In this document: positions 1 through 64,000 of the stretch, piece after piece
Position numbering within the stretch: the stretch's first letter is position 1
Layout: each line of letters opens with the position of its first letter
Source of the DNA: Lota lota
Taxonomy: Eukaryota > Chordata > Actinopteri > Gadiformes > Lotidae
DNA: 64,000 bases
Direction: 5' to 3'
Assembly (NCBI GenBank): GCA_026745465.1
Contig: JACYXH010000772.1
Coordinates: 4,857,385-4,921,384 of the forward strand
Position numbers and translations under genes: made by a program
The notes under the pieces: model-generated
What the model was told of the DNA's origin: nothing
What the model saw: only the letters and a program-made list of their open reading frames with translations
The model's database searches: none

Positions 1-13
1 ACACCTGTTGCAA

Positions 14-34
14 TTAGTCATCCATCTGACTGGG
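14..34 (-). other. possible terminal micro-exon of the bicdl2-like gene
   Basis: On the minus strand a good acceptor (CCCCCTTACAG) is followed in the right phase by six codons (PSQMDD) and a TAA stop. The preceding exon ends in phase 0 at ...LSQELEAWQ, so this would close the protein at about 464 residues. The match is short and rests only on splice phase and stop position. The true last exon may instead lie left of the window. Confidence 0.35.
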
Positions 35-199
35 CTGTAAGGGGGTTGGACATGTCAGTGATCAGCCAATGAGGCGATAGTAGGTCGATTAGAGATTTAC
101 ATGTTTGTTTTTTGTTTTTTGCCCAGACATTGATAATGTTATTTTAGTAAAACAAAAAATGCATCTTTACTATTTGGTCGAAACTTTCATCAAAAGCAA

Positions 200-318
200 A
201 TTACAATGTCATAGGTGTGCACATTTTGAGCATGGGTGAAGCCAATGGGAATCTAACCCCTAGCTCTGGCTGGTTGTGTTAATGTCATGCTCTACCAATT
301 CAGCTGCACAGGATCATG
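200..318 (-). repeat. tRNA-derived SINE head
   Basis: Read on the minus strand, the segment has a tRNA-like box A (GCTGAATTGGTAGAGCATG, near 285-303) and a box B (GGTTAGATTCCC, near 247-258) at the spacing of a tRNA gene. It has no intact cloverleaf, so it is a tRNA-derived SINE and not a tRNA gene. It lies in the 3' part of the bicdl2-like gene. Confidence 0.7.
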
Positions 319-367
319 AAGCCCTTGTACAGCATAGTAACATATTCAGCCTTAATAAATACCCTAC

Positions 368-1439
368 CTGCCAGGCCTCCAGCTCCTGTGACAGCACCAG
401 TTTATGCTGGATGGCTTCCAGCAGCTGGTTGTTCAGAAACATCATCTCATTTTTACTCCTCACAAGCTCCACCTCCATCAGGTTCTTCCTATTGCGACGA
501 AGCAATAAGACATTTACCGACAATACTAAAACACATATCAGCCATCAAACATAAATAGTAAAAGTAATACACGGATATGCAAAAGCCATCTTGTTTAGCT
601 GCTATCATCATTTAGCTCATTAGAAATTCTGAAAGCATCCAGATGTGTTATTAAGCAACAAATATAGCTTTGTTTCCACCATATAAAGCTGTAGTTGTAT
701 TTACTATTAACAAACATAAAATGGGTCAATTTATGTATTATGTAACTTTAAAATGGCTATGCATAAGAAACAACACTGTGTAGCTGCTTACTTGGCTATG
801 GCTTCATCTCGATCTTTGATGGCCTGTTGGACGACCTCTGTCTGCTCCTGTCTGTGTTCCAGTTCTTTCCTCAGCTCTGCATTCTTCCGCTGCAAATCAG
901 CGTTCTGGAAAGGTAGAAACACCGAAGAACAAAGTCACACCACTGCTTGGCTACCCTTTTAGCTCTAGGTTTGGGAAGAGCACACGTACTACATGTGGGC
1001 GAGTGTGAGTGCAGACAGTAGATTCTTAAATGAAAAGAGCACTAATTTCCCGTTTATCTGGTCGTACAATTTTGTTTTGAACAATGTTATGGCTCAAAGC
1101 GACTTAAATAACTTTCACTGATGCGTAACACCTGTTGTCAATTGTTTTACTAGTATCAATTGTTCATTCAACAGGCTTATTTGATCTTTAACTAATAAGT
1201 ATGCTTTTTGCTACTCATTTGGCAAAGGAAAGCTGTAGTAGACATATACAATCATTTCCATAGTTTCACAGTCCCTTCGGATATGCATATGTAAATATTG
1301 TAGGCGTTGTGAAGATGTTCTTGCATTACTATTATGTAAATCACTATAGAATAAACTAGAAGCTTACACTTAGAAATTGAAAGTAAAAAATAAAGTGAAA
1401 TAAAGTGTGATCAAAGTGGAAGAGGCTCAACCAATAATG

Positions 1440-1470
<31 letters not shown>

Positions 1471-3149
1471 TCTATAGATATAGATATAGCTAGCTCAACA
1501 GGACAGACTATGGTCTCAGTAGCACGGTTGTAGGGACTGAAACCCACAGAGCCCAACTAATAAAGCACAGCCCCGGGCGCTACCCTCCACGTAGGGCCCT
1601 GTTCTTCTTTATCTCTGTGTTACCTGATCCCGGAGCTCTGCTGCGCTCAGGTTCCCACACAGATCACTCCTCCCATCCACAAAGGCTGAATTCATCTCCT
1701 AGAATGCAGACGTTAACAGAGACAAAGAGAAGGAGAGGCAGAGAGAACGAGACAGAGAGGGAGACAGAGAGAGAGCGAGAGTGAGAGAGAGATCTGGTAT
1801 CATGCCATACATTCCACACAGACTGACACAAGAAAAATAGGGAGTTTTGGTAACATTGACCTATTTGCATTCTTGTCTGCCCTGAGGAGTAAAGTTGGTG
1901 TGTCTGCGTGTTGGTAAATTCAAGTTCTTGTAGGTCTATCGGAAAAACAACACTCGCAAAATAAAATGTAAATATAATAGCAATGCAAGTCTCTGTCCAC
2001 AGAGAAAGATGTACTAAACATTTTCTATTCCACCATTCAGAGGCTGAATCAGACCTAACAGTTTTAAATAAATGCATGACTACATACTATATAACTCCTT
2101 TGTTATCGTACACCAACATTGATGTCCAATAGCAACAGCATCATCTCCAGCTAGCTTCAGCCAACTGAAACTACCGCACACACCTGTGGGCAGCCGGAGT
2201 CGGCCAGGCTTCTTGCTGTGTCCGTCAGCTGGCAGAGCAAGGTGTTCAGGTCACCCACCACGGGAGAGCACCCTGATGCACCCATGCCTCGGGTCAATGG
2301 GAGAAGCAAATGGAGTGCTGAAGACACTTCTTGCCTCATCTAAGAAAATAAAAGCAGGTTGTAGTTTTCAAGCTTTTCCTCTAGTAAAGAATAAAGGTGG
2401 TAAATAGGTGGCAGGGTAAAAGGGTAGCAAGGGTAGCAAAAGCTTAATTGATACATGCTGATAATAATAATTGCAAAATCATTCTGTGATGCCTACATGA
2501 TCCCAGCTGATCACAGATAATGTTGGCTGATTAAAGACATAGTAAGTGTTCCAAAGAGGTGGACCGAAACTATCCAGTACAAACGAAGTGCTGGCCCCTC
2601 CTTCATTCAAAAAAAGAAACACCATATACTCAATCGCATAGTATCCACAGTGACATCATACTACACTCACCACCATGGTAGTCTACCTCCTACCTTACAG
2701 CTTCATGGTCTGACATCAAGTTATAATACTGATCTTCTGACCGAAAAACAAAGGAATTTATGCACTACACACAACCGTTAGTGCTTGAAATGTAGAGGAA
2801 TCAGATTATAGACTTCTCAAAGATTTTCTATTGTCACAGTTTTGTTCTAACGGTTAATGTACAATAGCCATGCAAACGTGCATTCATAGTCCTCCAATAA
2901 GGAAACATTCCTGCAATGTTAGGACAGGAACTGTAGGGAACAGGAAGTGTGGTGAAAGGCTTATGGGTGTAGTTATAAATCACATCATCCTGACACAAAA
3001 ACACAACATTACAGTAGCCAGTAGCTCATCAGAGAGCAAGAACTAGAAAAATCTCATTTTCTTTTACAATTATTATTGCAATGAGATTTATTGTGATTCC
3101 ATAGGCTACATCAACTGTGTTTGGTGACAAAACGCCTATGTTCTTGGTT

Positions 3150-3208
<59 letters not shown>

Positions 3209-6200
3209 GTCAGGATGTTTATGTATATACCATTGCGAAGTGGGTCTTGTGAATACCAACACAGAACTGGACAAACAGGATGTCCTTGCATTATGTACCA
3301 ATATGGAGATAAAGTACAGTTATTGAGGTATTTTATAATGCAAGTGGGGGTACTGAAATGTGGAAATCAAAACAAAAGAGATTAGGTGTCTCCATACCAT
3401 TTTGCCAACACAAATAAACACTTTGAGTTCTCATGGTCAAAAAGTAACAGTTACTTATTAAAGTACATTGGAGTCATTGTTGACAACTCAACAAAGAATT
3501 TGCTCACCGTTGCAAATTAAACTGTACCAAGATAAAGCCAGTGCTGCCACTCCTTACACTGCCAGTGTTTCCAGGTATTTCTGTTTTCTTGTTGTTATTC
3601 AAATCACGTGGCCTCACTAACAGTAGCCGCTTCAAAGCTGAGTCTTATTATTTTGATAACATGAGAACATTTTATGCATGCAAGCTTAGAAAATAGAACA
3701 CAAGCATCTAACTTAACAGTTATTCTACATCTTGAGTCCTGTACTGTGAAAGGTTCTTACATACACATCTGCTACTCACTCTGAGAACCACTAAAATGTG
3801 AGAGAAGTGTTCAGTTACTGTTCCACGCAAACTGTTTATTATAAATACCTTGTGCTTCTGTAAAGGCCATCCCTGTGATTCAGAATTTACAGATAGGATC
3901 TTCATTTTCTTTGATAGAGGAGGGTAGGGTAGTAAGCCTGTAAGTCTTTACCTCAATCCCTGAAAATAATTTGTTAAATAGCTCTACACAACTGTGTGTG
4001 ACATGACATTTTTTTTATAAAAGATGGAGGGAAAAGTACATGGTGACCAATAGACGTGACCAATCACACCTTTGCACCATCAATCACTCCTTTAACAAAC
4101 AGTGCTTGCTGATGTCATGTTTTATATATTTATTTTTGCTGTATGACTTCACTGATTTGACAGCTACATAACAATGACTCATTGTAATTCAGAAGAATAA
4201 AACCTGCCCACAATGTCCATGAACTTACAAGCATGACTTCCTGAATTGTGGTTTATCAAAGGCACATGTTTTTATGTGTATCATCATTAAAACTACAAGG
4301 TGCATTTGGTCAGGTCCTTTTATAGTGATTTAAAGGCATCTAAAAAATATCCGCTTTATGAAAATCTCTACATGTGGGAATAGTAAAGAGTTAATAATAA
4401 ATAGTGTTCTTATAAAAGAAACCAAACACAATTGAACTCCACTTTCCCTGTCTTGAGATAAGCAACTTGCTGAGCAGGAAGGATCAGTTTAGGGGAAGCC
4501 ATTTAGTTATGCGTCTATTTACAGAGTCACAGATTATGATCTCTGTCAACACTCGGCGCCAAATGCCATTTAGTTTGTAGTTGAATGTTTGAAATGTATT
4601 CCTTTGAATACCATTCAGCTACACTGCATTCAGCTCAGTATCACCCAAAAAACTGGCTCCATACCTTTTCTGTGTTGAGGCCCAACTCTGTTGTAGCCAG
4701 GCTGCTCTCCAGCTCCGACAGCAGGGAGGAGTTCCCGTGGCTCCTAGCCTCCTGGAAGGACACCTCCTCCTGCAGCTCATCCACCTGGGCCTGCAGCTCC
4801 TGGGAGTGGCTCCGCTCCGTCTCTACCTCCCCCCGCGCCTCGCTCAGCTGGACACACACACACACACACGTTATTAGGAACTGTTTAGAAAAAACATCAA
4901 AGAATGACATTTTAAATGATAATTATATACACGTGAAATTATATACACGTGTACAACATGTATAATAATCAGGGATAACTAAACAAAACCTACATGTGCA
5001 ATAGACTAGGCACACATCACTTGTTTACTGCATGTTTCCGATACATCGTAGACATTACGTGGCCAGAAGAAAATCCTGACATACTAGATTCCAGTCTTGT
5101 GCCAAATGAGAAACGTTGCACATTTTCCAGCATAGGGGTGGAATCCAGAAGTGCAGGTGACAAGTGATATAATTGCAGGGATGAGGTGATTGTCTTGAAA
5201 TGCTTCCACAATCTGACCGAAACCCGAGGGACTCACAGAGCATTGTTTCCCTGGGGCATGATCATTCCCACAGCTGACCACTTTACAGTGTGTGTTTGTG
5301 TTTGTGCGTGCGTGCATATCTCTTTATAATGTATGTTCTTTCTTCTTATTTGTAGCATTTGAGAGAACTTGTGTTGTGTTTGAATATACCTGTGTAGCAT
5401 TTCAGCATGCGTGTTTGTGCGAGTGCGTATGTGTGACTGTGTCTGTGTGTGCATCTACCTGTTGGCTCTGTTGCTGGTTGCGCTGGTCCTGCAGGGCCAG
5501 TTGTGTGTGTATGGAGGCTAGGCTCTCCCTCAGCTCTGTGTTCTCCTGACACACACTCGCCAGGCGCTCCTCCAAAGCCTGCCCTCTCTGGGTCAGACGC
5601 ATCACCTAGACGGACCGCAAGCATGCCAGATTAGCCCAAGGGTTTGGTGCCCAGCACTCAGGAGGTTAGTATTACACTGCACAGTGTAGCCCAGTGATGG
5701 TTACCATTTATTAAATCAATGGTTTCCAATGGCCCCAATCAAAATGGGACCAGTGGGGATACCCAGCCCTAGCTAGGATATGAGTCAGGCTATAGTTCTA
5801 CATCAGCTTTATTCATAATAACAAAATGTAATATAATTATAAATTATTATATTACATTGTTAACTAAGCAATTCAAGTCAAGTGTAATTGAAAGTGACTT
5901 TAGTTGTTCATGGGTAATGCCCTCCTACCTGCTCCCTCATGGCACTGATCAGTTCATCATCCTGGGAACTGCTATGGGTTCCCGCCTGGTTGAGCTGTTC
6001 CTTTAGAGCTTGCAGCTCACTGGACATGGCTCTCTCCACTTCCATGGCCTGCCAACACAGCATTTACCACAGGCAATTAACATTGTCACAGTTAAAAAAA
6101 AGAAAATGCATAAAGCCCTTTAATTATGATACACTGTAACTAGGGATGCACCGATACCGATACCAGTACTCGGACCCGATACTGTGCTCATGTACTCGTA

Positions 6201-9200
6201 CTAGTAAAACTTCTCAGATACAACCACCCGATACCACTTTACACAATGTGAAGTAGCGAGCCAGTGAACCCAAAAAAAAAAGTGAAGTGAAATCTTTTTT
6301 TTGACGTGGTAATTTGTCTTATATGATCGTCAATATAGTAATCTGTGCCATTTTATCACTGTTAATTAAATAAGTCCCCAATTGAGAGGAAAAAAGGGGT
6401 ACAATCCTATGTTTTTGCTGTTCTCCCCAAAACACTACGTGAACGTTCCGCTCTGCTGCGAAGCAGGAGGCGTTCTTTTCGTGACGTCAGACTACCTTTT
6501 CTGAGCTAGTCTGACGTCACGACCAAGGGACACCGGCGGCGCGGTCTGTTGACACCATTGACACCTGAATAACGCTACGGTGTGTGGCGCATTTCATATA
6601 CAACATCGCTCATCATAACGCTCATACACGACGGTACTAAAAAAGCATCAACGTTTATTATAACTTTTACTTTCCTAGAACTCTCTGCCCAAAATGTTTT
6701 ATTTTTATTTTAAATCTCATAGTGTTCGAATTCCCGCTGAAACAGTGGGTTCACTGGCTCTTTAAACTGTAATGGTATTATTAAGTACTCCTAATGGAAG
6801 TACTTGTACTTGTACTTGGTCTGCGAAAAAGTTGAATCGGTGCATCCCTAACTGTAACCATCAGTTAGCCTACCACCAGAAATAAACATAATATTAGAAA
6901 AAAAAAGTGAAATCCACCAATACTTGGCAGTAAATTGAGAGCTGGCCGTTCAATATTAGGATTAAACGAGTCATGTTGTGTTCTTCTGCTCCATGGGCCA
7001 AACTCAACTTTGCCTGTTGACAAACTTCTGGTAGTTCAGCCCCCTGTCCCCATTTTCTGAAGCATGAAGGGACTACAACAATAGGGCCGGCTTCCTTTCA
7101 ATATCATTACACGTCATCAAATGTGGACTCTTGGTCTATAACCACACGCCTGTTCCAACAGTAACAATTTGCCCCAGTTCTGTAGTCCCAAACGATGAAA
7201 GACGAGTACCTTTGTCCCAATCCCCACTCCGCCCCACCCTGCTCCATTGGGCCAGGACTCCTAGTTCCCCATGCTCAGCGTTTCGGCGGGGCCCTGTCAG
7301 TTCCCATCAAAGCCACACAATGGAGGATGAAAGGCCAGACTGTGTGGCAGATGGAGCCAGGGGCCAGGCATCTTGGCCATGGCATTGACATGGTGCCATG
7401 TTAGACAATAAAGTGGCAGGGTGGGGATGAGAACCAGGGCCTTATTGGTGTTAGTAGAGGAGAGAGAACATCTGTATACTATGTGTGTAAATGGGAGAGT
7501 ACAAGGGATATGCCTGGGGTGGGGGGGGGGGGGGGGGGGGGGGAAGGTGTGGGATAGGGTGCAGGTTTGTGTGCGTGTGCTGAGCGCATGCTAGCGGGAC
7601 AACAAAAGCGAAACCCAGGACATCTTGAGGGGCCCGCTTGGAGGCGCGTGGTGTGTAGGTGGGGACGCGCGCCAGCGTCCATCAGCCTCCATTATCCCCC
7701 AAAGGGACCATTTAGCACAGAGGCACGCAGCGTCCTCACAATAGAGGCAGCGACCCACTGGGAATTAACAGAGTCTCACGGGTGGAAGGAGGACGCTCCA
7801 TTTGCTGGAAACACAAAGGACCTCCAGGGGGATGTCCCCTCAAAGGGCCCCTTTGCCGTTCCCTCCCCCTCCCCCAAAGCTTCAGCCTCCAGCCGAAGCA
7901 ATATGCCAGGTTGTCCAACGACAGCTGAATACACCAGCGATTGGTGCAGCACCGTGGGGAGCGATCTGAGGGTGTGACCAAAACAAGCCATTTCCCCCAG
8001 GATAGAGTGGTGTTTGGGGGGGGGGGTTGGATTTACATCTCTCTGAAATCTATATTGTGTTCTGCTTCATGTTAGCGAGCCCCCATGACGCTTTGCACGA
8101 GAAGCCAAAGGTCAGGGGCTGCCTCAAACCTGGCGTCTCTTTTTTACAATAACGGAAGCCCAGGGTGAGCGATGTGACAGGTGTCTTTTATTTTCAGAGT
8201 ATTGTTTATTGTATTTGAAGTTAGAATGGTTTAACTTCAACAGTCTTCTAACTATATTAATATGACATGAGGTTCAGTTAGCTTTGCACAGAAACAGCCG
8301 GTAGAAATGTCAGAGGGCTACTTTTATACTTTGAGTACATTTCAGAGCCTGTACTTTTCTACTTTTACTTAAGTAAAGAAGTTGAATCAGTACTTCTACT
8401 TTTACCAGAGTCTTTTTTTTCTACAAGTATCTGTACTTCTACTTGAGTTAAGAATGTGTGTACTTTTGCCCCCACTGCCCACCGCCCATACCTGCAGGAA
8501 GTGACCACGTGACAGGTCTTAACAGTAGCTCTATTTAAGCTGTGGTTAAGCGTACACGGATTGAAATATGACTCACTGGGACCAATACATTAAATTAAAC
8601 ATGTTTATTCATTGGCAATTATTTTAGCCTGACATGCATCGTTTATTTTCCTGCAAGTGAACGAATCTAAATCATTTATCCTGATTGTTGCTACTGTAGA
8701 TAGTCGTATCTATCTGTGAGTGTTTGACTACAAATAACTACATGTTAAACATATTTCTATCTTCTATGAAACTACTCAATACTTCCATTCCGGGCCAACA
8801 CTTCTTCCCAACAAGACCTCAATATCAGCATTTCTGAGAAGTGATATGATATGAAGCCAAGGATATGTTCATTCGAAGTAGAAATGAAAGGGTTTCAAAA
8901 ATCTATCCACATTCTTTTTGATGCCTCAGATGGTATTTAATCACATAACCTTGTGGCAATGCATGTTTAGATGATCAGTTCTATGATTGAGCCCCTGTCA
9001 GCAATGTGCCAGCAACTCCATTGAATCACCTCCCACACTAAATAAACAGTGATGGGTAAAAACACAGTTGATGCCAGACTTCATTGGAATTGCAGAATTT
9101 ATCAACAAACATGTATTTATATTAAATCCCCATAAACATTGACATCTGAACATTACATTTAGTCCATTCTTTGCTACATGTCTTGTATACACTAGCCTTG

Positions 9201-12159
9201 TTTTTTTTCACACCCCAATTTCCTTTCCAGTAGTACCACATGATTAAAAGGAAAAACCTTCTGCAAGCATAACTACCAGTCTGAGGTTACTAGTTAAAGG
9301 TCTGTTGTAAGCGATGCCTTCACTCCTCTCCAGTTTCCATGATGATAAACGACTCCCTCCCTTACATTCTTACAAAGCTCTGGTTAAAATGGCAGTTTCT
9401 CAGAGATGCCGAGTTCCATTAAAACCAATCTTAACTCAGCCTTTAAGCTGGGAAACTGATCAGCCTTTTCTTAATCTGTTATACATGTTAACGATTTCCA
9501 GTTGCCAAAATAATATGCCTTTACATGTATTATTTTACACTCAATCTCAACCTCCTTCTCCCATTGCTGTAAATCAAATCCACTAAGCCTACCATGCAGA
9601 TAATCCCTCCACACACTCAGGTGAGTGTAAGGGGGGATCTGACTCACTCACCGTGCAAGGCAGTGTTGCTAACTTTGCAGGAGGGGAACCCCAATCCACC
9701 TCCTCTGAAAAAGAGTTGTCACAGAAGGAACCAGCACACTTCACACGCTTCATTTTCCTCAAGACAGGTTTTCTTACTCACTTTGGGGTTTTCCATAAAC
9801 AGAAAATGTATTCTATGTGAATGGTAGCTGATTCCACTAAGCCAAGAACCACCCTTTCTATGACATTCAACTTCTCTTCAATACAACCTTCTCCTTGAAG
9901 ATAAAAATGCTTCTGCTACTAGATATTTCCTGGCATTACTCCTGGCAGACTTTGGTCTGCTCTGGTCACTGAGACATGCATAGTTCCTTATTTTTAGGAC
10001 TTTGACACCATGGGGGAATGCATGATTTTTTATATTTGATGTCATACTAGCAAGTTAGCCATTACATTGTTAATCTTACCACCACCCCGCATAGCTGAAA
10101 AGCTTGTCAATCCTCTGTTGCTGTTGACGTTACACCACAATAATGTGGCACAAAGCTATCTCTGTTGGCCTGCTTCTCTGTCCTCCCAGTCTAATCAGAA
10201 CCTTGTTGCTCCTAATTGATAAGAGACCATAAAGTGTTAATCGCTATGCTGGTTTCCTACTAGCCTAGACCTACATTCAAACAAGTCTCATAATCCCCGA
10301 CTCTGTTCGTATGTATACGGTTTCCATCCAGTCCAGGAACCTGGCATTACATTACCAATGAAACACTGGGTTCAATTCTACCTTCTAGTACCTGATTAGA
10401 TGTAAAATCTTTATCTTAGTTTGATTATATTGTATCTATATTTTATTGCTTATGCAGATATTAGACATTGACTTCAGCCCGCCCCCGGGCACACACACAC
10501 CCACACTCACAGAGTTCAACTGATACTTGGAGGTTGAATGGAACACCCAGTTACACTGCACGGATTGGGCAACAGGCTTCTTTTATCAGGTTAGGCTCTT
10601 GCTGTGAATTTGTTTCTCCGTTACCTGGAAAAGCCGTACGCTGTTTCAGCACTACGCTTCTATCCATTCTTGTTTCATAGGACATGATTTTGTTATCTTT
10701 TGTTATAATCAAGACAGGATGATGTGAGACATATTATAATACACAGTACTCACAGTACGGAGCTGCTCTCGTAGTCGCTGAGTGTGTTCGGTGTGGTCCA
10801 GCTGGGCCCGACCCTTCTCCCTCTCGGCCTCGCCGACGGCCTGAGTGAGCCTCTCCACCTGGGCGCTCAGCTCCTTCACATCCCGCTCTAGCTCCGCCAC
10901 CTGGCTCTCCCACTGCGACTGGCAGCTGGTCAGCTTCAACCGCAGCTCATGCCTGCCCTGCTCCAGCACCTGGTGGAGAGCGTGGTGGAGAAGATCAGAA
11001 TACACAACACGGCTTTCTACTACACAAGGCATGGAGGAGATTGTGGTGCAACTTACACAGACAACGTCAACTCTTTTCAGTTTTTGTGGGATAAGAAGAC
11101 ACATGGAGCTGTCTTGAGAAACACTTGCCTTAGAAACGTTTTACTTTATTTTGTTGATGTAGAACAGTAAAAGAAAAAAACATGTTTCTACACAAGCCAT
11201 GATGAGATGGGAGATTGTTGTCCACTTGGCAAGTCAACTATTTTTATTTGTTATGTGATGAGGTAGACATGTGAAGTTGTGTGAGGTAACTTTGAGCTAT
11301 TTTGTTGATCTAAAACACTGTCCTAAACATTCACAACACAGATTTCTAACATTCAAGCTCTGAGGGAGATTGTGGTGCATCAGGCCCAAACTCCACTTAT
11401 TTTTTGTTTATCCAAAACTATTCCAATGATACATATATAAAGCTTTATTTAGATATACATTCCTATTGGATGCCACATTCTTTGTTAAGCTACAGTAAAC
11501 ATGTGGTTACATATTGCTAAACATTCACGCAAACTTTAAATGTTCAGACCCAAAATGTAAAAACGGCTAGTCTACAATGGGTCCACTGCCTAGTGTCACC
11601 TGTAGACTGCATGGAGGTTTTCCTCGGACTTACTTGTGCCACTGTATCCAAAACGAGACAAAAATTGCGCGCCCACAACACGCTCTACAACAAGTAATGA
11701 CCAGTGAAGGAAAACTTTCCTTGGGAGAATATTAACCATTATTTTAACCAAAGAATACAATAATCCGACGACGTTTCTTGAATTGATGACTATTTTTTGA
11801 TCTTGGTCATATGGTGCGAAAATTTGTTCCACGTCACGGACGTCATAGCTTACTTAGCCTACATTTCTTTATGTTGTCAAAACTCGACTTAACGATGGAT
11901 TTAAAGGCAAACTTACCTCAAGTTTATCTGTGTATTGCTCATGAAGCTTTTCGCTCTGATCTTTCAACTGACGGTTTTCCAGCAGCAATGCGTTTCCCAG
12001 CTGAGCTGCCAAAATAACCTCTTCCTCCTTTTGTTTCAAAGCGGTGAGTAGTTCACTGGGGTCTCGATAATCTGTTATTTCCTCCGTCCCATAATCAAAG
12101 AAGTCGTCCTCAAACTCTATGTTCTTGGATTTTAACCCCCATTGATCAAGTCGATCCAT
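368..12159 (-). CDS. bicdl2: BICD-family-like dynein cargo adaptor (BICDL2-like), nine exons
   Basis: Coiled-coil protein of the BICDL/BICD dynein adaptor group, which links dynein-dynactin to Rab-bearing vesicles. Minus-strand coding exons are 11917-12159 (start ATG), 10754-10969, 5929-6048, 5459-5605, 4665-4847, 2184-2339, 1624-1698, 792-904 and 368-488. Phases agree throughout, giving about 458 residues. An acidic head (EFEDDFFDYG) leads into the CC1 box LLTALKQKEEEVILAAQLG; its AAxxG (residues 51-55) is the dynein light-intermediate-chain contact in this family. Heptad coiled coil fills the middle. The end, NLMEVELVRSKNEMMFLNNQ and following residues to LEAWQ, resembles the BICD cargo-binding helix. 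Choice of BICDL2 over a paralogue is from memory of length and CC1 box; the family is firm, the symbol less so. Introns carry SINE, MITE and microsatellite insertions. Confidence 0.85.
489..2183. other. introns of the bicdl2-like gene with simple repeats
   Basis: Between the coding exons here I see only intronic sequence. It includes a TAGA-rich tract near 1443-1490 and a purine-rich (GA) patch near 1720-1795. No separate gene is supported. Confidence 0.6.
3151..3202. repeat. (AT)n microsatellite
   Basis: About 26 uninterrupted AT units in an intron of the bicdl2-like gene. The surrounding 2340-4664 is AT-rich intron with no other recognisable feature. Confidence 0.95.
4851..4870. repeat. 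(CA)n repeat abutting a splice acceptor
   Basis: On the gene strand (minus) this is a TG run ending directly in TCCAG at the acceptor of the exon 4665-4847. It occupies the place of the polypyrimidine tract. Confidence 0.85.
6141..6850. mobile_element. non-autonomous hAT-like MITE, complete
   Basis: The element starts TAGGGATGCACCGAT and ends ATCGGTGCATCCCTA, so it has perfect terminal inverted repeats. It is flanked on both sides by the same 8-bp duplication ACTGTAAC (6133-6140 and 6851-6858), the length typical of hAT transposons. The 710 bp body has no transposase frame. Inside is a 15-bp dyad (6480-6494 with 6507-6521), each arm holding a TGACGTCA palindrome. It sits in an intron of the bicdl2-like gene. 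Intact ends and target duplication suggest a fairly recent insertion. Confidence 0.9.
7521..7543. repeat. poly-G run, 23 bases
   Basis: An uninterrupted G run in an intron, preceded by GGGGT. The surrounding region 7000-8000 is GC-richer than its neighbours, but its open frames are not coding: no homology or splice structure was seen. Confidence 0.95.
8300..8470. repeat. teleost interspersed repeat rich in 'TACTTTTACTT' motifs
   Basis: The stretch repeats short blocks such as tacttttctacttttactt and acttctacttgagt. These recur in many fish genomes as part of a dispersed repeat. No clear ends or target duplication were found, so the family is not assigned. Confidence 0.45.
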
Positions 12160-12480
12160 GATTTATCCCAATCAGTCGTTTAAATATCCAACATTTCCAA
12201 CATATATACGACTTTAATAGAGATATTAAATACTGACTTAAATTGAGTCGTATAGCAGGCCAATTTATTTAATCAAAAAGAAAAAGGTTTCCTCACAACA
12301 ATGACCACCTTGTTGTAAGTCTACCTCACTGCCTCTGAGAAACCATCAAGGTTCAAGACGGGGCTCTGGCGAAAGTGGGCGGGCATTCTGTCACTTGCAG
12401 GTGATATCCTCCAAAGGTAGATCACGTCACTAAAACAGAATGTCGCTAAGCAACAGTTGATTACTAACGTTCAGTTCACA
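12160..12480 (-). promoter_or_regulatory. upstream region of the bicdl2-like gene
   Basis: This stretch lies immediately upstream of the bicdl2-like start codon and should hold its 5' UTR and promoter. No confident TATA box or initiator was seen. Placement is by position only. Confidence 0.4.
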
Positions 12481-12836
12481 AATATACCGGCCAACAGTTA
12501 TATTTTTACCCAATTAAAATAGCTTTATTAAATTATTATTATTTATTATTATTACTTTTTTAATTATTATAAAAAATGTAGGATAATACAATTATATAAT
12601 AATGGGGCCTACAGATAAAAGTATTTGTTAAGTACTGAGTTAAGTAAAAAAACGGTGCAAAACTGAATTTAAGATAAATATCTCTCTTTCTCACACACAC
12701 GGGCGGGATCTATGGTGTGAACCGAGCTCCTGCTCCTCGATGTCACGAAAGAAGCGACGGCGTATGCAGAATTTACAGCATATTAAATAAAAAAGCAAGG
12801 AAAGAGGGTTTCTCTCGTGACTGAATAACATACATT

Positions 12837-12888
12837 AAAGTTCCCCTATTTTACCACCAGGTGTGATGTTGATAAGCCATCACAAGCC
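12837..12888. mobile_element. single arm of a foldback MITE (same family as 36423-36579)
   Basis: The sequence tccccTATTTTACCACC, continuing through AGGTGTGA to ATCACAAGCC, matches the 50-bp arm of the foldback element at 36423-36579 with a few differences. I did not find the opposite arm within the next 150 bases, so this copy looks partial. The rest of 12480-14900 holds no recognised gene. Confidence 0.7.
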
Positions 12889-13967
12889 ATTTCACATTCT
12901 CAATCTACTATCTCGGGATTGTCGACCCAGATGAATGATAGACAGTTCAACCTACAGGCCCACCCAGTGGACTGAACCAACTGGGAGGCTGATCTATCCA
13001 TCATCTTGGTGGACACTCCACCCTTGTGATTTCACTAGAGGGTAGAGTGTCACTCATGGTGAAACTATTATAGTCGAGATACTTAAAATGACCTGTGATC
13101 TGTGTAAATGTGATTAGAGTTTAACTGACAGTGGCCAAGAGTATGCACACTATAGGCTTGTGTTTACCATATTTATAAATGAATGGTGGTAAATCGGGAC
13201 ATGCATCTCTTGCGTTTTCCGGTACCTGGGCAGTTATGCTATTTGCATGTTACTTGTGTGAACAATTAGACCTATAAACTGTGATGCCCATGTATATAGA
13301 CATATAACTTGTATGAACAATTATAGGCCTACAGTATTTTCAAAAACCACACACACATCTTAAAGACTGTCTTTTCCTTTATTTGACAATATGCATCAGA
13401 AGGAAGCATTCCACAACAATCCTGTGTCTTCAGATCAGAAAAGTTGTGCATCATGCATACAAGCCTCAAATCACCATACCAAAGCCATATAAATGTAAGG
13501 TAAATGTCCTTTTAGTTGAATTTTCTTTCTAATTTGTATTGCTTTCTAATGTTCTAGTCTTCGGATTTCCGGTTACCAGGCATACACAAAGTATATTTAA
13601 TAGCTGTTACTGCGGTAACAGTGACCTTGTAGTAAACACAATGGCATATCAAAGTTAGCCAAACATAAATCTTCTGGCTATGGATGGTCATTTGAGAGAG
13701 TGTAGGCTAATCCTTTGTCCTTTGGACGTTCACTTTCATCCAATTATACTCCCAGTCCCTCGCAGAACATAATATGCTACTCATGATGTAGTAAAAATTT
13801 ATAAAAATGATGTGCTAACGGCGATGCAAAGTCCTACTGGAAATCCACAGATAAATCACGGGAAAGACTTACACACACCATGCATAACTCTGGGTATTAT
13901 ATATATACTAGGTAAACATCCTTACTGTACCAACATAGATATATTTTTGTTTCTCTTTCTTCTGAAA

Positions 13968-14036
13968 AATGTACTTATTGTAAGTCGCTTTGGATAAAAG
14001 CATCTGCAAAATGCCCTAAATGTAAATGTAAATGTA
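13968..14036 (+). repeat. 3' tail of a fish SINE/LINE2-type element
   Basis: The stretch contains TAAGTCGCTTTGGATAAAAG, then CATCTGCAAAATG and an (AAATGT)n tail. This is the tail shared by many fish SINEs and their partner LINEs. No 5' head was seen here. Confidence 0.8.
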
Positions 14037-14911
14037 GGTATTAGGGAATTGATCATTTTTTATCAATTGGGAATTGGGATTGATAAGTTTCATTGTTAGG
14101 TTGGAGATGGTTACGTTGAGGTATTCGGTTAGAGATGGTTAAGTTAAAGTATTAGGTTAGACATGGTTAAGTGGAATCACCAAAGTGAAATGGATGTTGG
14201 GAAAAATAAGTCGAATTTAGTTGAGGCACACAGTTGAATGTGTGCCACAGCACCCTCCTGTGGTTGATCCTGGAACATCACTCCTCTGTTGAAGCAGCTT
14301 AAACGGATTCACAACGCCCGCCTGTAGGAATAGTTCTACATGAACATCAACTCATCCACTCACATATTCAGAAAATAATCGGTACCGTTTCCATTGTTAA
14401 TTGAAACACAACATGTAGTTGATACCGTTGATTTATAGATAACCTATTCTTTTGGGATATAAAATCAATAAATGGTGTAAATGCACCTCATAGTACAAGT
14501 TGTGTTGGAAACTTGGATATGTCATTGACATGATTTATGGCTATGCAGATTTGTGGCTCAGTTTTCCTTATATCAGTGGAAATGCTGATATAATGGGCTC
14601 ATTTTATCAGCATGTCAAAGTAGGTCCGTCTGCCCTCTTTGAACAAGGCCTTATGATTTTATGATTATTATTATCGCCAGCAGCCTTTGTATCATCCGTT
14701 TACATATATTCTGTATATATATTTACATATGTTTGAGTGTGAGCAATCTCTGCGTCACTGCTTATATAACCAGCTTGTTGCATGACATGTGACAGAATAC
14801 CAGCAGGGCTCTCTGTGGCCTGTCACACAATCAGAGTGGATCCTACAATCACACTGACCTCGTGTGCTAAAAAACAATAAGGACCAATAGTGCCACATGT
14901 CTTCTTTTGGG

Positions 14912-15593
14912 TCAAACTGTAACACCCACTTTAGGGATACCAACACAGGGTTGAAATGGCCCTCCAGGCAGCAGCATGGTAAACTTATCAGAGAATCTGG
15001 AACAGGTCAGGATCTCAGCCACATCCCCATCCACCTCAACTACCTCGTTCACCCGAAATACACAACAAATATATTCCCATCAGTTATGTTCCCATATTAT
15101 TATTATCATCATAATAACGATACTATCAATACGTACATTTGTATCATTTATAGTTTGCTTAATGTATATATTTTTCAATTAATCACACGCCGCTTTACCA
15201 GCAGTCACACTGACCTTGAAGGTGTACTGAGTGTCAAAGGTGAAGCTCTCCTCCATCCCAGTGATGCCACCATGGCACACCACCTCACAGTGTTTACCAG
15301 CGCCCCGGGGAACTTTGAACAGGCGGTAAGTGGCCGAGAGGAATTTGAAGTCGCCTTTGTTCCAAAAGGGGAAGAAATAAAATATATTGAACGTACTAAA
15401 ATGCCACAACATTGATACCCAAGCAGGAGGAATATTACGGTAGACAAATAGAAAACCAAATCCAGAATGTCCTGGATCTCTTTGTTGAACACGGTGATGG
15501 CGGCATAGGTGACCAAGCACGGGGGGCTGAAGCCCACCTCCTCCGCCAGCTGCATCAGCTCCTCCCACCAGAGGGCTTCACTGATGCACTCGC
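14912..15593 (-). pseudogene. as3mt: as3mt 3' fragment: last three exons of arsenite methyltransferase
   Basis: Three minus-strand exons match the C-terminal part of AS3MT, the SAM-dependent arsenic methyltransferase. Exon 15462-15593 reads GECISEALWWEELMQLAEEV onward to the CLVT and FNKEIQDIL motifs; exon 15215-15354 reads GDFKFLSATYRLFKVPRGAG and on through GGITG; exon 14912-15052 reads VNEVVEVDGDVAEIL and ends in TGA. The SAM-binding N-terminal two thirds is absent, and the next gene upstream starts at 16410 on the other strand. Phase predicts a donor after 15462 where the sequence has AT instead of GT, and an acceptor before 15052 that reads GG instead of AG; an in-frame AG lies 9 bases further in. 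The exon frames themselves are open, so the loss looks recent. It could also be a truncated but expressed copy. Confidence 0.75.
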
Positions 15594-16409
15594 CTGTCAA
15601 AATGAACAAGTTCTCAGTGTTTCCCAGAACCCACCTTCTATTCGATCGTTTCATGTAGAAGATTGTCTAAAATGGTAAAAAAAAAGAAAAGAAAAAAAGA
15701 AGAAGCCATAAATACCCCAGAGAACTTCCAGCAGCCATCGTCCACAGAAGCAATACAAAAAGTGTCGTCGACACAGTAGCCTATTTGTTTTCTGCTAGTT
15801 ACAGTAATGGGCAAGTGAGTCTAAAAACCTCAAATACCCTGAACAAGAGCGTCTCTGCCCTGAACATATATAATATCACATGCATCCACTGCAGACTTAC
15901 AAAGGCCAAATGAGATCAACCCAAAAGGCAATGGCATGTCAAAGTTAGCCAATAAACTCTCTTGAAAAGATTGGAGGGGCGTGGTCAAAGTAGGCCTACT
16001 ATAACTACTATGTGTAGTTGGTAACTACACACGCAGCTCTACTTGGAAAATGCATTCCCTCCCCATATCATCTTACTATGATGTTATGTAGTAATGAGGA
16101 CGCTCTTTAATAATTTGACCGGTTTGGTGTCAAATGAGAGAAGTGTGCATTTATGTGTAAAATGAGATAGTATATTGTTGCTTCTAATCTGAATAATTGC
16201 TTCACTATTTTAAAATATTGATTAGTGTGGCGCAGAATTATAAATTTATTTTCATATTCTGCGTCACGAATCCCGGAAATAGCAATATGCTAATAAACCA
16301 CTCACTTTACAACAGTGACGAATCTTCACGTTGTAAACAAGGGACAAGGAAATAGACGGCTGCATGAACCTTGTACACATTGTTCCTGCAGTAGGTACAA
16401 GTAGCTACA

Positions 16410-18492
<2,083 letters not shown>

Positions 18493-18812
18493 AAGGACTA
18501 TTTTTGGCAATGGTAATGAAATCAAAAACAATCAGGTATTTTTTTGCATTTATTTACTTTAAATATACTTCAAGAGCTAAAAAGCAATTTAAATAAACAT
18601 ATATGAATGTTAAATATGTAATCTTAATACTTTTGCGACCTTTATTTTTTCTTGCGACTTTTTTGCTAATATATTTTGATGATGTTCAAAAATGAATAAA
18701 GATTCATTCAAGTATGATGCAGAATTTTCATTTTTGTAAGCTTTATTGTAAATTCTCAGTTCTTAAATAGTGTCAACTAGATTACTTGCAATCGTGTTGT
18801 ATATGATTCCAC

Positions 18813-18815
<3 letters not shown>

Positions 18816-18890
<75 letters not shown>

Positions 18891-19381
18891 GGAGAGAATG
18901 GAGGGAGAGGGGTGGAGGAGAGAGGGGAGGAGAGAGGAGTAGGAGGGAGGGGAGAGAGAAGAAGAGGAGAGAGAGGGAGTGGGAGGGAGAGGAGAGGGGA
19001 GGAGAGAGAGAGGAGAGACGGGCGAGGGGTGTGAGAGGAGAGAGAGTGAGGGAGTGGGGAAGTGGAGAGGGAGGGAGAGAGAGATGAGGAGTGAGGGAGA
19101 GAGTGGGGAGAGGGGGGGGAGGGGACGGGGGGAGAGAGGGGGATGACGTAGAGAGAGACAGAGTGACTGGGATGGAGAGAGAGGGGGGTTGAGGAGAGAG
19201 GAGTGGCGAGAGGAGGAGAGGAGGAGAGATGGAGGAGGAGAGGGTAGAGGGGGGAGTGAGAGAGGGGGGGGGGGGGAGGAGGGGAGGGGGGGAGAGAGAG
19301 GGAGGGGAGGGGAGAGGGGGGGGGGGAGGGGGGGGGGGGGGGGGCGGGGGATGGGAGGGGAGGGGGGAGAGAGGGGCGGGG

Positions 19382-19451
<70 letters not shown>
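18816..19451. repeat. 640-bp homopurine tract, (GA)n with G-rich core
   Basis: The plus strand is almost entirely A and G for about 636 bases. It has long (GA)n blocks at both ends and a G-rich middle with many GGG and longer runs. The serine/leucine/proline-rich open frames on its minus strand are by-products of the repeat. Such tracts can form triplex or G-quadruplex structures. It lies between the FAM98 gene and chchd2, and a shorter (CT)n patch follows at 19514-19530. Confidence 0.97.
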
Positions 19452-19453
<2 letters not shown>

Positions 19454-20047
19454 CATGGTTTATTCCCTTCCCTGCCCTCTGCTCCCTCACTCCTCTTCAT
19501 CCTGTGTATCTTTCACTCTCTCTCTCTCTCACGTCTGACAATTATTTTAGCTGTGTTTATTTGAGAGAGATCATTACAAGCGAAAAAACACCCACCAAAA
19601 AACGATGCACAATCATTAAGGATAAAAGGCTGGTTAACAATGGGAATCGGATAGATAATGTATAATGCATATGAAAAATCATATGCTTTTGTACAGAAGC
19701 ATTCTGTTCAAATGTAGCTGAAACTTGTCAGTGAATGCTAAGACACTTAAATGCTAAGACATTATTCACATACCAAATGTCAAGGAAATTGTTTTCTCTG
19801 AACAAAATGTTAAACTATTGCTTATTTTACCTCCTTGAATGGCCCTTGTCCTTAATGTCCTATTTATGTTAATTAATATTCAGTCCTGTATTTCCATGTT
19901 CATACCGGATGTTGCCCGTGTAATAGATGATGTAACACCCAGTCAGGAAGTTCCGGTTAATCAGAAGGTCAACTACTACTGTCGCAGTAAACGTAACACT
20001 TGTGCTTCTCAACATAATCTTCGGAAACATTCATATTATAAACAACC

Positions 20048-21971
20048 ATGCCAAGAGGTAGCAGAAGCCGAGGCTCACGGATGGCCCCTCCAGCCAGGTA
20101 AGCCTACCAGACTGAGATATTCTGACAGTTTACATCACGTTAGCTGAACTAATGTTACGGAGACGGTAGAACAGCTTCTATACTTTCTATCAGCTTCTAT
20201 TTCTACCCATGGGGTAACACCAAGGTGACGCTAATTCAATTAATATATATGAAGTGTAGATTATTGTATATTATCTGGCAGAATTAAAACGTGATTTAAA
20301 AAATATGAAATGTCCTATTGAACTTTACAATTCAGATGTCCATACGTCACATGAAGGAAGAGACGCATGAAAAATGTCCCTTCCTTTACACCTTGTGACG
20401 TAAGGACATCTGAATTGTAAAGCACCGAAATAAAACGGAAAATAACGTAACCAAAAGATAATCATTGACTGCTTGGATTAAACTTGTGTGATCACTATGT
20501 GAGGGGTATTTTGGTGACTGTATGAAAAATATTAAGGAGATGTTAATGTTGTTTCAGCCGGGCACCACCTTCACCACCACCCATGAGGGCAGCTCCTCCT
20601 CGCTCATATGCTCCAGTCCCCACCCAAGCCCCTCCATCTGCCATGGCTGCTCCAGCTGCAGCACCTAGGCAACCTGGTATGTTTGCCCAGATGGCTACTA
20701 CAGCTGCTGGGGTGGCAGTGGGCTCTGCAGTAGGACACACCATTGGCCATGCCATGACCGGAGGCTTTGGTGGAGGAAATTCAGAGGCTCCTAAACCTGA
20801 CGTCACATATCAGGTAAATTGATCAAGCCTCTTATGGGATTTGGAATACCATTTAGGGCTGGGCACAGTAGCAGGAGATTTGTCTATATCCCTTTTGAGG
20901 GAGGTAGGCTGACTTACTGTACACAAAAAAATAATGAAAGCGAAACAAAAGGGTAGAATAAGTGATCAAGCAATCCATTATGCGGCTGCACCCCATGGGG
21001 ACAATAATCTTAATGGGTGGAAATTATGTTTCCATCTATTTTCAAAACATGAATTATATGCTTCATGCTCGAGATGGTTTTGATTAGATAAGGCAAAGAG
21101 ATTATGTTTTGCATGTTATAATTGTTTTGGTATTGGTCTGGGAGACGTTCTGCACAGATGTATACATTTGCTAACTGATGGCAATAGTGCATCTAAGAAG
21201 TGATTGCTGCTCCTCTATGGACAGCAGTAGGAGGCTTGTTCAGTTTCTTTAAAATTCTTTGATTATTTGGAAATTATGTTAACAATGAGCTTGGTTTTCT
21301 CCAGGAGCCTTACCAGGCCCAGCCATCATACCAGCAGCAGCCACAGTCCATGTACCCACAGCAGCCACAGTCCATGTACCAGCAGGAGATGGCCCCACAG
21401 CAGCAGGCATGCTCCTATGAGCTCAAACAGTTCGTAGACTGTGCCCAGAACCAGAGTGATTTCAAAATGTGCGAGGGCTTCAGTGAGGTGCTCAAACAGT
21501 GCAAGTTTGCCAATGGTAAGTCAAAACTATGAGTCTGTGTTTTAATGTGTGGGCTAAGACTTCCGCATCCATGTTGAACTTTTGTGAGATCCTGCTCAAA
21601 TGCACGTGTACACATGCACACAGATGTGTGCAAGAAGTGTCACCATGGAACATAGATGATTGGCTGGTTGAGATCTAGAAGAATACACAAATGTAAAAGA
21701 TTTGGGGTTCTCACCTTTTTAATGGCAACCTAAGCCTCCAAATAATGTACGTATTACACTTTATATAGATGTATAGTCAAATGTTTAGGATTCAGACTTG
21801 AATTCGAACTCACAAATGTTGCAACATCTTTTGCATACACCACCATATTCCCTTTCACAGTCTAATGCAAACATGAAATGTGGGTTTTTGGAGAAAGTTT
21901 CTGTTTTTTATGTATGACCCAGAAATGACATTTTCTCTAAAAATGTTTTTTTCACTACAGGTATGTCCTGA
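20048..21971 (+). CDS. chchd2: CHCHD2, twin CX9C mitochondrial protein, four exons
   Basis: Exons are 20048-20097, 20558-20813, 21305-21515 and 21961-21971, giving 175 residues. CHCHD2 is a mitochondrial intermembrane-space protein tied to MICOS and respiration, which also acts as a nuclear hypoxia-response factor. The start [15 protein letters not shown] is the arginine-rich N-terminus of the family. The central hydrophobic helix [20 protein letters not shown] is the conserved core. The C-terminal domain has two CX9C motifs, [11 protein letters not shown] and [11 protein letters not shown]. Exon 3 contains a small internal duplication ([15 protein letters not shown]). The last exon encodes only the final three codons (GMS is completed across the junction), as in the human NGLA end. 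A poly(A) signal lies at 22255-22260. Confidence 0.97.
20323..20422. mobile_element. small foldback MITE in chchd2 intron 1
   Basis: CTTTACAATTCAGATGTCC at the left is mirrored by GGACATCTGAATTGTAAAG at the right, with further pairing inward (TACGTCACA with TGTGACGTA, and GAAGGAAG with CTTCCTT). The element is about 100 bp with no coding capacity. Confidence 0.75.
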
Positions 21972-22254
21972 TGTTGAGATGTCTACAAGACTGAAAACGC
22001 TCTGTATGTCAGAGAATACACTAGACAGATGGTTAAAGTGATCATTTATAATTTATGCCACAGCATATATTCTATGACTTGTTCTGCAAGATGTGTAATC
22101 ATAGTCTTAGAAATAATGTGGTTGGTTTAAACTTAAAATGTAGTTACATCTGTGTGATTTAATGAGCATCACTGCACATTCCACATTTCATGTAGAACTC
22201 AATAATGCTTGTTGATGATCAGAAAGTGCCCTGTATTTGTGTAATTCATGAAAT

Positions 22255-22260
22255 AATAAA
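22255..22260 (+). terminator. chchd2 poly(A) signal
   Basis: AATAAA about 285 bases after the stop codon, in AT-rich 3' UTR. The remainder of 22261-23449 holds no gene I recognise and should include the phkg1 promoter and any 5' UTR exon. Confidence 0.6.
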
Positions 22261-23449
22261 TACCATGAGCCCTTGGAACAGTTATTATTAAAGAGAGCGT
22301 ATTTTTGACCTGAATCAAGGCGTGTCTAACGTAGGTCCTGCTTGTGGGACTACTTTTATCTCCTATCACTATGATCTCAATGGTATTCAGTTAGAAATAA
22401 AGTATTCCACAACAGCTAGTGTTAATATGCGCTCAGAGTCGTGCTGTTGTGAAGTCTGCTGTTTGGACATTTATTTTTAGCAATCGGCATCTGACATTAC
22501 ATGTCGCCCTTTGGGAGTGCGGATATGCGGCCGCGTTAAAGTGCAGCCGAACAATCCTATGTAATCTAATGGTGCAACGCGTTTTATGGTGTGAAGAGGT
22601 CAATAATGAAGTCCTGCTGTTAGGAACAGTGCGGTGGATGCTCGACAACAAGCTCAGGTAGGTCATTGTGTTTTTTGTCTTCTCATTGGTTTTGAATCGT
22701 CATTGATTTACAAAAGGTCAAACCGATAAAGCGATATAAGCGAAGAATGAAAAGAAAACAATCTGCTGTGTAAAGTACGTCAGCCTCTTCAATTAATCCC
22801 GTATTGTAATGGTTAGATAGTTTTAGTTTTGCAACATGATTCATTCAGCGTGTTGTCCACGTGCAGTGTATTATCCAGTACTACTAGTTTAAATGTCTCG
22901 CATAAAGATTATAGGAACATTAAAAAATTATATGAATTTGGGCTATATGTATAATATTCAAATATCCAGTGCATTTCTTACATTCTTCTAGGTTCAGAGA
23001 ATAATTCCCGAGCTGTCATGTGTATATCAAGTTGGTAGGGCATTTAATGGCAGTTTCCTGTATTTCAAAACTCCTTGTAGTTTCCCCAAAGTAGCCAAAT
23101 AACCGAATTACTTTCCGTCAGATGGCCTACTCGATAACCAATTGTCTGGTATTTCGTGCAGTATATTTTACTTAGCTTATTTTTTTTTTACTTACTTACT
23201 ACCAAAGCAGTATTAGATGAAGGACTTAATGGCCAAGATATGTTTTCAAAAACAACAGTAGAGTTTGGAATTGCTTTGACATTGTAAAAGCACAAGATTA
23301 AACGTATTTAATCACACACTATAATGACCAATGCTCCATTTTGTAATTCAGAAACGTCAGACAGCTATATGACATTTGTATTTCGTGTTGCTTGTCATTG
23401 GCCAGCTGTGAAGTCAAGTAACATTGCTGACCAGTTGTGTCACACCGAT

Positions 23450-27897
<4,448 letters not shown>

Positions 27898-28784
27898 CGA
27901 AGTACAGCTGTTACTCAGGACCTGCTTTTGGGGAGGTTATATGGGGACACATCCCCCTCTGGAACACTAGGTGTTACAAGAGGCTAGCTGGTAAAGAGGG
28001 CGTGCTCTGGATATTGGAATATGGAGCAGTGCAATACATTTGTAATGCAGTTGGAAAGTTAACCACCAAAAATGTAAATTGCGTGGATGAGATGATATAC
28101 CCCCACATTAGGTAGAGCAATTTGGTGTCTTGAAAGCACTACATAAATGCAATAATTACTCAAGTTGTCTTCTGTGCTAGTATCTCAAGGGTTTAGCAAA
28201 GATGTTCATTGGTCTTTCCTTTCAAAAGGTTAAGTACAGTTTAAGCACAAGACTAATCATTAGCATGTGTCAGATCTTGGAGTGGATTATTTTCAATGAA
28301 CCCACCTGCATACTTGAAATCATGTTTTGAGGCAATATGTACATATTTGGATATAAAATGTCAAACTTCACATTACATTCAATAAACATGGACTATTTGA
28401 TCCATCCATTATGCACTGTTTCTGAATTTCAAGAGAATTATTATATTTAAAAATTACAAACGCATTATTGGTCTTTAGAAATGCATTTATTGCAATAATA
28501 GTGGCAACTTTGCTGGATAAGATAACAAGCAAAGACTCAGCCATTGAAAAACCAGGTTCTCGTGCCAGAACGCATGTGGAGTCTCCACTACTCCTAGTGC
28601 TCTAGTTGTCACTCACTCCCGACCTCAATTCTTCAGTGGTGACACATCCGCTTGCTTACATGTCATCTCCAAGCTGAATGTTATCCAAGCGTCTGTGGGT
28701 GAAAAGAGTATACATTGTAGTCAAACATTATGGTTAATGCAATGACTTGCACTATGCTTGCATTGTGAAATACTCATGTTTCCT

Positions 28785-29400
28785 TTTGTGGTTCCAAATG
28801 AGAATATGTTACAACATTAAACACAGGTTGAACCATCTGCATGTTTGGGTGTTAGTAAAAGCAGAAAGGTTGATTGAAAAGGCAACGTGTGCTATCCATT
28901 ATGTGTAGACCGAAGCACACGGATAGCATTTTCATTCACCGCTATACAAAGACAGCAGGGAAGACAATACAGAACAAAATTAATTTTAGCCAAACTGGCT
29001 GATTACATTTGTATTCACATTGACACGAAGATACAAATACGGAACAGTACTCCTATCCTTGTGTAGAGGTCAGGTGTGAAAGGTTCTCTAGCATGGTGTC
29101 TGGCTGCATTGACCACTGAGAGGCTAACACAGAATTCGTCCACGCATCATTAACTTGGAATTTTAATTTACATTAAAATACGAGTTACCTTTATCCCCAC
29201 TCATTTCGGCCAGCCAGGAGCCACATCCCGCTTTACGGCACTGGACTTTCCTTTGGTTCCAAATGAGAATATGTTAAAACACTGAACACAAGTTGAACAA
29301 TCTGCATGTTTGGGTGTTAGTAAGCGCAGAAAGCTTGATTAAAAAGGCAATGCATGTTATCTATGTGTAGACCTAAGCAGACAAATAGCATTTTCTTAAT
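28785..29400. repeat. duplicated intronic segment within the snoRNA unit
   Basis: About 150 bases at 28789-28940 (GGTTCCAAATGAGAATATGT through to the TAGCATTTTC end) recur at 29256-29395. Together with the repeated snoRNA and exon copies, this shows that the unit grew by tandem duplications of unequal size. Confidence 0.8.
29007..29148 (-). ncRNA. H/ACA snoRNA candidate, SNORA15-like, copy A
   Basis: The 5' hairpin has lower stem GCGTGG/CCATGC, pocket strands ACGAATTC and GCCAGACA, and upper stem TGTGTTAGCC/GGTCAATGCA. H box AGAGAA follows. The 3' hairpin is closed by TTCACA/TGTGAA with inner AGGATA/TATCTT, then ACA box ACAAAT. The pocket can pair with 18S rRNA around TGTCTGG-UU-AATTC, the site I recall as Psi1367, guided by SNORA15 in humans. 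This copy is nearly identical to copies B and C. Confidence 0.75.
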
Positions 29401-29797
29401 ATATAGGACATGCCAACTTAATTGCTTTTTTCTTCTGCCCGCACTAAATACTACAGATGTCGTTTCCATTAAAGATTTCTAAGGGCGTTACCTCTGAAGG
29501 CCACTCCAAATGGTTCCTTGAATAGTGCTCAGTTCTGAGTTGTACCGTTGAAAAGTTGGGGTTCCTGCCTGGTTCTGAACTTACACCTGGAAAAGGGGAG
29601 ATAATGTTGATCAAATTCATGTTTCAAGAATTGAAGGGTCAATTTCGTAATGCTCAAAAACGTTACATTTTCCACATAATGCCAGATTGAGCCCACGTTG
29701 TTCAAAGAATACTCCGAGAAGTAGTCAACCATGTCAAAGACAGCAGGGAAGACAGTACAGAACAAAATAAAAAAAATTAGCCAAACAGGCTGATAAC

Positions 29798-29933
29798 ATT
29801 TGTATTCACATTGACATGAGGATACAAATACGGAACAGTATCCTTGTGTAGAGGTCAGGTGTGAAAGGTTCTCTAGCATGGTGTCTGGCTGCATTGACCA
29901 CTGAGAGGCTAACACAGAATTCGTCCACGCATC
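29798..29933 (-). ncRNA. H/ACA snoRNA candidate, SNORA15-like, copy B
   Basis: Same architecture as copy A: GCGTGG/CCATGC stem, GAATTC and CCAGACA pocket strands, H box AGAGAA, TTCACA/TGTGAA stem, ACAAAT end. The apical loop of the 3' hairpin is a few bases shorter, and AGGATA/TATCCT pairs perfectly. Confidence 0.75.
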
Positions 29934-30429
29934 ATTAACTTGAATTTACATTCAAAATGAGTTACCTTTATCCACCACTCATTTCGGCCAGCCAGGAGCC
30001 ACCATCCTGCTCCTGTTTGTTTTTTTACTGAACGCACAAATTTTTTTTTTGATATACACACTTAATACAACTGTACTTTCCATTTAAGATTTATAAAAAG
30101 GGCTCTACCTCTGAAGTCCACTCCAAATGGTTCCTTGAATAGTGCTCAATTCTGAGTTATACCATTGACAAGTTGGTGTTTCTGCCCGGTTCTGAACTTG
30201 AACCTGGAAAAGGGGCGATAATGTTGATCAAATTCATGTTTCAAGTCATGATTTCGAAATGCTCAAGATCCTTGATGTTCAAACCCGGAACATTTTCCAC
30301 CCAACAATGACAGATTGAGCGTTATCCAAAGAATACTCAGAAGTAAGTTAGTCAACCGCGTCAAAGACAGCATGTAAGACACAATAACGTATCAGAATAA
30401 AATAAATCGTAGCCAAACAGACTGATTAC

Positions 30430-30570
30430 TTTTGTATTCACATTGACCGAGGATACAAATACGGAACAGTACTCCTATCCTTGTGAAGAGGTCAGGTGTG
30501 AAAGGTTATCTAGCATGGTGTCTGGCTGCATTGACCACTGAGAGGCTAACACAGAATTCGTCCACGCATC
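30430..30570 (-). ncRNA. H/ACA snoRNA candidate, SNORA15-like, copy C
   Basis: Same 5' hairpin and guide pocket as copy A. H box is AGATAA. The 3' hairpin pairs best of the copies: TTCACA/TGTGAA, TGACC/GGTCA and AGGATA/TATCCT. ACA box ACAAAA ends it. Confidence 0.75.
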
Positions 30571-30831
30571 ATTAACTTTAATTTACATTAAAATACGAAT
30601 TACCTTTATCCACCAACCACCACTCATTTCGACTAGTAAAGAGCCACCATCCCGCTTCACTGCACTGAAAGAAACAATTAAAATGCACGATTAAAAAGCC
30701 TGCGTGCCCACTGCCCAGTGAGGCCTTATATTCAGGACACGTGGTACTGCACTATTGATGGATCTATAATAGCAGCGATCAACTCGACATACACACTTCT
30801 TATAAATATGCATGGGTAAATCATTTTGTAA

Positions 30832-30967
30832 CGTTATTCACTCTGAGATTAGACTGTGACACGAAACAGCACGTAGCCATACAGCTAATGGAGAGCGAGC
30901 ATACTTTAGCATGGTGTCTGGCTGCGGTTACTTTGGACATCAGTAACACCGAATTCTACCATGCATC
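30832..30967 (-). ncRNA. H/ACA snoRNA candidate, SNORA15-like, diverged copy D
   Basis: The most promoter-proximal copy. The lower stem is a perfect GCATGG/CCATGC and the apical stem is GTTAC/GTAAC. The guide strands GAATTC and CCAGACA are kept. H box is AAAGTA. The 3' hairpin has a different sequence, closed by TCGCTCT/AGAGTGA, and the box reads ATAACG instead of ACANNN. Keeping the pocket while the stems and 3' hairpin change argues for selection on the guide. Confidence 0.65.
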
Positions 30968-31100
30968 ATACGGTTACATGTACCTTTTAACAGTTGCCTT
31001 CTTTGTAGAGATGCGTTTTTCGGAGATTACTCACGCCGGCCTATCACCGTCTGGGGCTGCTTCGGGTTCTGGGTGGCCCCAGAACCCATAAGATGTGTGA

Positions 31101-31539
31101 GCATATCGGAACTGCTTATATATTGTAGGACTTCTGTGCTTGTTTTAACCACGTGTTCACAACTCGAAGATCTTCAGAGAGCTGCTGCTGGATTGCTTTG
31201 TCTTCCGGGACCAAATAGGCGGGGCGTTTGATTATGGGCGGGGCATAGCACATTCCATTTTTTGCGAAAATAGTGAAATTAAGTTTGTATAGTAAGAATG
31301 TACATATTCCCACCTCTGTTTTAATAGCGACGTATGTGAATAATATAACGAGAAGAAGCTATTTGTATGCAAGTGCGGCCCCATGCGGTCGGTATTTAAT
31401 GTAATTTATTATACAGAGTTCTTTCAAATGTCAGTGATTAGTTCAACCCAGGCGTTGTGGGCGGGTTCACTCGCCGGCTCTCTTTTGATTGGCTCTGCGG
31501 CTCAGCTTCAATGCTTTCTCTTCCTCGCTACTAGACTCA
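31101..31539. promoter_or_regulatory. bidirectional promoter between the snoRNA unit and psph
   Basis: The two units are divergent, about 450 bases apart. On the minus side there are a GC box (GCCCCGCCC near 31232-31243), further GC-rich sequence and a TATATAAG about 30 bases before the likely start near 31090. On the plus side there is an ATTGG (reverse CCAAT) box near 31488, with GGGCGGG just before it. In humans PSPH and CCT6A are likewise divergent neighbours. Confidence 0.55.
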
Positions 31540-31610
31540 ATGAATATTAGACTGGTGAAAAGGTTCTGCCTGAGGAGCTCCTGCCTGTTATATCATCGTC
31601 GCTGCAACCA
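31540..31610 (+). other. psph: possible upstream coding exon of psph (mitochondrial-type extension)
   Basis: An ATG at 31540 opens 23 codons plus two bases up to the donor GTAAGT at 31611. Spliced to the acceptor at 32324, this stays in frame with the canonical psph ATG, joined by Gln-Thr. The added 25 residues begin MNIRLVKRFCLRSSC, carry about eight basic and no acidic residues, and resemble a mitochondrial presequence. A short upstream frame (31510-31533, seven codons and stop) precedes it. Translation from this ATG is inference. Confidence 0.5.
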
Positions 31611-32328
31611 GTAAGTTTCAACAAGAAGTTGCTGAATACGTTAAGTTACTTTGTGGAACGACGTACTTGCAGTCCGATTTTCGAAGAGGCTGCATGTGAA
31701 TCAAATAAAGGGTTGTGCTCATTTCCATTCAGGTAACGTTACCATTCTCAAAGCTAATGCAGATTCCACAAAAAGTTGATATTTAATTTAAAATGCCAGT
31801 TCCACGGATTGATGCATCGTTCGTTTTGCGTTGCAGGAAGTGTAAAATGGCTTGCTGATTACCAAGTGGCAGTGTTTAGTATTTCTGTTCCATCTATTTT
31901 CCTTTTCTCTAACTGGGTGACGCAACATCGCCAGACAATGTCTACCTAGTAAGGCCCATCAAGTCAGTCAGAGCGGCCTGTTTTGGTCATGCATTCTTCA
32001 AATACTCAATGGCTATTCATTATCAAGATTTTAAAGCAGCTATGCCGAAAATGCAGATTTTCGACTGCCGTTTGGGAATGTGTTTATAGCCACAGACCTA
32101 CTTGCACAAAACGACAAGTAGGTCTACGGTTAATTATGAAAGACCTGCTGCTACTACGTTTTCAATTCGTGACCGACCATTATTAAATGACTCCAATGAT
32201 CATTGTCGTTTCTGACTGCATGTGAGCCAGTTTAAACCTCAAATGAAATGCTATACATGCAAGGTGAGTTTCTCGAATTATAGTGTCGACTAATGATGGA
32301 TGCTTTCCTATTTATTTTTTCTAGAACG

Positions 32329-34532
32329 ATGACGTCTCTATCCCAGACACAGGAGATGTTCAGGAGGGCAGAAGCTGTCTGCTTTGATGTAGACAGCACA
32401 GTTATCAAAGAAGAGGGTATTGATGAACTGGCCAAATTCTGTGGTGTCGGGGACGCAGTCACTGAAATGTATGTCTGATGCTTTGGCCTACATTGGTGGA
32501 TTATGTCATTCATCATCACATTTCTCAGCCATTGTTCTATTCAGTCAGGTGAATACCTTGTCAATATTGAAATGTGTTTCTGTAACCTTTTAGGACGCGT
32601 AATGCCATGGGTGGGTCAGTCACATTCAAGACGGCCCTTTCTGAACGATTGTCCATCATCCGCTGCTCTAGAGAACAAGTGAACAAACTGATAACAGACC
32701 ACCCCCCTCAGTTGACTGCAGGTATTAAGTAAGTGTGTGTAGATCCCAATTAGTTTCATGTATATTTCCTATCCTAAAAACTTTGGAATGTCATTGTAAA
32801 TTATGAATCACAACATATATTAGAATGACTATTATGTGAGAGCTGGGTAATTAAGCAAATCTTGACATTAGATTGTACCATACCCCGTCTTCTCATTGTC
32901 ATCCAGTGTTCTCAGTGAGCTATTGTCTCTCCAGGGAACTTGTGGACCGGCTTCACGAGCGCAATGTCAAGGTCTTCCTCATATCTGGTGGGTTCCGCTG
33001 CATCGTTGAGCATGTAGCAGCTCAACTCGATATTCCTCTCGACCACGTCTACGCGAACAGGCTCAAGTTCTACTTTAATGGTAAACTCAGTCATATAAAG
33101 TTTTATCATTCACAGGTTCCCATATGATTCTTGAAATGAATAACTTGGTAATCATGGTAATTTAAGCCACCTGTGTAGAACAGCTGGTGTATGATAGTTT
33201 GATGGTGTTCTTCTATGCAACAACAACCAAAAGCAAGCAATGTTTTGCTTGTTATATTGTTAGTCTGGGGAATGGTAGATGGGACCCCAATAAACTTTCA
33301 CAAGACTTTATTCAAAGGGTGAGCACTGAACATGTGCAGCGGATTCTTTATTTGATCTGCCTCACTGTAGCAGACAACAGGTTTAAGGAAACAGAAGACT
33401 AGGTCTACTTAAAGTTGAAGTGTGTAGTATTTAGTGGCATCTAGCAGTGAGGTTGCAGATTAACCAACTGAATACCCCCACCCTCCCTTTCCAACGACAT
33501 AGGAGAAGCTACGGTGGCCTGTAAGGTGCCAGTAGGTACTTCCAAACTGATGTCATCGTCTACGACAGAATCGAGTAGCCAAGTGTCAAGGGATAAGGTT
33601 CCTTGATAGATTGGTACATTCTATTTTGTAATTTAGTCTGGAAAAGTAAAGGTGATAGCATAAAAGTGAGATAGCAATTATGATTACAAATTTAAAAACA
33701 CATTTGTACGTTGTGGGCTACTGTAGAAATATTGTGGTGCAACAGAGCGGGCCCGTTAAGAGGACCCGCTCCACATGTACATGTAAGGGGCTCATTCTAA
33801 CGGAAACTCAATCTTATTTTCATGGGTTTATACACCAATTAAAACACTTCTAGCAGAATCTATCGGTTCCGCTAGATTCCATTTAATTCTACACACTGCA
33901 CCTTTTAATTCTGCCCAGGAAATGTTGACCTTACAGGGGAGCAGAAGATAAACACTGTTGCATTTGCATGTTTGTTTTTCCTTTTTATCAGTTATGTTCA
34001 ATTATATGAAACTTATTATTTAAGAACTCATGTAAAGCCAGTGTCTTGTAATCCATGTTTTGTCGTAATTTTTCCACAACATTTTATCCCCCCTGTAATA
34101 TCTTTCAATACTTGTTATAATAATAATGCTAGTCATACTGGGTTCCCTAAAAGAAACATGCACGGTTTGTTTTTTCAGGTGAATACGCTGGGTTTGACGA
34201 CAGCCAGCCCACAGCAGAGAGTGGTGGAAAAGGTCGGGTGATCAGCATGCTGAAGGAACAGTATGGCTTCAAGTCGGTGGTGATGATCGGAGATGGGGCC
34301 ACTGACCTGGAGGCCTGCCCCCCTGCTGTGAGTGTCCTGTCAGACTGCGCTTTGATGCACTCTTCTGTTTCTTTCTTAATCTATTGAGTAACACGTTTGC
34401 TTTTTTCCTTCTTTGTTTCAGAGTGCTTTCATTGGTTTTGGTGGGAATGTCATTAGACCACAGGTCAAAGAGAGGAGTTTGTGGTTTGTCACAAGTTTTG
34501 GAGAACTACTGAAGGAACTGGAGAAGATCTAG
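32329..34532 (+). CDS. psph: phosphoserine phosphatase, five coding exons
   Basis: Catalyses the last step of serine synthesis, phosphoserine to serine. Exons are 32329-32468, 32594-32728, 32935-33080, 34179-34327 and 34422-34532, giving 226 residues (human 225). HAD-superfamily motifs: FDVDSTV with nucleophile Asp20 and acid Asp22, LISGGF with Ser109, GGKGR with Lys158, and GDGATD with Asp179 and Asp183. These positions equal the human numbering. The start MTSLSQTQEMFRRAEAVCFD aligns end to end with the human start, so ATG 32329 is taken as canonical. An upstream exon could extend it in frame (see 31540-31610). AATAAA signals lie at 35104 and further on. Confidence 0.97.
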
Positions 34533-35810
34533 AAAGGAACAGCTGCACTGGTACTTTGTTTACTATGTTTTATGCACCTTATGGCGTGCCGTCGTTTGTT
34601 TTATCAATTCATTATGTTTTCACAAGGTCATCCTGTCAAGATTTTATGATAAAAATGTTTACACTACAACAGTGAGTTAATTTAGACATTTTGGGGGTTG
34701 TTTCCCCCCCTATTAATTTTTATACATGATAATATAATGAATTACAATCAACCACAAACTATATATTTAAGGAGTTCAATATTTTGAGCACTTTTTGCAT
34801 TAACACTTTAGTAAAAGTCATGAAAACAAACGTGCAATGAGTAAGAAACGTTGAACATCTGTATGAAACCTAAGGAGTATAAAATACATCTGTGCATATT
34901 TATCCGTCAAGTGAGTTGGTGGAGATTCACTAGTAACGGACCAGTGTAAACTATTTTGTGACAAGAACGCGTTGCTTACACTTTTCCATGTTTATTCAGT
35001 AGGTGACACAAAACTAAAAACCGTTTTTAGTGACATGCTTTGAGCATGTTTAAACCAATAACACCTTTTTCAAACGTTACATGCAATCTTGACAAAGTGA
35101 AAAATAAATACTTTTTCACCAAATGAAATCAAAGCGCTTTTTCTTTTTTTAAACTGATAAGAAAAGCCAGATACATTTTCAGTGCCTATAGCAACATGCT
35201 GCAATTAAAATGATTTTGACCTAAATCTGTATACTCGAAAGACTATACAATTGATAATTTCATGTTTAATATACACTGATGATTGGCATATGTTAGTATA
35301 TGTGCCACTTTGCAATGTACATACATTATGCAATGTTAATATGTACATAACATAATAAATAGCCACTGCATTATAAAATGAGTGTATGTAGCTTTTTCAT
35401 AACTTACAACAGTAACTTCCCATTTATCACGCTATAACAGGGTTTCATTTGTTGAGTCTTTGCTTGTGTCATTATTTAGTTCTTTATGGTCAGCTTTATG
35501 GTATGTTTTTGGCTCACAATACAATCCGACAAAACACTTTAGGGCTACGGTTGGCCTTTTCACTGACAATGAAAGTAGTATTTCTCAAATGAAAGTTACG
35601 AGCCAAGTGTTTATCTGCATTCTGTCTTTGATGCTATGTTTTGAAAAAGTAACAACTGTTGGCCTGGTAAGACCCAAAAACAACTAACTTTGAAGGGAGG
35701 ATGTGTTGCTTGGCAACAGCGAGAGGAGTTTGAAACCTGTGATGGCAGTGATGTTTATAACGGATAAAGCATTCCGGAAGGTTCCATTTGATTTCAAACG
35801 GCTTCTCTGT
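34533..35810. other. psph / nipsnap2 convergent 3' region
   Basis: AT-rich sequence between convergent stop codons. A plus-strand AATAAA at 35104-35109 and a minus-strand AATAAA at 34991-34996 are candidates for the two genes' 3' ends. If both are used, the 3' UTRs overlap. No other gene was seen. Confidence 0.45.
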
Positions 35811-38800
35811 TTACTTCAGCGGGGACGCCTTAGTGGGGATCATGATCCTGGAATCCATGTGCTGAATAAGAGGAACTGGAGAAAAATACAAAAAGGTTGC
35901 AAATTAAGGACGATGGATTTCTCACACCCCAAAAATCTTGCCGCATAGTCTAGAGTTCTTTAAGAATGTATGCATTATGTTTGGTCACGTTGTCCTCACC
36001 GGTGTAGTACACCACCTCGTCCCAGCCTTCGTGCTGCCAGGCTGCGTTCCTTGTGTTTTCCCTAGATTGTAGGTCTTTGTAAGCTGCAATGACAAACACC
36101 CAATCACACTACTGTGCTGTACGCATTGATTCAATACTTTTATGAGCTATCCTACTTATGGTGTGACGTATTTCCAAGTGAAACACAAATTTAGCGTGCA
36201 AACAGGAATATATTTTCAGTATTTGAGTAGATCATGGTTGGCAGTGGCATGGATAAGCACATTGCAGGCTTCATATAATGAAGAAGGGAGATAATAGATT
36301 ATTGGCTGAGCGTTAGTTGTCACAACCAACAAAAACCGGGCTGTAGCGGAGGCAATGCTTATTACATTTGGATGTAAAATACCTAATACACATTAGAATT
36401 GTGTTTTGCATACAAAGATTAAAGGGCCCCTATTTTACCACCAGGTGTGAGTGTGATTAGCCATTACAAGCCGTTTCTAAATCTGCCCTTCCCTGTGCCT
36501 TGGTGACATCAGACAGCAGATTTTGAAAAGGCTTGTAATGGCTAATCACACTCACACCTGGTGGTAAAATAGGGGCCCTGCAATAGTATGAAAAAAAAAA
36601 AAAGCCCACATTCATTTACTTTTATTTATATTCATCATTTTAAAATGTCATCAAGGACCTATTGGTCTACCTGAGTTGAGTATATGCTAATGAAATGTAT
36701 TCATATTTTTAAGGAAGTCCTGCATGCATCTTACCCCAGAGATGATGCACCATGTAGAGGTTTCCGATCTGGGAGAAGAAGCCGCCTACTGCCTCACTGT
36801 TGTGCTGGCGATAGCCGATGGCTCTGGCCCTGCAGAGAGGAACAGGTTGGATCACAGACCCAACACACTTCACTGTGGAAAGAGCTGATTCAAGGCAGCA
36901 TATTATTATTGGTGACCACAGATAATTAAAGTCGCATTGTGTGAAATTGAGCCCCTCCCAGTTAGTAGGTGGGAGACATTCAGACTTTAACAAACTCATT
37001 AAGTGTTCTGTCACGTCTAACTGGCTGTGCAACTGTGTGACGCGAACTAGTGTAGCTTGGGTGGCGTGAGTGGGAGGGGTTTGGGAGTGTCAATAGTAAG
37101 GTACAGCCAGCATTTTTTTTCATCACTTTTGAACTCACTATCGATCAGCATTGACTACAGATGTGTCCAGGTTATTTTAAAAGGTACGAATTTGTTGAAA
37201 TGGTACACATTGAGACCTTAACAATCATAATTTATTTTTATTTATTTTTCTCTTCGGACTGGCTTGCATTGAAGAAAGTGTGCATTAGACACGATTGTTT
37301 TATATATGGTTTGAATATTAATTACCCAAAGGAAATAAAGAGAAAATTATTGAATTTATATCAAAATGACAATTATAACATGCTTTGACAAATGATTAAG
37401 CAGAAACAGCATTAAATGTTTCTCCAGAAGTATATTCACTTTTTCTTTTTTTGCCATACATTGCTTTAGTGATTAAGTTAGTCAACATTTGAAATGCTCA
37501 AACCTCTTGTTTCATTTGAGGGTTGTATTTGAAACCATTATATAATAATGGTTTCACATAAAGGCATGTCAAAATCTAAAATAAAAAGGAAAATATTATT
37601 AAAAGCAAGGTTAAGCAGAAAACTGTATAGCTCAAATTGCATTTACATTGCAGATAAATAACAGGCTATAATGACACATAACACTAATCTTAGTTGAACA
37701 TCAGTTCATCACCATAGGTCTTCACTTTACAGCTAATTTATTTCTAATAGAGAAGCCAAATATGTGCGTTTCAATTGTATGAATTTTTATTTGAGTAATT
37801 TAGCTAATGATCAATCCAAAGGGACTTAGTGATAGAGATACTTCGACTCAAGGAAGCCTGCAGATAGGTGGCCATGTCACAAAGGGCATCACAATGAAAA
37901 GGAAGGGAACAACCTTCATGCGGGGAGTGGAGAACCCTAGCCTCTGCACCACCCTATCCACCACACACTGAGCCGTGAGCCAAATAGTACGATATCAAAA
38001 TAGGCTGCGTCTGGGGAGTGGTTCTTATTAATGAGGGAGAACTGGTTTCATGTGATCCAAGTGTTCTGTAAGTACAGTGAAATTCAAATAAAATCAGGCT
38101 GTCTTACCAGTAATTACCCCACTCAATCATGGTTCCAGGCTAGGAAGAAATAAAGAACGCAATCTTTAAGCAGAGGGTCACCATTCCTGATGAATGTTGG
38201 GTTCCTGTGTGCCTTAATAAAAAGGCACGCTTTAATAACGTGTTGCATAACTTCACCTTTAGGATCACTACAATTATTTTCTGCAACAAATTCCTCAACA
38301 TACTTATCTCAGTCTGTGATAAGGATTCAGGGACACAAGAATCTATAATGTATTAGGAATTATCATTTAAGTCATAAGTCATTTAAAAAGGCATGCAAAG
38401 GGGATGACTTTCATTTTCAATAGTTTTTTGGCAAAAATGTTTTGCATAGAAACACTGGGAATCTCCAAACACAGGTCCAGATGGAAATTAAAGGGCATCA
38501 CAATGAAAAGGTCAATAAAGGCTCAGTTACATGCCTTTCTGCCTGGCCCTAATACTCTTCCTTATCATACACAGCATCCGCTGAATACACAAAAGAGAAA
38601 ATCGATGCATTACTTTGTGTAACTAAACGTATTTTAGTTAAAGACCCCACCCCCCGTCAACTGCTCACCCTGAGCTGGTAGGACCTGAGCTCATAGATGT
38701 TTGGGCCGTCCCGGGGAACCGGCTCGTTCCAGAAGCTGAACTCGAGGAGGAGCTGGTTCCTACGAGACAGCAGCATCTTACCCCGCTCTTTTCGGTACTC

Positions 38801-41186
38801 CACAAACTCCTGGAACAAAAAACACAGGTCAATCCATAGATAACATGCTGCAACACAGTGCTGGTCAGCCATTGCTGGTGGACTCAATAACAGTGATAGT
38901 AAGAAAGTGACGTGAAGCTGTACCTTGTTTTCCCTGAGCTTGGTCATCACCTCTGTAAGAGCTGGGTAGCCTCCTCTGTAGCGCCACAAATGGACTGGAG
39001 CAAAATAGAAGCCATCATTTAATAGACGTAATGACAATGCATTAAAAGATTTAAGGTCGAAGGACTCATTTCACTATGCTTTGCATACTGAAATGACATG
39101 TACATGTTTTTATTAAATCAAGATTCCGGTTGTGTCATAATCTGACCTAGAGTCACAATCCGAAGTCCTTTACCATCTACATTCTCATTTGGCAGCACGA
39201 AGCAATTTTGACACAGTTTAAAATGAAACGGAATGTTTGTTTACAATGAACACGAGATGGATGTAACAAGTAAATGTGTACGTATAGATTGAACAATGTT
39301 ATTATACACAACAGAGGTCCGCTCCATGGTTACTCCTACAGCGGACGTTAGGCTCCACCGTGCCCAACACACCAGCAGAGGTCAGTATACAGTCAACAAC
39401 GTCCAAGGTTAGCCGTCTCAGAATACAACGAAGAAGCCCCGAAGGAAACCACTCAAGATCAACTTCAACTATGCTGCTATAAAATAACATGCCAGCAAAT
39501 AACATTAAAAATTCGTTTGTGGTGGTGAACACAGTCCTACCAGCCTGATCCTGCTCTCCATACCAGGTGTTCCAAGTCCCCACGAGCTCACAGGGGTAGT
39601 ACTTATCAGCGTGGATGGCTGGCAGGATCTCCTCACTGAGGAGAATGAACAACAGCATTACCTTCGTAACATCATCCCTTTACAGTGTGATTTAAAGAAA
39701 TCTACAACCACCGACAAATATAATGACATCCATAGTGTAGTAGAACCCTAGGAGACTTGCATTGATAGATCTTAAGTTATCATATACATCTTATGTGAAT
39801 GTGAGTATCATATCATTATGAAGTATACGACATCATTCAGATAACAATAAACAAGGTAGTCAGTTCATGACCTTTTCCATCAAGGAGTATTAAAAGGTGT
39901 ATTTGTGACTGAGGGTGCCTCTGGGTCATCTAAATTAACAGCCAGGGTATTCTTTGATTGGCCAATCACCTCACAGGAATAGCTGTTGACATTTTCAACA
40001 CCACCAAATACTAATAATACTAATAGATAAAGACTATTACTATTGCTATTATTTGCCCAGGTCTCATTATATGATGCTTTAACTTCTGCTGCTGCCGCTA
40101 CCTAATATTATTAAAATTATAAATAAATTGTAGAAAGTTAAAAATAAAACATACAAACACTTACCATATTTTATTGTATGCATCAAGGCACTCAGGCTTG
40201 ACATTGTGAACTGCAAACAAATATAAAAATAAATGTGTGTTGATGATATTAATATTGATAGGAAAGAACACTCCTTAGAGTGACTTACACTGGATTTTGT
40301 ACAAGTTGCTTTCCTCATTCTTGGTCAGCAGATTGGCGTGTGCATCTTTCCTGGGATCAACTTTCCTTACAAAGAGAGACTTGAACCAGCTGTCCTCTTT
40401 GTATCTGGTGCTCGATACGGCCAGGCTCCTGCGAATTAAATCAAATAACAACAAAAATAACTGAACAATATCCTTCTATCCAAAAGTGTTATTATATTTC
40501 TATAATAGTCATTATATTGTATTTAGTAGCGTGATGATTAGGACTTGAACCTATGTCAAGTGCAGCAAAAATCCTAAATAGTGTCATAATGTTATCATTG
40601 TACATCATGGATATGTTCATAAGTATTTACTATTACCTTATATATTCCATTAGTTTGTCGTTTGTTTTTCTAGACAAAATCTACACAGGTCAATACCATC
40701 TCATGTTTCTTAAACATCACATTTTGACAAGGCAAAATCATAAGAAACCAACAACATGACCTTGAGCTTACGAAGCTTCAACATTAGAGACCAACATCCA
40801 TCTCAAATGATCGGACCTGTCCTTTGTAGCAAAAGGTACGTGGTGTCACTTCTTCTACAACTCACTGAAGGGACACACAATAGTTTAAGCTTGATTTGAT
40901 CTTGCCAGAAGCACAGTGGCTAGTAGGGCTAGCTTCTCGTCAGAAGCCTAGTGGCTAGTAGGCTAGCTTCAGTCCGTTCCACTGTACAGGAGGGCTAGCG
41001 GGACACGATAGCACTTTTATAAAGTCCGGAGACTGACACATCACAAACGCTAAGCACAATGAATGTTGAACATACAAAGTGATAACTGTCCAACCTGCTC
41101 AAAATGACGGCATGCCCTGCGGAGGTCGCCATATTATTGGCCAGATATAAGCCATTGCTTATTCTCTGAAGGACTCGGGTCGCCAT
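35811..41186 (-). CDS. nipsnap2: NIPSNAP2 (GBAS), mitochondrial NIPSNAP-family protein, ten exons
   Basis: NIPSNAP proteins are mitochondrial and act as mitophagy 'eat-me' signals when exposed on damaged mitochondria. Exons are 41095-41186 (ATG), 40289-40428, 40165-40210, 39541-39635, 38924-38994, 38669-38809, 38108-38139, 36735-36829, 36000-36083 and 35811-35875. All phases agree, giving 286 residues, the same as human. The N-terminus [18 protein letters not shown] is a basic, acid-free targeting peptide. Family blocks include [82 protein letters not shown] and [20 protein letters not shown]. The first block and orthologous order next to psph favour NIPSNAP2 over NIPSNAP1. Confidence 0.95.
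36423..36579. mobile_element. foldback MITE with perfect 50-bp arms
   Basis: The arms 36423-36472 and 36530-36579 are exact reverse complements (AGGGCCCCTATTTTACC... and ...GGTAAAATAGGGGCCCT) around a 57-base spacer. No coding capacity and no clear target duplication. It lies in a nipsnap2 intron; a partial relative is at 12837-12888. Perfect arms suggest a young copy. Confidence 0.9.
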
Positions 41187-41874
41187 CTTCCAGCTGTAAG
41201 TGAAGAAAGTCGTTCCCTACTGTGTCCACAGGGCGGCAGCAGACCACCACGCTGTGTTGGGTGGTTTAGATGCAATGCGATGCCTGGTGCTAAAAAGACA
41301 TATTTTCATGATCCGAGACTTTTCAGGCACGTGCCACTTAATTTAATACAATGCCATTAATTCATAAACTCTTGTGGAATCGTCGTGTCTTAGAGGTAAT
41401 GCAATGAAACATCTAGATTCATCCATATTATTAAAGCATTTGACTTAGTGCATTCTTGTTTGTTATGTTTTATATTCCTTTTTTTTTCAAAATAAAGAGC
41501 AGATCAGTTGCAATGGCAATTTGCCCTGCATGGAAAGATCAAAATGTTGCTGTATGAAGGAATTCAGAAGAACTGATTTATAATTTCAAATACGCAAAGT
41601 GGAGCCAGTCAATCCTTTGTCCTTTAAGGAATGCTTGCCATTCTTGGAATATATCAAACAGTTGGAAAGGATAGCTATAACATTTAAAAACATCAATCAA
41701 AAGGTAGGCCTGCACAAGGATACTTTTTGCGTGTTTCAAACAAAGATATCCAAGATTGCACTTGATACAGATTTTTATCATGATCCTTTGGCCTCTGTCT
41801 GTAGTTGTCTGTGTTTCTGACTCTCGTTCCGCCTCTGTCTCTGTGTCTGTGTCTCTCATTCTGTCTTTCTCTGC

Positions 41875-41888
41875 ATGTATGTGTGTGT

Positions 41889-41922
<34 letters not shown>

Positions 41923-42160
41923 CGTACCTCTCTGTCTCCCTCTCACTTGCTTTCTCTTTTGCCTGCTCTCTCTCGCTGTCTCTCTGTCTCTCTCTCTCTG
42001 TCTCTCTCTCTCTTGCTCTCCCTCTCTGTCTCCCTCTCACTTGCTCTCTCTTTTGCCTGCTCTCCCTCTTGCTGTCTGTCTCTCTCTTGCTCTCCATCTC
42101 TGTCTCTCTCTTGCTAACTCTCTCAATGTCACGCTCTCTCTCTCTCTTGCTCTCTCTGCC
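41875..42160. repeat. (CT)n-rich low-complexity tract
   Basis: Imperfect CT repeats interrupted by TGTCTC and TTGCTC blocks. The long leucine/serine and arginine/glutamate open frames here come from the repeat and are not genes. Confidence 0.95.
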
Positions 42161-42866
42161 CTGCCTCTGTGTACCTTTACCATGTATCTGAACGTCTTTG
42201 AAGGGGAAATTAAAAAATCCCAATAACAACATAAGATCGGATAAAAAGATGAACTATCACACAACCAATTTATTACCCAATTGATCAACTAGCTAAGATG
42301 TACAAAACAATGACATCCCTTGGCACGTCTCTTCCAGGGTAGCAAATTAGCCCAAAATCCTCTCCCTCCTCCTTGTTAGCTTTGGATCCATAATTGGCAT
42401 GCTTATCTGTTATCTGTTCTTTAATAAATGCAGTAGAAATTGTGAGAACATTTTGGGGACATGACAAGTTGTTGTGTGCACTCAATTTTATCATACAAAA
42501 TGGTTGCAAAAATAATATTCAACAATAACTCAGTGTCCTTTCAGTTATTTTATTTAGAAATTCCCTGCATGGCAGCATTCATGTGCATATACCTTTTTAA
42601 GAAATAATAAAGACTAAGAGTTTGATAGGTGAAGTTACAGTATAATATAGTCCTGTCATGATCCTAAGAATACTAAGAATAATCTCAAAGATAAATTACA
42701 TCATAGTCACAATCTCAATGTGCAGTTTACCTGTAACGTTGGAAATATCTTAATAATAGTAATACTACTACTACTACTACTAATAATAATAATGATAATT
42801 ATAATAATAGTTATTATCATATAATATGATTAATTGCACAACGTATAATGCCAATGCAATCTTTTT

Positions 42867-42891
42867 GGGGGGGGGGGGGGGGGGGGGGGGG
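42867..42891. repeat. poly-G run, 25 bases
   Basis: Uninterrupted G run followed by TGTGTACATAG. Confidence 0.95.
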
Positions 42892-43705
42892 TGTGTACAT
42901 AGAGACAAATTTTTCTCCTCAGACCTTCTTCTTACTTCTTCTGGCAACTGTTGGTATTAGACAGAATATGGGTCTGGGGAGTACAGGATTCCTGTGTTCT
43001 GGCTCTGGTATGACATGCTTGTCTAACCTTTGTGTCTCAACCGCTGAAGCATTGCACGCTTCTCCTCAGATACTCAGACGGTGGTGTCAGAAGGTGTGGA
43101 TGAAAAATGACGTGGCCTGCTGCTTTCGAGGCCAGAGAAATGAGATTATGCGAAGGCCAGATCTGCATCATGAAGTATGTTTGCCTACGTCGTGGCTGAC
43201 GTTTGCATTCTTTTATCAAATAGCAGACAGATGGGTCAGCCAAGATGGTTCAGCGGTGGGCATAGTTGAGGATCTATACAGTTTAGTTTTGACACATTAG
43301 TGGGTGTTCTTGTGTTGGTTTTATCGACTATATATTTCCCTTGATGTCTTGATGCATGCTGAAGCATCATCCTGAGCTCTGATGAAATGGTTCAGTATTT
43401 GGCTGGTTGAACGGTTGAATGGTGCAAGATTAAATGCCTTTCATCTGAGCAATTAAAATGATTTGATTTCAACTGGAATATTTAGCGGCATTATGGTATG
43501 GCACATCATTTCACTTTTAAATAAACTATGAACCCACAGTGTTGAGGGAATCAAGTCAATCTATATTCTGATATATATATATATATATTCAATAGCCTAA
43601 CCTCAATGAGACTTTCTGAATAAATAAAGGTTTAATAAAAAAACAATATGATGGGGATATACTAACAAAAGTAATGTTAATATTATATTATGTAATGTGA
43701 TGCAT

Positions 43706-43731
43706 GGGGGGGGGGGGGGGGGGGGGGGGGG
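43706..43731. repeat. poly-G run, 26 bases
   Basis: Uninterrupted G run, about 800 bases from the previous one. Confidence 0.95.
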
Positions 43732-45885
43732 TGGGCTGACACCAGAGTATTGGATAACTCCATGACCCTTGGGGTAGGGTCTAAACTCCATGAAGACATG
43801 GCGTGGTTTTGATTTCTTATCAGGTATTTTAGTCGACTAGCCTAGACTAAACATGCACGCATTGATGATGGATTATTTCATTAGACATCCAATACGATAA
43901 ACTGTTACGTTGTTGAATGTGAGTTGTGCGTGCAAGTTTTTAATTGACCAGGATTAACATTACTTCATCTATTAATACTTTTTCCCATTTTAAAGATGTC
44001 ATTGTTTATACCTTACAACTGCTTCTTGCAAAATATTATTATTACGCCAATGTATCAATTTAATCTGGTTTGATAAACCTAGTGGCAACACAACTGAGAG
44101 TAAATCATTACGTAGCTGAGTTCCAGAGCAGACTCATTTAAGTACACTTTTTTGTAGACAAATTTAAACAAAACAAATAACATTGATTACGGGTGCCACA
44201 TTTTGAAACTAACCAATTCATAAAAGTTATCATTATGCTGATAAAATAATCCAAGATTAACAAGCAGACAGGCTAACATGCGTTCAGGCATAATGCTTTG
44301 TATTTGTTCAATGTAATGTTAATCTTTAATGCAGACCTTTTGTTACCTTTTTTTCATATTTACTTACTTTATATTTCACTTATTGTTGAAGTGAAGTAGA
44401 GGCCTTAATGGTATATAAAGCTATTTACAATATTTGCATATGCAGATGAAATGTTTTCAAAAGTTTGAAATGGTTTGGGAAAATATGAACAGAAAAATAT
44501 ATAAAATATTTTTCTTTTTTTAAGTAATAGAATAAGCATAGAATGCTGTTATTACAACTAATCAATCTAAAATATCAATGGTATGTTGCCATTTAAATCA
44601 ATTTCAAATTAGAAAAACCCCTTGAAGAATGGTATTCCAATAGAACATTACCAATGAATTATGTACTCCGAGATGTAGTGAGAGAACCAGTTCATCGCAG
44701 GACATAACAACACATGGTTTTATTTAAAGTGGACAATCTTTAAAAGTTTATTTTAACATTGCTCTGGCTTGTTTAATAAGACAGTCATGGTCTTTGGTGT
44801 TATAATGCAGATACACGCATATCTCAACCGACAGGGTGATTCAGGCTAATTAGGAAAATCGATTACAAATGGATGACTGTCGACATAGGACTACGCCCTT
44901 GTCGAAGGAAGCCAAATTGTGCCACCATATGCTTGTTCTTTGCTGTTTTTATAATATGAATTAACATAAATATTCATTTATATGACAAGAAAGTAATTAA
45001 CCAACCTTTTCATTGTAATTTATACATGTGTTAGTAACGTTGTTGTTGTTGTTCTAGTTGTTGTTGTTTTGTTCTGGTTGTCGTTGTAGCTCCTCTTGTT
45101 TCCCCTTTGTCTTTCTGTACCAGGAATTGATCAAAAAATGTTTAATTTAAATTAGGAACCCAACGCGGTCAAACAAAACATTAGGGATCTGCTATTGCAC
45201 ATGCGATAGTAGTTGTTGCAAGTGATCATAGTTTCTATTACATTACAAATGACATCACCGTCTGCTAATTTATGCCAATAAGAAACAATAAGTCCAATAG
45301 TGCTGCCATCCTTGTGGTTTAGTGTTTGGCAACGGAAGGTATTCACATAAATACATACACATCTCATGCATGTATTGTTTGATTGTTTGACTGTGTGACT
45401 TTTCTCCAAGTCATAAAGATGGTTATGTCTGTGATTTATGTTAGCTGTTTCAATCTGTAAATCCCCAGATTTGCAATCAATCATCATCACTAAATATTCC
45501 TGCATGCACTGGTATCTTCAATCTTCAGGATAATCATATGTAGACCAAGTCTTTAATATAGAACAATGACACAGGCTAGTTTCTCGACACATTCATTTCT
45601 TCTGCGAGAGTGTGGCTTGAGACTGTTGGTTTCTGCCAACTCAACTTTGATTGTCCTCAATGCTATTCAACTCACTTAAAAGGCAGCCAAACGAATGGTG
45701 TATTTTGTGCCAATATGACCTTGCAATGAAAGAGCATTTAGTCATTCCCTTTGAATTTCGATGCTACCCAGATGTGAATCTTTTTATTGTTAAGAAAAGT
45801 GCACAGTTTGGCAGTTGCATGTTCATCTTTGTTGTCATACAAATATATTTTAGTGAAGAGGAGAAAGACAGAGTCTTTGTGGTTG

Positions 45886-45892
<7 letters not shown>

Positions 45893-45951
<59 letters not shown>
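45893..45951. repeat. (TG)n microsatellite
   Basis: About 28 TG units, interrupted at its right end by GCATGTGCATG. Confidence 0.95.
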
Positions 45952-45952
<1 letters not shown>

Positions 45953-48900
45953 ATGTGCATGTGTTTGCTTCAGTGTGTATCATGGCTGTATTGTTTTGTA
46001 CTTTTATAATAAAATAAGGCATGTTGAGTGGAGATAACAATACAGCAATGCAACTATGTTTAAATTCAACTCTGGTCCCAGAGTGGATTATCTTGGAATT
46101 CAAAACATGTCTGATAAATCCATATGGGGGATGGATGCATGCATGGATTAATGGATGGACGGACGAATGGACAAACACAAGAGGAGGCGTACACAAGACG
46201 ACACATTGACGCTGTACTCGTGGCATTCAAATCGTCTGCCTGACAAACACTCAAGGAAAAAGCAACTTCTACACACTGTCGAGTGTAAACACAACATGAA
46301 CTCATTCAGGAAGGTTATTTGTCCTTCCTGCACTCTACAGTCCAAAGGCAGTAGTGGATGAATTCCTGTGTCAAACCAATGGGGAGTGCTGAATTGATAG
46401 TAAACTGCTGATGACCTGTGTAATTGAAATGAACACTCACCGTTTATCATAGAGCAAAATCCCAAAGGTATTCCCCTACAATAGTACAGCTGAAGCATCA
46501 GCCGGAGGTGAGCAGAATATGTCTCGGTAAAGACCATAATTTGTTGCACATCTTGCATCACATTTTTAAGCAGTAATTCAAGGCAAATAAATGTTTGTAC
46601 AATCCCGGTCCATTTTAAGTAGAAATATTTACTGGACGCTTGAACCCGATGACAAACAAAGAGCTTTATTCTGAAATAACACCAGCACTGTTTGAATAAG
46701 CTGACACAAATTCTGACTAATATATATATATTTTAGCAAATATTACAAGTTATATTCCTAGTGTTGGAAAGTCTTTATTTTACTGGATTATGATTTAATG
46801 GAGACAGTGCAGATACCAACATTTTAAGTAAAGTATGTTTTGTCAAATACAACTTGTGTAATTTATTCCATGAATCAGTCAATCAAATAAATTAATTGTT
46901 AACATAATAGAATGTTACTGCGATATAAGACAACCTCCTCCAAATTATATCCAATCACAGTTCACACCTCTTACTTCCTTACTTTGCTGACTTGCTCACA
47001 CGGCTTCTTTAATTGGAGCCTTGCAGGGTAACCATGATCTTTCTCTCTCAATGACCATTTACAAACACGAACACAAGCAGTTTGAGTGTATAGTTCAGGG
47101 AGTTGGAAAAGGTAAATACGTAAAGTTCTATACCCCCTTGTTATAATGCCATTCGAGTCACTAAACTGCCACCAACGAACAAACAAAAAACCCGGTGAGT
47201 TACTGGCTTCACATTTCTTTCAAATAACAACAGCATCTTGGGGTTATTTGGTCTCATGCGCAATGTGTCTCCAATTGAAGAAGAATGGTGTTCTGACTAA
47301 AATGGCATTCACAGACACCAATCCAAGACGTAACCTTTCTGAATATGTTAAAACAATCCCTCAATCACTTGCTAGTCTACTCCTCTTATGAACCAAAACA
47401 ATGATTAATCGGGGCCATGAATGCTGACCTGGAACTTTTACCTAGGAGATAAATAATGTGGCTTTTCTCTCTAGTGTTAATGAGGTGCTAGAGCATTTCA
47501 CATTTGAGTTCTGAGTTGCATTCATTATAATGCACCCCAGTGCTCATGCATGCATTGGGAGATCCTAATAAATCCTTCATAAACCTGGCTCAGGTGTTCA
47601 GTTATGTTGTTGCATGTGATGTTTCCTGAGTCTGTTTCCTCTTATCCATTAATAAGTGCAATAAGTAACTCAAAGCAAGTAAGCCATTTTTATCATATTT
47701 GTCTGTTGCATTACCCACATACAAACTGTATGTGGGGTTGGAAGAAACATTACCTTGTGTGTGTTTGAGATGTTTGGTGGCAAAACCCGTTGACTTTGTA
47801 CGAGTAACATTTGACTCTTAATATTACTGTTAAGCTTTATTTTAATTTATTTTTTTGTTAAGCATTGTTGTGCTATGGATTTAGAGAGAGCTGCTTAGTT
47901 TTATTCAGCCAAGCCAACCTGTCCTTGAGCACAATGTTTTCAGACTGTTTCACAGAGAATAAGGTCAGTTGATATAGGTGGCTGCACCTTGGCCTGAGTT
48001 AGACATTTCCCATATCCCACAAGGTCTTTATTAGGGAAATACCTTCAGGTTACCAATCAAAATCTTACCATCCTACCATTATTCTGGACTCCAGTGTAGC
48101 TGATTTCTGAGTTTGTTCATGTAAATGTTGTTTTATTTTATTTTTTGCAGTGTTGAGCTCATGGGAATGTTCGATGGCATTGAGAAATATATACGTTTTC
48201 ATATATACCAGAGGTCATGGGAAATTACAGAGGCCACCTTTCCCTGCAAGGGTCATCTGTTTACGTTTAGTGAAATTGTTTTTGCATGATATTCCCGTAG
48301 AATAAAGCACTCTCACATAGCCTTCACATATCCTCTGGTTCCAACCGTGGCTGGAAGTCTTTGTAAATCTGTCTTAACTTAACTTCATAGATGTGCGCTG
48401 ACAACACTTTGGAAATGCTTAATATTAGATTGAAATTACATTTGAACACAAGCGGGAGCTAAATACTGTGCGTGTGAGTGTGCGCGCGTATGTGTGTGTG
48501 TGTGTGTGTGTGTGAGTGTATATGTAATATACATTCATTTTTTACATTTTTAACGAAGAACAGAGTCGTTTATAACAAGAATCTGTCAAACACAAAAAAA
48601 CAGATAGCGCTAAACGTTTCCAACTGGAGGGATGTTTTAATGAAAATGAGCTTCCAAAACCCCAGAGAGGTGTGCATGCTAATATATTGCCGTGTGCAGA
48701 CAGGTGAATGGGATAAGGGGGTATTAGGGTCAGTTGTGAAAGCAGTTATATATTGTTTTAAACTTAGGTGATGCTTGTATTATTTGTTCATAGACCGAAT
48801 TATAAAAAAAGAAATAACAATCATTTGATTTATGTTGGTTGATGGATTTTGCACTTCTGTAAAGAGGTCCTCAGGGCAGAGCAATTTTGAGAGGAACATT

Positions 48901-50509
48901 ACCTAACTGTGCTGCAACTTTCCACTGCAGTTTAGAAGGCAGAGCATTGTAGTGTATGGTAATGACTTAAAAAACGATGCAGATAGGACAAGACAAACCT
49001 GAAGTTGTCCACAAATACTGTAAAGTATAAGTGGGATGAAATTACATCAAATTGGCTTGTGTGTTTTGTGAGTAGAACATCAAGTCACGTGATTGTTTTA
49101 AACATTTTAAAAGATGTATCCAAAACCTTATCTGACCCCAACCACCCCCCATGGTTAATAAAGCCTTAACTTATGTTTGTTTTGTTATCGTCTATCTTAC
49201 ACCCTATAGATCATTTTATCTCTATCGACATTTAACATTAAGACACAAAGCGCATCGCTTCATGAATTCTGACAAAACATGGTTGGAAAAAGGGTGAGAT
49301 GTCAGAAGAAAAAACATCCATGTCAACATAAATAGTTTTCATGATTAATCTTTGTTAAAATGGTCTGTTCCTAGAGGTAGACTCTTCTTGGACCGTAGAT
49401 AAAACAAATCTCTTCAACAACTTCATCTATCTCTCTAACCAACCAGACATGCATACACACATGCACATGTACACACAAGTACACGCTCACACGCACACAC
49501 ACACACACATAAGCGTATGCACATAACATATCACCCTAATGATTATAATAATTTAGAAGAAGAAAAAAAGCCCACGGCATTTCATGTTGCCAAGATTTGG
49601 GTTTCATTTTGAAATCCAAAGTCTAGTCGTTGCTAAGAAAGCGTGACATTTGAAACAAATCATGTCTGGAACATGACTTGTCCCCTGCCATGAGTCAACA
49701 GCGATATGTCAGCACTGCTTCACATTCCCGGTCTGTTTGTGTTTGTCTCAGAAAAACCTTGGCAAGTGACGCTCATTCATTTTCTTTTAATGCGACCCCC
49801 ATGAGGTGAGCGACTCTACACCGCACTGCTCTGTCCAACACACAGCTACACAGGGAACAAAGGGATATGTAGTTTGGCTTTTATTTGACATTTTTGAACT
49901 TTAAGTACCTTATTTGACGTCTGACATGTGTTGATTGATATGGAAGTTACCTCATACATGTGGCATTGTAGCCAACAGTGATATTAAAATGTTATACAGA
50001 AGATGTTATCTAGTCCCAAAGTGAATTGAAAGGAATTATATATATTTAATGCATTGTGGCCACAGTATGTTGTAATGTTTCCATACCAGAAAGCATTATT
50101 ACAACTATTGAGAAAGTGCATTGCCTTCTCTTCTAAAGCAATCTGAAATAAACTAGTGCAACTCTATGTCTCTTTGCATATTATTTTCATGGAAGTGTAC
50201 ACACCACCACAACAGTGATGGTTTTACAGCCATGAAAGTTATAGGTTCTCTTCAAGGCTTATTTTGATAGAATTGTGACACTTGTTGTATGAGAATGTCT
50301 TGGTAACACACACACAAAACACATTTGGGTATATTGGTTATTTATATGGTTATATTGTTTGTCTTTAGTTTCTTTATACGGTGTATACATTCTTTATACA
50401 CATATTATAATATATAATAGAGATCTGTAATTGATACAAGGACAGACCTGCTCTATCCCATAGCCTACCTGGGAGAGTAAAGGGGAAAGAGAGTTTGAAC
50501 CATTTTAAG

Positions 50510-50900
50510 TCTTACCCTAGCCAGGGAACCAGAGGAATCTGCGAGCTCATGTTTTATTTGGTCTTGTAGATGTCCGGCCCCCCTCCCGTTCAGACAGATT
50601 TTCCAGAAGACCTGGCTCGGGTCGGGCCAATCACAACCGATTCTCTTATTTGAGGCGGGTAAAATAAGATGCCTGTACAGAGCACCCTATGTGAGCGTCG
50701 TTGAGGCATTTTCAAAAAAACAAAATGGCTGCCACTGATGTGTCACACGTTTCATTGATCTGATTGGTTGAAGGTCTCTCCAATTGCATCCAGAGGCATT
50801 TTAGTCTGTGCCCCTTGTAAAATCGAAGATTGACGGAGAGGTTTCGTACTAATACCCATTTGCAAATTGGTCTGGCGATGTCAGGCTAGTCCAACCCCGT
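50510..50900. mobile_element. possible fish interspersed repeat, family unclear
   Basis: The stretch begins CCCTAGCCAGGGA and ends GTCTGGCGATGTCAGGCTAG. The ends carry the short inverted motif CTAGCC/GGCTAG, and the right-end motif resembles a dispersed teleost repeat I have seen before. No target duplication was confirmed. Confidence 0.35.
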
Positions 50901-53900
50901 CTTAAAGGGAAGGAGGGAAACAAGCAATTTTGCCGAACAATAAATCACTTGCATTTGACAAACATCATGTCTTTGCATATGTAAAAGTGTAATTTGCATA
51001 TATAAATATCACTAGAGGTAATAAGTGTAGGCCTATGTCACAGCCCATGCCATGCTAAGTAAACTTTCATCTGCGTCATTTCTTCTTGATGGACGAGCAA
51101 GGAGAGGAGAGCAGTAGTTCAGTAAAAGCTATAACAGTAGCAGTAATTTATGTTTTACTCCTTTATTAGACAACTAATCAACAAAAGCGAATAATTCTAT
51201 CAAATCCCAGTGGGTGAGTGGACACAACCCCCTGAGTCTTTGTTACCCCTCCATGATCACATTGTATACATTCGTTCTCATTGAGAAGCTCCGTAAATGT
51301 TGTTTGTTAATGTGGCTAGCCTGTCGTGATGCTGGCTATAATGACTAACAAATGTTATCTGGAAGACATTAATATGCCGTTTCAGAGAGCGTATTTTGTT
51401 TCATGGGGTGGGAATTAAGTAAATCTGTGGTGTGTGAGTGAATCTTTGGACTAGTGCAATCAATCAAGTCTTTTGAGCAACTTGCAGCCACTCTAACTTA
51501 TGGCATTTAAAGGGTAAACCATTGGATTATATTAATGAGGATGTTAGATACCTTACAGAAAACCTTTCTGCCAACACATGGTTTGAACACATGGTATTAA
51601 ATCCAAGACCCGTTGTATTGTCAAGGCCCGTCCAACCATCAACCTTCACCTCCAGGCCAGAAGTTTGATCGAATGTCTGAACACAAATGGGCCCAAAAGT
51701 TAGTCTACATGCCATACCACGGTTACACAAAAACATTATTTTCCTGGCTAGGTTTGTGGAAAATGTCTTGCAGACTATCCAATGTTTGTTACGTGTTGCA
51801 TATCAATCTTTTGACAAGAATATAACTCCATTTTGACAAATCATTCGATAGTAGAAAATGCTATATTGATATCATTAAGTATAGATCCACGGTAGCCTAT
51901 GTTTCTAAATGTTTCTTCAAATTCGGTTGCAATGATAACTGGTTGCTCTTGCCTCTTTCTTATAGCAAACGTATGAATTGATTGTAGGTGATCACAGGTG
52001 TTGAACCAACAACAGGAGCTTTAGAGACACCTGGTGGCTAGGACTAAGTAAAACAACTAGAGATGAGTTTTGTAAGCCTGTATTGCGTAAACGAGCCATA
52101 ATTTCCCAAAACAAATGGAGTTTACTCAAAGTTCTCACAAGGCACAAATTCAGTACAAACAGATACTTTTCTGACAAAACATAAAACACTAATGTGCTTA
52201 CATCGATTCCTGTAATGGGGTTTTTCTGTTTTACTCTGCGACCAACATGACTAATGGAGCCCGTTGACATGGTTATGAGATTCTGCTCATGTGACCATGA
52301 GAGCCGTCCTTCTGCCAACGAGTCTTCTCTGTAGATCAAAGCTGCCGTTCCCTCCCAGGGCTCAGCACTCATGACAGAGCAAGCCACAGAGGCTGAGAGA
52401 ACTGATTAGGGCAAACGAAAAGCAGTCCTCTCGGACCAAAGATAACAACACGAGTAAGGGAGAAGGCATGGCGAGAACAACGGAGCGAGGCTAAAGTAAT
52501 TCCGATGACGACGCAGACAGAGGGGCCTAATACGGTATTGGCAGAATGACGGCGTGTTCTATAGGGTGTTACGTCCAAAAGTGTCCCCGGGATGCATTTT
52601 CCCCACAACAACCCTTTTTATTCAAAAACGTATTGAGGTTTAAGTGAAACACAACCATAAAATGATAATTGCCTTGACACGTGTGACTTGAGTGGTAATA
52701 ATACTATTCTTTGGACAATTGCAAACACGAAAATCACATTGTGTCACAATTGTTACCATTTACAGACTACAGACTTTTCTCACAGCTTTCCATGTTGTGT
52801 TGCTGTTGAAGCGGATCCAGCAAATCATTTAAAAGGGAATGAATTGCACACTATTGGCTTTGACATTTCAACATCTGTATAGACTGGTCTCTTGGTGGAA
52901 TACGTTATTTCCAAATAAATTATTCAAACGTTCTTCTGCCAAACATGAGCTCTATAGGATTTTTGTTTCTTTTCCTACCATGCCTCTGATTAAATGGCCA
53001 ATACTCCAATTGTTTTCCAAACCAATTGGTCTCCAATTGGATCCCTGTATTACACACTATGAGGGTCTCATAAAATCTCGGGGAGGCAAACAGGGATTTT
53101 CCTCAGAATTGCCTAGAAAATATTATATTTTATCTATAATATGCCTGTCGGGTCGAATTACAGAGAAAGGACTCTAAAAAAGAGTAGACGTGCTCTGAAG
53201 CAGACTCAAGCCATTTATTCTATGACTGACATCATTCACAGCTATTCCGTGAGTCAAAATGGATCCCTCGATTATTTTCTTATTAAGTAAAATACAACTG
53301 TTTAGATGTCACAAAATGCAATCCATCACAGTTTCCCATCAAATCTTTCCGAGAGAGTTTTATATTTACTTCAAGCTGCACATTGTGAGAGCAGAGAATA
53401 TTCAAATCTAGTGTACAAGAGGAGACATTGTGGGGAATGCCATCTGTGATCAAAGAGATATATCGTTTGAGAGGAATGATGCTTATAAAAACAAAAATAC
53501 AAATGAAAATGATCCACACATTATTTTATCCAAAAGATTGCGTTGCACCATGAGAATCAACACATTGGCACTGTAAATTATGTAAATCAGTGGTATACTT
53601 TGGTGGTTCTAAGTAAATATTGCTTACGTTATCACAGATGGATTGTTAGGCTAGCCTATAAAGTCATGATGATGTTTTAAAATGCAACAACTAAGCAACT
53701 GTGGTTAATGCAATGTATTTTCTTTCACAACAATTAAGCTCAAGGATATGAGACATAAACGTTTCCTGTTGTCAAATACCAAAGATGGAAAAATAATCCA
53801 GCTGGAAAGAGAATGATCTAGCAGCAATGAAAAGAGTAATCACTGAGAACCCGTCTATCTGCACTCCTGGATATGACTTTGGAAATGACTTATGATTGCT

Positions 53901-54765
53901 GTTGAGCATTGGACCATGTTGCTCCATCTTTTTTATCCCACCTACCTCATTCTAACACAGGGACTTGGCTGACCGCATGGATTTTTGATGTGGTCTGATG
54001 TAAAAAAAAAAGGCAGAAGTATTCAGCCTTGATTGTTCATAATGAATCCCCCCTTTTGAAGTTATGTAGATAAGACTGTCACTCTTTTGACCGGAGACAC
54101 TGGAAAGTTAAATAATGTTTATCTTTCTGTGTGAAAGAAAAAAGAAAAGACGTGTTTTCTTTCAAAGGATGTACGAATATAGAACTTTGGAAGCTGTGGG
54201 GCACCCACTCACACAAAGTTTTTTTTTTTATCTCTTCTATTGAGAAATTGGCTGAAAAGGGGAGCAGGGAATGACTTCCTGTTGCAGCATCAGCCAAAAG
54301 ATAGAGATTTACAGCACTTGGGCCTGTATTAACACCATCTCTAGTGGAGTCTAGTAGAGGTGGTGACTGTGCTGGTTGGCTGACTCCATCATCCATTAAT
54401 AAGTCTGCAGAAAGGGCCTCAGCAGTGTCAATGTGCCGTATCACAGCATGTCTAGGGCCACACCTTCCAAAAATACACTTTAAAGGTCCTTTAATGGCTT
54501 GACCTTTTTATCGTCTTGGATCGGAGTAGAGGGCTGGATGAGTGCAAACGATTTCACAAGATTGGGAGATCACGCCAGGTCCTGTAGAGAAGTTGTCCTC
54601 TTCCCACGTCTGTAACACTCCAAATATGTTGGCCCTTCCGAAGGCACACCAGGGTTATGGCTACTACATTCTTTGTGGAGCTATTAGTAGGAGGAGCATC
54701 GAGGTGTTATGATGTGCTTGGTTAGGATTGACCTCAAACTTTTTTAAGAAGAACTAAAGCAGTCT

Positions 54766-55285
54766 CACTCCCAGCAGGTCTGGAGACAGAGCATAGTACT
54801 CCCAGCAGGTCTGGATAGTGAGACACCTCACTCCCAGCTAGTCTGGAGCTAGATAACCTCACTCCCAGCAGGTCTGGAGAGTTAGGCATCTCACTCCGAG
54901 CAGGTCTGGAGTTAGAGAACCTCAATCCCAGCAGGTCTGGAGAGTGAGACACCTCACTCCCAGCAGGTCTGGAGCTAGATAACCTCACTCCCAGCAGGTC
55001 TGGAGCTAGAGAACCTAACTCCCAGCAGGTCTGGAACTAGAGCACCTCACTCCCAGCAGGTCTGGAGCTAGATAACCTCACTCCCAGCAGGTCTGGAGCT
55101 AGAGCACCTAACTCCCAGCAGGTCTGGAACTAGAGCACCTCACTCCCAGCTAGTCTGGAGCTAGATAACCTCACTCCCAGCAGGTCTGGAGCTAGAGAAC
55201 CTCACTCCCAGCAGGTCTGGACAGTGAGACACCTCACTCCTACCAGTTCTGGACAGTGAGACACCTCACTCCTACCAGTTCTGGA
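54766..55285. repeat. 31-bp minisatellite, about 17 copies
   Basis: The unit is CTCACTCCCAGCAGGTCTGG followed by AGCTAGATAAC or a variant. Units differ in their last 10 bases (AGCTAGATAAC, AGCTAGAGAAC, AACTAGAGCAC, AGAGTGAGACAC). From about 54960 to 55200 the variants recur in the same three-unit order, giving a roughly 93-bp higher-order period. The minus-strand open frame through it is a repeat artefact. Confidence 0.95.
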
Positions 55286-55356
55286 GAGAGGAAGCCAGGC
55301 AATGTAAGGTGTTTTTATTTCCCTTGTGTCAACTTTCCGACTGCTTACTTCATTAA

Positions 55357-55479
<123 letters not shown>

Positions 55480-57743
55480 CAATGATGCCAGGCCCTTCCT
55501 GAGCATGTTCGCTGGACACAGACGTTACGCAGTGGTTTTGCACTCACCTTGTCGCGCCAAAAACCACATCCAGCAATCAACAGGACAGGGCTCACAGTGG
55601 AGCGACAGGGCCCTCTGCACTGGGATCCCTAGGTAGCCAGGTGGTGGAGAGATTGTACAGGACATATCCCTCAAAACATGATGTTTCCTAATACAGTTGC
55701 ACCGTGTACCTGTTCCACGGAGAACTGTTTACTTTTAATCAAGTGGATGTTATTTGTTCATTAGGTCTTAGTTTATTTTCTTTTTTGCAAAACTCGAATG
55801 AACAAATAAACGTAGTTCTGGCGCGTGCAGTGCAATAAAGTGTTTAAAGGTTATGCTTGGTGGAGAAAGTAAATGCACCAAGAAGCATAACTATAGCCTG
55901 AATATGATTTTGCAAAGGGGAGATGAAGAGTATCAAAGCAGAGTATGTTCTACTGTCAGTTCAGCTATTAAAATGACTCAATATTTTAAACTATAGCTTC
56001 ATCCAACCACCGGCTCAAGTTTACCTCAATAACATCAATTTTGTGAGAACAAGTGTACACAAATAATTTAAATGATGAATATTTACTTTTGTTTGGTATG
56101 TAGAATAACAAACTGAGATTTCAAACTGACACTGGGAAAAACAGTGGAGACTAGAGCCAAACGATATTGAACGATATCCTTATAAAAAAAAAAACCTCTT
56201 GATCTCGTTGCAGTACTAGATCCATAAACAGATGCTCGGTGGAATATACGATAACTGGTGTAAGTGTTGTAACTGGGGACTTCCACATGATTGACTGTGG
56301 CCTCAGCTGGTCATGTTTAGATGTTATGCTAGTCGGTGCACGCACCATGATGTTCGGAATACAGTTCAGTATGGTGAGAATAAGCCACAGCGCCTCTCGG
56401 GAGAATGTGGGAACAGCGGCTTTAATCAACAACAGGGTTGGAGTATGTGTTTAAGGCCCATATTTCGCAATGCTGAACCACGCAAATTGGAAATGCTACA
56501 AAATTTTCAAAGCGGGAATTACATTTGCGCCGCCTTTGGGGCTTAACGGGGGAGGATTCAAGTTTTTTCTTTTCTTTTTTGTCCTGACTTAAGTGTTTCC
56601 CTGACTTGTCCAGTCTCCATGACTGCATGACTTGGAACAGCAAGTGTTTGGAATAGTATCATGTGCAATTCCAACTTTTCCTTTGGTCAAGTTATCTTCA
56701 GTAAGTATTTAGGTGTGTCTTTGGAACTGATATGACCATGCTGGACACATGTTCTCATACGATGATTTCCTGTCCAAGATAGAGCCAGAACTATAAAGAG
56801 CAACAGTGTGCTATAACCTATAAAGAGCATAGAAAACCATGTGTACTGTGTGCTCAATGTCTTCCATCCAAGATGCATGGAATGGAGCCTGGCTTTATTA
56901 TAGCAAAAATGTGGTCATTATGTTATGTTGGTTTGAGAACTTATTTCAACAAAATCTTAAGGGAAACACAGAATGTTTTCAGACCTTCAAGAATTATATA
57001 GCAACGATGATAAAAAAAAGTAATGGGCAAAATAGGACTTTATAGAATAAAACCAGAACCCTCTACAGGACTATTAGTACTGTTTCAGAAACCCTAATAA
57101 TAAAGGAATGTAAAAAAGCCAATTGTAAATGCACACGTTTCACAATATTAAACTAAACGGACCATACTGCAGAGGGAGTAGATGGGAATACCCAGCCCAG
57201 AGGATTATCTTTTCATGTAAATCCGGTCTAACCTTGTATGAAGGAAACAATGGGATATATTAGTTACTATTGCCTGGAGAAATTAGTTATTCTACCCATT
57301 TGAATGCTCAGCTGGAAGTGATACACACAGACTCAGAGGAGCTCGGTGGAGGAGTCCAATGTTCGCTAAAAGCTACAGTTCCTGCATGATTTGTGGATGA
57401 TGTATGGAGCTCGGTCACAAGGGACGGAAAACCTCATGGTGTCTGGCAGATGCTGTTTCCACGGTGACGAGGCCGGAGAACAATGTTGGCCATTGATTTG
57501 TCTTTGCTTAACTTTTTTGGCATTTCTATTACAATTCTTTCAACCAAGTGTAACACACAGGAATGGCAGACGAGTTGCAGGGTGCATGTTGTCAGGCAAT
57601 GGGTCAACGTATTTAACATATGTAAACACACGCTCCAGATGGATTTACTCTAGGTCTTTCCTTTTTCTTTTTTAAAAGTCTTTCCTGATGTAATGTATCT
57701 CGTGTAAAAGACCATTCATGAAATGGGTAAATTATGAAGTGAT

Positions 57744-57747
<4 letters not shown>

Positions 57748-57830
<83 letters not shown>
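57748..57830. repeat. (TG)n-(AG)n compound microsatellite
   Basis: About 33 TG units followed by (AG)n. Confidence 0.97.
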
Positions 57831-57831
<1 letters not shown>

Positions 57832-59734
57832 TGTGGACATATAGTTAACAGCACATCATACACAATTCGTCAAGGAGCCAACGAGAGACAGCTGCAATTA
57901 AAGCAAATAAAACCATGTGTCTCTATAAGAAACGAGTGATGGTTCAGGAACTCTTCAGGTGCTTCATCAACTTACTGGCCAACTAAAATAGTCCTCATGA
58001 CTAACAACAACAGCTGCTCAGGGCAACCACAGTGGTTGCAATGTGATATACACAGGAGTAGGACATTTAATCAATTAGGTCACTAGTTTGGATTCTAAGG
58101 AATTATTTCTGTCTTTTTTTTTGCAGATGCTTGCTTGCTTGCTTGGAAACCCCCTTCTTGTTCCGGGGGGGGGGGGATTTCAGCAATATTGTTGAAATTT
58201 ATCAGAGGAAAGCCCACCTGGGAATATGTAAGTTCACCTTAGAACAACCCAGCCACAAGTCAAATTTAATTATTGTTAACAACTTATTTTGTAGTCATCA
58301 AGGGGCCACACTTCATGTGATTTCTTGCATCTTTGAACCTGCACTGTACTGTATAGAGTTTAGCTATTGACTGTATGCTAACCATACGCTACTGCACATA
58401 TGTTTGCCACTGAAGACTTAGTAGAATTAGCATTAGGGCTTTCATATCTCACATTGCTACCTGATATTTATGCCTTGATGTCCTTTATCGAAGTTCAGTA
58501 ATACGCAGGGAAGAATGTGACATCCTTTTTCCGTCTTTGATAATGAAATAAACTGTACCATGGCCCAAATATGCATGTATCACTGTTTAATATATAATAT
58601 CCACTATGATGCTTTTTTTGAGTGTCTGTTTGTTTCAATTAGCTCAATAATGCTTCGATTAATGAATAACGCATTTGGGATACAAGATTGTTGTCTATGA
58701 GGTTATTTTCTACCATTTTATTCTGTTTATTTATGCAGCTGCCTGCACGGTTAAACAGAAATGCAACATGGAGAGCTCTGATGTGGTCTGGAAACTCACC
58801 AGTACAGGAAGGGCATCGAGGCAGTTGTGAGTGTCTCACATGTAAGTTGTGTTCAGGTCTGTTCGCCATATAAAAGGTCACCGTTGAGTTACTCTTGTTC
58901 CATTCGTGCACTTAGCGCTTAGCGTTATGAATGAATCCCTGGGGTAACATCTATCTAGTAAAACACTCACTTTGTTCTAACCTTTTCAAGCATTTTCACG
59001 TTGTAAGTCCAAATCCAACTAAAGCCCCATTCCCCTTAACACCTAGAAGCCATCCATATGGCTGATAATCAGTTTGGGCTTCAGAGCCTCACTCTGAAAG
59101 ATCATGCTGTGAGACCACAGAAGATAAAGCACAGGCTCAACTTGTGGCTAACGTAGCCATAGTGGTTTGTTCTCTGGCACCTTTAAACATTTATTGAGTT
59201 CAGGAGATCAGGTTGTGCAACAAAGCCGTTTAGTTTTTTTGCCTAAATCTTACAAAAATCTGAAGCCAATTATAGGAATAACTGGCTTGATTCTTATGTT
59301 AGGTAGGCTCAAAGTGTGCCAGACATAAAATTACGTTATGTGCATGATTTACATGTTTAGGTTTCTGGACCTGAAACATTTTAAGTATGAACTTAATGTT
59401 CCAATATTGGCCCTAAATAATAAACTTGTATTAATTGCGGGGTATTTGTCTCTCTCGTATGCTGTCAGATATAAAGTTACAGTGCAAGGGAATATTAATC
59501 TGAATAAGATGTTCTTGGCCGGCTCTTGGCCGTACATGAGAGGTCATGTTTAGTCAATGTAGACAAAACATTACATTTATGAGTCACACAAATAATTGTA
59601 GAAAGATTTTAAATCCAACACGTTTGTTTAACATAGACAGCTTGTTTAATAGCGTAAAGAACAATTCCACTGAATCATTTGAGAAATCCTTAATAATAAA
59701 TGTGAGGGTATTTATACCTATAGTCATCCTAAGC

Positions 59735-59815
59735 AAGTTTCTTAACCCCCATCTGCTCCTTCATTACATGTACCTCACTGTAAGTCACCTTGGACAAAGT
59801 GTCTGATAACAGGAT
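59735..59815 (+). repeat. old SINE 3' part with fish SINE/LINE2-type tail
   Basis: AAGTTTCTTAACCCCCATCT leads to CTGTAAGTCACCTTGGACAA and GTGTCTGATAACAGG. This is a degenerate copy of the same tail family as at 13968 and 24885. Confidence 0.65.
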
Positions 59816-60673
59816 AAAACCTATCTACCTGAACCAGTTAAGATATTATTTGAAGAGACTAGTTTGCTTGTGTGTAGAAGAAGAATAACAATTCTAGTAT
59901 TTGCAACTGACACAAAGCAGCAGAGGGTTGAAGGCTGCAAAGAAAACATGCTGGTTTTGGACATGAGGAATTTGTATAGATATTGTTCCTGCATGTCCAG
60001 GTGGGAATCTGCATTTAACATGGGGCTTCTGCTCTACATTCCAGACTGCACTATGTCCGTGATACTCCAGACTATGGCACAGTGTGGACTAGAAATCTAT
60101 CTTATGTGATTTTAGTCTAGGCAAACATCCGACCTGGCTTGCGATTTTAAGCAGCTGCCCAGGGAATGTTGTAGCACTGCAGAAGGAACAGATCTAGGGT
60201 GGGGCCACATAGGGGTGCATGAGCAATGCTAGACTGTTGGTTTGTTTCTAGTGGGTGAAAGAAAACAGTTTAGGAGACAAGGAATTACTTTTAGGCAACA
60301 GGTTAAAATACATGCCCCCTTAGGCTTAGAGACAAAACACTATATGGTCATTTTTTGTAATCGGTTGAAGTCATTCCCCTTCCTTCTCACATCTTCTTTC
60401 ATTTTGTTCCCCTTGTGATCTACTATTCTTTCTGTGAGGCATTCATTCCAATTCAATGAAACATAATAAACATAAAACATGATGACAATAGTATATTTAA
60501 GGACATTATATATGCATGTGTTTGCTGTTTTGACAGCCCCAACGCTCTAAAGCATGTTTAGAGAGTATGTTTAACATAAATAGATTATGTCAGACATGTT
60601 CAACTTTATTTATATATGAGCATATTTTATACACCTGTAAGGCCAGAAAAAAATTGAAAACTGAAATAAAGAT

Positions 60674-60726
60674 ATATATATATATAACTGATATATAACT
60701 GAGATGTATATATATATATATATATC
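60674..60726. repeat. imperfect (AT)n tract
   Basis: Two TATATA blocks separated by ACTGATATATAACTGAG. Confidence 0.9.
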
Positions 60727-63700
60727 GGTGCAGCGAGCAGTGACTTTTGAAGCGAGGCATGCTGATGAGACAAATTCAGCATTGCATTTGTTACATGCAG
60801 AGGAGGCTCCAAGCATCAGCATAATAATACAGAGGTTTAATCCCTTGCACACCAAGCAAATGGAAAACATTCACCAATTTAAAATCCATCTCTCCTCTAT
60901 ACATTTAACATCCAACCTCTGGCACAGAACCAAAAACAACATTACAAAAATACTGCGTATCGTTAACCCCTTCAGGCTTCACTGGGTTTTCCAAGTTAAA
61001 AATAGATACTCCCTTAGTTGTATTGGGTCTTTTTTATTTTGTTTGTGGATTTAAGCTCAGAGAAAGTCCAGAGACAGGCCTCCTATCATCACCTGTATCG
61101 GATGTCCAGCATCATGCCCTTCTCAGGTGTCCCATCACCTTGAACGTCTGTCTGTGAAGCATATGTCTAGGAAGCAGGGCCACATCATGGCTCTCTGCTT
61201 GTGCTATGGCTCGTATCAGTCTGGCTGGCTGATATGCTCTAAAAAACCCCTGTTGACAGACAGGAGGTGGGGTCCCGTCTCTGTGGTCCGATAAACGGAC
61301 GCTGAAGGTTGGACCCCCTGTCTTCTATTTTTGTTTAGTTCTCTCTTTTTTGGACAAATCATGATGTGTTTGATTATTCTGGATTATGATGTGTTCTCAT
61401 ATGATGTAAACAAGGGTCACTTGAGAATTTCACTAGCTTTGTCCAATCCTCAAATCAGGACGTCTGGCCCTGGTACGTAACCGTTGGAGAATGTAACCTA
61501 AGCAAAGTCTAACTGTTGAGCATCCATCTCATTAGTCAAGGTTTGCTTTGCATGTCAACACATGGAGATCTCCAACATTCTTGAGGCAGAAGTTCTGGAG
61601 AAAGCCTCTTGCATTATGCTGAGACACAGAAGAGCTGACAGACCTGGCATGGACGATAGCGGTTGTATGGCTAACCTAAGCTGTTCACATACAACAAGAG
61701 TACAACTTGATTGTACATTGATAACAGTCCAAGGCACTGCTTTTTCATATTTGATTTGCCCTTGAAAGATGCACTGTAATTTGTTCTTCTCTCATGCAAC
61801 ATTAACCAACTAATTCAACCTCTATAACTAATTAAAAGTCTTGAAGAAAATAAATGCAAGAATAAATGAGTATGATTAATGAATCCTTGAGCTTTGTTAC
61901 AACATTAACTTGGTCAAATATATGTTTTATTAGTACAATAATTGTCAGACAATAAACTTTAGTGAAAATACCATCTGTGAATTTGTGATTTTGTTCAGTA
62001 GATTGTCTACATAATTGCCTAATTATCTTTAAAATCATCATAAAATAGTCCACAAGGTATCTTGACTTGGCCTCAGCACATTATCAACAGGCCTCCCAAG
62101 TTGGATAATTTTGATAGTTTGAAAGACAAAATATTTTTCCTTTGAATTTGCCAAATACAATAGCGGCTAAACCTGCTAAGAGCTGCTCAAACAACAATAA
62201 TTTGTTTCACTATGACAGCAGTGTTACAAAAGGCACAAGATAAACATGTTTCTAATTAAAAGTGACTATCACCTCCCTATCGTGTCTCTAACTTTGTATA
62301 ATGTTCCTGATGATTCCAAAACCATTGGGACCTTGATGTTGCCTCTTCATTCACCCCATTACCCTGCATTGTCTAATCACTATCATTTGTATGTGCCTAT
62401 AGATCCCCAGAAAACCTGTGCCTACCTGTCACAAAGAGACCTTTGATTTAGGAAAATGCCGGTACTTAAAACATCTGTCATCACAAAGATTCATGGCCCC
62501 AATATTCAACCGGACAACTCGGCGCAATAATATTTATTTTATAGCCATGTTTCAAAGACTAAACATTCGGTTGCTTTTGGTAACGGAAACTCCTCGGCAT
62601 GGGGGTGTTTGTGGCACTAGGCACTCAGGTCCGTTGTGTTGGCATTCTTTCCTCCAATGTCATTTTATGATATTGTAAAAAACCTGAAGGAACGAAAACC
62701 CTGTTTGGTCCAAAGTTTCCCTAACAGCTCAACATGGTGGCATGGGATTATGGTCGGGTTGGCTGCTTGATGATTGATTAGTGCCCTAATTGGTTCCCAA
62801 GGTGGATGTGGCAGTTCCTCTTTATTGTTTAAAAAACGGAAGAGTGTGTCTTTTTCTAGGGGAGGGAACTGATTTTTGCCCACGATGTGTGTCCAGTGTG
62901 AGAACTTGCCAGCCTATCTAGGAATTCAATCAAGTTTGTCAAGTATTTTCCCTCCTGCGGTGTTCAAGAAAAAGAGTTGCTAATTCATACTCGAACAGTA
63001 AGGGTCCCTCACTAAGTAAACTTAAGAGGGACATAAGGAAATTGTAACAATGTCCAGGAAGTGTGTTAGTGGGCCTATCAGGAACAACAGATTGAAATGT
63101 CACTTGCTTTAATGGAGCTTTCAGAAATTGGTCATAATCCAAAAGGTATTTCACATAGGTTTGTGTTTAGTACATTACATCTTTAGCAGAAAAGGACATG
63201 ATTTTATTTTATATTTTCCATTGAAAGGTTGCAGAACTTGGTTTGCTCTCAAGGGCTTGGGGAATGTGTTGGATTCTTGTTTTAGGTCTTATTTCAAGTA
63301 CAGTTCACATGCTTTGCTTTAAAGCATGCTGTGTACCATATTCACATAATTTTAGCAGCCCGCTTGGCGGTTGTGGTATTCCAAGCATGTCTGCTCTGGC
63401 TGAAACGATGTTCACCAGCAGATAATTTGCCCAAAATTGTTGAAGGCCTGTGCTCTCTCTCTCGTCTGCTCTTCAGTAGTCCTTGGCCTGACCCACTTTT
63501 CTCTAAAGACCTGGGAAATTTTCTGATAAGACTAATAAAAAAGACTGGTTCTCCATTTGTCAGAATTATAAATCATGCAAGTGCTTCAGTTTGTCAGCAC
63601 AGCACTTTACTAAAGATGTGACTTGGATAAAGCAGACACGTTTCTGGGGCCTGATGAATAAAGGGTGCTGCGCAGAGAAATGCCGTCATTAGGGTTTCCA

Positions 63701-64000
63701 TGTAGAAAACAAGATGTATAAAAAAAAACATGCAAGCTGAGAATATGCATATATCTACGCATCCTAGACACCACGTGTACACAAAAGGCAGAGAGAGATA
63801 GTGAATGAAAAGTACATCTTACTTTATATATGTATGTAGTCTCAAAATGTATATATGTCTGTTCTGGTATAAACAGAAAACCCAATACTGTTGTGCTATG
63901 CACTGTTTGACCGACTCATTTATGTTTTACTTTTTTACTAAAATGTATAAAGTTGTTAAACGGGGGAAATTCTCTTTGAAGTCTGCTACTTCCAGCTAGA

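Follow-up and report, generated by a model that had tools for sequence, protein, structure and literature searches.

Four SNORA15-like H/ACA snoRNAs in a putative non-coding host gene at the place of CCT6A in the burbot, Lota lota

Results

SNORA15 copies and their putative host gene

The window, i.e. the whole analysed stretch of 64,000 nucleotides of Lota lota contig JACYXH010000772.1 (positions 4,857,385 to 4,921,384), was scanned with Rfam using cmscan. Four minus-strand matches to SNORA15 (RF00398, gathering score 47 bits) lie between two plus-strand genes, which we take to be PHKG1, named from the reading of its last exon, and PSPH. The features of the locus, in window coordinates, are the following.

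25135-27897, plus: PHKG1 exons, tail to tail with the host; Pkinase (Pfam) at 25966-26169
28470-28692, minus: predicted terminal exon 7; CACCCACAG acceptor and AATAAA; 3' end guessed
28486-28491, minus: poly(A) signal AATAAA of the host model
29007-29145, minus: SNORA15 copy 4; RF00398 57.1 bits, above 47; fold
29189-29240, minus: predicted exon 6 (type A repeat); good pyrimidine tract missing at the acceptor
29492-29586, minus: predicted exon 5 (type B repeat) of the host model; 10/95 substitutions relative to exon 3
29798-29930, minus: SNORA15 copy 3; RF00398 60.9 bits, above 47; fold
29966-30012, minus: predicted exon 4 (type A repeat); good pyrimidine tract missing at the acceptor
30109-30203, minus: predicted exon 3 (type B repeat); polypyrimidine-CAG acceptor, GT donor
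30430-30567, minus: SNORA15 copy 2; RF00398 58.1 bits, above 47; fold
30604-30664, minus: predicted exon 2 (type A repeat); CAG acceptor, GTAATT donor
30824-30964, minus: SNORA15-like copy 1, the most diverged; RF00398 39.0 bits, below 47; boxes and pocket letters present
31035-31091, minus: predicted exon 1; GT donor GTGAGT; 5' end guessed from the TATA-like box
31116-31122, minus: TATATAA box-like sequence, read from the letters
31150-31155: CACGTG E-box-like motif
32284-34384, plus: PSPH coding exons, divergent from the host; partial TIGR00338 serB and HAD matches

Each of the four copies, which are 141, 138, 133 and 139 nt long (copies 1 to 4), covers positions 1-137 of the RF00398 model. 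Copy 1 is termed SNORA15-like because its score (E 7.1e-5 in a 3.4 kb search) is under the cut-off. The hairpin-H box-hairpin-ACA layout with an open pseudouridylation pocket was obtained by minimum-energy folding for copies 2-4, whose first hairpin is identical and has an open pocket when folded alone, and under constraint only for copy 1, the minimum-energy fold of which has a partly closed pocket. The pocket letters GAATT and CCAGACA were found in all four copies, with 14 nt between the first base of CCAGACA and the H box in each; the RF00398 consensus has GAAUA where the fish copies have GAAUU. In every copy, 7 + 5 bases are complementary to what we take to be the 18S rRNA target, UGUCUGG and AAUUC on either side of UU, letters that do not come from this genome; the 18S rRNA of the assembly itself was searched for with two patterns and not found. 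Of the 28 pairs in a consensus fold of the copies, just 2 are changed on both sides, within a doubtful helix, and we therefore draw no argument from covariation.

Splice signals delimit seven exons and six GT-AG introns, giving 630 nt after splicing (a sequence model only), and four of the six introns contain one snoRNA each. A good pyrimidine tract is missing at two of the six predicted acceptors (exons 4 and 6). The longest open reading frame of the spliced model encodes 50 aa, which was matched or surpassed in 34% of 500 single-base shuffles. Intronic snoRNAs, splice signals and an open reading frame within chance characterize the model as a putative non-coding snoRNA host gene. A 5'-TOP/TCT start site was reported for zebrafish snoRNA hosts (PMC6954239); a clear pyrimidine tract is absent at the host start placed, as a guess, downstream of TATATAA.

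When 11 exon pieces of CCT6A were compared with positions 27901-32300 by tblastn and blastn, no match beyond chance was found; the best tblastn match (E 0.009) comprised 15 aa on the wrong strand and the best blastn match 16 bases (E 0.051). Recognisable exon remnants, by which a CCT6A pseudogene would be identified, were thus not found at the host, and position, strand and snoRNA content are the grounds for its proposed descent from CCT6A. The sequence-only reading had proposed four minus-strand SNORA15-like H/ACA snoRNAs of 135-142 nt in a non-coding host at 28486-31100. The Rfam run bore out the snoRNAs (three of four above the cut-off, the fourth at 39.0 bits, boxes and pocket in all four), the measured 133-141 nt come close to the proposed size, the range corresponds to that from the AATAAA signal to the predicted first exon, and the seven-exon model, with its chance-level reading frame and no CCT6A remnant found, agrees with a non-coding host.

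Divergence between the repeat units

Between units 2 and 3, the snoRNA shows 4/132 substitutions (7 gap columns), the intron before it 4/35 and the intron behind it 39/204 (29 gap columns), while the type B exon, with 10/95, has a lower rate than the intron behind the snoRNA. The corresponding values for the snoRNA and the alignable part of the intron behind it are 4/138 and 10/60 for units 2 and 4, and 2/133 and 6/60 for units 3 and 4. Indels separate the type A exons from one another (7, 9 and 2 gap columns across three pairs). Divergence of the snoRNA is thus below that of both exon types and far below that of the flanking introns, although gene conversion could also account for the likeness of the snoRNAs between units.

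Search for further copies

The first genome-wide covariance search scored 50 of 47,475 candidates and missed copy 1 itself, and the second scored 49 of 56,149; other copies could be missed since so few candidates were scored. The 17-base core GCAGCCAGACACCATGC gave 291 matches with at most two mismatches. Outside the window, eight of them had 0-1 mismatch (C812 and seven others); each was scanned as a 3 kb locus, and none contained SNORA15 at E up to 1. No further SNORA15 was found among the 50 scored candidates of the first search and these eight loci.

A candidate fifth copy at 33350-33483 of the window (minus strand; four-copy model 19.5 bits, E 0.007) was rejected, as its pocket letters differ, and Rfam over 31700-41500 listed nothing at E up to 1. 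The segment C466:85539-86621 reached 78.9 bits with the four-copy model, and no Rfam SNORA15 was found there at E up to 0.5; it was rejected as a SNORA15 gene, being two truncated host-intron fragments amid repeats, of which the first has just the second snoRNA half and lacks the guide hairpin. A sigma-70 promoter scan, meaningless for fish, was set aside.

Neighbouring genes and the paralogous block

PSPH matched TIGR00338 serB in fragments of 51.3 and 33.5 bits, under the cut-off of 144.15, and HAD with 27.6 bits (cut-off 27). On contig C367, a complete-looking cct6a adjoins sumf2, a second nipsnap2-like gene and an mrps17-like gene. This cct6a comprises 11 exon matches to TIGR02347 (positions 1-488 of 531, the remainder read by eye); the remaining 13 of the 24 matches fall on other contigs, and the window has none. 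Neither the CCT6A pieces and two SUMF2 exon pieces in the window nor PHKG1, PSPH and CHCHD2 pieces in C367:560001-640000 gave anything beyond chance. Three SNORA22-like matches (76.6, 75.4 and 53.8 bits, all under the Rfam cut-off of 80 bits) lie in cct6a introns on the cct6a strand. SNORA15 was not found in cct6a (L037, L038) with the four-copy model and filters off, the best score being 11.7 bits versus 112.7-157.2 for the copies.

Over hand-chosen stretches, 145/179 amino acids of the nipsnap2-like gene and 30/39 of a coiled-coil gene are identical between the C367 block and the SNORA15 block. These two gene pairs keep their order and strand in both blocks, which also hold complementary single genes, and the blocks thereby qualify as collinear paralogous blocks. 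Fourfold sites of the nipsnap2-like genes (27/56 identical) are near saturation and so show that the duplication is old and nothing closer. The block duplication is ancient and probably the teleost one, a date that relies on these near-saturated sites in one fish.

The published human gene list runs MRPS17, GBAS, PSPH, CCT6A, SUMF2, PHKG1, CHCHD2 (PMC2999539). The two blocks together interleave into this order, with the SNORA15 host in the CCT6A slot and on the matching strand. The sequence-only reading had placed CCT6A between PHKG1 and PSPH; its position and divergence from PSPH hold, but SUMF2, which according to this list also lies between CCT6A and PHKG1, was omitted. Its placing of human SNORA15 within CCT6A (PMC6466398) and its assignment of SNORA15 to 18S position 1367 (PMC7072173, PMC6466398) agree with these papers.

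Discussion

Four SNORA15-type RNAs in a non-coding host, a cct6a with SNORA22-like RNAs in the paralogous block and the interleaved neighbours are best explained if the stretch is a dedicated non-coding SNORA15 host that was left in the CCT6A position once the block as a whole had been duplicated, long ago, and we consider this quite probable. The ancestral CCT6A would have carried both SNORA15 and SNORA22. After duplication, the chaperonin and SNORA22 would have stayed on one copy, while the other would have lost the coding exons and retained SNORA15, as we propose owing to a continuing need for the guide RNA. Tandem duplication within the gene would then have raised SNORA15 to four copies. 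Such a duplication followed by complementary loss would account for both blocks. The sequence-only reading had the snoRNA kept and multiplied after the chaperonin gene left; the four copies fit this, whereas cct6a persists in the C367 block. The host would be transcribed by RNA polymerase II from the interval common to PSPH, splicing and trimming would free the snoRNAs and the spliced exons would be discarded, and each snoRNA would bind the H/ACA proteins and direct 18S pseudouridylation at the position of human U1367. We lean slightly towards the wider claim that a vertebrate gene for one protein and two unrelated guide RNAs was cleanly divided by genome duplication, the chaperonin subunit and SNORA22 remaining on one copy and SNORA15 alone sustaining the second, now a non-coding gene that bears four copies of this snoRNA.

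Alternatively, the PHKG1-PSPH gap might have received a SNORA15 copy that jumped there, by retroposition or in some other way, and then gained a host, cct6a having moved away independently. Mobility of snoRNAs is known, the host exons have no similarity to cct6a, and the truncated host-intron fragments copied to C466 mean that pieces of the SNORA15 host locus do move. Nevertheless, the sole SNORA15 locus found among the candidates and loci scanned is the CCT6A slot, on the matching strand, and human SNORA15 lies within CCT6A; moreover, the nipsnap2-like and coiled-coil genes were duplicated in the same order, which speaks for a block duplication that requires no move of cct6a. This makes the jump improbable.

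Equally improbable is that the locus is decaying, the host being a pseudogene and the snoRNA copies hardly or not expressed: the boxes and pocket letters are intact in all four copies, the splice signals of the host model are complete, the snoRNA parts have diverged far less than the introns around them, and the genome search, as far as its scored candidates and the scanned loci reach, gave no other SNORA15, although copy 1 does fall under the Rfam cut-off and a truncated copy is present elsewhere. It is very improbable that the host exons are the functional part, whether they encode a short protein or make up a long non-coding RNA, and that the snoRNAs are mere passengers. The type B exons do have a lower substitution rate than the intron behind the snoRNA, but the longest open reading frame is ordinary for shuffled sequence, the type A exons differ by indels and the snoRNAs diverge less than both exon types.

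The dedicated SNORA15 host that we favour has counterparts in several known systems. In humans, SNORA15 (ACA15) lies in a CCT6A intron and SNORA22 in the pseudogene CCT6P1 (PMC6466398). The burbot RNAs are of the same Rfam family with the same assigned target, 18S U1367 (PMC7072173, PMC6466398), but they form four copies in one non-coding host, with cct6a in the paralogous block and SNORA15 not found there. CCT6P1 is likewise a non-coding relative of CCT6A retained as a snoRNA carrier (PMC10454564, PMC6466398), although the human non-coding duplicate carries SNORA22, whereas the fish non-coding locus carries SNORA15 and the SNORA22-like RNAs remain in the coding cct6a.

In yeasts, intronic snoRNAs were uncoupled from their hosts after duplication, with six cases of a snoRNA left in a paralogous region without the protein gene (PMC4202332). 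As in the fish, genome duplication was followed by retention of the protein at one locus and of the snoRNA at the other. The yeast cases are described as deintronization, with an intronless protein gene kept (PMC4202332), while the fish snoRNA stays intronic in a spliced non-coding model, was amplified, and has a second snoRNA family staying with the protein. Medaka miR-499 similarly belongs to a teleost-duplication locus at which the small RNA of an intron survived its coding host MYH14, but it is a microRNA that was made non-intronic and its host is absent from the genome (PMC3716903). The yeast snoRNAs and medaka miR-499 are precedents for the partition proposed here. Non-coding genes that stand where a coding gene was lost are also represented by the lncRNA fossils of protein-coding genes (PMC5577775) and by snoRNA hosts such as GAS5; none of 'host', 'small RNA' and 'genome duplication' occurs in the main text of PMC5577775. 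The accessible parts of PMC6954239, PMC10234308 and PMC3511168 contain no mention of SNORA15 and no comparable case, and no earlier report of this locus was among the matches listed in a literature search that most subscription papers lay outside.

If our reading is true, selection on an intronic snoRNA can hold a duplicated gene in place after loss of its protein, and the burbot would offer a vertebrate case with the coding partner still present for comparison. It has long been asked whether snoRNAs reside in ribosome- and chaperone-related genes because co-expression matters, and the pair of blocks lends itself naturally to testing this. Should the split be as old as the teleost duplication, all or most teleosts would make the 18S U1367 guide independently of chaperonin expression, and primates would have arrived at a similar split on their own, via CCT6P1 and SNORA22.

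Results

The host, an inferred seven-exon non-coding gene on the minus strand (28470-31091), lies between a plus-strand kinase gene (Pkinase, Pfam; last exon read as PHKG1) and a plus-strand PSPH gene with partial serB and HAD matches. The kinase gene is preceded by a plus-strand CHCH-domain gene, read by eye as CHCHD2 (CHCH 24.0 bits, under the Pfam cut-off of 27.2), and PSPH is followed by a minus-strand gene read as NIPSNAP2 (older name GBAS), of which the exon tried gave no Pfam or NCBIfam match. The human gene list, as excerpted, comprises MRPS17, GBAS, PSPH, CCT6A, SUMF2, PHKG1 and CHCHD2 (PMC2999539), and the pig list CHCHD2, PHKG1, SUMF2 and CCT6A (PMC4207639, excerpt). Set against these lists, the gene order in the window places the host, back to back with PSPH, at the position of CCT6A, as the sequence-only reading had proposed.

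An Rfam scan of the 64-kb window gave four matches above the curated cut-offs, three to SNORA15 and one to a LINE end. A lenient scan of 28400-31800 also brought up copy 1, under the SNORA15 cut-off of 47 bits. The SNORA15 identity claimed for four copies is thus borne out above the cut-off for three of them and below it for copy 1.

Rfam matches in the window
30964-30824, minus: SNORA15-like copy 1, 39.0 bits, E 7.1e-5, under cut-off
30567-30430, minus: SNORA15 copy 2, above curated cut-off
29930-29798, minus: SNORA15 copy 3, above curated cut-off
29145-29007, minus: SNORA15 copy 4, above curated cut-off
13967-14020, plus: UnaL2-type LINE 3' end, 60.6 bits

Copies 1-4 are 141, 138, 133 and 139 nt long, and in all four the H box lies 14 nt downstream of the start of CCAGACA. 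The first hairpin, identical in copies 2-4, leaves the pocket open when folded. In copy 1 the upper stem differs, and an open pocket appears only when the fold is constrained. If, as we take it, the 18S target reads UGUCUGG-UU-AAUUC, the pocket forms 7 + 5 base pairs with it. Because the fish copies read GAAUU against GAAUA in the Rfam consensus, they gain one further base pair on this side of the pocket. A 30-base pattern with one mismatch allowed did not find the species' own 18S in the assembly, and the sole candidate obtained with a 20-base pattern and two mismatches was taken as spurious.

The host model is backed by GT-AG introns of 370, 400, 96, 379, 251 and 496 bases, and the snoRNAs sit in introns 1, 2, 4 and 6. 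The outer ends of the first and last exons were guessed, with TATATAA (31116-31122) and AATAAA (28486-28491) as anchors. By eye, exons 4 and 6 have weak acceptors. The longest ORF in the joined 630 bases encodes 50 amino acids, a length reached or surpassed by 34% of 500 single-base shuffles. A CACGTG E-box-like motif (31150-31155, minus) lies upstream of the inferred start, in the interval common with PSPH.

Judged from its sequence, the host gene is enlarged by tandem duplication; it holds three copies of the snoRNA unit (units 2, 3 and 4) and two of a 148-base piece containing the type B exon, one of two repeated exon kinds. Substitutions between units 2 and 3 number 4 in 132 positions for the snoRNA (7 gap columns), 39 in 204 for the intron behind it (29 gap columns), 4 in 35 for the intron before it, 6 in 46 for the type A exons and 10 in 95 for the type B exons. 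The counts for the snoRNA, the alignable part of the intron behind and the intron before are 4/138, 10/60 and 1/36 between units 2 and 4, and 2/133, 6/60 and 3/35 between units 3 and 4. By these alignments the snoRNA is the best-conserved part in most comparisons, the intron before it being about equal in units 2 and 4. Gene conversion could have contributed to the likeness among the snoRNA units.

Searched across the whole 575-Mb genome, the CCT zeta family model TIGR02347 had 24 matches, none of them inside the window. Eleven, scoring 27.3 to 152.5 bits on another contig (C367:594193-602560, minus), are assigned to cct6a and span positions 1-488 of 531; what is left of the protein's end was identified by eye. 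The other 13, on further contigs and all at most 49.5 bits, we take to be other CCT subunits. The earlier claim that the chaperonin gene had left therefore stands for the window but not for the genome, in which a complete-looking cct6a is present on C367.

The neighbours of cct6a, all on its strand, are sumf2 (FGE-sulfatase, Pfam, in two of two exon pieces), another nipsnap2-like gene, a gene resembling mrps17 (uS17 match of 20.4 bits, E 3.9e-4, well short of the cut-off of 88.7) and, past sumf2, a paralog of the coiled-coil gene found at the left end of the window. Seven matched stretches were hand-picked for identity counts, six nipsnap2-like (one dropped for a gap) and one coiled-coil. The five nipsnap2-like stretches share 145/179 residues and 27/56 fourfold sites, and the single coiled-coil stretch 30/39 and 6/11; on these counts the block duplication is judged to be old. 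Pieces of PHKG1, PSPH and CHCHD2 gave a best E of 0.12 against C367:560001-640000, two SUMF2 and 11 CCT6A pieces had no match with E < 0.08 in the window, and no window ORF was matched as counterpart to the mrps17-like place. Two claudin-like single-exon genes were seen by eye near the block (C367:560001-570000, about 3414-8283 of this piece).

Three SNORA22-like RNAs, each intronic and all below the cut-off of 80, lie in cct6a.

SNORA22-like RNAs in cct6a
C367:598073-598208, cct6a strand (minus): 76.6 bits
C367:594791-594926, cct6a strand (minus): 75.4 bits
C367:601237-601358, cct6a strand (minus): 53.8 bits

These were the only SNORA22 matches reported genome-wide (49 of 56,149 candidates scored). 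The copies at 4791-4926 and 8073-8208 of L037, a piece of C367 with cct6a, are nearly identical and lie in different cct6a introns, and their sequences suggest recent duplication or gene conversion inside the gene. This doubling parallels the SNORA15 amplification in the host. A model of the four SNORA15 copies, run with filters off, peaked at 11.7 bits in L037 and at 9.1 bits in L038, the two cct6a pieces, compared with 112.7-157.2 for its own members. All three SNORA15 matches reported genome-wide are in the window; 50 of 47,475 candidates were scored, and copy 1 was missed. All eight other genomic places with 0-1 mismatch to the SNORA15 core proved not to be SNORA15. Contig C466 carries, amid minisatellite-like repeats, two truncated versions of the intron that houses the host's last snoRNA (~90-91% identical; 5539-5944 and 6328-6621 of the piece 80001-90000); the first retains the second snoRNA half but lacks the guide hairpin.

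Discussion

The simplest history is that an ancestral CCT6A carried both SNORA15 and SNORA22, the whole block was duplicated and losses were complementary: one copy would have lost the coding exons and SNORA22, the other SNORA15. In the literature searched, the closest vertebrate parallel to the host and cct6a pair is human CCT6P1 with SNORA22. Excerpts place human SNORA15 within CCT6A and human SNORA22 within CCT6P1, a pseudogene (PMC6466398; PMC10454564), and report a measurement of splicing for CCT6P1 exons 2 and 3 (PMC10454564); we take these exons to flank SNORA22. The SNORA22-like RNA at 601237-601358 lies between coding exons two and three of cct6a, which is only suggestive of the same place in both genes, as exon numbering may differ.

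We infer that the SNORA15 copies function as normal intronic H/ACA guides. The host would be transcribed and spliced, and the trimmed snoRNA would join the H/ACA proteins and direct 18S pseudouridylation, predicted at U1367. Guide assignments are fallible: one of the two Xenopus SNORA15 copies has a site predicted in 18S, at yeast position 1136, that was unmodified in every species, according to an excerpt of PMC8522698, so the U1367 role in Lota lota stays putative.

The separation of snoRNA and protein after duplication is, from the excerpted precedents, a known principle. In yeasts after genome duplication, a protein and its intronic snoRNA ended up at separate loci, and in six cases the snoRNA was retained without the protein gene (PMC4202332); medaka miR-499 survived loss of its host gene (PMC3716903), and coding genes can give rise to lncRNAs (PMC5577775). 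Our search of the published literature found no vertebrate case of a snoRNA intronic in a non-coding descendant together with a coding copy carrying a different snoRNA family. Given these precedents, what appears new in Lota lota is therefore the particular arrangement, the principle being known.
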